Shown here: positions 1 to 64,000 of the stretch, piece by piece
Position numbering within the stretch: the first letter of the stretch is position 1
Layout: each line of letters opens with the position of its first letter
From: Halichondria panicea
Lineage: Eukaryota; Porifera; Demospongiae; Suberitida; Halichondriidae
Reading direction: 5' to 3'
NCBI RefSeq assembly: GCF_963675165.1
Contig: NC_087379.1
Span: 5,163,442 to 5,227,441 of the forward strand
DNA: 64,000 nt
Made by a program: the position numbers and the translations under genes
The notes under the pieces: model-generated
The model's input: the letters and a program-made list of their open reading frames with translations, nothing else
Databases searched by the model: none
Told to the model about the DNA's origin: nothing

Positions 1-3000
1 GGAGACTACTGTGACTCTGACGTCTACGTCACTAAGATTCTTGACTTCACCACTGACGAGAAGAAACTGTGCTCTTTTGTAGAGAACGTTGCATCCACAG
101 GTAAGTTTATCTGCACACTAAAAATTGCTGGAGGGAGCTATATACATATTATACTTGTACAATGTAGTAATTAGGTAAAGATCATTATCTAAATTAGCAC
201 TTAACAGCAATAATAAATTAGGTAAAGATCCTTAGTTTATAAACACAGCACTTGACACACTAAACTGCATTCACTGATAGTTGACCTCTCCCGAATGCAA
301 TGTATATGTAATAGCAATCCTTGATGATTTAAATGTTCATAAAGGTATAATACCAAAATGAACAATAAAAAGAACACAACTGTACAACATAGTACATAAT
401 TTGAAGCACTGATATATAATTATGTTCATGTGTCTGTACTTCAGTAGTGATATTCATGATTCATGAGTGAAATGGACCATTCTGTGTCTTTGTGCTTTCA
501 GTCAATGATTCGGGATTTAGAGTTCTGATCCGACTCCTTGCTTGACAGCACTTATCTGTCATTGTGGCATGGATGTCCTTAGAGTGTACAGAGCTATCGT
601 ATTGTAGACAGAAAACTGTGTGTGTGTGTGTGTGTGTGCGTGCGTGCGTGTGTGTGTGTGTGTGTGTGTGCATGTGTTCATGTGGTGCGTGTGGATGCGC
701 GCGCGCGCGCACGTGTGTGTACACGCGTGTGCGGTGTATGTTTTTTGGTAGATCTACATGTAGATCTATAGTCTATTTCCTGATCGAATTATGAAAGCAT
801 TGTGGTACATAATGATATTATAGACCGTGTGTGTGCGTGCGCGGTGTGTGGTGTGTGCAATATAATGAAGCTCCCATGATCATTTATAAATGTTCTGTGT
901 AAACATAATAGGGAGACATTATACAAAACCTTCAGTATGCTAATGCCATGTTGGTGGTCAGTGATGCATGAGAAAAACATGTGGTTCTTTTAATGCTGAC
1001 ATGAGATTTACTGTTTTCTGTCTCCAGAATAATAGCCAACATGGGTAGCGTCTGACATTAACATGTGGTACTACAATATGCACATGTACACGACAAGATT
1101 TATACATGTAGCTATCATAGTAGTGTGTGACAGTAACATGTGGTATTACAATGTGCACATGTACACGACATGTATTCAACATGCATTGATAACATTCCGA
1201 GCGTGTGTTCTAAACAATGTGTTCAAATTGACATGATCTTGTTAAAACCTTCTATGGAAACTGCAGTTATGTACAGTCATGTGTATTCAATTGCCGTGTT
1301 TGCTCAGCTAAAAGGTACATTGAGAATCAAGAGCATATAATCTTGTTGTTGAATTTAATTAATTATGTTTAATCAAATGTAGGTAACATTTGATATACAA
1401 GCTGTTGCCTTGATGCTTAATCTAATTACGAAGCCTAAGGCCAATTTAGGCATAAACCATAGCTACAACAAGTTGCTTAATCAACAGTACATTTGTCGTC
1501 TCTAATTACATTAACATATATCCAATGGTACTGCGGTGAATATTATCCAAAGCTCAACACTTGGCAAAAAGCACTAATTTTCTTCCTTCAACTATGCATG
1601 TGCTACACGCCTTCATACCACTGCGGTCAGACTACTGAATTGAGTATCACAGCCAAACAAGCAACAGAAAACACCCTACATTCCTTGAGGCTATTTGTTA
1701 CATGTACATGAGGACAGGTCACGTTGCTATACAGGCCTGCCCAAAGGGCATCCCATGTCTGAATGAAGTAGCTATTCGCTGAATACACCCTCGATTTCTG
1801 AATAGAATAAGCTTTGTTCTCTCTAATGCACTAATCCGATTAAAGATAGTTGTTGTCGAATTCAGTGATTTTAGGGCGTAATTTTCCAGGTACATGCATT
1901 CCCAAGTTTTAGATATCGTTATATATAGATACATCTTTTGTAGAAAAATTACGATTTTGGAGTGCTGAGATCACGGTACATGCCATGCTTACAGAACATC
2001 CAATTTGAGCCAAAACGTTACAATAACACAGCATACCAATGTTGATAATTCCGATAATTCAACACACCTTCTATTGCCTTGATTATTTTCGGGTCCAGTT
2101 GCTGGTATTGAAACTTACTCCGTGGAGTTAGAGTGGACTTAGCCAGTGTGTCCTTATCCCAGAATACATCCATAAGTTTTCTAGCTAGTTGTGTGCCCGA
2201 CCGTGCATCTTTCCTTGCCTCCATGAGGGACTGAGTGAGGACGAACACACCAGAACCACTTACAAGCTCGGAGAGCTCATTTCCGTTTGCAACCTGTGAG
2301 CAGACAAACAGCTGAATATTTAAGGCAGTTTGGTTGCATGGTGGAATGTATGCAATGACAAAGGGGCCGGTTCTAGTCTAAGCACACTGACACACACACA
2401 AGCACAGCTGCACACTTCACATGTGTGGTGTACATGTACAAGTACACCTGTCTATAGTAAATAGTGATACTGTAACAGTTTGTTACATCTGACCTTACAG
2501 CCTCGTTACCAGCCAGACCGTGATATTTAATTAACGTCTGACGCTATAGGCCCAAAAATTGTTTATGTTTCTAGAAAGAAAAGGTTTTTGACAAATATAG
2601 AGAGTTTGTAAATAGGCCAATTAGCATGGTCCTAAAAGGGACCTCCTAGCAAGAACAATAGGCTGCATTTCACACTTCTGGCTAGACTATTTAATCAAAG
2701 GCTCAGAGCCAAATACTGATTAATGGCAGCTAGGCTCTACACACAGACTTAACATACAGACTGATTCTCCATTGGGGGCGTGTGTAGTGGGGCAGGTGAT
2801 TGTTTGTCCAGTGACTTCCGTCCTCGAGCGTTTGTGGTCTGAGGTTCAACAGGGAAGGGGGTCTCTGGGTGATGTGTGGGGAGGTGAAGAGGAAGGCGGG
2901 TTCTCTCTTGCTGTAGGGGGGAAGATGTGTGGGGGCAAGTTGGTAAGTTGCAATACTTCCACCTCAATGGCTTCCTTGTTACATGTACATGTACACATGT

Positions 3001-6000
3001 GTGTACATTTGTACAAACTGAAGCTTATACAGGTACTAAGGACAACCACAATTCTAATTTCAGCTTTACATTGAACTGACTAATTATTGGAACTACCATT
3101 AGAACTAACCTTCACAGTAACTTGCTGTACTCTTGGGCTCTCCATACTAGCAGAGGTGAGCAGAGGACTTGGGAAGACACGGTCAGTTCGAGAATTTACC
3201 TGCTCTTGAAGGGTGTGAATTTTCTTACGGAGTATTTGTATTTCTGCCATTTTCACTTCACACTCCAAGCATGCACCAGGAATCACGGTGTTCTGTAATG
3301 ATAATGTGGTCTCTAGGGATAAGTTGCATGGTCACATGTTCAATCCTGCCCTACCACATGGTAAGGCAAGAAAAACCATGTTTACACTGTCCCTTAACCT
3401 AGCGTGTGTATAGGATAACAGAGAACCACTACAGGTACTAGCTGTAAACATGCAGTTCCCACACGGACATCATGCACCACTTGATCAGGGATGCAATTGT
3501 ATTTAGAAACAATGATTAAAGGATTCTTACTGAAGGGCAGAATCTTTTAGCAGCAGGCGATGAAAGAGAGTTGCTATCCGATTGCTGATCAATCTCTGGG
3601 TTGCTATGAGAGGTCAGCTTGGAAACGGGTTGATATTTGTGAGTGGTTTGCAAGATATTTTGCAAATTTAGAGCCGCCTGCTCGGCAAAATAACCTGGAA
3701 TAAAAAGGATAGAGGTCAAGCTATACAAATTGAATAACTCGTCAGCTATTTTTATAGTGCCTGAAATGTTACCTATTTTCCTCAAGTTTTCCACGTCCTG
3801 CCTTTGGGGCACTGTCGGAACTCCAGTTAATAGCGGACTATTCATTTGCAGTAATTGCTTGTGTGCAGGAGAAAACAGAATGGAGTGGTCCCTCTGTTCC
3901 GGTGGATGGTTTAAAATGCTGGTGGGTTGCTCAGTCGCTAGCAGCACTTGTTGAGATTCTGCAGCAAGACTCACAATGGCTGGAGCTGGTAGAGCAATCA
4001 TCTGATGCCCTGTCGTTCCTGTTCTGAATGGCTGCATTGGAGAATAGGACTTTAAGGGGTCAACTGCAGCAGGTGAAGGAACTGCATGCTGTTTTGAGGA
4101 GAGATATAAATATTCCGACTCTGGGCTCTGAATAGGTGGTGAGATGGAATCAGTGTATCTACGGGAGGTTGATGCATCTCTGCTTATTGTGGAGGTATCC
4201 TGAGAGCTGCTAGATGATGCAGCAGTCTCCATCAGAGAGGAGTTATGCTCTTGTGGATGCTGTGGTGATGGGAGAGTGACTTGGGACTCTTGGGACTTTT
4301 CTTCAGGCCATACAACGAAAAATATGCCGTGCTGATCAGCTCTATCTCTTGCAGCTTGCATAGTTTAGACCTCAGGCATTGGAGAGATTGCTACAAACCT
4401 TGACTCGACTTAGATCGACCTGCAGTATCTAGCTGCTTTATTATGCACTAGTGGGCAAAACCTAGCCTCCTTTGCGGCGCTCATTCATTGCACTCACCTA
4501 GTAGCCGCGACTATGTTTTGCACATGTGCCCTAATTTTAGCTGAGGAGTAGGAGGGTATTATTTTTGGCTCCCTGTCTTGCAGTATTCTTGAGGGAGCAA
4601 ATAAGGACAATAGGCTTTACATGCAAGTAAACATTCTAGTTACAGTGCTTTGTTTGCTAGCTACATAAAATGCTATTTTAGTGTTTAAAACGATTGGCAT
4701 GATTTATATCTTTCAGTCATTCTTCTGTTTAAAAATCACTAATAACACATTTTACACCCATTTTTTCCAAACAAAATGTTGAAGTATCTCTCTCAACACA
4801 AGTATATACATGTACAGCTCCAAGTGAGAATAGTAATTTAAACCCTTTTTTAACAAGTTGCAATTGTCTCTGGCATAATTGTTACTGCACCCCTTTTCTA
4901 CTCTATTGCATTAATGTGTATATAGGGCCGATAGGCTATAAAACCATGCATTGACCTACTCAGGTGGAGGAGATTGGGAGGAATGTTATGAGCTGGTCAT
5001 CTATGAGGCAAGGACAGAGTTGTCCTGGACTCCTGGCACACAGAAATCTCTTGTGATGATTGGGGACGCTATTCCTCACCCTCCTTCTTACAGCATGAAC
5101 ACACTCAAATTAGACTGGAAGAAAGAAGCAAAGAAACTAAAAGACGAACTTGGATGTCGAATCTACTCTGTTCAGGTAAAGGATTTATTTAATTTGCAGT
5201 ACATAAACAAAATTTAATTAGTAAATGAAAAACACTACATGCATATATGTGCACGGCAAATGTGAGCTTATAATTATTACTACTTTCATAAGCCTATGAT
5301 GTTCTTTAGGCTCTCAACAACTCTATGAGTACTTCATTCTATCGTGAGCTGGCTAGTCTGACCAATGGCTACCATCTACATCTGGACCAGTTTGCGTCCA
5401 TTGTGCAGTTCATAATGGCCATTTGCTTCAGAGAACAAGGCATGGAACAGCTCCAGGTAACCACTGCTAACACCTTCTCATTACCGTATAGCGGGTAATA
5501 TGTACGAACGACCCATTTAATTTTCGTACAGCTCAGGATAGTGACGTTGAATCTATCGTTGTTTTAATTTTCGTATGATGCATGCTCTTCAATACGAAAT
5601 AATTATATGAAAATTTCCATCATACGAAAATAACCCGCTACACGGTGGGCAACCAAATAATTAATCAGTGCTATACAAGAGTAACTTGCGTATAACACCG
5701 AGCACAGACTGGTTCAACTCTTATAATTATACTGAGAAGTTCAGCTCAGACCTATAGCTGCATGGTAACTCCTGAAATACACTTCCACAACAACTAAGAG
5801 AAGAGCCCTTTTAATTAATAAGTTGTGTTTCTCGGCTGTAGGCATATGAAGATGAAACGAGAAGTAAAGGCAGTGGAGTAAATAGATCACTCCATAAACT
5901 GTTTGACACATTGGCGGGTCGAGAAACAGCTTTCACGGGTACGGAAACATTCGTGCATGATATGTACATGCATGCATGATTGTACATACAATATAGGAGG

Positions 6001-6413
6001 TGAATCGTCCGATGGGCTAACTCCAGTGCACTCAGGACGATTCCAAGTACTTGATGTGGATGAGCGACAGGATATCAAGAGTTTTGTGCAGAAAAATAGT
6101 CTTGTTTTCAAAACTGGTCGAGGATTCTACGAGTTTACAAAAGCAGAGAAAATATCCGACAAAAAAGAAGTTGTTCTTATTGACAAGGTGAAAATTGAAT
6201 CAGTGCATGAGCAAAAGTTAATGTGTTTCTTCTCAGGTGACGGGAGACACCTTTACAGGCCCTGAAGCTTGCAATGTGATTGGTGCTGGTGGGGCAAGCC
6301 GCATCAAGCCAACCTGTCTCGACAAGTGGAGGGTGTTTGTGCAAAGCACCTCCTACAACAGAGTGCTTATGCCCAACACAGGTTTTCTCTATGAGGTGGA
6401 CCCTGAACATTAG
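1..6413 (+). CDS. vWA-like domain protein, 3' part (multi-exon, 5' end outside window)
   Basis: Six coding segments join in phase: 1-100, 4964-5175, 5310-5456, 5842-5938, 5997-6187 and 6237-6413 (TAG). The protein contains GGDWEECYELV, then LVMIGDAIPHPPSY, then YRELASLTNGYHLHLDQF. This resembles the second half of a von Willebrand factor A-like domain as found in uncharacterised invertebrate and protist vWA proteins; the metal-binding N-terminal motif would lie upstream of the window. The rest (about residue 150 of the visible part onward) is a soluble C-terminal region with no membrane segment that I can see. I cannot assign a molecular function. The first visible intron (101-4963) hosts a complete gene on the other strand. 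An ATTAAA and an AATAAA follow the stop within about 110 bp, and CFAP107 starts only 222 bp downstream. Confidence 0.75.
101..2017. other. Intronic stretch without recognised gene, with GT/CA microsatellites
   Basis: This is the 5' portion of the vWA gene intron, before the nested BEN gene. It contains an interrupted (GT)n/(GC)n tract at about 618-735 and a smaller one at 825-860. Two direct copies of an AACATGTGGTAyTACAATrTGCACATGTACACGACA-like stretch lie near 1061-1098 and 1135-1170; they differ at a few positions. No conserved coding region was recognised. Confidence 0.6.
618..735. repeat. GT-rich microsatellite
   Basis: Alternating GT dinucleotides, interrupted by GC and GCGC, run across this interval in the intron of the vWA gene. 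Short open frames over it in both directions are translations of the dinucleotide repeat and are not genes. Confidence 0.9.
2018..4361 (-). CDS. BEN-domain protein, nested antisense in the vWA gene intron
   Basis: Four exons on the minus strand join in phase 0: 4361-3531, 3292-3110, 2910-2758 and 2293-2018, giving about 480 aa. Residues 1-277 are low-complexity, rich in Ser, Pro and Gln. The next exon is partly charged (AEIQILRKKIHTLQEQV, a likely short coiled coil). The last exon has the pattern of a BEN domain: LMEARKDARSGTQLARKLMD, then FWDKDTLAKSTLT, then LDPKIIKAIEGVL. BEN domains bind DNA or chromatin factors and are usually C-terminal in transcriptional repressors, so a nuclear regulatory role is inferred. 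The whole gene sits inside one intron of the vWA gene on the opposite strand. The start at 4361 is the first in-frame Met of the open frame; an upstream noncoding exon cannot be excluded. Confidence 0.7.
5482..5648. mobile_element. Small inverted-repeat element, TACCGTA type, degenerate
   Basis: The left end TACCGTATAGCGGGTAA is matched in inverted orientation by TAACCCGCTACACGGTG at the right end. Internal ATTTTCGTA.. and its complement also pair. It lies in an intron of the vWA gene and has no coding capacity. It shares its terminal heptamer with several other small elements in the window. Confidence 0.65.
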
Positions 6414-6635
6414 TGCAGTTGCACGTTTGTAGGCAATTAGTTCAGTTTAGTTTTTTATAACAACCAGTTCTTGCATGTTGTATTAAAGTGTTCAGTTCAC
6501 CGCGTCTTTATATGGAGGCAATAAATTTGTGAATTAATAATTAAAATCGTCGCCCTCGATTAAGTCAGTAAGTGTAACCATAGAAACCAGTCTTAATAAC
6601 AGCAAAGACTTGGCTAAGCTAGCTCAGAGGCAAAC

Positions 6636-7680
6636 ATGAGTAGTAGTCTCACACACCCAAAGTCGCAGCTATCAGGCTGGAGGATTGAGCAAAAGTACTC
6701 CAATGGTGTCCTAGTTGGCAACTGGTCAGAAGATCGCTTCGGGAAGGTATTAATAGCGTGTATCTAACTTGCTAGCTATGGTTAATATACTATTGCTCTA
6801 GTTCAAGCGTGGTCAGAGCTTTACAAACACCACACACAGAGGGGACTTCCAACTCTACCCATCGCGTGACTATGTGCCAGACGTCTCCACTCGGAGACAA
6901 GCACAACTCAGAAGTGATGTAAGTAAGACCACTAAACTAACTTCTTCTTCATAGCTATGTATTTATGTTTTCCACTTTCTATTGGTATATACACCCTATA
7001 CCGTATGTATGTTCTTATGTTTTCGATTATTTCTTTTTCACTGCAGGGGTTGAACAAGGATCTCTTATTTAGACACCATGGTGACCGTTACAACAACAAC
7101 ATGATCTCTATGTATGATCAGCAGTTCAACCGCAAGTATGGCATGGGGGGTAGAGCGTGGGACAGAAATCGTCTATCCTGGCTACCTGAAGTTTCCGACC
7201 ATCCCATGCAAGGTAATGTGGAGAGCTACTACATGTACTTCCTCCAAATATAAATTTCAATTAAGGTGAGAAGTATGTTCGTTGATGCGCAAGTTATGTC
7301 ATTCTTCATTACCACCAATTGACAGTTGTATTCAATTACAGGCAAATGCACTAACTTTGGACTGAAGGAGGAGGTGGAGAGAAAATGGAAGAAACTGGAG
7401 GAGATTGAACGCCGTGGAGACTATACCACATTGTACTCTATCGCTTACAGGTAGATTACTAACTTTGCCCCAGTGATACAATCATTACATTTTACCCCAC
7501 ACACACAGTTCACCACCAAAGGGTACACAAGTGTTCCCCAGAGCCACTCCGAGACACCTCTCCTCCCATCTCCACCCCCACAAAATCCACAAGGACCTCC
7601 ACTTTAGAGGCAGCCCTCTCACTGCCAGGCCAGAAGTTGTGGACCCTAGATTGTTCAAAAAACTAGCAGCAACTGTTTAG
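6636..7680 (+). CDS. CFAP107: CFAP107 homologue (axonemal microtubule-inner protein)
   Basis: Five exons join cleanly: 6636-6746, 6802-6918, 7047-7212, 7342-7450 and 7509-7680 (TAG), giving 224 aa. The N-terminal motif GWRIEQKYSNGVLVGNWSED matches the strongly conserved start of CFAP107 (formerly C1orf158), which lines the inner face of doublet microtubules in motile cilia. The second exon carries a Thr/Arg-rich, Tyr-containing stretch ending in a basic segment, and the C-terminus is Pro/His/Arg-rich, both typical of such filamentous inner proteins. The vertebrate protein is somewhat shorter (about 190 aa). Only 222 bp separate it from the stop of the upstream vWA gene on the same strand, so its promoter is compact. 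The assignment rests mainly on the first 40 residues. Confidence 0.8.
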
Positions 7681-8107
7681 TTTGTGTGTTTGTATTGTGT
7701 ATAATTATGTCTGCAAAAATTTATCTTGATGGAACCATTATTTTCCATAATTATAGAGTGCTATGGTTATAGGTATTGTCATGTACAAAACGAAACCCAA
7801 AGTGTGTGTGGGTGTTTGCACAACTCGAGCCCCACCCCTCCTGTGGTGCGACCTTTGGACCCACATGGCCTAAACAAAAGCTTTTGTCTATTGTACTAGT
7901 ACAAGTAGTTCATTGCACTGTAGCTATAAGCACTGGAATCCTTGGCAGCTATAAGGTGAGATTTACACTAGAATAATGTCTGAGCAGTAGCTCTAGTCAG
8001 TAAATTAATTAACTAGCCTGTTGTGCATGTTATTGTACAAAATAAACGGACTCCAGCACTGATCATCATGCTTGATTGTCATACACAGGACTCATTGAGC
8101 TGGAGTA
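7681..8107. other. Spacer between CFAP107 and PLOD
   Basis: This interval holds the 3' flank of CFAP107 and the presumed promoter and 5' UTR of the PLOD gene. It is A/T-rich with no recognisable conserved ORF. Confidence 0.5.
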
Positions 8108-17925
<9,818 letters not shown>

Positions 17926-18094
17926 ACTCTCAAGCTTTGAACAATTGTCTAGAACTTCTTTAAAAGAGACAATTAGGGCCTTTGTGTGTGTATGTATGGA
18001 ATCAATTGTGTGCACACTATATGCATGAATCATTACTTTTTTGCTGATGTTAATTTTAGACACAGCAACTGTGTGATTGCTTATAATAATACTC

Positions 18095-18480
18095 GCCGAT
18101 GAAGGTTTCCCAGGATACTTCACTAGAGTGATAGCCTCGAGACCAGCCGTTAGTTATGAAACTGAAAGATCTTTCAGATAACAAACAGCTGGTTTCGAGG
18201 CTACTAGAGTGAGTCCACTGTGCATATGCATGTGAACATGCATCTTTGGCATGGTATTATAATTATAAGATCACTGCCAAATATTTATTAATAGTGACTG
18301 TGTAGCTATAATAATTATAAGCCCCATTTGATTATGTGTCTTCTTTATAATAGTCGCAGGCTTTTTTGAACTTTGTGATGAAGTACTGGCCAGCAGGGCA
18401 AGACCGACTAAGGCCTCATCACGATGACCACCAATGTGGCTCTCTCACGACCTAGTATTGATTATATGAGGTGACTCACA
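18095..18480 (+). pseudogene. PLOD exon fragments (copies of exons 17 and 18)
   Basis: A copy of the end of PLOD exon 17 (GGATACTTCACTAGAGTGA) is present and is interrupted by a foldback element at 18132-18203. A copy of exon 18 follows at about 18355-18472 ([20 protein letters not shown], then HHD). It is damaged by a deletion after the HHD triad, which removes the AST..TI segment and shifts the frame. These are remnants of a duplicated PLOD gene. Confidence 0.8.
18132..18203. mobile_element. 72-bp foldback element with 9-bp target-site duplication
   Basis: The element begins TAGCCTCGAGACCAGC and ends GCTGGTTTCGAGGCTA. The two halves form a near-complete hairpin. It is flanked by a perfect 9-bp direct repeat CTAGAGTGA at 18123-18131 and 18204-18212. 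It inserted into a duplicated PLOD exon-17 copy. The same ends and the same 9-bp duplication length occur at 39600-39837. Nine-bp duplications suggest Mutator-type transposition. Confidence 0.85.
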
Positions 18481-18876
18481 ACTGCAGCAGCAATATGCAC
18501 GCACCCTAAACCTGCATATGTATGTTTGAGTATTACATCATTCTTTGCGAGCTAGGGTGTCCGGATAATCGAGATTCTACTGTACTTTGTTTGAACATGT
18601 GGAAAACACGGCATTATCGATACCTTACAGGTACATGGAAGTTCGGGAAATGAGAAATTGGCTGTCTATAAGATAGACATCTACATACATGCAACCTGTA
18701 TATAGCTATATAGCCTTATAGTCAAAATATTGTCACTGTTTATGTAGTTACTCTCGCACAAGAAGATTCTTGCAGTACATGTACATGTATACGTACCTCT
18801 TTACTGCTTCTTAACCAAAATAATGTATGCATGTGAAGTAATTATTACATGTAGCTGTGCTCTTCTCCTCTATAGG

Positions 18877-18988
18877 GTGCGTATCACGAGGTATTTGTGG
18901 GGGCGTGCTTTGAACTGGTATCAGGTTCCAGTCAGTTATCTCCTCTGGCACTTCCTCACCGAAGGACAGGCATACTCCACCGCCGTGT
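18877..18988 (+). pseudogene. PLOD exon 9 fragment
   Basis: This is a copy of PLOD exon 9 (AYHEVFVGACFELVSG...), with its acceptor and a GTGAG donor. Bases in the GDYSSSQYISSD region are missing, so the frame is lost. It is preceded by about 250 bp that match the PLOD intron upstream of exon 9. It belongs to the decayed duplicate. Confidence 0.8.
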
Positions 18989-19217
18989 GAGTACTGTTAC
19001 TGCTCTGTATACAAAATTTATAGGCACAAAACTTTCATGCACGCATGGAGCATGCCCCTCATGCATTATTGTAACACATGTTATCTGTTCAGACCTTATT
19101 TTAATTCATAATTATGCATGGTTGTACAATAGAATTATTCCATGCATATAAAAAAAGTTTACTATTATTATACCTTAAATCTGAACAATTAAATTAAAGG
19201 TGCTTATACTTACATGT

Positions 19218-20520
19218 ATATTATACGACATTTCAAATGTCCCCTTGTAGACAGTTGCTACATAATCATCACTTTCGTTTCATACACCACCGATTACTAA
19301 AACTTCAGATTTAGAGATGGGTGCAAGCACCTATAATTTCTGTTGGTAAATGATTGATATGAATCCATGAGCCCAATGAAATCAAGTAAGCGTAAACGGT
19401 CTTCACCCTTAGCTTGTCCTGTCTGTCTTGACTTGTGGCTCTCCCTATGGCTAAGATCATATTCGATGCGATAAGAGCTGATGGGCAGTATGTTGGGGTA
19501 TTGGTTATCTCACTCTATTTATGGGAAGTGTCGGTAGTAGATTTATTTGCAGCGTTAGACATCAGATTCTCAATGGAAGTAACAAACGTTGTGTTCAATC
19601 GCACCTCATTGCTAAAACCACCCATTAGGTACACGCTCCCATTCGAATGAACTCCTCCTGTTATATGCCCATGCATGCACAGAGAATTGGTAATCTGTCC
19701 AATTGGCTCCATGAATTAGCTTTGTTGTCGCACATTTCAACAACATCTGTGCAAGCCCGAGTTATTATATCTGTTATTCCCCCTGCTACGATAAGGCATG
19801 ACGGGTGGCTGACAACTGCTGGTAAATATCTAGGGGTTGGCATGGGTGTCTTTGTATCAATTACACCTGTTATATTCAAAGTGCGTACGTCACCAACTAC
19901 ATGTGATTGAGGAATTAACCTTACTCCTCCTATTGTGGCTAGGGTGCCGTTGAGATTTCCAAGGCCAGGATATACGCATTTCACACGTTTTATTGGGGTT
20001 TGCCACTTCTTATTGTGTAAACTGTAGCGGTGTATTCAGATGAGTTTAACATTTTACTGTGCGTACTTTCTCCACCAGTGTAGTATAGGGTGTCTTTAAC
20101 AACAACTGCTTGTCCATCACTCAGGGCAGCTGGAGCATTTTCAGCACACTGACTGAAGGATAGGGAAGCTTGTAGGCACTGTGTGCATGTGTATAAGCTA
20201 TAGGCGTTATTGTACCGCTTACCTGTGGTGACGGTGTGGTTATGAGGTAGTCTCTTGTCCTATTCAATTGTCTGTTAAGGTCCGTAATGATAGCTTCCTT
20301 TTTGTTCAAAGCAACTTTAGTACATCTCAGGATTGGGTTAAGTGACTCGCACTCTGCCTTTTTTCTCTCGTATGCAGTTGATTTTTCAACGAGCTCCGTT
20401 TCTGTATACTCATGCAGTTGCCTTTTGTACAGATACGTATTGTTGTAGCACTTCTGCCTCTTCTTTCATATTCTTTAATGTACCGGTCAAGCTAGATATT
20501 TCAGCTTCTCTTAAGTGGCT
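19218..20520 (-). pseudogene. Kelch / coiled-coil fragment, copy B
   Basis: The minus strand shows the kelch exon of the kinase-kelch family (ITGGVHSNGSVYLMGG, PTPRYLPAVVSHPSCL). An in-frame 12-bp ATGCATGCACAG-like insertion near 19670, stops and frame changes disrupt it. Upstream (20225-20520) only the C-terminal part of the coiled-coil exon remains (NKKEAIITDLNRQL). No kinase domain is present. I read it as a truncated pseudogene. Confidence 0.8.
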
Positions 20521-21026
20521 GTACAACCGCACTCAAGTTGTTCATTCTCCATCCTCTCTAGCTCTACAAGTGGTGATGTCATTTGGAAGCAGCCAACAGT
20601 GTGGTTACATGTATTGCACAAGCACATGCAGTCAATCTATGGCGGCTATATACGTACATGCCAAAACCACACATGCAGCTAAAGCGTTTGTGACGTAGAG
20701 AGACAACAACGAATTTATATGGTGTGTATATATATATAGTATAGTTGCATGCTTGCTCCCTTTCATGTTACTACTGCATATACCTACTCCTGGTAAATTA
20801 AGGACAGTACATCACCCAAAATTTGATACACACTAAGGATAAAGGACAACGTTCTATGGCCACGGTATTTCTCAACCATGCTCCTAATGCATTATTGAAC
20901 TGCCTTAATTACTATCCGTTCAGAATTCTTAATTCAAAATGTACATCCACGGTTGGTAATTGTACAAAAAGAAACTATACTGCCTTTAATTTATGTTGTC
21001 TTAAAGATCTAGTGTCTTTGGGGTGC
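20521..21026. other. Spacer between kelch copies B and C
   Basis: About 500 bp between two kelch copies. It contains sequence similar to the 3' flank of copies A and B but no coding region that I recognise. Confidence 0.4.
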
Positions 21027-23673
21027 TTATAGCGACATGTTGAATGTCCCCTTGTAAACAGTTGTTGTACACTCATCACTACCATTTTGTGCACCACTAA
21101 TAACTAAAAATTCAGCTGGAGAAATAGATGCTATACAAGCAGCTGACATTTTTGTTGGTAAATCACTGATGTGAATCCACGAGCCCAATGAAATCGAGTA
21201 AGCATAAATAGTTTCCACCCTTTGCTTGTTAAAAACATCTTGACTTGTGGTTCCCCCTATGGCTAAGATTATATTCGATGCGATAAGTACTGATGGCCAA
21301 TATACTGGTGTATTAGGTATCTCGCTCCAAATGGATTCAGCGGCAGTGTTACTATCCGTTGATTTCTCAGACATCAGATTCTCAAGGGAAGTAATGAATG
21401 CTCTATTAAGTCGCTCTTCTTTGTTACGACCGCCCATTAGATATACGTTCCCATTCGAATGAACTCCCCCTGTTACATGCCAACAATTAATTGGCAACTT
21501 GTCTACTTGACTCCACGAATTTGTTTTGGTATTGTATACTTCCACAGCATCTGTACAGGTATGATTTGTTGTACTTATTACTCCTCCGGCTACGATAAGG
21601 CATGACGGATGGCTGATGACTGTTGGTGTACGTCTAGGGGTCGGCATGGGTGTCTCTGTATCAATAAATATACTTTCACCTGATCGATGCACAATTTGTT
21701 TGTACATGTCACCAACTACATGATTGTATACTGGAGCAATTCCTCCTATTGAGACCAACGTGCCATTGATACATCCAAGGCTGAAAAATGCACAATACAT
21801 ATTTTGTATTGGGGTTTGCCACTCCTCATTGTGTAAATTGTATCGATGTACTTTCATTGCGCTTGTGATATGGTGATTGCTTGTGAATTCTCCACCACTG
21901 TAGTATAGGGTGTCTGCAATAACGATTGCTCGTCCACCAATCAGGGCAGTTGGAGCATGTTTAGCACACCGGCTGAAAGAGAGGGAAGCTTGTACACACT
22001 GTGTGTATGCGTATACAATCAGTATTACTACACGAATGTATTAATGTATTAATCATATAGATATCATATAGTGGGGGGGGGGCAGGGGTGACCCCAAAAT
22101 GCTCAACTTCTCCCCGTATAGAATAATGACATCATGACTTTAGGTAACTAGATACAGTGGTGCACTAGCATAAAATCGGGGGTGTGGTCAACAAATGTGG
22201 GAGTGGTTAAACATTTTGCGAATCGATGAAACCATGTATTACCTGTGGTGAAGATGTTGATGTGAGGTAGTCTCTTGTTCTACTCAATTGTCTGTTAAGG
22301 CCCATAATGATAGCTTCTTTTTTGTCCAAAGCATCTCTAGTATATCTTAGGATTGGGTTAAGTGACTCGCACTCTGCGTTTTTTCTCTCGTATGCAGCTG
22401 TCTTTTCAAATAGCTCCGTTTCTTGTATGCTCAGCGTTGCCTTCTGTGCAGATACCTGTTGTTGTAGCACTTCTGCCTCTTCTTTGGTATCCTTTAATGT
22501 ACTAGTTAAGCTAGAGTTTTCAGCTTCTCGTAATGAGGCGATGCCTTCTTGGTTAGCAGCTTGTAATTTTACCTGTTCAATTTCGACTGAATAGGCTAGT
22601 GTGGTACTTAATAACTCAGCCTTTAGATTGGAAATTTCTTCTTGAATAGAGCAGATCCGTCTTACATTTTCTTCTGTACTAGCTTGAGCTTCAATCGATA
22701 TTTTCTCCACTTCCTGCTGTAAATCGTTTTTTTGAGCATCGTCTTCGCTGATTCTACGAAGCATCTCCACTCTGTTTTCAAAGGAGGGTGGGTGTTGAAG
22801 AACAATGTCTCTCAATCTCCCTAAAATCTCTTGTGCATGTGGACGGAAATCTGGATTGTTGCTAAGACACATTCTAATCAGATTCAACAATGGATGATCT
22901 CCGATCTTACGGATGAAGTATTCTCGTCTTTCGAACTCTGTGACAGCTATCACTTTTCTAGGGTTGGCTGGGTCAACTCTATTTGGACCGATTTTTGGAG
23001 CTGGCCATTCTGCCGTGAAGACATGCACCATCAAAGCTCCAAAGGAGAATTCATCAACACTCACACCATATTGAGGATCGGCAACCATCACCTCAGGAGG
23101 CATGTAGGCTTGGGTTCCAGGGGTCTCTGTCATTCGCTGTTGGGGGGTTAGATTGACAATCCTAGCAACTCCCAAATCGGAAATTTTTGCTGTCATGTTT
23201 GTACTCAAGAGGACATTGTTGGCTGAAAGATCTCTATGTATTACTGCTGGTGTTTGGCAATGAAGGTAGACCAAACCCAGTGACACATCATGGAGGATAG
23301 AGAAGCTGATCTCAGCGGGGAGAATACCATAGCGCTCGAGACAGCTGGTCAAGTTGGTGGGGAGGAACTCCATGACTAGGATGGGGAACTGAGAGCCCTC
23401 CTCGAAACATACTCCCAAAAACTGGACAATGTTGGGGTGCCTAGTTTGACTGAGCAATCGACACTCCTCCAGATACCTTCGTGCTGCATGCCCGATTCCA
23501 GTCTCGTAGAGAACTTGGTAAAGCTTCTTGCCGGCACATTTCAGGCCTCGATAACTTAGCTCTAGTACAACAGCATAAGAACCTCTACCGAACTCATTCT
23601 CAGTGATAATACTTCCTACTAGCTCAAATTGTTCAAATTCAGCTCTTATTTCTCTATCAAGGTTGTGAGCCAT
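21027..23673 (-). CDS. TKL-like kinase / coiled-coil / kelch protein, copy C (intact)
   Basis: Exon 1 (23673-22243) and exon 2 (21998-21027) join in phase 0 across a GT-AG intron, giving about 800 aa. The kinase domain (about residues 17-290) has G-loop GRGSYAVV (29-36), Lys in CAGKKLY, HRDLSANN (146-153) and DLG (166-168) in place of DFG, which is common in TKL kinases, then MPPEV (191-195). Residues 300-475 are Glu/Gln/Lys-rich coiled coil. Residues 478-800 form a kelch-type beta-propeller with GG motifs followed by Tyr/Trp. No signal peptide or membrane helix is visible, so it is probably cytoplasmic. The catalytic residues are present. Kinase plus kelch in one chain is uncommon; Physarum actin-fragmin kinase has both, but with a different kinase type. 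Substrate unknown. Copies A, B and D are relatives. Confidence 0.82.
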
Positions 23674-24204
23674 GCTAGCTAGATTCTGCTTTGTGTTTTT
23701 GGGAGATTTATTAGGCGTGCATGCACAGCACCCATTTCTACATCGTATATGGTGAATGTAGATGAATAATAAGTGTGTGTTACAGTGTTAAGCGTATTCA
23801 TTGTGATCACACCATCCCTGTCTTTGACATATAAGGTATTTTGTGTCACATTTTGTATTCACAACTGTATATTGTGTACACAGGGAGGCGTGTCTAGAGA
23901 AGTCATGTGACTACCTGTTCACCGTAGACTCTCTGGCAATGCTCACACAACCATACACTCTGCAGCGGCTGATAGAGGTCAACAGGTCAGATCACCACCA
24001 CCCATCCTCACATGACTCCACACATCTGTTCTATTGCACACGTACACCATTGAAACTCGGATAGTGAGAATCATGCACTATAATTTACAGCCACCAAGCT
24101 AGGGTTATTGAATTCCTATCTGGCTACATTCATGCACCTGTGACTGTCATGTGACCCCTCTCCTCAGGAATGTGGTGTCCCCCATGTTGGTGAGACGTAT
24201 CGAC

Positions 24205-24833
24205 AAAAGGTCAGTGATTCAACACCACCCCCCAACCACGACTACAGTCTGACTGCAGTGTACATGTCATTTACAGGTGTATGTGGTTGTTTTGTTGTTA
24301 CGACTTGTCCCCCCCGGGCCCCCCCTCCCACACACACACACACGCACGCACACACATACACGCACACACACAGAGACCAAGTGGAGAGTGAACTGTATTT
24401 TGTCGGACTCATTGTGCTACAGAACAAACTGAAGGCAGTGACCACGCCCACCATCCTGTCACTTAAGAATGCTGACATTCGCACAGTCATGATCACTGGT
24501 AAGTTGTACTCCATTCTACTATAAAACAATTTGTACATGGTTTACATTACTGTACATGTACATGTACCTGTAGAGGTTAGGTTAGGAGATTAAGCACGAT
24601 CAGTTGGATCCAAGCAAGTGGCTACCGTATTACTAGAATATTTTGCTGGTGAAAAACCTTTGCGAATGAGCAGAACATTTGACCCTTTGCGATCTAACTA
24701 TTGCGTTCTGGCAAGGATCGTGTGTATTTACTAGTAATAATTTAGGTTTTGCGGATTTTATTGTTGCGAATTGATCAACCATCGCAAAGTTCGCAAATCT
24801 TTGATGCTCGCAAAACATTCTAGTAATACGGTA
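24205..24833 (+). other. Inserted copy of ATP13A exon 17 with flanking introns
   Basis: This 629-bp block matches 53919-54517 of the ATPase gene almost base for base. It includes the exon that encodes [19 protein letters not shown] and the following small element that ends TACGGTA. It lies inside a PLOD exon-11 copy. A perfect 29-bp direct repeat of PLOD sequence (TGTCCCCCATG...CGTATCGAC) flanks it at 24176-24204 and 24834-24862. The exon frame is still open (24384-24500) but has no use in this position. Confidence 0.88.
24623..24833. mobile_element. Inverted-repeat element, TACCGTA type (copy within the inserted block)
   Basis: The left end TACCGTATTACTAGAATATT pairs with AATACGGTA preceded by ACATTCTAGT at the right end. 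Internal CGCAAAG repeats also pair. It is the copy of the element at 54316-54517 and forms the right boundary of the inserted block. Confidence 0.85.
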
Positions 24834-26097
24834 TGTCCCCCATGTTGGTGAGACGTATCGACTCTACTCCAACTTTTGGGGAGATGTGGCGCCCAATGCT
24901 AGGTCACATGACTATACAACCATACCGCAGAGAAGCAAAGGCTTTGACTTCATCTTTTAGTTATAGCACAGATGATGCTGTAATAACAGCATCGATAGCT
25001 TTATTGCTCTGTACTGTACTACACCCATTGGTATGCAGCTGTCGTTTTTGAGCTTACTAACAACATAATGAATATTCATACTGTGCTCTCTTATCCCATA
25101 GATTGAAGAGTTCAATCTATGGTTATCCCAAATGTTCAGTGGAGTGTGGAATGTTGCGTTCATCTCGGTGAACTCATGCAGTGGTTGGCCGGAGGATCCC
25201 CCTTCTTGGCGGAGCAAGGAACTGGATGCTGACATGGCATTCTGTGAATGGATGAGGGAAAGGGTGAGCACAGTATGTGTGTGTTTCGGGAGAGGGTATA
25301 ATATTTGTGAGCATCTCATAGTGAGTGTCAAGTTTCTTCATTAGTTGCTTGACCTAAGGCTCGTGCACTTGAATGTAATTATGATTGTACGATCATCTAT
25401 AGTAAACTGTTATTTATTCCCTCAGGGTCACTTCATGTATGTGAGCAACCTGGAGGAGTATGGACACTTGCTGAATGGAGACAATTTTAACACGGACCAC
25501 GTCAACAATGACATGTACATGCTCTTCGACAATAGACTGGTGAGTTGGTCTACTTTAGTTTACGTCAAATAATATATAAGCATTTTGTAGTCGAGGTAAG
25601 ACTGATTATAGTATCAAAATACAGTTGTTGTTGAGTTACAATACAAGTTCGATGAGGAATATGTAGTGGAAATGGTAAATTGAGCTGACAGTGATTTATA
25701 AACCGTACTTGCTTTTTTTCACATTTTCAAGATACGCACACTGTACATTATGTCGGTTTCCCCTGCAGCCTTGTCCAGATGTCTACTGGATCCCATGATT
25801 TCGGAACTCTCAAACTTTGAACTATAAATAAAAGGGCCTTTGTGTGTGTGTATGGAATCAATTGTGTGCACACTATTATGCATGAATCATTAATTTTTGC
25901 TAATATTCGAACAATTTTTGTATAATCAACCCATGTGCAGTTGCGTATTATAGATTACAGATATTGGATAATGTGTATTATAATAATATAAAATAATGTG
26001 TAATAATAATATAGATCTAGTCACAAAAGTTAATTAATGCATGTGCTTGTGCTCAGTTTGTAATGTACTGTGATGAGGTTCTAAATATTTTATCAGT

Positions 26098-28917
26098 TTA
26101 CCGAATTGACAGATTAAAAGTTGCATTGTAGACCGTTTTTGTGGGATGACTCGCCGTGTTAAATCCACCGATAGTAATAAATTCTCGTGTTGGCAAAGAA
26201 GCTACAGTGAGGTTTGCCATTGGGCTCGGTAACTCACCAACGTTAATCCAGGAATTCAACGTGGGAGAATATGCATAGATACACTGATCAATCTCGAAGT
26301 TGCTAAGTTTGGCAGTCTTGTAACCACCCATAGCTAGGACAATGTTGCTTGCAATAATGGCTGACTGGCAATACGCTGGTGTATTCGCAACCTGTCTCCA
26401 GATAGATGGCTGCAGTAAACCTTCGTCTTTCCCTTGAGATAGAAGCTGATCCAACGAGGTGCAAAACATTTCATTGAGTCTACTATTTTCATCTCGATTT
26501 CCAATGACGTACATGGATTCTTTAACAATTCCGACCATTTGAAAGCTGCACAGCTTAGGCATGCTTTCTGCTTGACTCCATTTTGCCGTGCCAATATTGT
26601 AGATCTCAACAATATCAGTGTAATGATCATCTTGGTCTACGATTCCACCAGCAACAACTACACACGATGGCAAACTAACAACCATTGGGCTATGTCTTGG
26701 TGTAGACATATCTCGTATGACTAATTTTTTCATCCCTCTCCTGTGATGAACATGCACAATTTTGTTGGAAGCTTTCTCCATACTGCAATTCCATCCTCCA
26801 ATCGCAACTAGCTGTCTGTTGATGTGTCCAAGACTGAATTGTGCGCACGTCGGATGTTGTGGTAGTTTTGACCATTTCTTAAGACCAATTGTGTAACAGT
26901 GGATATCACATTTCTTCGTTCTGCTGTCTTTGGAATCGAATTCTATTCCGCTGTAGTACAGACAATCGTCAATATTCACACATTGTCCAGCACTTGTTGC
27001 AGTTGGCATGTCTGGATGTCGAGTGAAGGAGAGAGTGGCCTGTAAGGGCTGGAAAATACATGAAATTAAAAAAATACTCGCAATAATACGCAACTGGATT
27101 AACGTTGGTTTCATTATAATTATGCAAATATGCAAAAGATATACCTAGACATACTCAGACCATACCGTATATAGCGCAAAGTTTTCGAGGTGCTAAGTTT
27201 CGGTTAGCAATCCTCCACGAACAAACATAGCTCAATTGATGCATGTGCATCGACTAATTACCGCATAGCGCAAAATTTAACAATTCCAAAATTTAAAAGT
27301 TCCTCGAAAACGTTTGCGCTCTATATACATAATTATGCAGTAGGTTAAAGCACACCTTTCTTTTTGAAGTTAGGTATTCACGTGTTTCAGTCAATTGACT
27401 CTCCAAGGTCTCCAATGACTTAATTCTGCTTTCTTGTCTTTCACATGTACTTTTTTCCAGTTTCAATTCAGTTTCTTGCAATACTATATCATCCTGTAGT
27501 TTACGCATGTGTTCCTGAAGCTCCTGTACCAATCTCTGGCTATCTATCATTTTCCTACTGTGTTGCCCATGTTCATCCGCTAACTGTTTTTTTAGTTGAT
27601 CTACTTCTCCTACAATCTGTATTAGATCTTCTTTGGCAGAATTCAATGGATATAGTATCTACGAGCTCTTCTTCCAGAGAGCTCAATTTGCATTCATTTT
27701 CCGATATTTTTGATTGCATTTCAAAAATCTTGGCTTCCTGATCTTTTTTCTCAGCTAACTGTTTCACTAATTGTGCTTTAGTTTCAGATACGTCACTAGA
27801 ATTAATTTGTTGAGCAGTTATTTTTTCTTGTAATTGTTTTCTTTCAATTGCATGACCTTGTTTCAAGTCGTCAATCTCATCTTCATACTGCATATGCTTC
27901 GTCTCATATTCCTCTTTTAGAGATTCTATTTGCTTCTGGCTTTGCTGGACACATGCAGCTTTTGTCTCCACTTCTTGTTGCAGCTGATTTTTTTCGCTGT
28001 CATGTTCGCTGATTCTTCGCAGCATCTCTACTCTGTTCTTAAAGGAGGGTGGGTGACGGAGAACAATATCACTCAATCTCCTAACAACTTCTGGGGCATT
28101 TGGACGGAGGTTTGGGTTGTTGTTGAGACATCTTTTTATCAGATCCATCAATGGGTGCTCTTCTCCAATGCATTTCAGCAAAGTTTTGCGTCTTTGAATC
28201 TCGGAGACACCTATAACCTTATCAGGACTGTCAAAATCAATTTGAGTTGGACCAAGCTCTTGTGTTAGGCCAAGTTGCTGTGAAAGCTTGAATCATCAAA
28301 ATTCCGAAAGAAAACTGATCAATGCTCGTATCGTAGTGGGGGTTAGCCACCATAACCTCAGGAGGCATGTATGCAGGGGTGCCGGGAACCTCAGTCATTT
28401 GAAGAGGTGTGAGATTCAAGATTCTGGCTACCCCCAGATCCGCTATTTTGGCTGTCATGTTGGAAGAGAGTAGGATGTTGCTCCCAGATAAATCTCTATG
28501 CACAATAGGAGGTGTTTGGCCGTGGAGGTACGCAAGGCCCAGTGACACATCATAGAGAATGGAAAAACTGATCTCATCAGGGAAAATACCGTAGCACTCA
28601 AGACACTTGGTCAAGTTGGTGGGGATAAACTCCATGACAAGGATTGGGAGTTCAGAGCTCTCCTCAAAACAAATTCCGAGAAACTGGACAATATTGGGGT
28701 GCCGCGCTTTAATGAGGAGTTGACATTCTTCGAGATATCTTTTCACTGGGTGACTAGATTTACTTGGGGTTTGGAGAATCGAATGCAGTTTTTTGCCTAC
28801 GCATTTCAGACCTCGATACTTCAGTTCTAGAATAGCAGCAAAAGAACCTCTATCAACTTCACTTCCAATCTCCTCGATATTCAGTTTGAAGTCCTGGAAA
28901 TCTACTTGTTCTGCCAT
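26098..28917 (-). pseudogene. Kinase / coiled-coil / kelch gene, copy D, two frameshifts
   Basis: Exon 1 (28917-27356) encodes the same architecture, more diverged. It has a kinase with HRDLSGSN (catalytic Asn present), DLG and MPPEV, then a long coiled coil ending near YLTSKRK. Exon 2 (27048-26098) is a fully open kelch propeller. A 1-base shift near 28262-28268 interrupts the kinase after FTATWPNT, and another near 27645-27650 interrupts the coiled coil. The shifted frames continue the expected protein on both sides. Two single-base shifts in an otherwise well-kept gene could be assembly errors, so a functional gene is possible. A small TACCGTA-type element lies in the intron (about 27163-27335). 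Confidence 0.72.
27163..27335. mobile_element. Inverted-repeat element, TACCGTA type, degenerate
   Basis: The left end TACCGTATATAGCGCAAAG, followed by TTTTCGAGG, is mirrored by CCTCGAAAACGTTTGCGC, then TCTATATAC. It lies in the intron of kinase-kelch copy D. Confidence 0.65.
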
Positions 28918-29083
28918 TGTAGTAAATTTTGAGCCTGCCTCGCCCTATAGATTCTATTTAAAAGTTTTTTACCCCACAGAAGTAAATGATATTTAACACA
29001 CAGGACAATGAATTCGCATATCCATATCCCATGGAACAGGGAAAGACTTTATGATGGCGATAGCACGCATGCGCCCAAAACTT
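28918..29083. other. Spacer upstream of kinase-kelch copy D
   Basis: This short stretch lies 5' of copy D on the minus strand, up to the target-site duplication of the adjacent retroelement. It presumably holds the promoter of copy D. No specific element was recognised. Confidence 0.4.
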
Positions 29084-29096
29084 ATTGTAATAGTGA

Positions 29097-29970
29097 CCTG
29101 GCCAAAGAGAAAGGTGCCTCATTGTGGCTTTCAATTGATGACCATGGTTTCTCCCTCCACAAGGGCGCATTCAGAGATGCACTCTGTCTTCGCTATGGCT
29201 GGCCACTGCCATCGACCCCTACTAAATGCAACTGTGGCTCAGCCTTCTCAGCAAACCATGCAATGATTTGCCCAAAGGGCGGCTTCCCAACGATAAGGCA
29301 TAATGAGCTACGTGATCTGACAGCTTCACTTCTCACCAAAGTCTGCCACAATGTTGCCACAGAACCCCGACTACAACCACTAAGCGGAGAGTCTTTATCC
29401 CACCGCTCAGCCATTACCACTGACAATGCCCGTCTTGACATCCGTGCGAGAGGGTTCTGGTCTGCTGCTCAAGACGCATATTTTGATGTGAGGGTTTTCC
29501 ACCCGAATGCGCCCAGCAACAGCTCCAGAACCATCAAAGCTGCCTACAAGAAACATGAAGACGAAAAAAACGGGCTTACGGCCAACGCGTAAGAGACATT
29601 GAGCAAGGAGTTTTCACCCCCCTAGTCTTCTCAACCACAGGTGGACTGGGACAAGAGGCCACCACCTTTTACAATAGATTAGCAGACATGCTCGCCTGGA
29701 AAGAAGGAAAAAATTACTCAGTAGTAATCAGCTGGCTAAGATGCAAGCTATCATTCGCCGCTGTCCGATCATCAATCATGTGCATTCGAGGGACAAGATC
29801 ATCAACTCATCGACCCCTACGTGACGCGGACATTACTCTCGCAACGGAAGAGGGCCCGATCCCTCAAATTTAATCAACTGTAACTGTTTCCAATAAATTA
29901 TTATGTACATGTATACATGCTCTTTTTCCTATTATTAAAAATTGAAATCCAAAAAAAAAAAAAAAAAAAA
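29097..29970 (+). mobile_element. 5'-truncated poly(A) retroelement fragment with 13-bp target-site duplications
   Basis: A perfect 13-bp direct repeat ATTGTAATAGTGA flanks the element at 29084-29096 and 29971-29983. It ends in about 20 A (29951-29970). It encodes the C-terminal part of a retroelement protein (HGFSLHKGAFRDALCLRYGW, then CNCGSAFSANHAMICPKGGF with a Cys/His-rich core, then LDIRARGFW and DVRVFHP). I recall this type of region from reverse-transcriptase proteins repeated in cnidarian and sponge genomes, but cannot name the clade. The frame breaks at about 29567-29573 in an A-run one base short, and resumes to a stop at 29872. It is a dead, 5'-truncated copy made by target-primed reverse transcription. 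Confidence 0.88.
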
Positions 29971-29983
29971 ATTGTAATAGTGA

Positions 29984-30301
29984 ATACTCGGTGTGATTCC
30001 ACGCCTACGCCAAGTTAGATCTACACGTGTTGTTCATTCAGCTATAAAAATTATAAATGCTAAGATCAAGAATGTACTCATGACCGTCTATTGAACGTCT
30101 CTTCTCTGAGCTCAGAATGAACTTACCCAGGTCATGATAGTGCCAAGTTACTTGTTCGGTTACCCTGTGGAAGAGGACTACAGCAGTCTGGCGAGACCAA
30201 GCTAATATTTGCTAAAGTATTGAATACAATTTACAGCTAGATCGAAATAGTTTTAGAAAACCATTTTTCCCACACACACACGTTATACACATTGTGGCGA
30301 C
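29984..30301. other. Presumed 5' region of the ATP13A gene
   Basis: A/T-rich stretch between the retroelement and the first ATP13A codon. It should contain promoter and 5' UTR. No TATA box or other motif stands out. Confidence 0.35.
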
Positions 30302-33300
30302 ATGGAAGGAAACTGTGGTAAGAATTTATGTTGTAATTGTGTCGTTGACTGACTATTGGATACATTAAAATTATAATAGAGCGAAGTTTCTTCTGCTGTT
30401 TATAATTATTTGAGGGGACACTTGTATGTACTGAAACTGCTGTGTTTGTATTCGTCCCTGTCTTAGGCACGCCCCCTTTCCTGCAGATAACGTAGTATTG
30501 ATTTATCTCCCGTAAATAAATTAGTTACTCCTTCTCTTGCCTGTAGTCAATGGTGATGTGAGTGAGCTCCCCAATGACACTAACAGTGTACACAAGCACC
30601 CTAACTATGGATCTAACGGAGAGTCCCCTAGTGGCATCAATGGACACTCTGAGAAAGCCAGCAATGAAGCCGTGGAGAAGGACGACACTTCAGCTGAAGA
30701 AGAGGCTCCTAACTGTCCTGTGAGTCGCATACTGAGAGTATAATTATTTTGCTCACAGTATATTAGGCCACCTCAAGTGGTACTCTGGTTTCTGGTCCTC
30801 TAATTGCACGCGAGCGGGTGGCTTTTCTCATTATGTCATTATTGATTTCACCTATGAATCTCATTATTTTGCAAATGAATATAATTTATCAGACTTACTT
30901 TGTATCACATGGACCATTCTGCGCATGCACAGGAGATAGAAATCGAGATCTGATGCTGGCGGTGGACCAGAAACCAGAGAGTATCACTTGGAAATATGGG
31001 GGTTGTGATAAAACAGGGAATGAGAAATGAGGAAATAGGAAATGAGGAAATGAAGAAATAAGAAATAGAATAATTTATGGTTATAATCATCACCATGGCA
31101 TTAATTTTCATCACAATAATTATGACATTGTTATAATAATATTATATAGATGCACAAAAGTAATGACTGATATCAGCCAAGAAGCTAGTAGGTGACTAAG
31201 TATTCAGTTATCAAATATATAATTATAGTGGCACCTCCACACAGTACAGGTTCTCAGACACATTGTAAGAATTAAATTTTACCATCGCTTCAGATGGCAC
31301 AGTGAGCTTTCTTCATTAAAGGTAGCATCAGCTTTCACTAGGCATTGCTTGTGAGAATGGTAATGGGAATTGCTTTCTTCACCCTGTAGCGAGATTGGAT
31401 ATGATACCAGTACAGTGTACTAATGTCATCACTTCCTGCAGCTTTACGACAGGACTGGAAGATTAGAATTTGCTTGGTTTGACAAACAGTTTTGGAAGTT
31501 TCTTTGCTGTTACTTACATGTAGATGTTGACGTTGAGTCCAGTCCATTGACTATCACTTGCCCACCGGATTGTGAAATCGGTGAATGTATTGCCAGTATA
31601 GCCACGCATAGGTAAATTGTTTGAGACTGTGGGACTGTAGGACAGTACATGTAAGTACCGTTACGTAGGTAGATCTGATGTCTGAACCATGCCAGTCGTA
31701 CATGGCACACAAGTAGATAGAGGTAGAGAGTGTCACACCGTGTACCAGAGGAACATAAGTTCTATATGGTGGCAGAGCACCAAGAGACTTGTCACCAGGA
31801 GGTACCTGTAGCTCAGTAGATGTTAGCTTCGTCTTCAGACTTGCTCTGCCCATAGATATGCTCTGCCTAACAGCTTGTTTCTCATTTCTCGTTCTCATTT
31901 CCTCATTTCCTATTTTTTATTTTCCTCATTTCCTCATTTCTCATTCCCTGTTTTATCACCACCCGAGAGTATCACTTGGAATGGCTAAATATGGGTGTTG
32001 TTGCTGTAGCTCGTTAAATATACAAACGCACTTGTAGTATTTGCTCAGCTAGGCTTGGAGCTCTACATGTATGTAAGACTTGTATGTGTACTATAAAGTT
32101 CCTGAGACCCAATAGTCCTCCATTGTGCATTGTATTGTGCATTTTCTGCCTAGTTACACTGCCCACACAACTACCCACAGCCACAGACTGGTTACCGTAT
32201 CAGCATAGTCAAGTCTCTGTTCCTGTATCCCCTAGCAGTCTTGCCCCTCGGCTTTGGTCTGCTCCTAGCTTACTGGTTCCCCCATGTCTGGCTCCGTCTC
32301 ACCTCATGGACCACCCGCCTCAATAAAGCCACCTACGTCATTGTCAAGGTAACAACTCTTATGATTACTATATTGTGGCTTTGAGCCAAGATTTGTCCCC
32401 AAAACATTAGCAAAATAAAACAAGCAAACTCCATAATAATAATTATTAAGCTGTAGAATTGAGCTACAGAGGTATGTAGAATTAGAACTATTTGCAAATT
32501 AGAACAGTTTGCAGGTAGCCTGCAAGAATTGCCACATGGGCTAGTGTAGAGTAGAGGCGTGTGTACACTTGCATTCTGCAGTGTAGTGCTTGTGTGCAGC
32601 TACAATGTGTAATTATGCCTATAGATGTGGTGTTGTAGTGTTCATTGTACAGTCGTGTGTGTGTGTCGTGTATGTACGTGTACATGCATGTATACAGTGT
32701 GGATAAATGTACAATCATGTATAGATGCCTGATGTGTGTTGGTATGATGTGGTGTGATCTCACTGTGTTTGCTACAGGATACTGATGAGAAGAAGCGTGT
32801 GGAGCGTGTACACACTGTACAGTTGCCTCCAGATTTCCATGACAACCCTGAATTAAACCCATTGGCTGTCAATGAAGCAGACCAGACTGTGCTCTTGGTA
32901 ACAGAAAAGAAGAGTATCAGATACTTCACACACAGACACCTCAGGTGAGTTGATGAGGTTACCCTTCAATCAAGTTATGGACTCAATCAGGAGTGCATGA
33001 ATAGAATATTCATGCACTCCTGACTCAATGTATAAGACTATTGCAATGTGGTGGTGCAATACACATGTACTTTAATTGTCACAATGGCACTATAACTATA
33101 TGCAATCGGCTATTGTAGTTTTATTAAAAGCAGGAATTGAATGCAGTCAGTTTCAACACACTGTCACGGCATTCCTATTCACTTCTTTGTTTCCCACACA
33201 ATTAAGCTGACTGAATTCATATGTCATTCACACAAGCTGTACATAATGCACTACCACTGGTACATGTATGACCCCTGTGTGTGATTTTTATAGTCTACCT

Positions 33301-36300
33301 GCTATGTGACCCCTCTCGTATGACCTCTGAGTGTGACCCTTATAATGTGCCTGCTGTGTCAGCCTGCATGACCCCTATCATGTGACCACTGTAGGTACCT
33401 GTATGATGCCGAGGCCGACCGGTTCATTCTACTTCGAGGGTTTGATCGTGGCTTCTCCTGCTCTGAGATCCACGACATGCACACAGGCCTGTCAACACGC
33501 ACTCACCAAGAGAGGTAACCATAACAACAAACATAGGACAGTGGGCATGCATGACCACAATAGAGAGAATCTGTACAGCCCAGGACTTCCCCAAATATTC
33601 AATTAGCTTATCAACACTAGACACGATACTAGACTTGTATAGATTCCTAATTCAGCTAATCAAACAGGTGGGGTGCCCTGTTCTTTAACGTGTGAGGGAA
33701 ACACTGGGACAGCAGTAGCGCCACACAATTGACTATGTTCGTTAAATGTAATATTCCCCACATGTACAGTACATACAATAATTATACATGTAAGTGTATC
33801 TTTTCATACATTTTACCTGGCATCATTGTACTGGCCCCACCCTTAGACTCCTATACCAGGGCCCCAACTCCATTGATGTCCCTGTGAAGCCCTACTTCGT
33901 TCTCCTGCTTGAGGAGGTCCTGCATCCATTCTACATCTTTGAGCTCCTAGCAACCATCTTTTGGTGTTTCACCCAGTACTACTACTATGCAGGTGAGGCC
34001 AAAGTTACTAATTCTGTGAATTTTGTTGGTGTTTGGTTATTGGATGGTCGAAGGCGGGGACCCCCTTATGTCATTATTGTGTTGTTTAAGCGACAGAACA
34101 CTGCAGAAAAAAGCATTCTCTGGGTGTTGAAACACTTAGAGGGCAATGAGTTGACAGTTGAGATGTGGTGGTGCAATACGGTGGTGCAATTGAATGAATA
34201 TGATCATGCATTTGCATTAGAGACAGATGGTACATACATGTACATGTACATAATCACTGTATTGTATGTATGTACCGTCATGTAATGAATACCGTATAGC
34301 GCGAAATTTCTAGGGGCTTAATTTTTGCAGATTTCGTGGGTTAGCAATCCTACACGAAAATTAAGTCCACAAACATTGTTCTTTAATTAGAATTATCTGC
34401 TATACCGTGCAAAGATTTAAAGGCGTGGCTTCTGGTAAGCAGTCATTCTGCGAACATTGTGCAACGAAATGCTTTTAGAGGCCAATCCACGGAATATAAG
34501 TATCGAAATTTTAAAAATAATATCGAACATTTCGCGCTATACGGTACTTCATGCATGTGCATATAATGATTAGTACATGTACTTCCCTGTGTGTGCAGGT
34601 GCTGTGTTCCTTATCTCTGTGATCTCGGTGGTGGTGAGTCTGATTCAGACGAGACGCAACCTCCAGCAACTTCACGACCTCATCGCTCAATCTTGTACCG
34701 TCACAGTGCTCAGGGGAGGAAAAGGTGAGTCACACACACACACACTACGTACGAGTACCCACTTAAATGTCATGTTCATTAAGTTTCTTTCAGCTCTCTG
34801 GCATGTCTAATTGATGTTACCTAATGATACATGTATGTACATGTATGTATTCTCAATCGCCACTCCTCTGCCCCCTCTCCAACAGAAGTGGAGGGTGTGG
34901 CCAGTGAAGACCTAGTGCCTGGGGACGTGCTAGTGATACCCCCCACAGGATTCGTGCTCCCGTGTGATGCTGCTCTCATCAGCGGTCAGGCCATCGTCAA
35001 TGAGGCTATGCTCACAGGTTAGCAGATGCTACAGTTGCACATATATATAGCAATTAAGACAATTAATTTTGACAAGTATTAATTTTAAACAATTGAAGAA
35101 AAATTGGCATGCTTTTAAATGTTGCCGGTCATGCTGCATTCGTGTGAAATAGATTAAGTACATGTAAGTAGGTAAGGTATTGTTATAGCAGTGAACTGCA
35201 GCGATCCTTGTAGATAGCTTCTCACCCAGCTCACACATTCGATCCATATTTGGGGCATGATATCACGTGTAGATTTATAGAAACAGAGATGTACATCTCT
35301 GTTTCTATAGATCTACACGGTATAAAATGGTGGTCATGATCAGTTAGTATACCTCTTCACACATTACTTAGGTGATACATATGTAGTGTGGTGTGAGGCT
35401 ATTTATAGCTGTCAGTGATGTTATTTAGTTGGAAGGGAGGTGTGGCCAGGTATGAGTAGAAGGGGATCCCAAACCCCACTATATTGGAGAGGGGGGGGGG
35501 GTGAATAGTTCAGCCCGCATTATTTTTTGGCCACTGAAAAAATAGTATTGTCTTCAGTAAGAGTCGATCGTCATAATGCCATCCATATAATTATTATGTA
35601 TAAATGGTAGAGTATCAGTCAATGCTCGTGCAACAGGGAGGGTAGTTAAATACTGGTGATGACTGTCAACAGACCATGCAGGCTGACTGTGATCATCACG
35701 GGAAGTCAATGAGATTGTGAGTAGAGCACAAACAGCAATATAATGGAGGGCAAGCTACAAAACAATGCCGTTGTTTGGTATTAGGAGATCAGTCACCCTT
35801 ATAACATGTTTTAACTAAATGACTGCGATCTAGGAATGCGTCATATCCTAGGTGAGGATATTACTATCTTTTGGCAGTACCGGTCTAAGCAGATGTCACG
35901 TGCCCTGTCACGCTAGAGGTTAGGGGTCACGTGACTGCGGTTAGGTTTTGGGGGAGTACTGAGAGAGGGGCCCTTGCGATTAGCATTAAGCACGTAAGTG
36001 TTGGGGGCCCTCATTCAGCCCCCCAACCGGTATATCAACATCGTCGGATGGAAAATAATGGAAAATAGAAAATATAGGTCCTAACCTCCGTGAATGGGGG
36101 GGGGGGTGGGAGGCATAAGATTTGAGCAGCCAATTTGTCTGTGGCTCGCTGACAGCGGCTGTACTTTAGCACGTGGAACCATGGATGCGTATGTGCGGTA
36201 GGCATGTATGTGACCGGAAGCCACACCTACGGCTGTGTGATTCGAGGTAAGGCCGCGGTTAGTGTATTCAATTTGTGGCTCGCTGACAGCGGCTGTACTT

Positions 36301-39300
36301 TAGCACGTGGAACCATGGATGCGCATGTGCGGTAGGCATGCATGTGACCGGAAGCCACACCTACGACTGTGATTCGAGGTAAGGCCGCGGTTAGTGTATT
36401 TCCTCGTTAACTACATAAACTACATGTGTAGAAAAGTCACATTTCCTTGTTCTTGCAAACATTTTTACAGCCACTCTTTCGAAATCACTACGTTTGCACT
36501 TCTAAACTATACTAGCTTTTTTATAATAGAGAGAATAGCAAAGAAAGCTAGTATAGTTTAGAAGTGCAAAACACTTGTAGCTTAGGCTTGGATAATATCA
36601 TTTTATTGTATAGTAGTTTTGTGTTTCACACTGAACATGTTGAACCAGAGGTGGTACGACATGCAGGAGCAATAGTCTAGACTTGAGATTAGCTGACTCA
36701 GCATTAATAAACCTAGGCCTACACGTGAGAATAGAACGTAATTATAGTTCTCAATCAAGTCTAATTGCTCCTGCATGTCGTACCTCCTCTGGTGTTGAAC
36801 TCCACCTATAGCTACATATATCTATCAATACTCAAGAAAACTTTAACAGAATACCGACTGTAACAAAGAAAAATAATCATATACAGTGCCTTCAGCTTTG
36901 AGAGTAAATTTAACCACAGAGTGAGTAGTTGTGCTTAAATGTATCTCAAGATTGGAACATTTCTAAGAAATTGTGCTGATACCATTGTGTAGGTGAATAA
37001 ATAAGCTACAACCTTATTTGAAAATATTTCCCCAAAAGTTATTGTAGTGGGAAATCATTTTAGGTAAAAATGGGGGTGATCGAAAAATATATGTCTAACA
37101 TGAAATATCTCCGGAACCAAAGTATTTCTGGACAACTTTTTGTATTAAAAGATAGAAAATTTATTAACAATTAATGTGCAAAAACAATTAGACCACCTTA
37201 GCCGACAAATTTGCTTGAGTTCCATCGCTAAGCGAAAAGGCACCTAAAATATCCCATAATTGAGTATTAATCAGTACGTGTACTTATGTAAGCTATACGT
37301 AACCATGCATATGTTAGCTAAACTATTCAGGAATGTTGTGCCAATGTTCCATACCTTAGCCGAAAACAATTGGTCTTTTCCATCGCTAAGCGATTGTCCA
37401 CTATAGAAAAATGTTGGTGTTTTATAAACCACCACATACCCACCACCTTTGGTTGCCATGGAAATATTTTTCTGGATATGTTTTAGATAATTTGTTCACC
37501 AACACAATGGTATCATCATATTTTCTTAGAAATGTTCCAATCTCAAAATATTTACATTTATGTACTAACACGTACCAAATTGCAACACGTACCAAATTGC
37601 GTTTATTTACTCTATAGACTAAAGGCACTGTAATTATGGCCAGTTTAAATTAGTTTTAGCCTTTTTGCTGCTGGTTCAGCAGTAACGTCAAAAAATTTGT
37701 CGCTCACAGCAAATGCTAGTTCGGGAAATTTCTTCACTTCCGTCCACTCGTCAGATCTCATCACTTTCGAGCAGGTGTCTTTGTCTTTAGTGATGAAGGA
37801 CAGCACATACTCCTTGAACTTTCCATCTCCACAGTAACTGCCAGCAAAAAGGAAAAAGTGTGCTGCATTGTCAACATCGAGTTGTTTAACGATTTCATTC
37901 TCGCAAAGTGCTTTCAAACCTGGTAGTTGATACTTTTCAGCTGCAAACCACAGTTTCTCGGCCATGCTTCTAATTTTTGGTGCCTTGTCCGTATAGATAT
38001 ACGCAATCATTTCCTTCCCAACAGCAGGAGTGATGTCATCAATTGTTACTTCATTGGCTGCTGCTTCTTTCATGTCTGCTTCAAACATTATCTTGAAAAC
38101 GGGTGATCGAGCTGTAAGCAGGAACTTGCTTGCCTGTACTAGCTCCTTCTCCTTGCCAAAGTACAGCATTACATCATTCAGGTCTTTGTCGTTGTCTAGT
38201 GTAGAAGATAGCGCAGCAGAAAGAGTGGACCTTTCAGGAATTTCAACCACAGGATTTAGGCGTAAAATGCAGAACTCAATGAAAGTTTTAGCCTCTGGGG
38301 AATGATAACTCATTTTTAAAGGCTTTGTAGACTCGTAGTAACACATGTTAAGGCCAGTAGAGACACCTCTTTGTATTGTAGCCGATCCAGAAGAGAAAAC
38401 GGTTTCCTTTTTGTTTTCTCTATAATAATACTGCACATAGACAAAATAGTGTACTTCAGCAGATGCTGCTCCACTAAGCAAAGTAAGGTGTAAGACGTTG
38501 GATTTGTAGGCTAATTCCCATCGGTTGATGCCGTAGTCTGATTTGGTCTGGTTGATCTGGTTGTAGCCTAGTAGCCCACCATATACAGGCCGCTGTGGTT
38601 TCCGTTGGACGTTTGATACGCCATCGCTTGAGGAGAGAAACTTCGACTTTTCAGACTGATGACAAAATTCAGCTTTTACAAAGTTGTTAGATGTCGCCAT
38701 TTTTAAAGGTATAGCAAATCACCTGACCATGTGGAATGGCTGACCATTGTTCTATATTTAGCAATGTATGAGTAATGAGGTTTTATTGTTGTCATGTGTT
38801 GTACTGTCAGCTGACTAAAAAATTTGGTGGGCTGCACCATAGATAGTGGCTGCACTCAGAGGCAGAGGAGGTACGACAACATCATGTGCGTGAACAATGG
38901 AATTTTAATCAACAGTAAAAAGTACTGTGGGTGTGGTTTGAATAATAAAGGCTACGCCCACCATCACATCTTTGCTGCATGTTAATTGTCATTCCATTGT
39001 TCACGCGCGCACGTGATGTTGTCGTACCTCCTTTGATTGGACACGATCACGTGCAACAACTTTTTCTGAGTTGGCTCACATTCTTAACTATGATTTCAAT
39101 GTAAAGTTCTTTTGTTTTGTTAGCGTATCAGAGACTGAGAGCTGACTATTTTGGACTTCCAGGCTCTTTGGGTGTATAGCTAGCTACCCCGACATTCAAT
39201 TATATATCCCCAAATATCCTCTTCATTCTGACCAGTTATCAATGCATAGAGTGCTTACTAGATTCCTGCCAACCAGTACAATGCAAGCTATAAACAGCAC

Positions 39301-42300
39301 CGCTGAACTATACTCTACCCTATAGTCTAGCTAATCCTGCTCCAACCAGGCAACAGATACAGCTAGTCAGGCTCAGTACAGTCGGGACATAGCAGTAACT
39401 TTTTTACAGTTGTTCAGTATCTATGGTAGCGTGAGAAAAAACTTTAGGAATCTCACATGACCTCCTCTGGGCTGCACTTACCTAGTTGTGAGAAAAATAG
39501 GAGTCGATATTATTCTTATATAAGTTAAATTCGTCGTGGCCTTACTCTTATTGTGCTAAGTTGCTTACAGCCAAAGTGATAGCTACATGTAGTTAAGGTT
39601 AGCCTCGAGACCAGCCGTTCGTTATCTGAAAGAACGCCTGGTCAAGTTCCAATGTAGCACTCGTCCAGCTGAGTCAGCGTTTTATAGCATCATAATGATA
39701 TTCATGGGTAATACACCTTGGGCGGGACCTTGTGCAGGCAATTACCGGTCCAAGAAATTCCTGGACCACTGGACGAGTGCTACATTGGAACTTGACCAGG
39801 CGTTCTTTCAGATAACGAACGGCTGGTCTCGAGGCTAAGTTAAGGTTACGATGCAGTGTTTGCTCATGAATTATTCATGAGTTTTTATTTTTTGTTTTTG
39901 TGAGAAAGGAAGATATTGTTTCTATTATTTTATGTGTCTATACTGTTGCACTACTCATAAGTAACTATTACAGCGCTTGCTAGCTATCAGTACGCTAACT
40001 AGATGGCAAAAAATTTACCACAAAGACCGTGTGTTCATTGCCGATTTTAGTCGTCAAATATTAGACAAAGAAAGACTCTAACAAGAACTAAACAGTGACC
40101 TACCAGCAGTTTATGATATTCTTGAGGGTGGCTCGAAGAGTTCTTGCTCCTATATATCTATCTACAAACTGAAGAAAAATACCATAATTTACTAGCTAGT
40201 CGGCTATTTTTCCATATTTTTCTACTTCTACACGAGCTAACTCGATGACTGTTCATTGTTTTGAAGAAATTGTTTCGAGCCGCCCTGCCCCTTTCCTCGT
40301 TTAAATAGATAATTGCCGAGGAGGCAGATACATGGCAGGTGGACACTCTTAGACTACTGTATTACTTTATACCTCGTTTGAAAATGTAAGGTATGACGGT
40401 ATGATACAACAGTTAGAGATTCACTTCCGAGTTAGGAGGAATTTTACATTTGAGATAGCACGATTCAATCGTCGTTGTCATGAAGAAGGAGAAATAGCCG
40501 AACAATGTAATTTGTAACGGTGTTATACAACCTCATCGAGTTTTGTGGGTACGGTAATTTCAAAGACGAAATGTTAAGAGACAGGCTGGGATTCGCGATG
40601 TAGTACTCTCCGAGAAAATGCAGACCGACTCGCTCTAGAGAGCGCAAAGACTCTTATGTAAAAAAAAACACCGAAAGGAGTTTCATTGTATACATGAGGA
40701 CTCTGCAGATTGCATGTGGGAAAGAAGCAGTATACAATCCAAGGAAAACTCACCACAATACTCAAGTCACTGATAAATGTACAATATGTGGTAGTCACAG
40801 ACATCCACCTGGGGAACGTTGCTCAGCAACTGGAGTTATCTGCCATAACTGCCAAATCAAATTTAAAACACAGTGTAGGTCGACCAAGACGAAATATTCG
40901 ATGGCTGGGATATCCTTTGATCAATTGTCAGTCGATGACGCCTTCCTAGGAGCTGTGAACACATCCAGAAAACTGGAAAATGACTGTCACAATTAGTCAT
41001 GGAGTTTAAGCTAGGAAGAGGTCATTGCTATCTCAGAAGATATCTACAAGGTAGCCCCAGGCTTCGAATACTTTATGGCAACCCCTTGACGTGTTAGGAA
41101 TATTCTCAGAGACAGTGAAGTGATTGAGAAATTCAAGTGGTAAAAATGTAGTCTCGCGAGTATACGTTGGGAGGGGGGGCGTCAGGTCACTACTGCACTG
41201 ATTCTGTTGCACCGAGGGAATATAGTCCCGTGCAAGATATTTGTTAATTAACCAAAGTCACATGTAGACATAGCCTCGGTCCCAGGCCGATTTTTCTTTA
41301 ATAGAACGAAGTTGAAAAATACGGCTTGGTATTGATTGTATCTGGGCGTAGCAGGAACCGGAAACAAAAGCAGAGATTCTTCACATTTGCTTCCTGTCGT
41401 AAAAGTTTAATACTGAAATTTAGCTCCGTGTATAATGCTCTCAAGTACTAAAATCTAGTCATGGTTATCTAGCTAGCTAGCTACCGCAAGTTTAAGTTGT
41501 TCAGATTAATGTATACATTTAAGCAAATTACGGGGTGTTACTGCTCACTAAACATGTAGTCAAGTCTGATTGGCACTGCCAACATTCCGGCAAGGGCCAC
41601 GGAATCAGTGCAACAGTGACCATGTGTTCCCAGATCGCGCTCGCGAGACTAGGTAACGGCTCGTTCATAGAATCCCCATTGTGGTAACTGGATACCTTTC
41701 CCTGGGCGGTATAAAAGCAGTCATACGGCTGGGTATGATGTTTTGGTGCAGGAACTTTCACTCAAAAGTGGGGGTGGGCCTAATTTCGGCAAGCAGGCAA
41801 TAGTCCTTTTCAGATAAAGCAGCAAGGAATTTAATAAGCACTAATTGCCTGTGGCATCACATCCGGGGTCCCCGCAGCATTTTGTGTGAAAGAATTTTTG
41901 GCTGAAAGTGAACTGTTCTTGAGATAGCCACCACTAGAAAAGAAGCACTTTCAACAGAAAAACCTGCCAGATAAGAGTGAAGGTAGGCTGCATACTTCTC
42001 TTTTTTCATAGAGAGTGCAATACCATCCTCTATAAAAGCAAAGTTTGCAGCCTACCTTCACTCTTATCTAAGAGGTTTTTCTGTTGAAAGTGCTCCTTTT
42101 CTAGTAGTGGCTATCTCAAGAACCGTTCACTTTCAGCCCAAAATTCTTTTACCATACAATAGCAGACAGTTTGAATTTCAGTGACTTTCATGTAAAAAGA
42201 ACAGGAAGTGTAGCATAGGCAAGTTACAGAGGATTGAAAAGTGCTGATTTCACAATGAGTTATGCACAAAATGCTGCTGGGCGGGGCCAAATGGGACCCC

Positions 42301-45300
42301 GGATGTGATGTCACAGGCAATTAGTGCTTATTAAATTCCTTGCTGCTTTATCTGAAAAGGACTATTAGTATAAGCAGGAGCAAGAGCAAGGCATCGGTGT
42401 AGTCTCGCGAGCAGACGTGGGAGAGAGGGAACGTTTGGTCACTATTGCAGCAATTCCGTGGACCCCTGCCAGAATGTTGGCAGTGCCAATCAGATTTGTC
42501 CACGTCATAGTGGGCGGTAACACCCCGTATATTTTCCTATTATAGCATAAAATGAACGTGAAAAGAAGGATTATTGACTCTAGCAAAGGCTAATTTTAGT
42601 ATTGAACCATACCTGGCTGCGGATGAACTCGGTTACAAGGAGCTCAAACCAAGCAAGAGCTAGCTAGCTGCGAATGAAAATATTTGCTACATGTGAATTT
42701 GGTTAATTAACAAATATCTTGCACGTGACTACATTCCTCAGTGCCATGGAATTGATGCAATAGTGACCAGACGTTCCCTCTAGGACAAGTCTGCTTGCGA
42801 GACTAGCATCGGTGATGCAGGAAAAGGCTAGTCCAGTGAGAAAGAGTTGCGTCCTGGACACATGTCTGCGAGTGTGACGTTTGGGAGTAGAAGGAGAACG
42901 AAGAAAAACAGTACGATAACGGGAACACACTTGAGAATAATGTACATCATGATACCATGTGTACTTAGTAGCTAGTAGCTTTGACGCATATACCGAAGCA
43001 TCACCACCCGTGGTGCTTTCATTAGTACATGTATTTTGCAAAAGGGACAATCAGTGTAGCGCAAGCGAATTCATTGGTTAGTTATATACAGCGTTTATTT
43101 TATGGATCACGACAATTGACAAAATAAAATGGCAACATAATTTATAATGGTATTTCAGCAGTGATGGTATGTCATGGTTACGATAGTTGCATCTTGTGTA
43201 TTTGGAAGTGCAAGGTGTCATTTTTCAAGTATTTTGGCTCTAGTTTTAAAATAGCGATGAACTTGTTGAGTCCGAGACCTGACAGCTGTTCCCCTTCACG
43301 AGCACGCCCACACAACCTCCCGCTCACTTTTTCGTCATACGTGTTGGACCCACACCGATGCTCCTCACCTTTGACCTGATCGAGTAGCCGAAACCAAATC
43401 ACGCCACGAAACGGCCATTTTAAATAGTTATCAAACTCTCCTTTGATGATGTACACACTCACGGCGACATGGCTCCCCTCCCCCACTCCGTGGCCATTAG
43501 CGTACACCCCCAGTCTCAGCTTGTAGCCCTGATGGTGCGTGTAGACGGGAGGAGATAGCCACTCGTCGCTGTTCTTTTTGTGATGTTGAAAATCTGTCAT
43601 TACAAGCACGGCTGACGGTATCAACGGAAAGCTGGCTCGCGCTAGAACATCTGTCACTTCCGTACGTACTTGATTGGTTAGTAAGGACAGTTCTTGTCTT
43701 AGTTTGCTGTTTTCTTCTTTGAGAGATTTTAAGTCAATTTTTATATATTTGTTTTGTGCAGATATTTCGTTGCATTGTGCTTTTATTCTGTTGGTGGCTG
43801 CTTCCTGAATTCTATGGTTTTCGCTTAGATTTTCAATTTCACTCTTCATATTTTTTTTTTCTTGTGTTATTTGCTTTATTTCGTCCTGTTGCTTGGCATG
43901 ACTGGAGGCTAATAGAGAGATGTGTGTGATGAGGTTCTCTCTCAGGTGTTCTGGCATGTTTTGTCGAGAAAGTTTCACAGCACAGCCCCCCATGTGGTGA
44001 AAGTCACAGTTGATGGTGGTCAGGGGGCACTCTTTGGCAACATGGCTGTCCAAGTTCTGACGTTGGAGAGTTGAACCACACTCGTTAGGGCAGCGGACAG
44101 GGAAGGACCCACACACAGGCCAGTGGTTGTGTATCACATTGTCTTGATGAGATGTATAGTCATTGCAATACTCGCAACTGATTGGACGTTTGCTGCAGTT
44201 GTTGCCGTGGTTTGCTAAATCTTGTCGTTTCTTTCGGTCTCCACAATGAGAACAGGTGATCTCCACAAACTGACATACATTGAGTTGTTTCTCTAATGTA
44301 GGATTCGGGTCAAGGTGCTCGTCAAGCTGCCCTAGTTCCCCCGTCCACTTACAGCCATCTCTCTTGTGGCTACAGCGAATTTTGAATGCATAAAGTGTGT
44401 TCCTGAGGCGTTTGTCTGGGAAGTCATCGAATTTCTCACTATTGCACTTAGTGCAAGGTTTGTTGTCGGCTTTAATTTGCTCGATACAAGACTGACAGTA
44501 GCTGTAGCCACAGCATGTGACCTGGTGGGGCTCTCGGATTATCTGGAGGCAAACTGGACACTCTGTCTGTAAGATTTCAGGTGGAGGCTCGAGAAACTCG
44601 CAATCAAATCCTCCCTCTTTTATTGATAGGAGCTCTGATTTCTGTTCTTCTTTCTCAGTCATCTTTTAAACTATGGATATCGTTTCTTTGTTCAGTGTTT
44701 GGCTCTCAGTTTTTTGTTATTAATATTTATGCTAGTAGCTAGTTTGGTAGAATGGAATGTCAGGCGTGCTTGTCTCAGTCTATACATGTAGTTGGAATGT
44801 GCAGCCGACCAAGTACACCTCCTGTGTTGTTGTGTACAAAACCTAACAATTAAGGAATGTGTGACCATGATGTAATGCTCTATGTACATGAATACCGAGT
44901 GTGAAATTTAATATTCGCCACGTTTAATTTTCAATTAGGAGAGAGTGTTCCTGTTACCAAGACACCCCTACAGCGTGACCACACCCACTATGACCCTACT
45001 CTACACAAGAGACACACACTCTTCAATGGTACGCAGGTCATTCAGACCCGTCTCTATGGCAACAAGAAGGTGACTGCTGTTGTCGTCAGAACAGGTGGGT
45101 GGAAAATTCTACACATGTCGGAAATGGTAGCTGCTCCCCTGCATACAATGTATATATTATTTACTTGCTTTTTGAGGACACCAAAGGCTGTACATGTAGA
45201 GTTTTGATGTTTTTTAAGCTAGGCTGATTGCTGGAAATGTTCAATTAAAAAGTTTATCCTGCATGTATTCATTTGTAGCGCTTTGATATCCCTGTCAAAT

Positions 45301-48300
45301 AATGAGTTTAAGTGCTTTACTGTGCTTTTCTGAAGCCAAGCTGATTCACTGCATACCTGTACCTTTATTGCCCAGGGTTCTCCACATCCAAGGGAGGCAT
45401 GGTGAGGTCTATCCTCTTCCCCAAACCGGTCAACCTCAAATTCTACTCTGACTCCATCAAGTTCATCATTGTCATGGCGATCATAGGTCAGTTTTTCCAG
45501 ATAATGTGTGAGTGTTGTGTGTGTTAATAGGTATGACATAAGACCGGGTGTTTTATGAAATATACAGGCACAAGCACGAGGGCGAGTTGCTGTATATTGC
45601 ATAAAACACGAGGATAATTATCATGCTATATATGTTTTATATCACGACGACCCCTTACCGAATCATGCCTCAAGGCTACACGACTGTATAATAAAAATAA
45701 TATAACACGGAAGTATGACTGTATGGCTTTTATTACACCCTTGTAACCTTGACAACGTGTAGTATAATTGTAATTATTAACCTAATGGAGGCCAGCTAGT
45801 TTTAGTAGTCGATCAGTTTGTCTGTTAGTAATTCTGAATCTGCTCACCTAGTTGCCAAATTGATGCGATTATGGCATGGATTCGTGGATTTAATTGCAAA
45901 CTAAAACTTCCTTCTCGAGTTATGTCTAAAGAGACAAAGAAAGAGCTTACATTGTATGTTTCTGGCTCGTTACTTTGACTATAATTATGACTATGCTATT
46001 GATTGGTAGGCATTGTACTATGATTGTTTGTAGTCTTTTAGGTTAGCTAGGAGAGCTACTTTTGGTTGTACTGCTGCCGTATATTCTCTTTCTCTGTGCA
46101 CACATAATCACTCGTACGTGTAGTCCTTCGATGATATAACTAGAGCACTGAAGTGCTAACCCTCGGCTGTTGACATGATTTACAGATGTATAGCAACGAG
46201 TGTTATACAATAAATGCTGGCTAAGCAGCAAGCATACTGAGATCGGAGTTTTAGTATTATATAGTACATGCATTTTAGGTTGTTTGTGACATCTGAGTTT
46301 GCTTACCTTCATTCTGTATTGTGGACTAGAATCACAGCAAAGACAGCAAAGAGGAGTCTTAGACAGGAGCCATACATTTTTCTCTAAGACTCCTCTTTGC
46401 TGTCTTTGCTGTGATTCTAGCTTTCTACTTTAGTGACCCTCCTGGTACGGGATCACTTCAGCTGTAAATACGTTGTCTACCTCGAATAAAGGCTCCCGTA
46501 TAGTTGCTTTATACTTCAGTGACCCTTTTTCCATTGCTCTTGGTACGGGATCACTTCATCTGCAAGTAGTGCCTCGACTAAAGGCCACAGTGTAGCTAGC
46601 ACAACGTAAGTTTCTTAGCTTTTGCTCGCTTTTATTCAACAAAGAGGCTTTAACATCAAAATCTGTCACTATTAAAACTAGTAACTTGTTGTGTGGATGC
46701 TATCCATGCTGTAAAGGCAGTGCTATGGCATCCAGGTGAGTAGACTCACATGTCACATACAAACGAACAAACCAGACGACTACTATACCCGTGGCCGCCC
46801 ACACATGCCTCGGGTAATTATTTATGACGTTGGCCAACCTCCTCTGACTGCACACTGCCAGAAACAGCAGCCATTGTGGCCATCACACTTCTGTTTCAGC
46901 TCCTTCTATAGAACAATGCAAGACATGCCTCGAGGCATTAAGCTAGTTTAGCTGTATTGTCCCTGTTAGTTGCTGCTAACCAACTTCCGTTCTCATGCAT
47001 GTACATACTATTACATGTGCTTGTACTATGCTTTTCACATTAATTGATATCCCCCTAAAATTTGCACTCAGGTACTAGTTGTATGATTATTGTAGAGCTG
47101 TGAAACCGAAATTAAATTTTAGGCATCAATTAATGTTTTCACAGTTTAGTACTAGCTACTAATATATTCTGTGACATACAAATCGAAATAGTTCTGTAAC
47201 CATTCACTCATGATAGTAAGTTCATCGTCCGAAAGAGCAAACTCTTGTCGCAACTGAGCAGACTGACTCACTGTCAGCGTCCAGGTTCCCTGCCTCGATT
47301 TTAGCCCTCCTTTCAGCACGTGTGCATGCAACATTAACAACTCTGCAAACTTTCTCGGCTACCCTGCGGAACCATCTCCATTGAGCCTTAGCCATGCTGC
47401 CAGTAGACCTAGCCATCTCTATCTCCTGGAGAAAGGCTTGCATCTCGTCATCGTCGTCTTCATCTTCCGACTCCATGTTGGGCATGGCGTGGATCATGCT
47501 GACTGCTACAGCCAGGAAAGTGGCCAGGAGAATGAGCTTGTTCATTTTCATTGTTAATCCGGTTGAGTTGTTTGTCTTGATTATCGGAGAACTTGATGAA
47601 GTATGATACAGCCGCTCGGGTTAGTTTTCTTTTTATACAACCTCTCAGAGTGTATTGTGTAATAGATTGTGTATACATGTATATACTTGTATTGCTTGTT
47701 AGGTGTGGATTCCTCACCATCATGAACTTGTATTGTACAGTCACTATCCCCTACCATGTTCAAGTTGCCGTGTATTAGGGGTTTTCTGTCATGGCGATGA
47801 TGCTATTATATACACTGTGTATAGTATTGTACAATCACTATCAGTCTGCCCTAAGGCCCCCAACTTTTAAGTATTTGCAAGACAAGACAGGAAATACATA
47901 CCACAAGTATTTTAATTGTTTCATAAGGATGACATCACAATTTTAATGAAATTCATAATTATATAATGAGTTCATAATGATGACAATGAGTTCATAATGA
48001 TGACACCCAACTCTGCCAGCCTAAATTTACTTGCCAGTCCAAGTTGTAGTTTAGGTATTTCCTGGGTTAAGATACATACATGTATTTAAAACGGCATGAT
48101 GGTCTCAGTTTCCAGAATCCCTGGCCCTGTGGACCTCATAACTTACTTTACATAAATGTCGCCCAGTGGTGTCCAGTCAACCGTATGTAGCAGAGCTCGA
48201 TTGTAGTGAAGGGTGATTTTTTCTGAATTTCCAAAGCTCTCATAACACAGACCATTTACTGAACTAGAACTTGTTAGGAGACAAATTAGTTCAATATAGA

Positions 48301-51300
48301 ATGTATTGACTCAAAGTTTGTGTAACTGCTTTGCAAACACCATTCATTTGTATGGCATTTACCTTGAATATGTTGTTATTCAGATCCTTCTTAATTGTTC
48401 AACCAATTTTTAGCTTGCTACGTCGATGGTGAACAGCTTGCTCAAAAATTCAAACTTTCCGCAATCATTTAACACAACTTTATGCTAGTTTGACCCAAAT
48501 TCATAATTTAAAGTGTTTATCGTATGTTAAATTGTCTTCTTATTACATATTTCAACTTAAAAGCCTTTATTTTTATCAGAAACAAAGAAAAACTGTTCTC
48601 ATTAATATATTCATGAGGCAACTTGTAGCACTATCCTGTCTTACAACATTTGGGGTCTTAGGGCAGACTGTATCCTCTACCATGTTTAAGTTGCCGTGTA
48701 TTGTACAGTCACTATCCCCTACCATGTGTAAGTTGCCGTGTATTTGGGGTTTTCTGTCATGTCGATGATTCTCTATTATATATACTGCACTGTGTGTACT
48801 CTAGTGGTATTATAAATAGTGAAGCACTTTCTTGTATAGTTGGTGCATAATTATACCGTATAACAGTAAAATGTGGCGAATAACCGTTTGAACGAATTAG
48901 CGTGTTGAATTTAACGTCTCACTGGCGTTACGTCCACCACATAGCTTTAATATTAGCTATTTTAAGTTTGGCGATCCTCGGTAATATTCGGAAAATATAA
49001 TGTAAAATAAATGGCCTTGCATTTACACGTAGATAAGTGTTTACATTTAGGATGTGTGTACAGTGTGCTTACTCAGCACTCACTCTTAGACTAAACTTTG
49101 ATACACGTCCCCAACACGTACGAAGAGCCATTACTCCACCCCCTCATACCCCTTGCGTACATGTAGGTGCTGCAGGGTTTGTGTATACACCATCATCATC
49201 TGCCAAGTGCATCACTACCAGATCAGTGAAACAATGCTCCAAGCAATTGATATAATCACGACAGCGGTGCCCCCCGCCCTGCCAGCTGTACTCACCGTGG
49301 GAACAGTGTACGCTCTCAATCGACTTAGGAAGCACAATATATTCTACATAAGTCCACAGAGGTGTTTTCATGGCGGGGCTCCAGTCTAGTGTCTCTGCTG
49401 TGATCCTAGCCCCAGGCAGTTTACATGTATACATGTCAGGCGCACGAGGAATATATGTACCATATAGCTGTGTGTGTGTGTGTGTGTCTATTCCAACTGT
49501 AACGTACTGTAACGGTTGCAATGCGACGAGGCTTCTAGCCACATCCTCCTGGATTTTGATTATATATAGGGTGATTTTCGTGAGGTAAAATATTTTACTT
49601 ACAGTTAAGGCTGTTGCTGCCACTAAAATACCGGTGTATTATAAGTTTCCTGCTTTTCCCTTGAAAAGCAAAATTTGCACTGCATGTGCGAAAATTTCTC
49701 GCTATAATATTATACGGTATGGCTGTTATAGAGCTCCAGGGTGTCATACAGGGGGGGGGGAAAGGGGGGATATCCCCCCCCTAGCTCCAATTTCCCCCCC
49801 CTTTCATAATTGACTGAGTGTCCATAGCTGGGTATTGAAATAACAGTTGACCTTTTTTTAGCAACATTTTCTGGTTACTTTTCTCATTTCCCCCCTCTAC
49901 TTCAAAATCCTGTATGACACCCTGAGCTCTGAAGCTGAAATTAGTCATTGCTTTCACAGTTTAATAGCTAAGTACTAATAATCATTCTGTGACATGGTAA
50001 ATTATTTTTATATGCTTGACTCATATGATATCTCATGCATTGATGGTTACAAATTATAGTTCATCAGCCAATATTGACAAAACGGCAAACAGTTTTCGCA
50101 GCTGTGCATATTGCCTCACTGTCAGCAATCTGATTCTCTGTCTCGATATTAGCCTTTATTTCAGTTCTTGTGCACGGAATAGCTGGAACAACTTTGCAAA
50201 CCTTCTTGACCACATTTGCAACTTGACGAATTATTCGACGTACTCCACGAAACCGAACTCTCCATTGAGTCTTAGCCATGCTGCCAGCAGACCTAGCAAT
50301 CTCTATCTCCTGGAGAAGGGCTTGGATCTCGTCATCGTTGTTTTCATCGTTTGACTCCATGTTGGGCATGGCGTGGATCACGCTGACTGCTACAGCCAGG
50401 AAGGTGGCGAGGAGAATGAGCTTGTTCATCTTAATTGTTGCGTTGTTTGTCTTGATGATCAATAGAGAAGTTGATGATGAAGTATGATACAGCCGCTCAG
50501 TCAGCTTTCTTTTATACAACCTCTCAAAGTTTATTGTGCATAGGTTGCGTATATTTTATTGCTTGTTAGGTGTGGATTCCTCACCATCATGAACTTGTAT
50601 TGTACAGTCACTATCCCCTACCATGTTTAAGTTGCCGTATATTTGGGGTTTCCTGTCATGTTGATGATGCTATTATATACTTGTATACTATAGTGGTATT
50701 ACATTATAGTGAAGCACCTTCGTGCATAATTATACCGTATAACAGTAAAATGTGACAAATAACCATTTAAACGAATTGGCGTGTTGTCAGTCAGCTTTCT
50801 TTTTTTATACAACCTCTCAAAGTTTATTGTGTATAGGTTGCGTATAATATTTTATTGCTTGTTAGGTGTGGATTCCTCACCATCATGAACTTGTATTGTA
50901 CAGTCACTATCCCCTACCATGTTTAAGTTATCGTATATTGTACAAATTAGTTCAATATAGAATGTATTGACTCAAAGTTTGTGTAACTGCTTTGCAAACA
51001 CCATTCATTTGTATGGCATTAACCTTGAATATGTTGTTATTCAGATCCTTCTTAATTGTTCAACCAATTTGTAGCTTGCTACGTCGATGGTGAACAGCTT
51101 GCTCAAAATTTCAAACTTTCCGCAATCATTTAACACAACTTAATGCTAGTTTGACTCAAATTCATAATTTAAAGTGTTTATCGTATGTTAAATTGTCTTC
51201 TTATTACATATTTCAACTTAGATAGCTCTAAAAACCTTGATTTTTTATCAGAAACAAAGAAAAACTGTTCTCATTAATATATTCATGAGGCAACTTGTAG

Positions 51301-54300
51301 CCTGTCTTACAACATTTGGGGTCTTAGGGCAGACTGTATCCTCTACCATGTTTAAGTTACCGTGTATTGTACAGTCACTATCCCCTACCATGTGTAAGTT
51401 GCCGTATATTTGGGGTTTTCTGTCATGTCGATGATTCTCTATTATATATACTGCACTGTGTGTACTCTAGTGGTATTATAAATAGTGAAGCACTTTCTTG
51501 TATAGTTGGTGCATAATTATACCGTATAACAGTAAAATGTGGCGAATAACCGTTTGAACGAATTAGCGTGTTGAATTTAACGTCTCACTGGCGTTACGTC
51601 CACCGCATAGCTTTAATATTGGCTGTTTTAAGTTTGGTGATCCTCGGTAATATTCGGCAAATAATGTAAAATAAACGGCCTTGCATTTACACGTAGATAA
51701 GTGTTTACATTTAGGATGTGTGTACAGTGTGCTTACTCAGCACTCACTCTTAGACTAAACTTTGATATACGTCCCCAACACGTACGAAGAGCCATTACCC
51801 CACCCCCTCATACCCCTTGCGTACATGTAGGTGCTGCAGGGTTTGTGTACACCATCATCATCTGCCAAGTGCATCACTACCAGATCAGTGAAACAATGCT
51901 CCGAGCAATTGATATAATCACGACAGCGGTGCCCCCCGCCCTGCCAGCTGCCCTCACCGTGGGAACAGTGTACGCTCTCAATCGACTCAAAAAGCACAAG
52001 ATATTTTGCATCAGTCCACAGAGGTGAAGCCATAGATGGTGTAAGATTTTTGTCCGTAGGTAATTTGTTGCCATTGGAATTGTATATACATCTCTTTGAT
52101 TTGCAAATGTTGTTTGACTTGTATTTTGCTACTGTCATCTTCCTCTTGTTGTTTGTATCCTCCACCAGAGTGAACATGTGTGGCAAGATCAAGCTGGTGT
52201 GCTTTGATAAGACAGGCACTCTCACTGAGGACAGTCTGGACATGGCTGGAGTGAGGCCTGCTCACCACGGAATGTGAGTACCTATAGTTGGACGTTCACA
52301 GTGCTACACAATGTGTGTACCTAGCTGTTTATAGTGGTCACACTTGCAGTGGCCGTAATATAGAGGTGGCGTGGTAACACAGGTTGAAACACATGCTTTG
52401 GAGATTTAAACCTGGCCGCATTATAGAGGGTGACCTTCATTATAGGGTGACCACAATAGACACTGTTGCACTGTACATGTACTCTGATCATTGAGCAAGG
52501 AACTGTGTGTACGGTGAAGCCTAGCTATTGTGTACATTGTACACATACATGTATAGCTGTCATTGACATCATGCATGTATAATTATTGCAATAATCTACT
52601 AAGGGCAGGATCTCCAGCCGGGGTAATACTCAATGACCTACAGTACATATGTACATGCACATTATAGTTAAAGATTTAGTTAAAGACTTTGTAAAAATAT
52701 CAATATTTGATTTTGTTGTTGTCACCTACATGCATGTAGGTTCAGTTGTCTGATTGAGGACCCCTGTACCCTGACCCCTGGTCCGCTCCTCCATGCCATG
52801 GCAACATGCCACTCCCTCTCTATGATCAGAGGACAGCTCTCAGGTGACCCTATTGACCTCAGGATGTTCGGGGCCATTGGATGGGTGAGTTTCAATCAAT
52901 TTTGTAGGGGTTGTTTGATCATGCGCACATGCTTTGATCATTGTAAATACAGTAGCAAAGTCAGTCCTCGATTAACTGTAAGTGAAGTTCGGGTTTATTT
53001 GTATGCTCTGTAATCAGACAAAGGGTCAGTACATGCCATCACAGCATGCTACGATTTGCCTTTAATTATTGTCTTGAAATTTTTTAATCTTGTATAAAAT
53101 GACTCTACTCGGTTACATGTACGTACGGTGTGCCTCACTTTATGAATGTCTTCATTTTAATTAGCTGTTTTTTGTGTCCTCTTACGATACGTGTGTTTTT
53201 GTCAGGTGTTGGAGGAACCTGAAGAGAGTGGTACCACGATATCCCCCACAGTGGTCCACCCCCTGACCACACCCACTGGGGACACCACCGTAGAGCTGGG
53301 TATCATGAAACAATTCACATTCTCCTCGGAACTACAGGTGAGTGTACTACACTGTAGCTTTGGGTGCAAAAAAATTAATGATGTGTAATAATAGTAACGT
53401 GTATCATACGTACGTACGTACACGGTATATTCCTAGTTAACAGTTGCAGTTAACCTCCTCCCCCACACACAGAGGATGAGTGTGCTGGTTCGCTCGCTCC
53501 CCTCAACCACACCCTCTCGGTTCCAAGCCTACGTGAAGGGAGCCCCAGAAACCATTAAAAAACTCTGCAAGCCAAACTCAAGTAAACCATTTTCTACAAT
53601 TATTCTGTGCTTATAGTGTGCACCAGTACAGGGAAATCTTTTGCAATCGCCCTACAGTGTATATTATGACGTAGCTAGGTTCATAGTTCCCTATAAGGGT
53701 GATCGTTATACATGTACTATACACAATAGCCTCAGGTTTCACTGTATTATGCTTTGTACAACTGTATGTACACAGTACTGTATGTATGAGGATGGTATTC
53801 TCACACAGTTCCAAACAACTTCTACGAGGTGCTGGGATCGCTGACTCAGCAAGGGTTCCGAGTGCTGGCTGTAGCTCACAAGACCATCAACATGCCATGG
53901 CACAAAGTCGATAAGGTCAAAAGGTCAGTGATTCAACACCACCCCCCAACCACGACTACAGTCTGACTGCAGTGCACATGTCATGTACAGATGTATGTGG
54001 TTGTTTTGTTGTTACGACTTGTCCCCCCCTCCCACACACATACACACACATACACACACACACAGAGACAAAGTGGAGAGTGAACTGTATTTTGTCGGAC
54101 TCATTGTGCTACAGAACAAACTGAAGGCAGTAACCACGCCCACCATCCTGTCACTTAAGAACGCTGACATTCGCACAGTCATGATCACTGGTAAGTTGTA
54201 CTCCATTCTACTATAAAACAATTTGTACATATAGTTTACATGACTGTACATATACATGTACATGTAGAGGTTAGGTTAAGAGGTTAAGCACAATCGTTGG

Positions 54301-57300
54301 ATCCAAACAAGTGGCTACCGTATTACTAGAATATTTTGCGGGTGAAAAACCTTTGTGAATGAGCAGAACATTTGACCCTTTGCGATCTAACTATTGCGTT
54401 CTAGCAAGGATCGTGTGTATAGTAATAATTTAGGTTTTGCGGATTTTATTGTTGCGAATTGATCAACCATCGCAAAGTTTCAGTTTGATGCTCGCAAAAC
54501 ATTCTAGTAATACGGTATGTGTGGCCATAACTTACATGTAGTCTAGAGTGTCCAATTAAAATGTAAATGGTGCATTCTGTAGTTCTTAAGAAGCCTATGA
54601 GAACATGTAACATTTTCGACTTGTTTTGTCATATCCTCTACACTGTACCTCACTCAGGTGACAATATTCTGACTGCGGTCTCGGTGGCCAAGGAGTGTCA
54701 GATGGTACCGTCAGGGAGTCGGGTTGTCATGGTGAAGGCCTCTTCAAGCGTGTGTGGTCCTCCCACCCTCTCTTATCATCTGCTGGAAGATCAGTCTGAC
54801 CTTTTGCACCTTCTGGAGTCTAACAATGGTGAGTATATAATAGTATAGGAAGAGAAATTCATGCATGAATACCGTATATGCTTGATCAGGAGCCGCGGCT
54901 ACTAAATGTTTCATTTTGCTGGAAGAGGAGGCTACAATTCGAGAGAAGCCACTGTTCAAGAGCGACGTTTATTAGCTCCAGCTAATTCAACAACCTTTAG
55001 TTTGTCATCAAAGGTTCTTTTCACCTGCATAAACTTGAACTCTGCCATGAGAAAGTCTTTATGAAGCACTAACAAGCTGCTACCTGTAGCTAGCTGCTAG
55101 TACTAATAATTTTTTTGACTGCCACGTGCAAAATGCTAGAGTCAAACTTCACTGAGGCTACTATTTGAGAACGGCTACTAAATGTTTCATTTTGCTAGCA
55201 AGGGAGGCTACTATTTAAGTGCGGCCTCTGATCGAGCATACGGTACATGGGAATATAGTACATACAATTGATCCATTATGTCCTGCACATACTAATTTCA
55301 ACTGTATTCCACTTTCACCCCAGCAGAGTTTGAGCCCACAATATCAGACAAACCCAACCCTCTCTCATTTGACTCCACCCACTGCCTCGCCTACCACCTA
55401 GCCGTGGACGGGAAAACATTCGCTCTCATTAAAGAGCACTTCACGGACTCCGTCTATCAGAGGGTGAGAAATGAACATGCTTGTGCAATATGTAACTACA
55501 ATGTACATGTAATAGTGTATGCTAAGAAAAGATTGTTGTGATTTTTTTTAGTGTGTTTATAATTTGTTGTTTCTTGCAGCTTCTTGTGAAGGGAACAGTG
55601 TTTGCTCGTATGTCACCCACACAAAAAGCAGAACTCGTCAATTCACTGATGGAGATCGGGTAAGACGGAAAGAATGTTCCTCCATTACCAAATACTGTGT
55701 ATCTTCCATTAGGTACGGTGTGTGCATGTGTGGAGATGGTGCCAACGACTGTAGGGTAGGTATTACATGTATGTGGTATCATTCATTGTCATGTGACCAT
55801 CATCCACATGACCATACAGGCGCTGAAGGCGGCCCACGCTGGAATTTCACTCTCGGAAACAGAAGCAAGTGTAGCATCTCCTTTCACCTCTAAAATCCCG
55901 GACATAACTTGTGTGCCCAAACTAATCAGGTAAGTTACGCCCCTCTGTACACACCCTCACAGTGAGGGACAAGCCGCCCACACACACACACACACACTCT
56001 TACATGAAATCTACCCTCACAGTAAAGGATGTGCATGCACACAGACACACACACCCTCACAGTTAGGGACGAGCTGCCCACACACACCCTTACACGAAAC
56101 CCACCCTCATGTAGTGAGAAACGAGCTGCCCACGCACACACCCTCACAGTAAGGGATGAGCTGCCCATGCACACACACACACACACACCTTCACAGGGAA
56201 GGACGAGCTGCCCTAGTGACCTCCTTCAGTGTGTTCAAGTACATGGCACTCTACTCCTTTGCTGAATTCATCTCTGCAGCCATTCTATACGCAGTAAGTT
56301 CGTTAACATGTGTATATATTCTTCTACTCATTCTTTGTGTCCTCTAGTACGAGTCCAATCTGGGTGATCAGCAGTACCTCTACATTGACCTCATCCTCGC
56401 ACTCTGTGTCTCCTTCACTAGTAAGATTAAACCTGTTTGTTCTCGTCTCTCATCTACACATACATGTACATGTATCTTTGTGGTGTGGTACTGAATTTCT
56501 CTCATAATTATTGTCTACATGAATAAAGTAGCTTCTAAAGATGTCTGCAAATGAAGAAATACTGACCCCACCCTCCTCCCCCCTTCCAGTGGGTTTCACA
56601 GCATCGTACCCTCAGCTGGTCAAGAAACGACCTCTAGGCACGTTGGCAGGGATACACGTCCTCCTCTCAATCGTGATACAGACCATTCTCCTTATAGTCT
56701 TCCAAGTAGGTGCTCTCTGCTACCTCTCAACACGATCATGGTAAGGCCAGCAATATACTACTCAATTTGAGTGTTTTAACAGTAGCTCATGATACTTTAT
56801 GGATATTATAAAATAACAATTAACGTACATGATAGCTAATAGAACCTTAACGTGCCACAGAATTCAACTTGCGTGCTGCATTAATTTTGTCACTTTTTAT
56901 AATTATTGTCTGGTCAGCATATTTTTTAACCCTCTAGGTATGTGCCACTGATACCAGACCCTGAATCTGATAATATCAATTCCCAAGAGAACTCTGTGAT
57001 CTTCCAGTTTGCTAACTTTCAGTACCTCGGCCTCAGTGTGGCACTGTCTACAGGTGCTCCGTTCAGACGACCACTCTTCACAAACTGTGAGAGCTGTAAA
57101 CCTAACCCTTAACCCCTTACTTTCACCGACCATTAGTTTCTAGACTATAATAACTGACGTATATTTACAACCTTAGCATACGTACATGTACGTGTCCCTA
57201 TCCACATTCGCTCTGTACACACAGCATAATGCATGATAATGAGAAGGGGATCATTGTGTCCCTGAGCTCTTTGTGTAGTGTATTTCAGCTGAAAACTTGA

Positions 57301-58596
57301 ACTAGTTGTACAGTGTATGAGAATTCTAGGAAATTATTTGCACCCTCATTCCCACTCCCCCCCCCCCACATACACACCCTAGTCACACCTAACCCACCCA
57401 CCCCCCCCACACACACACTCTAGTCACACCTAACCCCCCCCCCACACACACACACACACACAAACACGCACACACAGATTGGTTTGTGCTGACGCTGGCA
57501 GTTCTTTTCTTCTTCAACCTCTACATCATGCTCGCCCCTGCCAGTTGGTTTCCATGGTTATGGGGTGTGCTGAACGTTTTGCCATTCTCCAACTGGATGT
57601 TCAAAATTGGACTTCTGGAGCTAGCACTGCTCTACATTGTCCTCAGCTATTTCATTGAGGTGACTTCATACGTGGATATCTGTATCTGTATTTGTATACG
57701 CAGTTTTTGTCGTATGTTTCTGCTAGCTTTCTTCTTTCATTTGCGGAAATTCGTTTTATCGTATTAACGGATTATTTCGAGAGCATATAACTTTCGCGCT
57801 TTTTCTGTTTAAGCATGCACCATGATCACCAATCTCACATGTGTGCATGCGCCAAAACGCTGATACTCTAAATCTGCGAATTCCTTTCTAACGTTCTTTC
57901 CGCAGAAGTTTATACCCTTGAAATAATTATATGCGTTACGGTGCTTCTAGCCGATAATAATTGATTCAGTATCCTTGATGAAACACAAGTTTGTAGCAGG
58001 TAAGCCTCCTGCAGGCGTGCCTGTGTGACCTCAGGCTAAGAAGGTTCCCATCTGAGCTGCTATGACCCGCTGCAGGCGTGCCTGTGACCTCAAGACTCTC
58101 TGTGTCTTGTCTGAGCTTCATTGCCCTAAGTAGCTAGCTGCTAGTTGTTGTGCCCATGCGCAGCAATTCACTTAAAAGTTGGTAAAGGATCATGAGTATC
58201 AAAAGCGAATTATCGTGCCAGTCCATTACATACGTACCTACAGACAGACAGACAGACAAAATTGCAGCGCTGAAGACTAGCTAGGGACTCGATTCGCTCG
58301 CCCTGATTATAGTGCATGTACGTGTACACTGTAGGTCATTTGAATTATTGTCGATGTACATTGTACAGGGGTACAATGTAGCTGTGTTCTACTCCTGTTA
58401 TGACTAAGATATTACCCCCTCCCTCCCCCCTTTCCACCCTCCGTAGGCGTACATCCTACCTTCTGAGTGGGTGCGAGTCATTCTGCGCTGGGTGCGCTGC
58501 AAACGTCGTCCCAAGAACCGTTACAAGCACATACTAACATCACTACCCCCGTCTTGGCCACCTGTCACCTTTGAACCCAGCAACAGGAATCAATGA
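30302..58596 (+). CDS. ATP13A: P5B-type ATPase (ATP13A2/ATP13A3-like), complete
   Basis: Twenty-eight exons were assembled: 30302-30317, 30547-30719, 32181-32348, 32778-32944, 33395-33514, 33847-33992, 34599-34724, 34886-35017, 44939-45094, 45376-45486, 51831-52023, 52169-52273, 52740-52884, 53206-53337, 53473-53581, 53809-53923, 54066-54190, 54658-54828, 55324-55463, 55580-55659, 55713-55755, 55820-55929, 56197-56293, 56348-56420, about 56541-56740, 56938-57086, 57478-57659 and 58447-58596. The product is about 1,210 aa, within the family range. Diagnostic P-type motifs are present: TGES (exons 8/9), PPALP in M4 (exon 11, the P5B signature), DKTGT with the phosphorylated Asp (exon 12), KGAPE (exon 15), TGDN (exon 18) and GDGAND (exon 21). 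The family exports polyamines from late endosomes/lysosomes. All junctions fit GT-AG and phase except exon 24/25. Introns 8 and 10 host other genes. Confidence 0.93.
31000..31964. mobile_element. Long terminal-inverted-repeat element, noncoding (~965 bp)
   Basis: The left end GGGTTGTGATAAAACAGGGA, followed by ATGAGAAATGAGGAAAT, is mirrored at the right by ATTTCTCATTCCCTG, then TTTTATCACCACCC. GAGAGTATCACTTGGA occurs just outside both ends (from about 30977 and from about 31965), consistent with a target duplication that later acquired an indel. It lies in ATP13A intron 2 and has no convincing ORF. Confidence 0.7.
32979..33027. repeat. Short palindrome with flanking direct repeat
   Basis: AGGAGTGCATGAATA, a 3-base spacer, then TATTCATGCACTCCT form a perfect hairpin. 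GACTCAAT is repeated directly on both sides. It may be a minimal foldback insertion. It lies in ATP13A intron 4. Confidence 0.7.
34290..34546. mobile_element. Inverted-repeat element, TACCGTA type
   Basis: The left end TACCGTATAGCGCGAAATTT is mirrored by GAACATTTCGCGCTATACGGTA. Internal segments (GGTTAGCAATCC, TCCACG) resemble the element at 27163, so the two belong to one subfamily. It lies in ATP13A intron 6. Confidence 0.85.
35267..35318. repeat. Near-perfect 52-bp palindrome
   Basis: GTGTAGAT-TTATAGAAACAGAG is mirrored by CTCTGTTTCTATAGATCTACAC with almost no loop. It could extrude as a cruciform. No known function. Confidence 0.75.
36131..36400. repeat. Tandem duplication of a ~135-bp unit
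   Basis: Two adjacent copies (36131-36268 and 36269-36400) both contain GCTCGCTGACAGCGGCTGTA and GTGACCGGAAGCCACACC and end in CGGTTAGTGTATT. They are nearly identical. No ORF. Confidence 0.85.
36646..36793. mobile_element. Inverted-repeat element with AGAGGwGGTACGACA ends
   Basis: CCAGAGGTGGTACGACATGC, then AGGAGCAAT, is mirrored by ATTGCTCCT, then GCATGTCGTACCTCCTCTGG. A 7-bp direct repeat TGTTGAA abuts both ends. The terminal sequence is shared with the element at 38864-39033. Confidence 0.78.
36885..37632. repeat. Large imperfect inverted repeat (~750 bp)
   Basis: ACAGTGCCTT near the left edge and AAGGCACTGT near the right edge pair. So do GGAACATTTCTAAGAAA (36955) and its complement TTTCTTAGAAATGTTCC (37523). 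Two internal copies of a CCTTAGCCGA...TTCCATCGCTAAGCGA stretch are present near 37197 and 37352. No ORF of note. Probably a foldback element. Confidence 0.6.
37645..38700 (-). CDS. MATH-BTB domain protein (SPOP-like), intronless
   Basis: A single uninterrupted frame of 351 aa. Residues about 55-160 have the pattern of a MATH/TRAF-like beta-sandwich ([18 protein letters not shown]). Residues about 165-290 are a BTB/POZ domain ([58 protein letters not shown]). A BACK-like tail follows, with a basic C-terminus (AAKRLKL) that could be a nuclear signal. Proteins of this type are substrate adaptors for Cullin-3 ubiquitin ligases: MATH recruits the substrate and BTB binds Cul3. It lies antisense in ATP13A intron 8, is free of introns unlike most genes here, and could derive from a retrocopy, though no poly(A) tail is visible. 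Confidence 0.85.
   Translation of the reverse strand: MATSNNFVKAEFCHQSEKSKFLSSSDGVSNVQRKPQRPVYGGLLGYNQINQTKSDYGINRWELAYKSNVLHLTLLSGAASAEVHYFVYVQYYYRENKKETVFSSGSATIQRGVSTGLNMCYYESTKPLKMSYHSPEAKTFIEFCILRLNPVVEIPERSTLSAALSSTLDNDKDLNDVMLYFGKEKELVQASKFLLTARSPVFKIMFEADMKEAAANEVTIDDITPAVGKEMIAYIYTDKAPKIRSMAEKLWFAAEKYQLPGLKALCENEIVKQLDVDNAAHFFLFAGSYCGDGKFKEYVLSFITKDKDTCSKVMRSDEWTEVKKFPELAFAVSDKFFDVTAEPAAKRLKLI
38864..39034. mobile_element. Inverted-repeat element with AGGAGGTACGACA ends
   Basis: AGGAGGTACGACAACATCAT, then GTGCGTGAACAATGGAAT, is mirrored by ATTCCATTGTTCACG...ACGTGATGTTGTCGTACCTCCT. It has the same terminal family as 36646-36793. No ORF. Confidence 0.8.
39600..39837. mobile_element. 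Mutator-like foldback element with 9-bp target-site duplication
   Basis: It begins TAGCCTCGAGACCAGCCGTT and ends AACGGCTGGTCTCGAGGCTA. The inverted arms run on for about 65 bp and include CTTGACCAGGCGTTCTTTCA. A perfect 9-bp direct repeat AGTTAAGGT flanks it at 39591-39599 and 39838-39846. It is the same family as 18132-18203. Noncoding. Confidence 0.9.
40385..40996 (+). pseudogene. Decayed Gag fragment of a Ty3/gypsy-like retrotransposon
   Basis: Across shifted frames the plus strand reads FEIARFNRR, then [20 protein letters not shown], then [16 protein letters not shown], which are typical of the retrotransposon Gag core. A Cys/His region [15 protein letters not shown]...CHNC (about 40777-40860) then gives zinc knuckles. 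DDAFLGAV follows near the end, as seen at the start of the protease/RT part. Frameshifts and stops are present and no LTR is visible. It lies in ATP13A intron 8. Confidence 0.78.
41149..41651. mobile_element. Inverted-repeat element with TAGTCTCGCGAG ends, copy 1
   Basis: The left end TAGTCTCGCGAGTATACG and the right end CTCGCGAGACTA are inverted. The internal halves match, in reverse orientation, the element at 42400-42805: GTGCAAGATATTTGTTAATT versus its complement, and TTGGCACTGCCAACATTCCG versus its complement. No coding region and no clear target duplication. Confidence 0.78.
41801..42364. mobile_element. Long foldback element (~560 bp)
   Basis: TAGTCCTTTTCAGATAAAGC at the left is mirrored by GCTTTATCTGAAAAGGACTA at the right. 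The arms extend nearly to the centre: AGATAAGAGTGAAGGTAGGC pairs with GCCTACCTTCACTCTTATCT around 41970-42065. The two arms differ by scattered substitutions. No ORF. It sits between two TAGTCTCGCGAG elements of opposite orientation. Confidence 0.85.
42400..42805. mobile_element. Inverted-repeat element with TAGTCTCGCGAG ends, copy 2, 9-bp target-site duplication
   Basis: TAGTCTCGCGAGCAGAC is mirrored by GTCTGCTTGCGAGACTA. A perfect 9-bp direct repeat GCATCGGTG flanks it at 42391-42399 and 42806-42814. Orientation is opposite to copy 1 at 41149. Noncoding. The 9-bp duplication suggests Mutator-type mobilisation. Confidence 0.87.
43178..44662 (-). CDS. TRAF-type E3 ligase/adaptor (RING, TRAF zinc fingers, coiled coil, MATH), intronless
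   Basis: A single open frame of 494 aa. Residues about 35-73 are a RING finger ([32 protein letters not shown]). Residues about 85-225 hold TRAF-type Cys/His zinc fingers ([56 protein letters not shown]). Residues about 240-330 are a coiled coil. Residues about 345-490 are a MATH/TRAF-C domain ([40 protein letters not shown]). This full TRAF order fits receptor-proximal signalling adaptors of innate immunity and cell death, acting in the cytoplasm. The gene lies antisense in ATP13A intron 8 without introns, like its MATH-BTB neighbour. Which TRAF subtype it equals cannot be said. Confidence 0.9.
   Translation of the reverse strand: MTEKEEQKSELLSIKEGGFDCEFLEPPPEILQTECPVCLQIIREPHQVTCCGYSYCQSCIEQIKADNKPCTKCNSEKFDDFPDKRLRNTLYAFKIRCSHKRDGCKWTGELGQLDEHLDPNPTLEKQLNVCQFVEITCSHCGDRKKRQDLANHGNNCSKRPISCEYCNDYTSHQDNVIHNHWPVCGSFPVRCPNECGSTLQRQNLDSHVAKECPLTTINCDFHHMGGCAVKLSRQNMPEHLRENLITHISLLASSHAKQQDEIKQITQEKKNMKSEIENLSENHRIQEAATNRIKAQCNEISAQNKYIKIDLKSLKEENSKLRQELSLLTNQVRTEVTDVLARASFPLIPSAVLVMTDFQHHKKNSDEWLSPPVYTHHQGYKLRLGVYANGHGVGEGSHVAVSVYIIKGEFDNYLKWPFRGVIWFRLLDQVKGEEHRCGSNTYDEKVSGRLCGRAREGEQLSGLGLNKFIAILKLEPKYLKNDTLHFQIHKMQLS
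45487..47130. other. First part of ATP13A intron 10
   Basis: No gene recognised. It contains a short foldback around 45553-45606 (GTGTTTTATG...CATAAAACAC), a perfect hairpin at 46326-46420, and two tandem-like copies of a GTGACCCT..TGGTACGGGATCACTTCA stretch at about 46431-46460 and 46520-46560. Confidence 0.6.
46326..46420. repeat. Perfect 38-bp-arm hairpin, 19-nt loop
   Basis: CTAGAATCACAGCAAAGACA, then GCAAAGAGGAGTCTTAGA, is repeated exactly in inverted orientation (46383-46420), with a loop CAGGAGCCATACATTTTTC. It lies in ATP13A intron 10 and would be transcribed with it. Perfect arms fit a recent foldback insertion. A small-RNA precursor is possible but unsupported. Confidence 0.85.
47222..47551 (-). 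CDS. Small secreted cationic Cys-peptide precursor 1, nested in ATP13A intron 10
   Basis: One exon, 109 aa. Residues 3-22 are a signal peptide ([20 protein letters not shown]). An acidic propiece ([20 protein letters not shown]) follows, then from about residue 54 a basic, aromatic segment ([17 protein letters not shown]) with four cysteines in two C-x6-C pairs. The layout of signal, acidic propiece and cationic C-terminal region is that of antimicrobial-peptide precursors. I know no family with this exact sequence, and a hormone or toxin-like role is equally open. A TATA box (TATAAAA, minus strand, 47631-47637) lies about 80 bp upstream of the start. The paralogue is at 50064-50429. The second Met (MNKL) is conserved between the copies and is the probable start. 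Confidence 0.72.
   Translation of the reverse strand: MKMNKLILLATFLAVAVSMIHAMPNMESEDEDDDDEMQAFLQEIEMARSTGSMAKAQWRWFRRVAEKVCRVVNVACTRAERRAKIEAGNLDADSESVCSVATRVCSFGR
47631..47637 (-). promoter_or_regulatory. TATA box of peptide gene 1
   Basis: TATAAAA on the minus strand, about 80 bp before the start codon, within GAGGTTGTATAAAA. The same block precedes peptide gene 2 and recurs a third time at 50803-50809 without a gene. Confidence 0.65.
49167..49361 (+). pseudogene. Frameshifted upstream copy of ATP13A exon 11
   Basis: This copy of the exon at 51831-52023 is 195 bp instead of 193. A 2-bp insertion (GTGTATACACC versus GTGTACACC) near 49182-49187 shifts the frame, so that inclusion would give a premature stop. 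The acceptor is kept, and the donor is GTGTTT instead of GTGAAG. The shifted frame still holds the PPALP membrane segment further on. It must be skipped, or acts as a poison exon. Confidence 0.88.
49629..49710. mobile_element. Short TACCG..TACGGTA hairpin element
   Basis: TACCGGTGTATTATAAGTTTC is loosely mirrored by CTCGCTATAATATTATACGGTA. It is a short member of the TACCGTA-ended group. It lies between the two duplication units. Confidence 0.5.
49738..49923. mobile_element. Inverted-repeat element with G-run, AGGGTGTCATACAGG ends
   Basis: AGGGTGTCATACAGG followed by a G-run is mirrored by CCTGTATGACACCCT. GAGCTCC and GAGCTCT flank the element and may be a 7-bp target duplication with one change. 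It contains runs of 8-10 G or C. Confidence 0.75.
50064..50429 (-). CDS. Small secreted cationic Cys-peptide precursor 2, nested in ATP13A intron 10
   Basis: One exon, 121 aa from the conserved MNKL start. An upstream in-frame extension to 50519 overlaps the TATA region and is unlikely to be translated. The signal peptide [20 protein letters not shown] differs from copy 1 at one residue. The acidic propiece is similar ([20 protein letters not shown]). The C-terminal part is strongly basic ([20 protein letters not shown]). It is about a dozen residues longer than in copy 1 before the first Cys and has four cysteines in C-x7-C and C-x6-C pairs. The role is unknown; a secreted defence peptide is the leading guess. 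A TATA box lies at 50510-50516 on the minus strand. Leader conserved and mature part diverged is typical of host-defence peptide families. Confidence 0.72.
   Translation of the reverse strand: MNKLILLATFLAVAVSVIHAMPNMESNDENNDDEIQALLQEIEIARSAGSMAKTQWRVRFRGVRRIIRQVANVVKKVCKVVPAIPCTRTEIKANIETENQIADSEAICTAAKTVCRFVNIG
50510..50516 (-). promoter_or_regulatory. TATA box of peptide gene 2
   Basis: TATAAAA on the minus strand, in the same GAGGTTGTATAAAA block as peptide gene 1, about 80 bp upstream of the MNKL start. Confidence 0.65.
50787..50945 (-). promoter_or_regulatory. Orphan copy of the peptide-gene promoter
   Basis: This repeats the block with TATAAAA (50803-50809) and the conserved upstream sequence (TGATGGTGAGGAATCCACAC on the minus strand) found before both peptide genes. 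Downstream on the minus strand, no coding sequence of the peptide follows. It is probably a leftover of a further unequal duplication. Confidence 0.7.
54316..54517. mobile_element. Inverted-repeat element, TACCGTA type
   Basis: TACCGTATTACTAGAATATT is mirrored by ACATTCTAGTAATACGGTA. Internal TTTGCGA/TCGCAAA pairs are also present. It lies in ATP13A intron 17. It was copied with exon 17 to 24205-24833. Confidence 0.87.
54870..55245. mobile_element. Inverted-repeat element, TACCGTA type, with internal direct repeats
   Basis: TACCGTATATGCTTGATCAG is mirrored by CTGATCGAGCATACGGTA. GGCTACTAAATGTTTCATTT followed by TGCT occurs twice inside (about 54897 and 55173). It lies in ATP13A intron 18. 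No ORF. Confidence 0.83.
55945..56197. repeat. Degenerate minisatellite made of 3' splice-site copies, ATP13A intron 22
   Basis: Four to five units of CCCTCACAGTnAGGGAnGAGCTGCCC plus CA-rich spacer precede exon 23. The exon's own junction reads CCTTCACAG|GGAAGGACGAGCTGCCC, so each unit resembles the pyrimidine tract, AG and first 17 or so exon bases. Unit length is about 35-55 bp with variable CA runs. Confidence 0.8.
58005..58130. repeat. Direct repeat CTGCAGGCGTGCCTGTG
   Basis: Two copies of CTGCAGGCGTGCCTGTG(TG)ACCTCA about 60 bp apart, followed by similar TCTGAGCT stretches. A short (CAGA)n run follows at about 58239-58257. It lies in the last ATP13A intron, in which nothing else was recognised. 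Confidence 0.6.
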
Positions 58597-58835
58597 CCTT
58601 TGAACTAACATAATTGTAAATGCATTATTTTTTGGGCACAGTGACATTCACACATGCTATGCCTATTCAATCTATTGTGTTATTTTTGTGTTTATAATTA
58701 TATATACTTGTGTTGAAGATAATTATAATTATGTGACAATTAATAATATTGGCGAATAACAAAATGAACAGAATTTCAAACAAAAGAATTAACAGAATCA
58801 AAGAGAGAAATTTGAATGATACACATGTAAATCAG

Positions 58836-59711
58836 TCAAAGAATAGACAGACACAGTAGTGTGTTCTGAGTCAGTCCAGCTTGGCCCAGTGTCAGTGACC
58901 AGTCTCTGAACACCACCTTGGGCACTGTACTGGTGGCCAACTCCACCTCAGACGGAGAAACTGCACCCACTCCTTTAGGCAGGGACGTCATAGCGAAGGC
59001 TAATAGGGAGCTGAGGGTGTGTATGGAATAGTCGAATCGTCTCTGAGCTCTTGATCCGTCGGGTAGTCTGACACACAGTGTCACACAGTCTGGGTCGTGT
59101 ACTGAGGGCTCTGGTGGAACTGTTAGCGGTTGCTCTCTCGGTATAATAGTTGGTTTGTGCGTATGCGGGAGATGATCGTGTGACCATGTCATGTGACTCG
59201 AGGGGTGGTTCGGTGATCGTACGTCAATGGCTGAGTCTGTCTCCACCAGTGCATCTCTGGAGTCGATGGACGGTAGGGGCTTGAAACGCTGGAAAGGATA
59301 AAACATGAGATATGTGTGTGTGAGTTTGGGCTACAGTCTATAATATTACGTCTACTCGTTCTGTAAACCTCCAACGTCACAAGTCTTTTAACTATTTGAC
59401 ATTCTAAGAGTACACAGAAATGTTGCAAGAGTTCCAGACCCTTCTCTTTCAATTTTTCCTCCGCTGAGAAAAGGTCTCTTGAGAGGTTTCTGGCTCCCAA
59501 GACATAGTGAATGGGGGTACAGGTAGGACCAGGACCAGGAAACATACCATTGCATACCATTGCATACCTTGTATGAAAAGGAAGCATCTATCAAGTCTCT
59601 GCTCTTTCTAGATGGTGGGGTAGGTGGTGGTAGAGCAGATGAGGCAATGTCACTCTTATCAGAAGCTCTCTTGAATCGCCTTCCTCTGTGGTGAACTACT
59701 TTGTTGTCCAT
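58836..59711 (-). CDS. UBXN10: UBX-domain protein, UBXN10-like
   Basis: Two exons: 59711-59568 (48 codons, MDNKVVHHRGRRFKRAS...) and 59288-58836 (TGA), phase 0, about 198 aa. The C-terminal 80 residues fit a UBX domain: TLCVRLPDGSRAQRRFDYSI, then LSSLLAFAM, then PKVVFRDWSLTLGQAGLTQN. UBX domains fold like ubiquitin and recruit the AAA ATPase p97/VCP. The small size, basic N-terminus and C-terminal UBX match UBXN10, a ciliogenesis-linked p97 adaptor, but other small UBX proteins remain possible. An upstream in-frame Met at 59819 would add 36 residues; I prefer 59711. The gene is divergent from Dr1, with start codons 129 bp (or 21 bp) apart, and convergent with ATP13A, whose stop is only about 240 bp away. 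Confidence 0.75.
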
Positions 59712-59840
59712 CTTCCAGTTTCCATAGAGAAGTGAGAACGGCTGAATCAGCAGACTACCCAGGGTGTGTTTTATTAAGAAAACCCATGTGGAGAGATCCG
59801 AAGAAAAATTGTCTACCATTGCATTATCTGAAGAGCTCCA
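59712..59840. promoter_or_regulatory. Shared divergent promoter region, UBX gene and Dr1
   Basis: The start codons of two divergently oriented genes lie 129 bp apart (21 bp if the upstream Met of the UBX gene is used). Both promoters must therefore overlap each other or the opposite 5' UTR. No TATA box is apparent, as expected for a housekeeping bidirectional promoter. Confidence 0.6.
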
Positions 59841-62800
59841 ATGGCTGATGGAGGATCAGGACTGCAAGATGATGAACTCTATCTGCCCAGGAGTGAGTCA
59901 TCCACGTCAGCACCCTTGAGAGGCATAGTAGCCATCGTGTTACCCTTTCCTTGTAGATATATAATATTCAATCCTCTAATGCACCTGGCTCATCACAGTC
60001 TCTTTTATTATAATATGCAGCTGTGGTGAACAAGCTCATCAAGGAGATTGTGCCCAACATTAGAGTCTCTACTGACGCTAGAGACCTCCTCCTCAACTGC
60101 TGCACAGGTCAGCATCTCTTACGAATTGTAACTACCCAGTTACCCTATATACAGTCTATATAAGGTGTCACTAAAAAATAGCACGTTTGCGCGAGACTAT
60201 ACAAGCCTTCATGTATGTACTGTACACATGTGCTATGTAGGTGAAACGTCCACTGTCGCATGTAGTATGAGGGTCGCTTTATCTATACGGTGGAGTGCTT
60301 GCTTATGTAATGTAGTCTATGTATAGGTAGGCAGAGTCTCCTCAATAGGCCATTGACAAAAAAAGATCTATCATTCCTAGGCTGGGTACCCTACCAGTGG
60401 CTATAGGCTACGTATAAGTTATGTCCTCCTGTTCATTCAGAGTTCCAGCTGATTCTGAGTTCCTTGTACACTTGAGGAATGTTTGTGTAGTAGAGTTGCA
60501 TACATGGTAGAGTTCATCTACCTACATGTATGCACTCTTCTTCTTGTGTAGAGTTGATCCCCTATATATGCACTCTTCTCGTGTAGCGTTGATCCCCTAT
60601 ATATGCACTCTTCTCGTGTAGAGTTGATCCACCTATATATGTACTCTCCTCGTGTAGAGTTGATCCCCTATATATGTACTCTTCTTCTTGTGTAGAGTTG
60701 ATCCACCTATATATGCACTCTTCTCATGTAGAGTTGATCTGCCTATATATGCACTCTTCTCGTGAGAGTTGATCCCCTATATATATGCACTCTTCTCGTG
60801 TAGAGTTGATCCCCTATATATGCACTCTTCTCGTGTAGCGTTGATCCCCTATATATGCACTCTTCTCGTGTAGAGTTGATCCACCTATATATGTACTCTT
60901 CTCGTGTAGAGTTGATCCCCTATATATGTACTCTTCTTCTTGTGTAGAGTTGATCCACCTATATATGCACTCTTCTTGTGTAGAGTTGATCTGCCTATAT
61001 ATGCACTCTTCTCGTGAGAGTTGATCCCCTATATATATGCACTCTTCTCGTGTAGAGTTGATCCCCTATATATGCACTCTTCTCGTGTAGCGTTGATCCC
61101 CTATATGTGCACTCTTCTTGTGTAGAGTTGATCCCCTATATATGTACTCTTCTCGTGTAGAGTTGATCCCCTATATATGTACTCTTCTCGTGTAGAGTTG
61201 ATCCCCTATATATGTACTCTTCTCGTGTAGAGTTGATCCCCTATATATGCACTCTTCTCGTGTAGAGTTGATCCGCCTATATATGCACTCTTCTCGTGAG
61301 AGTTGATCCCCTATATATATGCACTCTTCTCGTGTAGAGTTGATCCCCTATATATGCACTCTTCTTGTGTAGAGTTGATCACCTATATATGCACTCTTCT
61401 TGTGTAGAGTTGATCCCCTATATATATGCACTCTTCTCGTGTAGAGTTGATCCCCTATATATGTACTCTTCTCGTGTAGAGTTGATCCCCTATATATGTA
61501 CGTACTCTTCTTGTGTAGAGTTGATCACCTATATATGCACTCTTCTCGTGTAGAGTTGATCCCCTATATATGTACTCTTCTCGTGTAGAGTTGATCCCCT
61601 ATACATGTATATGTACTCTTCTCGTGTAGAGTTGATCCCCTATATGTGCACTCTTCTCGTGTAGAGTTGATCCCCTATATATGCACTCTTCTTGTGTAGA
61701 GTTGATCCCCTATATGTGCACTCTTCTCGTGTAGAGTTGATCCCCTATATATGCACTCTTCTTGTGTAGAGTTGATCCCCTATATGTGCACTCTTCTCGT
61801 GTAGAGTTGATCCCCTATATATGTACTCTTCTCGTGTAGAGTTGATCCCCTATATGTGCACTCTTCTCGTGTAGAGTTGATCCCCTATATATGCACTCTT
61901 CTTGTGTAGAGTTGATCCCCTATATGTGCACTCTTCTCGTGTAGAGTTGATCCCCTATATATGTACTCTTCTCGTGTAGAGTTAATCCCCTATATAATTA
62001 TGCACTCTTCTCGTGTAGAGTTGATCCACCTATATAATTATGCACTCTTCTCGTGTAGAGTTGATCCCCTATATATGTACTCTTCTTGTGTAGAGTTGAT
62101 CCCCTATATATGCACTTTTCTCGTGTAGAGTTGATCCCCTATATATGTACTCTTCTTGTGTAGAGTTGATCCCCTATATATGCACTCTTCTCGTGTAGCG
62201 TTGATCCCCTATATATGCACTCTTCTTGTGTAGAGTTGATCCCCTATATATGCACTCTTCTCGTGTAGAGTTGATCCCCTATATATGCACTCTTCTCGTG
62301 TAGAGTTGATCCCCTATATATGTACTCTTTTCGTGTAGAGTTGATCCCCTATATATGCACTCTTCTCGTGTAGAGTTGATCCCCTATATATGTACTCTTC
62401 TCGTGTAGAGTTGATCCCCTATATATGCACTCTTCTTGTGTAGAGTTGATCACCTATATATGCACTCTTCTTGTGTAGAGTTGATCCCCTATATATATGC
62501 ACTCTTCTCGTGTAGAGTTGATCCCCTATATATGTACTCTTCTCGTGTAGAGTTGATCCCCTATATATGTACGTACTCTTCTTGTGTAGAGTTGATCACC
62601 TATATATGCACTCTTCTTGTGTAGAGTTAATCCCCTATATATGCACTCTTCTCGTGTAGAGTTAATCCCCTATATATGTACTCTTCTCGTGTAGAGTTGA
62701 TCCCCTATATATGTACTCTTCTCGTGTAGAGTTGATCCCCTATATGTGCACTCTTCTCGTGTAGAGTTGATCCCCTATATATGCACTCTTCTTGTGTAGA

Positions 62801-63859
62801 GTTGATCCCCTATATGTGCACTCTTCTCGTGTAGAGTTGATCCCCTATATATGCACTCTTCTTGTGTAGAGTTGATCCCCTATATGTGCACTCTTCTCGT
62901 GTAGAGTTGATCCCCTATATATGTACTCTTCTCGTGTAGAGTTAATCCCCTATATAATTATGCACTCTTCTTGTGTAGAGTTGATCCACCTATATAATTA
63001 TGCACTCTTCTCGTGTAGAGTTGATCCCCTATATATGTACTCTTCTTGTGTAGAGTTGATCCCCTATATATGCACTTTTCTCGTGTAGAGTTGATCCCCT
63101 ATATATGTACTCTTCTTGTGTAGAGTTGATCCCCTATATATGCACTCTTCTCGTGTAGCGTTGATCCCCTATATATGCACTCTTCTTGTGTAGAGTTGAT
63201 CCCCTATATATGCACTCTTCTCGTGTAGAGTTGATCCCCTATATATGTACTCTTCTCGTGTAGAGTTGATCCCCTATATATGTACTCTTCTCGTGTAGAG
63301 TTGATCCCCTATATATGTACTCTTCTCGTGTAGAGTTGATCCACCTATATATGCACTCTTCTCGTGTAGAGTTGATCCCCTATATATGTACTCTTCTTCT
63401 TGTGTAGAGTTGATCCACCTATATATGCACTCTTCTCGTGTAGAGTTGATCACCTATATATATGTACTCTTCTCGTGTAGAGTTGATCCACCTATATAAT
63501 TATGCACTCTTCTCGTGTAGAGTTGATCCACCTATATATGTACTCTTCTCGTGTAGAATTGATCCCCTATATATGTCGTGTAGAGTTGATCCACCTATAT
63601 ATGCACTCTTCTTCTTGTGTAGAGTTGATCCCCTATATATGTACTCTTCTCTCATGTAGAGTTGATCCGCCTATATACACTTTTCTCTCATGTAGAGTTC
63701 ATCCACCTGATAGCCAGTGAGGCCAGTGACATCTCTGAGAAACAAGCCAAGAAGGTCATCTCCCCTGAGCACGTTGTGGAGGCTCTGAGCACGTTGGGCT
63801 TTACTGAGTATGTGGTGGATGTCAAGGCCGTGCACAAAGAGTACAAAGAACAGGCCTCA
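59841..63859 (+). CDS. DR1: Dr1 / NC2-beta transcriptional repressor (5' three exons; continues past window)
   Basis: Three exons join in phase: 59841-59892, 60021-60107 and 63696-63859, and the last ends at a GTAAGT donor near the window edge. The protein starts MADGG, then DDELYLPR, continues VVNKLIKEIVPNIRVSTDAR, then LLNCCTEFIHLIASEASDIS, EKQAKKVISPEHVVEALSTL and GFTEYVVDVK. This is the histone-fold of Dr1 (NC2-beta), which pairs with DRAP1 (NC2-alpha) to bind TBP on promoters and block TFIIA/TFIIB. The C-terminal Gln-rich part lies beyond the window. Intron 2 (60108-63695) is almost entirely a minisatellite whose unit copies the acceptor and first bases of exon 3. Confidence 0.93.
60540..63705. 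repeat. ~3.1-kb minisatellite in Dr1 intron 2, unit about 35-36 bp
   Basis: The consensus unit is CACTCTTCTCGTGTAG followed by AGTTGATCCCCTATATATG, with variants TGTACT, TTCTTG, CCACC, CCGCC, CACC and TAATCC. Length divided by period gives roughly 85 copies (estimate). The last copy runs into exon 3: TCTCATGTAG|AGTTCATCCACCTGATAG. Short frames such as CRVDHLYMHSS repeats are translations of the array. Two large internal duplications are visible: 61365-61553 recurs at 62436-62624 (offset 1071 bp), and about 61990-62230 recurs at about 62950-63190 (offset 960 bp). Confidence 0.95.
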
Positions 63860-64000
63860 GTAAGTGCAGTACACATAGTAATTATTAAGCATGGATTAGG
63901 TTTATAGCAAGAGTGCATGTACTCTTGGTTGTAGGTACTGTAATTTTAGTGCATCCATGTACACGCATGCAGCTACATATACGTATCTCAAACTCAAAAG

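Follow-up and report, generated by a model that had tools for sequence, protein, structure and literature searches.

The window analysed here is a 64,000-nucleotide stretch of the Halichondria panicea genome (C3:5163442-5227441), within a scanned assembly of 131 Mb and 39 contigs. At the right end of the window lies Dr1 (NC2-beta), as shown by the match of its spliced protein to human NC2-beta (1jfi_B, E 8.8e-47); this protein is 100% identical, over the 138 residues searched, to P0002, the 'protein Dr1-like isoform X2 [Halichondria panicea]'. The main features of this locus, and of the other introns discussed below, are collected in Table 1. The second intron of Dr1 is long: it spans 3588 nt, when the 247 predicted introns have a median length of 279 nt. 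The start of exon 3 at position 63696 is given concordantly by a gene finder trained on this genome and by the protein (EFIHLIASEASD). The NCBI H. panicea model P0002 also joins NCCT to EFIHL, which corresponds to the acceptor giving 63696; this model may be based on homology rather than on reads. Elsewhere in the protein, P0002 is devoid of the exon beginning SEMLEQQRLQQ of the gene model built here, with QQQME directly followed by APSVSTGG, from the exon that has the triplicated acceptor.

Table 1. Positions of the Dr1 features and of other introns with repeats next to their acceptor (window numbering unless another stretch is named)
Feature	Position	Strand	Basis
Dr1 exon 1 (start codon, MADGGSGLQDDELYLPR)	59841..59892	+	gene finder; P0002 has the same start
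Dr1 exon 2, 3' end ...AACTGCTGCACAG followed by GTCAGC; phase-1 intron after it	60021..60107	+	gene finder
Dr1 intron 2, 3588 nt	60108..63695	+	gene finder
5'-most copy GGTAGAGTTCATCTACCT, sole unit keeping the CATC of the exon	60506..60523	+	sequence, motif match
Minisatellite, period 35, 88.6 copies, end 9 nt inside exon 3	60539..63704	+	Tandem Repeats Finder
Block of seven units with an exact second copy 27 units (960 nt) downstream, starting at 62979	62019..62268	+	unit comparison; end from unit starts
AG of nearest and top-scoring decoy (5.16), exon start 63660, in frame, adds ELIRLYTLFSHV	63658..63659	+	matrix, ORF
AG of the true acceptor, score 6.68, at the 77th percentile among the 271 predicted ones	63694..63695	+	gene finder, matrix
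Dr1 exon 3, first 13 nt AGTTCATCCACCT, source of the repeated exon part	63696..63859	+	gene finder, protein
P-type-ATPase intron, own acceptor with about 18 nt of the next exon present in about five degenerate copies	55930..56196	+	junction alignment
Later Dr1 intron, 401 nt, tandem unit of about 125 nt with acceptor and exon start (TTAG followed by GCTCCTAGTG)	L009:2169-2569		
Intron preceding a PDZ-like exon in the same DLG5-like gene as the array below, one copy of acceptor with about 22 nt of exon, 4-nt insertion, changed AG	L032:6956-7191	-	
42-nt, 111-copy minisatellite filling most of an intron of the DLG5-like gene, end within 3 nt of the acceptor	L031:5129-9807	-	

Dr1 intron 2 contains 89 tandem units (60509-63695), mostly of 35 nt. 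In each unit, a pyrimidine tract and an AG are followed by a sequence close to the start of exon 3. The first-pass annotation of this DNA had described an array of acceptor-like units running into the exon, and this description is borne out by the repeat boundaries. A looser motif is found at 90 places including the true exon start, which leaves 89 intronic units; 60 of these are 35 nt long and 34 distinct unit types are observed. A degenerate junction-like 18-mer (up to three mismatches) occurs at 87 places in the window, true junction included; in 100 shuffles of the sequence, the average number of matches is 0.22 and none has more than 2. The initial estimate of about 85 decoys is corrected to 86 for those of TAG type.

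The likeness between the units and the start of exon 3, also proposed at first, is indeed in register with the AG, and is looser than claimed in most units. Twelve of the 13 exon bases are kept, with the AG in exact register, in the unit at the 5' edge and in 11 further ones, the latter reading AGTTGATCCACCT among the matches of the junction-like 18-mer. The common unit form, AGTTGATCCCCT, differs from the exon by one change and one lost base, and CTCTCATGTAG is common to the last decoy and the true site. The base equivalent to the C of the exon CATC is G in 84 of the 89 units, A in four and C only in the 5'-most one; the GATC initially attributed to the units is thus the rule, with AATC and CATC as the exceptions. 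Identical runs of seven, six and five units recur at distances of 27, 31 and 30 units, respectively. Such recurrences, and the repetition of the seven-unit block in particular, look like the sign of block exchange inside the array.

The repeat appears confined to this place in the assembly. When a 14-mer of the unit was searched in the 131 Mb (exact matches only, withheld stretches being read as N), it was found 68 times, always at the Dr1 locus, with no match for its reversed control, and the 42 alignments obtained with a two-unit query all fall at the same locus. A 24-letter unit pattern gave no match in the genome contig collection. A 15-mer of the unit was found in 33 viral contigs, with one match each, which was taken as chance.

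Further insights come from the proteins of other sources. P0105, a cluster of two sequences from two contigs of other sources, reads IRLYTLFSHVEFIHL, through the last decoy unit, and, the start M aside, differs from the window by one residue in the sequence shown; this unit is therefore present outside this assembly. Three other proteins look like read-throughs of an intron located where Dr1 intron 2 lies; its length is about 291 nt in P0081 (83% identical over 43% of the query), about 51 nt in P0011 and, by count, about 42 nt in P0104, and none of them has a second EFIHL. These introns are known from translated proteins, their extra residues being taken as intron. Among 18 ORFs listed, P0106 and P0111 join the exons directly, and P0104 reads through; 15 of the 18, P0105 included, start shortly upstream of EFIHL, and in most of these the length would not suffice for a copy to be visible. 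The first-pass annotation had pointed to the orthologous intron of related sponges: as judged from proteins, the same intron, devoid of array, is suggested in three apparent relatives. Since their intron would be short and lack the array, the latter looks lineage-specific and would not be needed for Dr1.

The strength of the acceptors was estimated with a matrix of 23 positions, trained on 271 of 276 predicted introns, Dr1 intron 2 and four doubtful ones being excluded. The training introns are gene-finder predictions, not transcripts, and the AUC against other intronic AGs is 0.948. None of the 172 AGs of the array scores as high as the true site. The median score of the 86 TAG decoys is 2.55 (34th percentile), about 4 bits below it, and the early description of 'near-equal acceptors' is not supported. 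As many as 83 of these decoys lie above the 25th percentile of the 271 predicted acceptors, and 6 above the median; credible decoys amount to 26 per kb, versus 3.7 per kb for the AGs of other introns. In these other introns, the number of AGs scoring at least as high as their own acceptor is 1.2 on average (median 0, maximum 63), so that a true site that beats the AGs of its intron is the usual state. Dr1 intron 2 is thus rich in plausible acceptors, none of which is near-equal to the true one.

Other splicing determinants were also considered. A branch point search (positions -45 to -14, 186 introns) gave 21 TTCAT and 14 TTGAT, the control stretch, which is longer, having 16 and 23 (log2 2.05 and 0.97, respectively). 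Enrichment is higher still for several further 5-mers, and a branch-point role of TTCAT or TTGAT is suggestive only. RNA structure did not stand out in three stretches of about four units (z -0.10, -1.26 and -1.64, with 87, 20 and 17 of 200 shuffles folding as well or better), and no Rfam family was found at gathering score between 59700 and 64000.

What would follow from the use of a decoy can be read from the frames. A stop is reached before the end of exon 3 from 85 of the 86 TAG decoys, in agreement with the initial proposal that a wrong choice would mostly lead to a stop. The stop was at first assigned to the TGA of TAGAGTTGA. It is instead usually the TAG of a later unit (74 decoys), and lies 11 codons on in 57 of the 86. 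The sole decoy without a stop is the one starting at 63660, which is in frame (ORF 63629-63907) and would insert its 12 residues before EFIHL. This exception brings to mind a situation where the decoys are active and benign, a steady small share of Dr1 pre-mRNA using them, including this in-frame site with its 12 additional residues in the histone fold. It is consistent with such a situation that the nearest decoy is open in frame and has the highest score of all decoys; this score is still below that of the true site, and the insert would fall within the histone-fold match (PF00808, residues 14-77), which makes this reading unlikely.

A regulatory role for the array appears very improbable. 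In the reading built on the first-pass annotation, near-equal decoys would compete with the true site, wrong splicing would lead to stops and decay, and the length of the array would set the Dr1 output through its copy number. This reading is favoured by the abundance of credible TAG decoys (83 of the 86 exceed the 25th percentile), by their density and by the stop that is met from 85 of the 86. The decoys are, however, never as strong as the true acceptor (0 of 172 AGs), the intron is devoid of array in three apparent relatives, as seen from their proteins, and the amphioxus 'mirages', which are minisatellites lying over intron-exon boundaries, are reported not to disturb splicing (PMC3087553, PMC3902484). 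It could also be imagined that the 86 mid-strength acceptors jointly load U2AF and branch-point factors and thereby slow or divert Dr1 splicing, in which case the dosage would follow a repeat number that mutates fast and might differ even between parts of the same sponge; we give this idea very little credence.

The origin of the repeated exon part was addressed by alignment. The best alignment of the exon 3 junction with Dr1 intron 2 has a score of 43, reached in none of 300 shuffles; for the exon part alone, in this repetitive intron, 5 of 300 shuffles do as well or better. The exon start encodes EFIHL, a motif that human Dr1 has unchanged and that was found in 96 of the 120 homologues listed. 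From these comparisons, the start of exon 3 is taken as the source of the copies, the direction being from exon to array, since it encodes this conserved motif. The case for this origin lies in the junction alignment, the register with the AG and the edge unit, and supports growth by tandem copying of the acceptor together with the first exon bases, as initially suggested. The distribution of CATC, GATC and AATC further suggests that the interior units were homogenised from a changed founder, the 5' edge unit being left behind. An ordinary intronic minisatellite, resembling the exon start by chance or having overwritten it, might find support in the exon-part shuffles (5/300) and in another H. 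panicea array, of 42 nt and 111 copies, that ends within 3 nt of the acceptor of a DLG5-like gene without a significant exon match; it is made highly improbable by the 12 of 13 exon bases kept in exact AG register in the 5' edge unit and 11 more, by the junction alignment (0/300) and by EFIHL being encoded as in human, which argues that the array did not rewrite the exon.

That 42-nt array belongs to the PDZ gene of contig C1, which we take to be DLG5-like from the look of its sequence. It was rejected as a second giant case for three reasons. The alignment does not reach the junction, from which it remains 3 nt away; on the exon side, the match lacks significance, 37 of 300 shuffles scoring as high or higher; and its 111 decoys are very weak acceptors, with a median under the 1st percentile of the predicted ones. 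It is thus counted as an array abutting an acceptor.

Other copied acceptors were surveyed in 299 readable kb (the window, L009-L028 and L029-L032), with 276 usable predicted introns and 17 dropped; junction-spanning own copies were tested in 244 of the 276. On the acceptor side, an own copy was found in 5 of 244 introns versus a mean of 0.1 in 10 swap sets, and on the donor side in 1 of 244 versus 0.3. By inspection, two of the acceptor rows and the donor row correspond to false exons inside the C1 satellite, and the acceptor row at 57087-57423 to a false exon in a CA tract. The acceptor cases left are Dr1 and the PDZ intron of the DLG5-like gene, with no donor case left. The P-type-ATPase intron and the later Dr1 intron, whose exons were wrong in the gene finder output, were found by eye during a look at acceptors. 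A bias of acceptors over donors is not established and not claimed, because of the small numbers and because these two cases were found in this way. On the donor side of five curated introns, no alignment across the donor junction was observed, the lowest shuffle counts being 1/100 (ATPase) and 5/100 (later Dr1).

Three smaller copied acceptors were thus retained in about 300 kb, in the P-type ATPase, the later Dr1 intron and the DLG5-like PDZ gene, the junction alignment being reached in 0 of 300 shuffles for each. In the ATPase, presumably of P5 type (ATP13A) from the look of its sequence and matched by PF00702 and PF13246 in a Pfam search with part of the gene, the junction alignment scores 59, with no value above 33 among 300 shuffles, and three copies score 5.97-8.18 as acceptors versus 9.42 for the true site. 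A C/CA-rich stretch (57357-57476) lies close to an acceptor of this ATPase gene, and a long CT-rich simple repeat is found at 8957-9216. In the later Dr1 intron, two copies upstream of the true site score 1.75 and 1.79 versus 2.57, and two other AGs, with 4.36 each, are above the true site. The exon start of these copies runs into a donor-like GTGAGT, 7 nt after the AG.

Altogether, we consider, with a probability of roughly 75%, that the Dr1 array is a large lineage-specific 'mirage', near-neutral, with at most minor transcript loss. The seed would have been a short tandem duplication that covered the acceptor of an intron already in place, together with the 13 nt that open exon 3, and growth to 89 copies would have occurred by unequal exchange or replication slippage in the Halichondria lineage. 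Splicing would mostly use the AG at 63694-63695, since no other acceptor is as strong or as near to the donor that follows exon 3. Decoys may be used in a small share of the transcripts, which would then be lost through stop codons, and the array is probably near-neutral. With 89 copies in a sponge and three smaller cases in about 300 kb, acceptor copying would suggest a broader mutational process of animals, which lengthens introns. The array also offers a natural test of splice-site choice, since the strong acceptor of this intron, in the gene of a general transcription regulator, is preceded by 86 credible acceptors of lower strength.

Among the titles and abstracts listed in the literature search, amphioxus is the only animal for which boundary-copying intronic minisatellites are described; a related case is human (PMC2812944), and no sponge case was seen. 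Subscription papers were mostly outside this search, which is thus weak evidence of absence. In human segmental duplications, tandem repeats are found at exon-intron boundaries and minisatellite expansion can activate cryptic splice sites (PMC2812944). Minisatellite expansion at an exon-intron boundary is common to these repeats and to the Dr1 array; the human repeats change exons and may become new introns, whereas the Dr1 copies are intronic and only their edge touches the exon. Intron gain by internal tandem duplication with AG/GT signals (Rogers 1989; Gao and Lynch 2009, as cited in PMC3087553) also shares with Dr1 that tandem duplication brings splice signals to new places. In contrast, it is an existing intron that would have grown in Dr1, and gain of a new intron at this position was discarded, the P0081, P0011 and P0104 proteins reading through an intron at the same place, which suggests a prior intron.

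The closest likeness is with the amphioxus mirages, of which the original paper is reportedly Canestro 2002. The mirages and the Dr1 array have in common tandem units that span the intron-exon boundary and contain splice signals, as well as edge units excluded from homogenisation (PMC3087553), and all these structural features of a mirage are found in Dr1. In amphioxus BflGb6, the 3' end of the intron is joined with the exon start, as in Dr1, and 6 and 3 copies are given for two haplotypes of this cephalochordate (PMC3087553), compared with 89 in the sponge; TnC and PGBD5 are further mirage cases (PMC3902484). The Dr1 units differ from the amphioxus mirages in that none includes more than 13 bases of the exon. 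Differences in length and undisturbed splicing are reported for the mirages; the Dr1 array is known from sequence, its length being that of one assembly.
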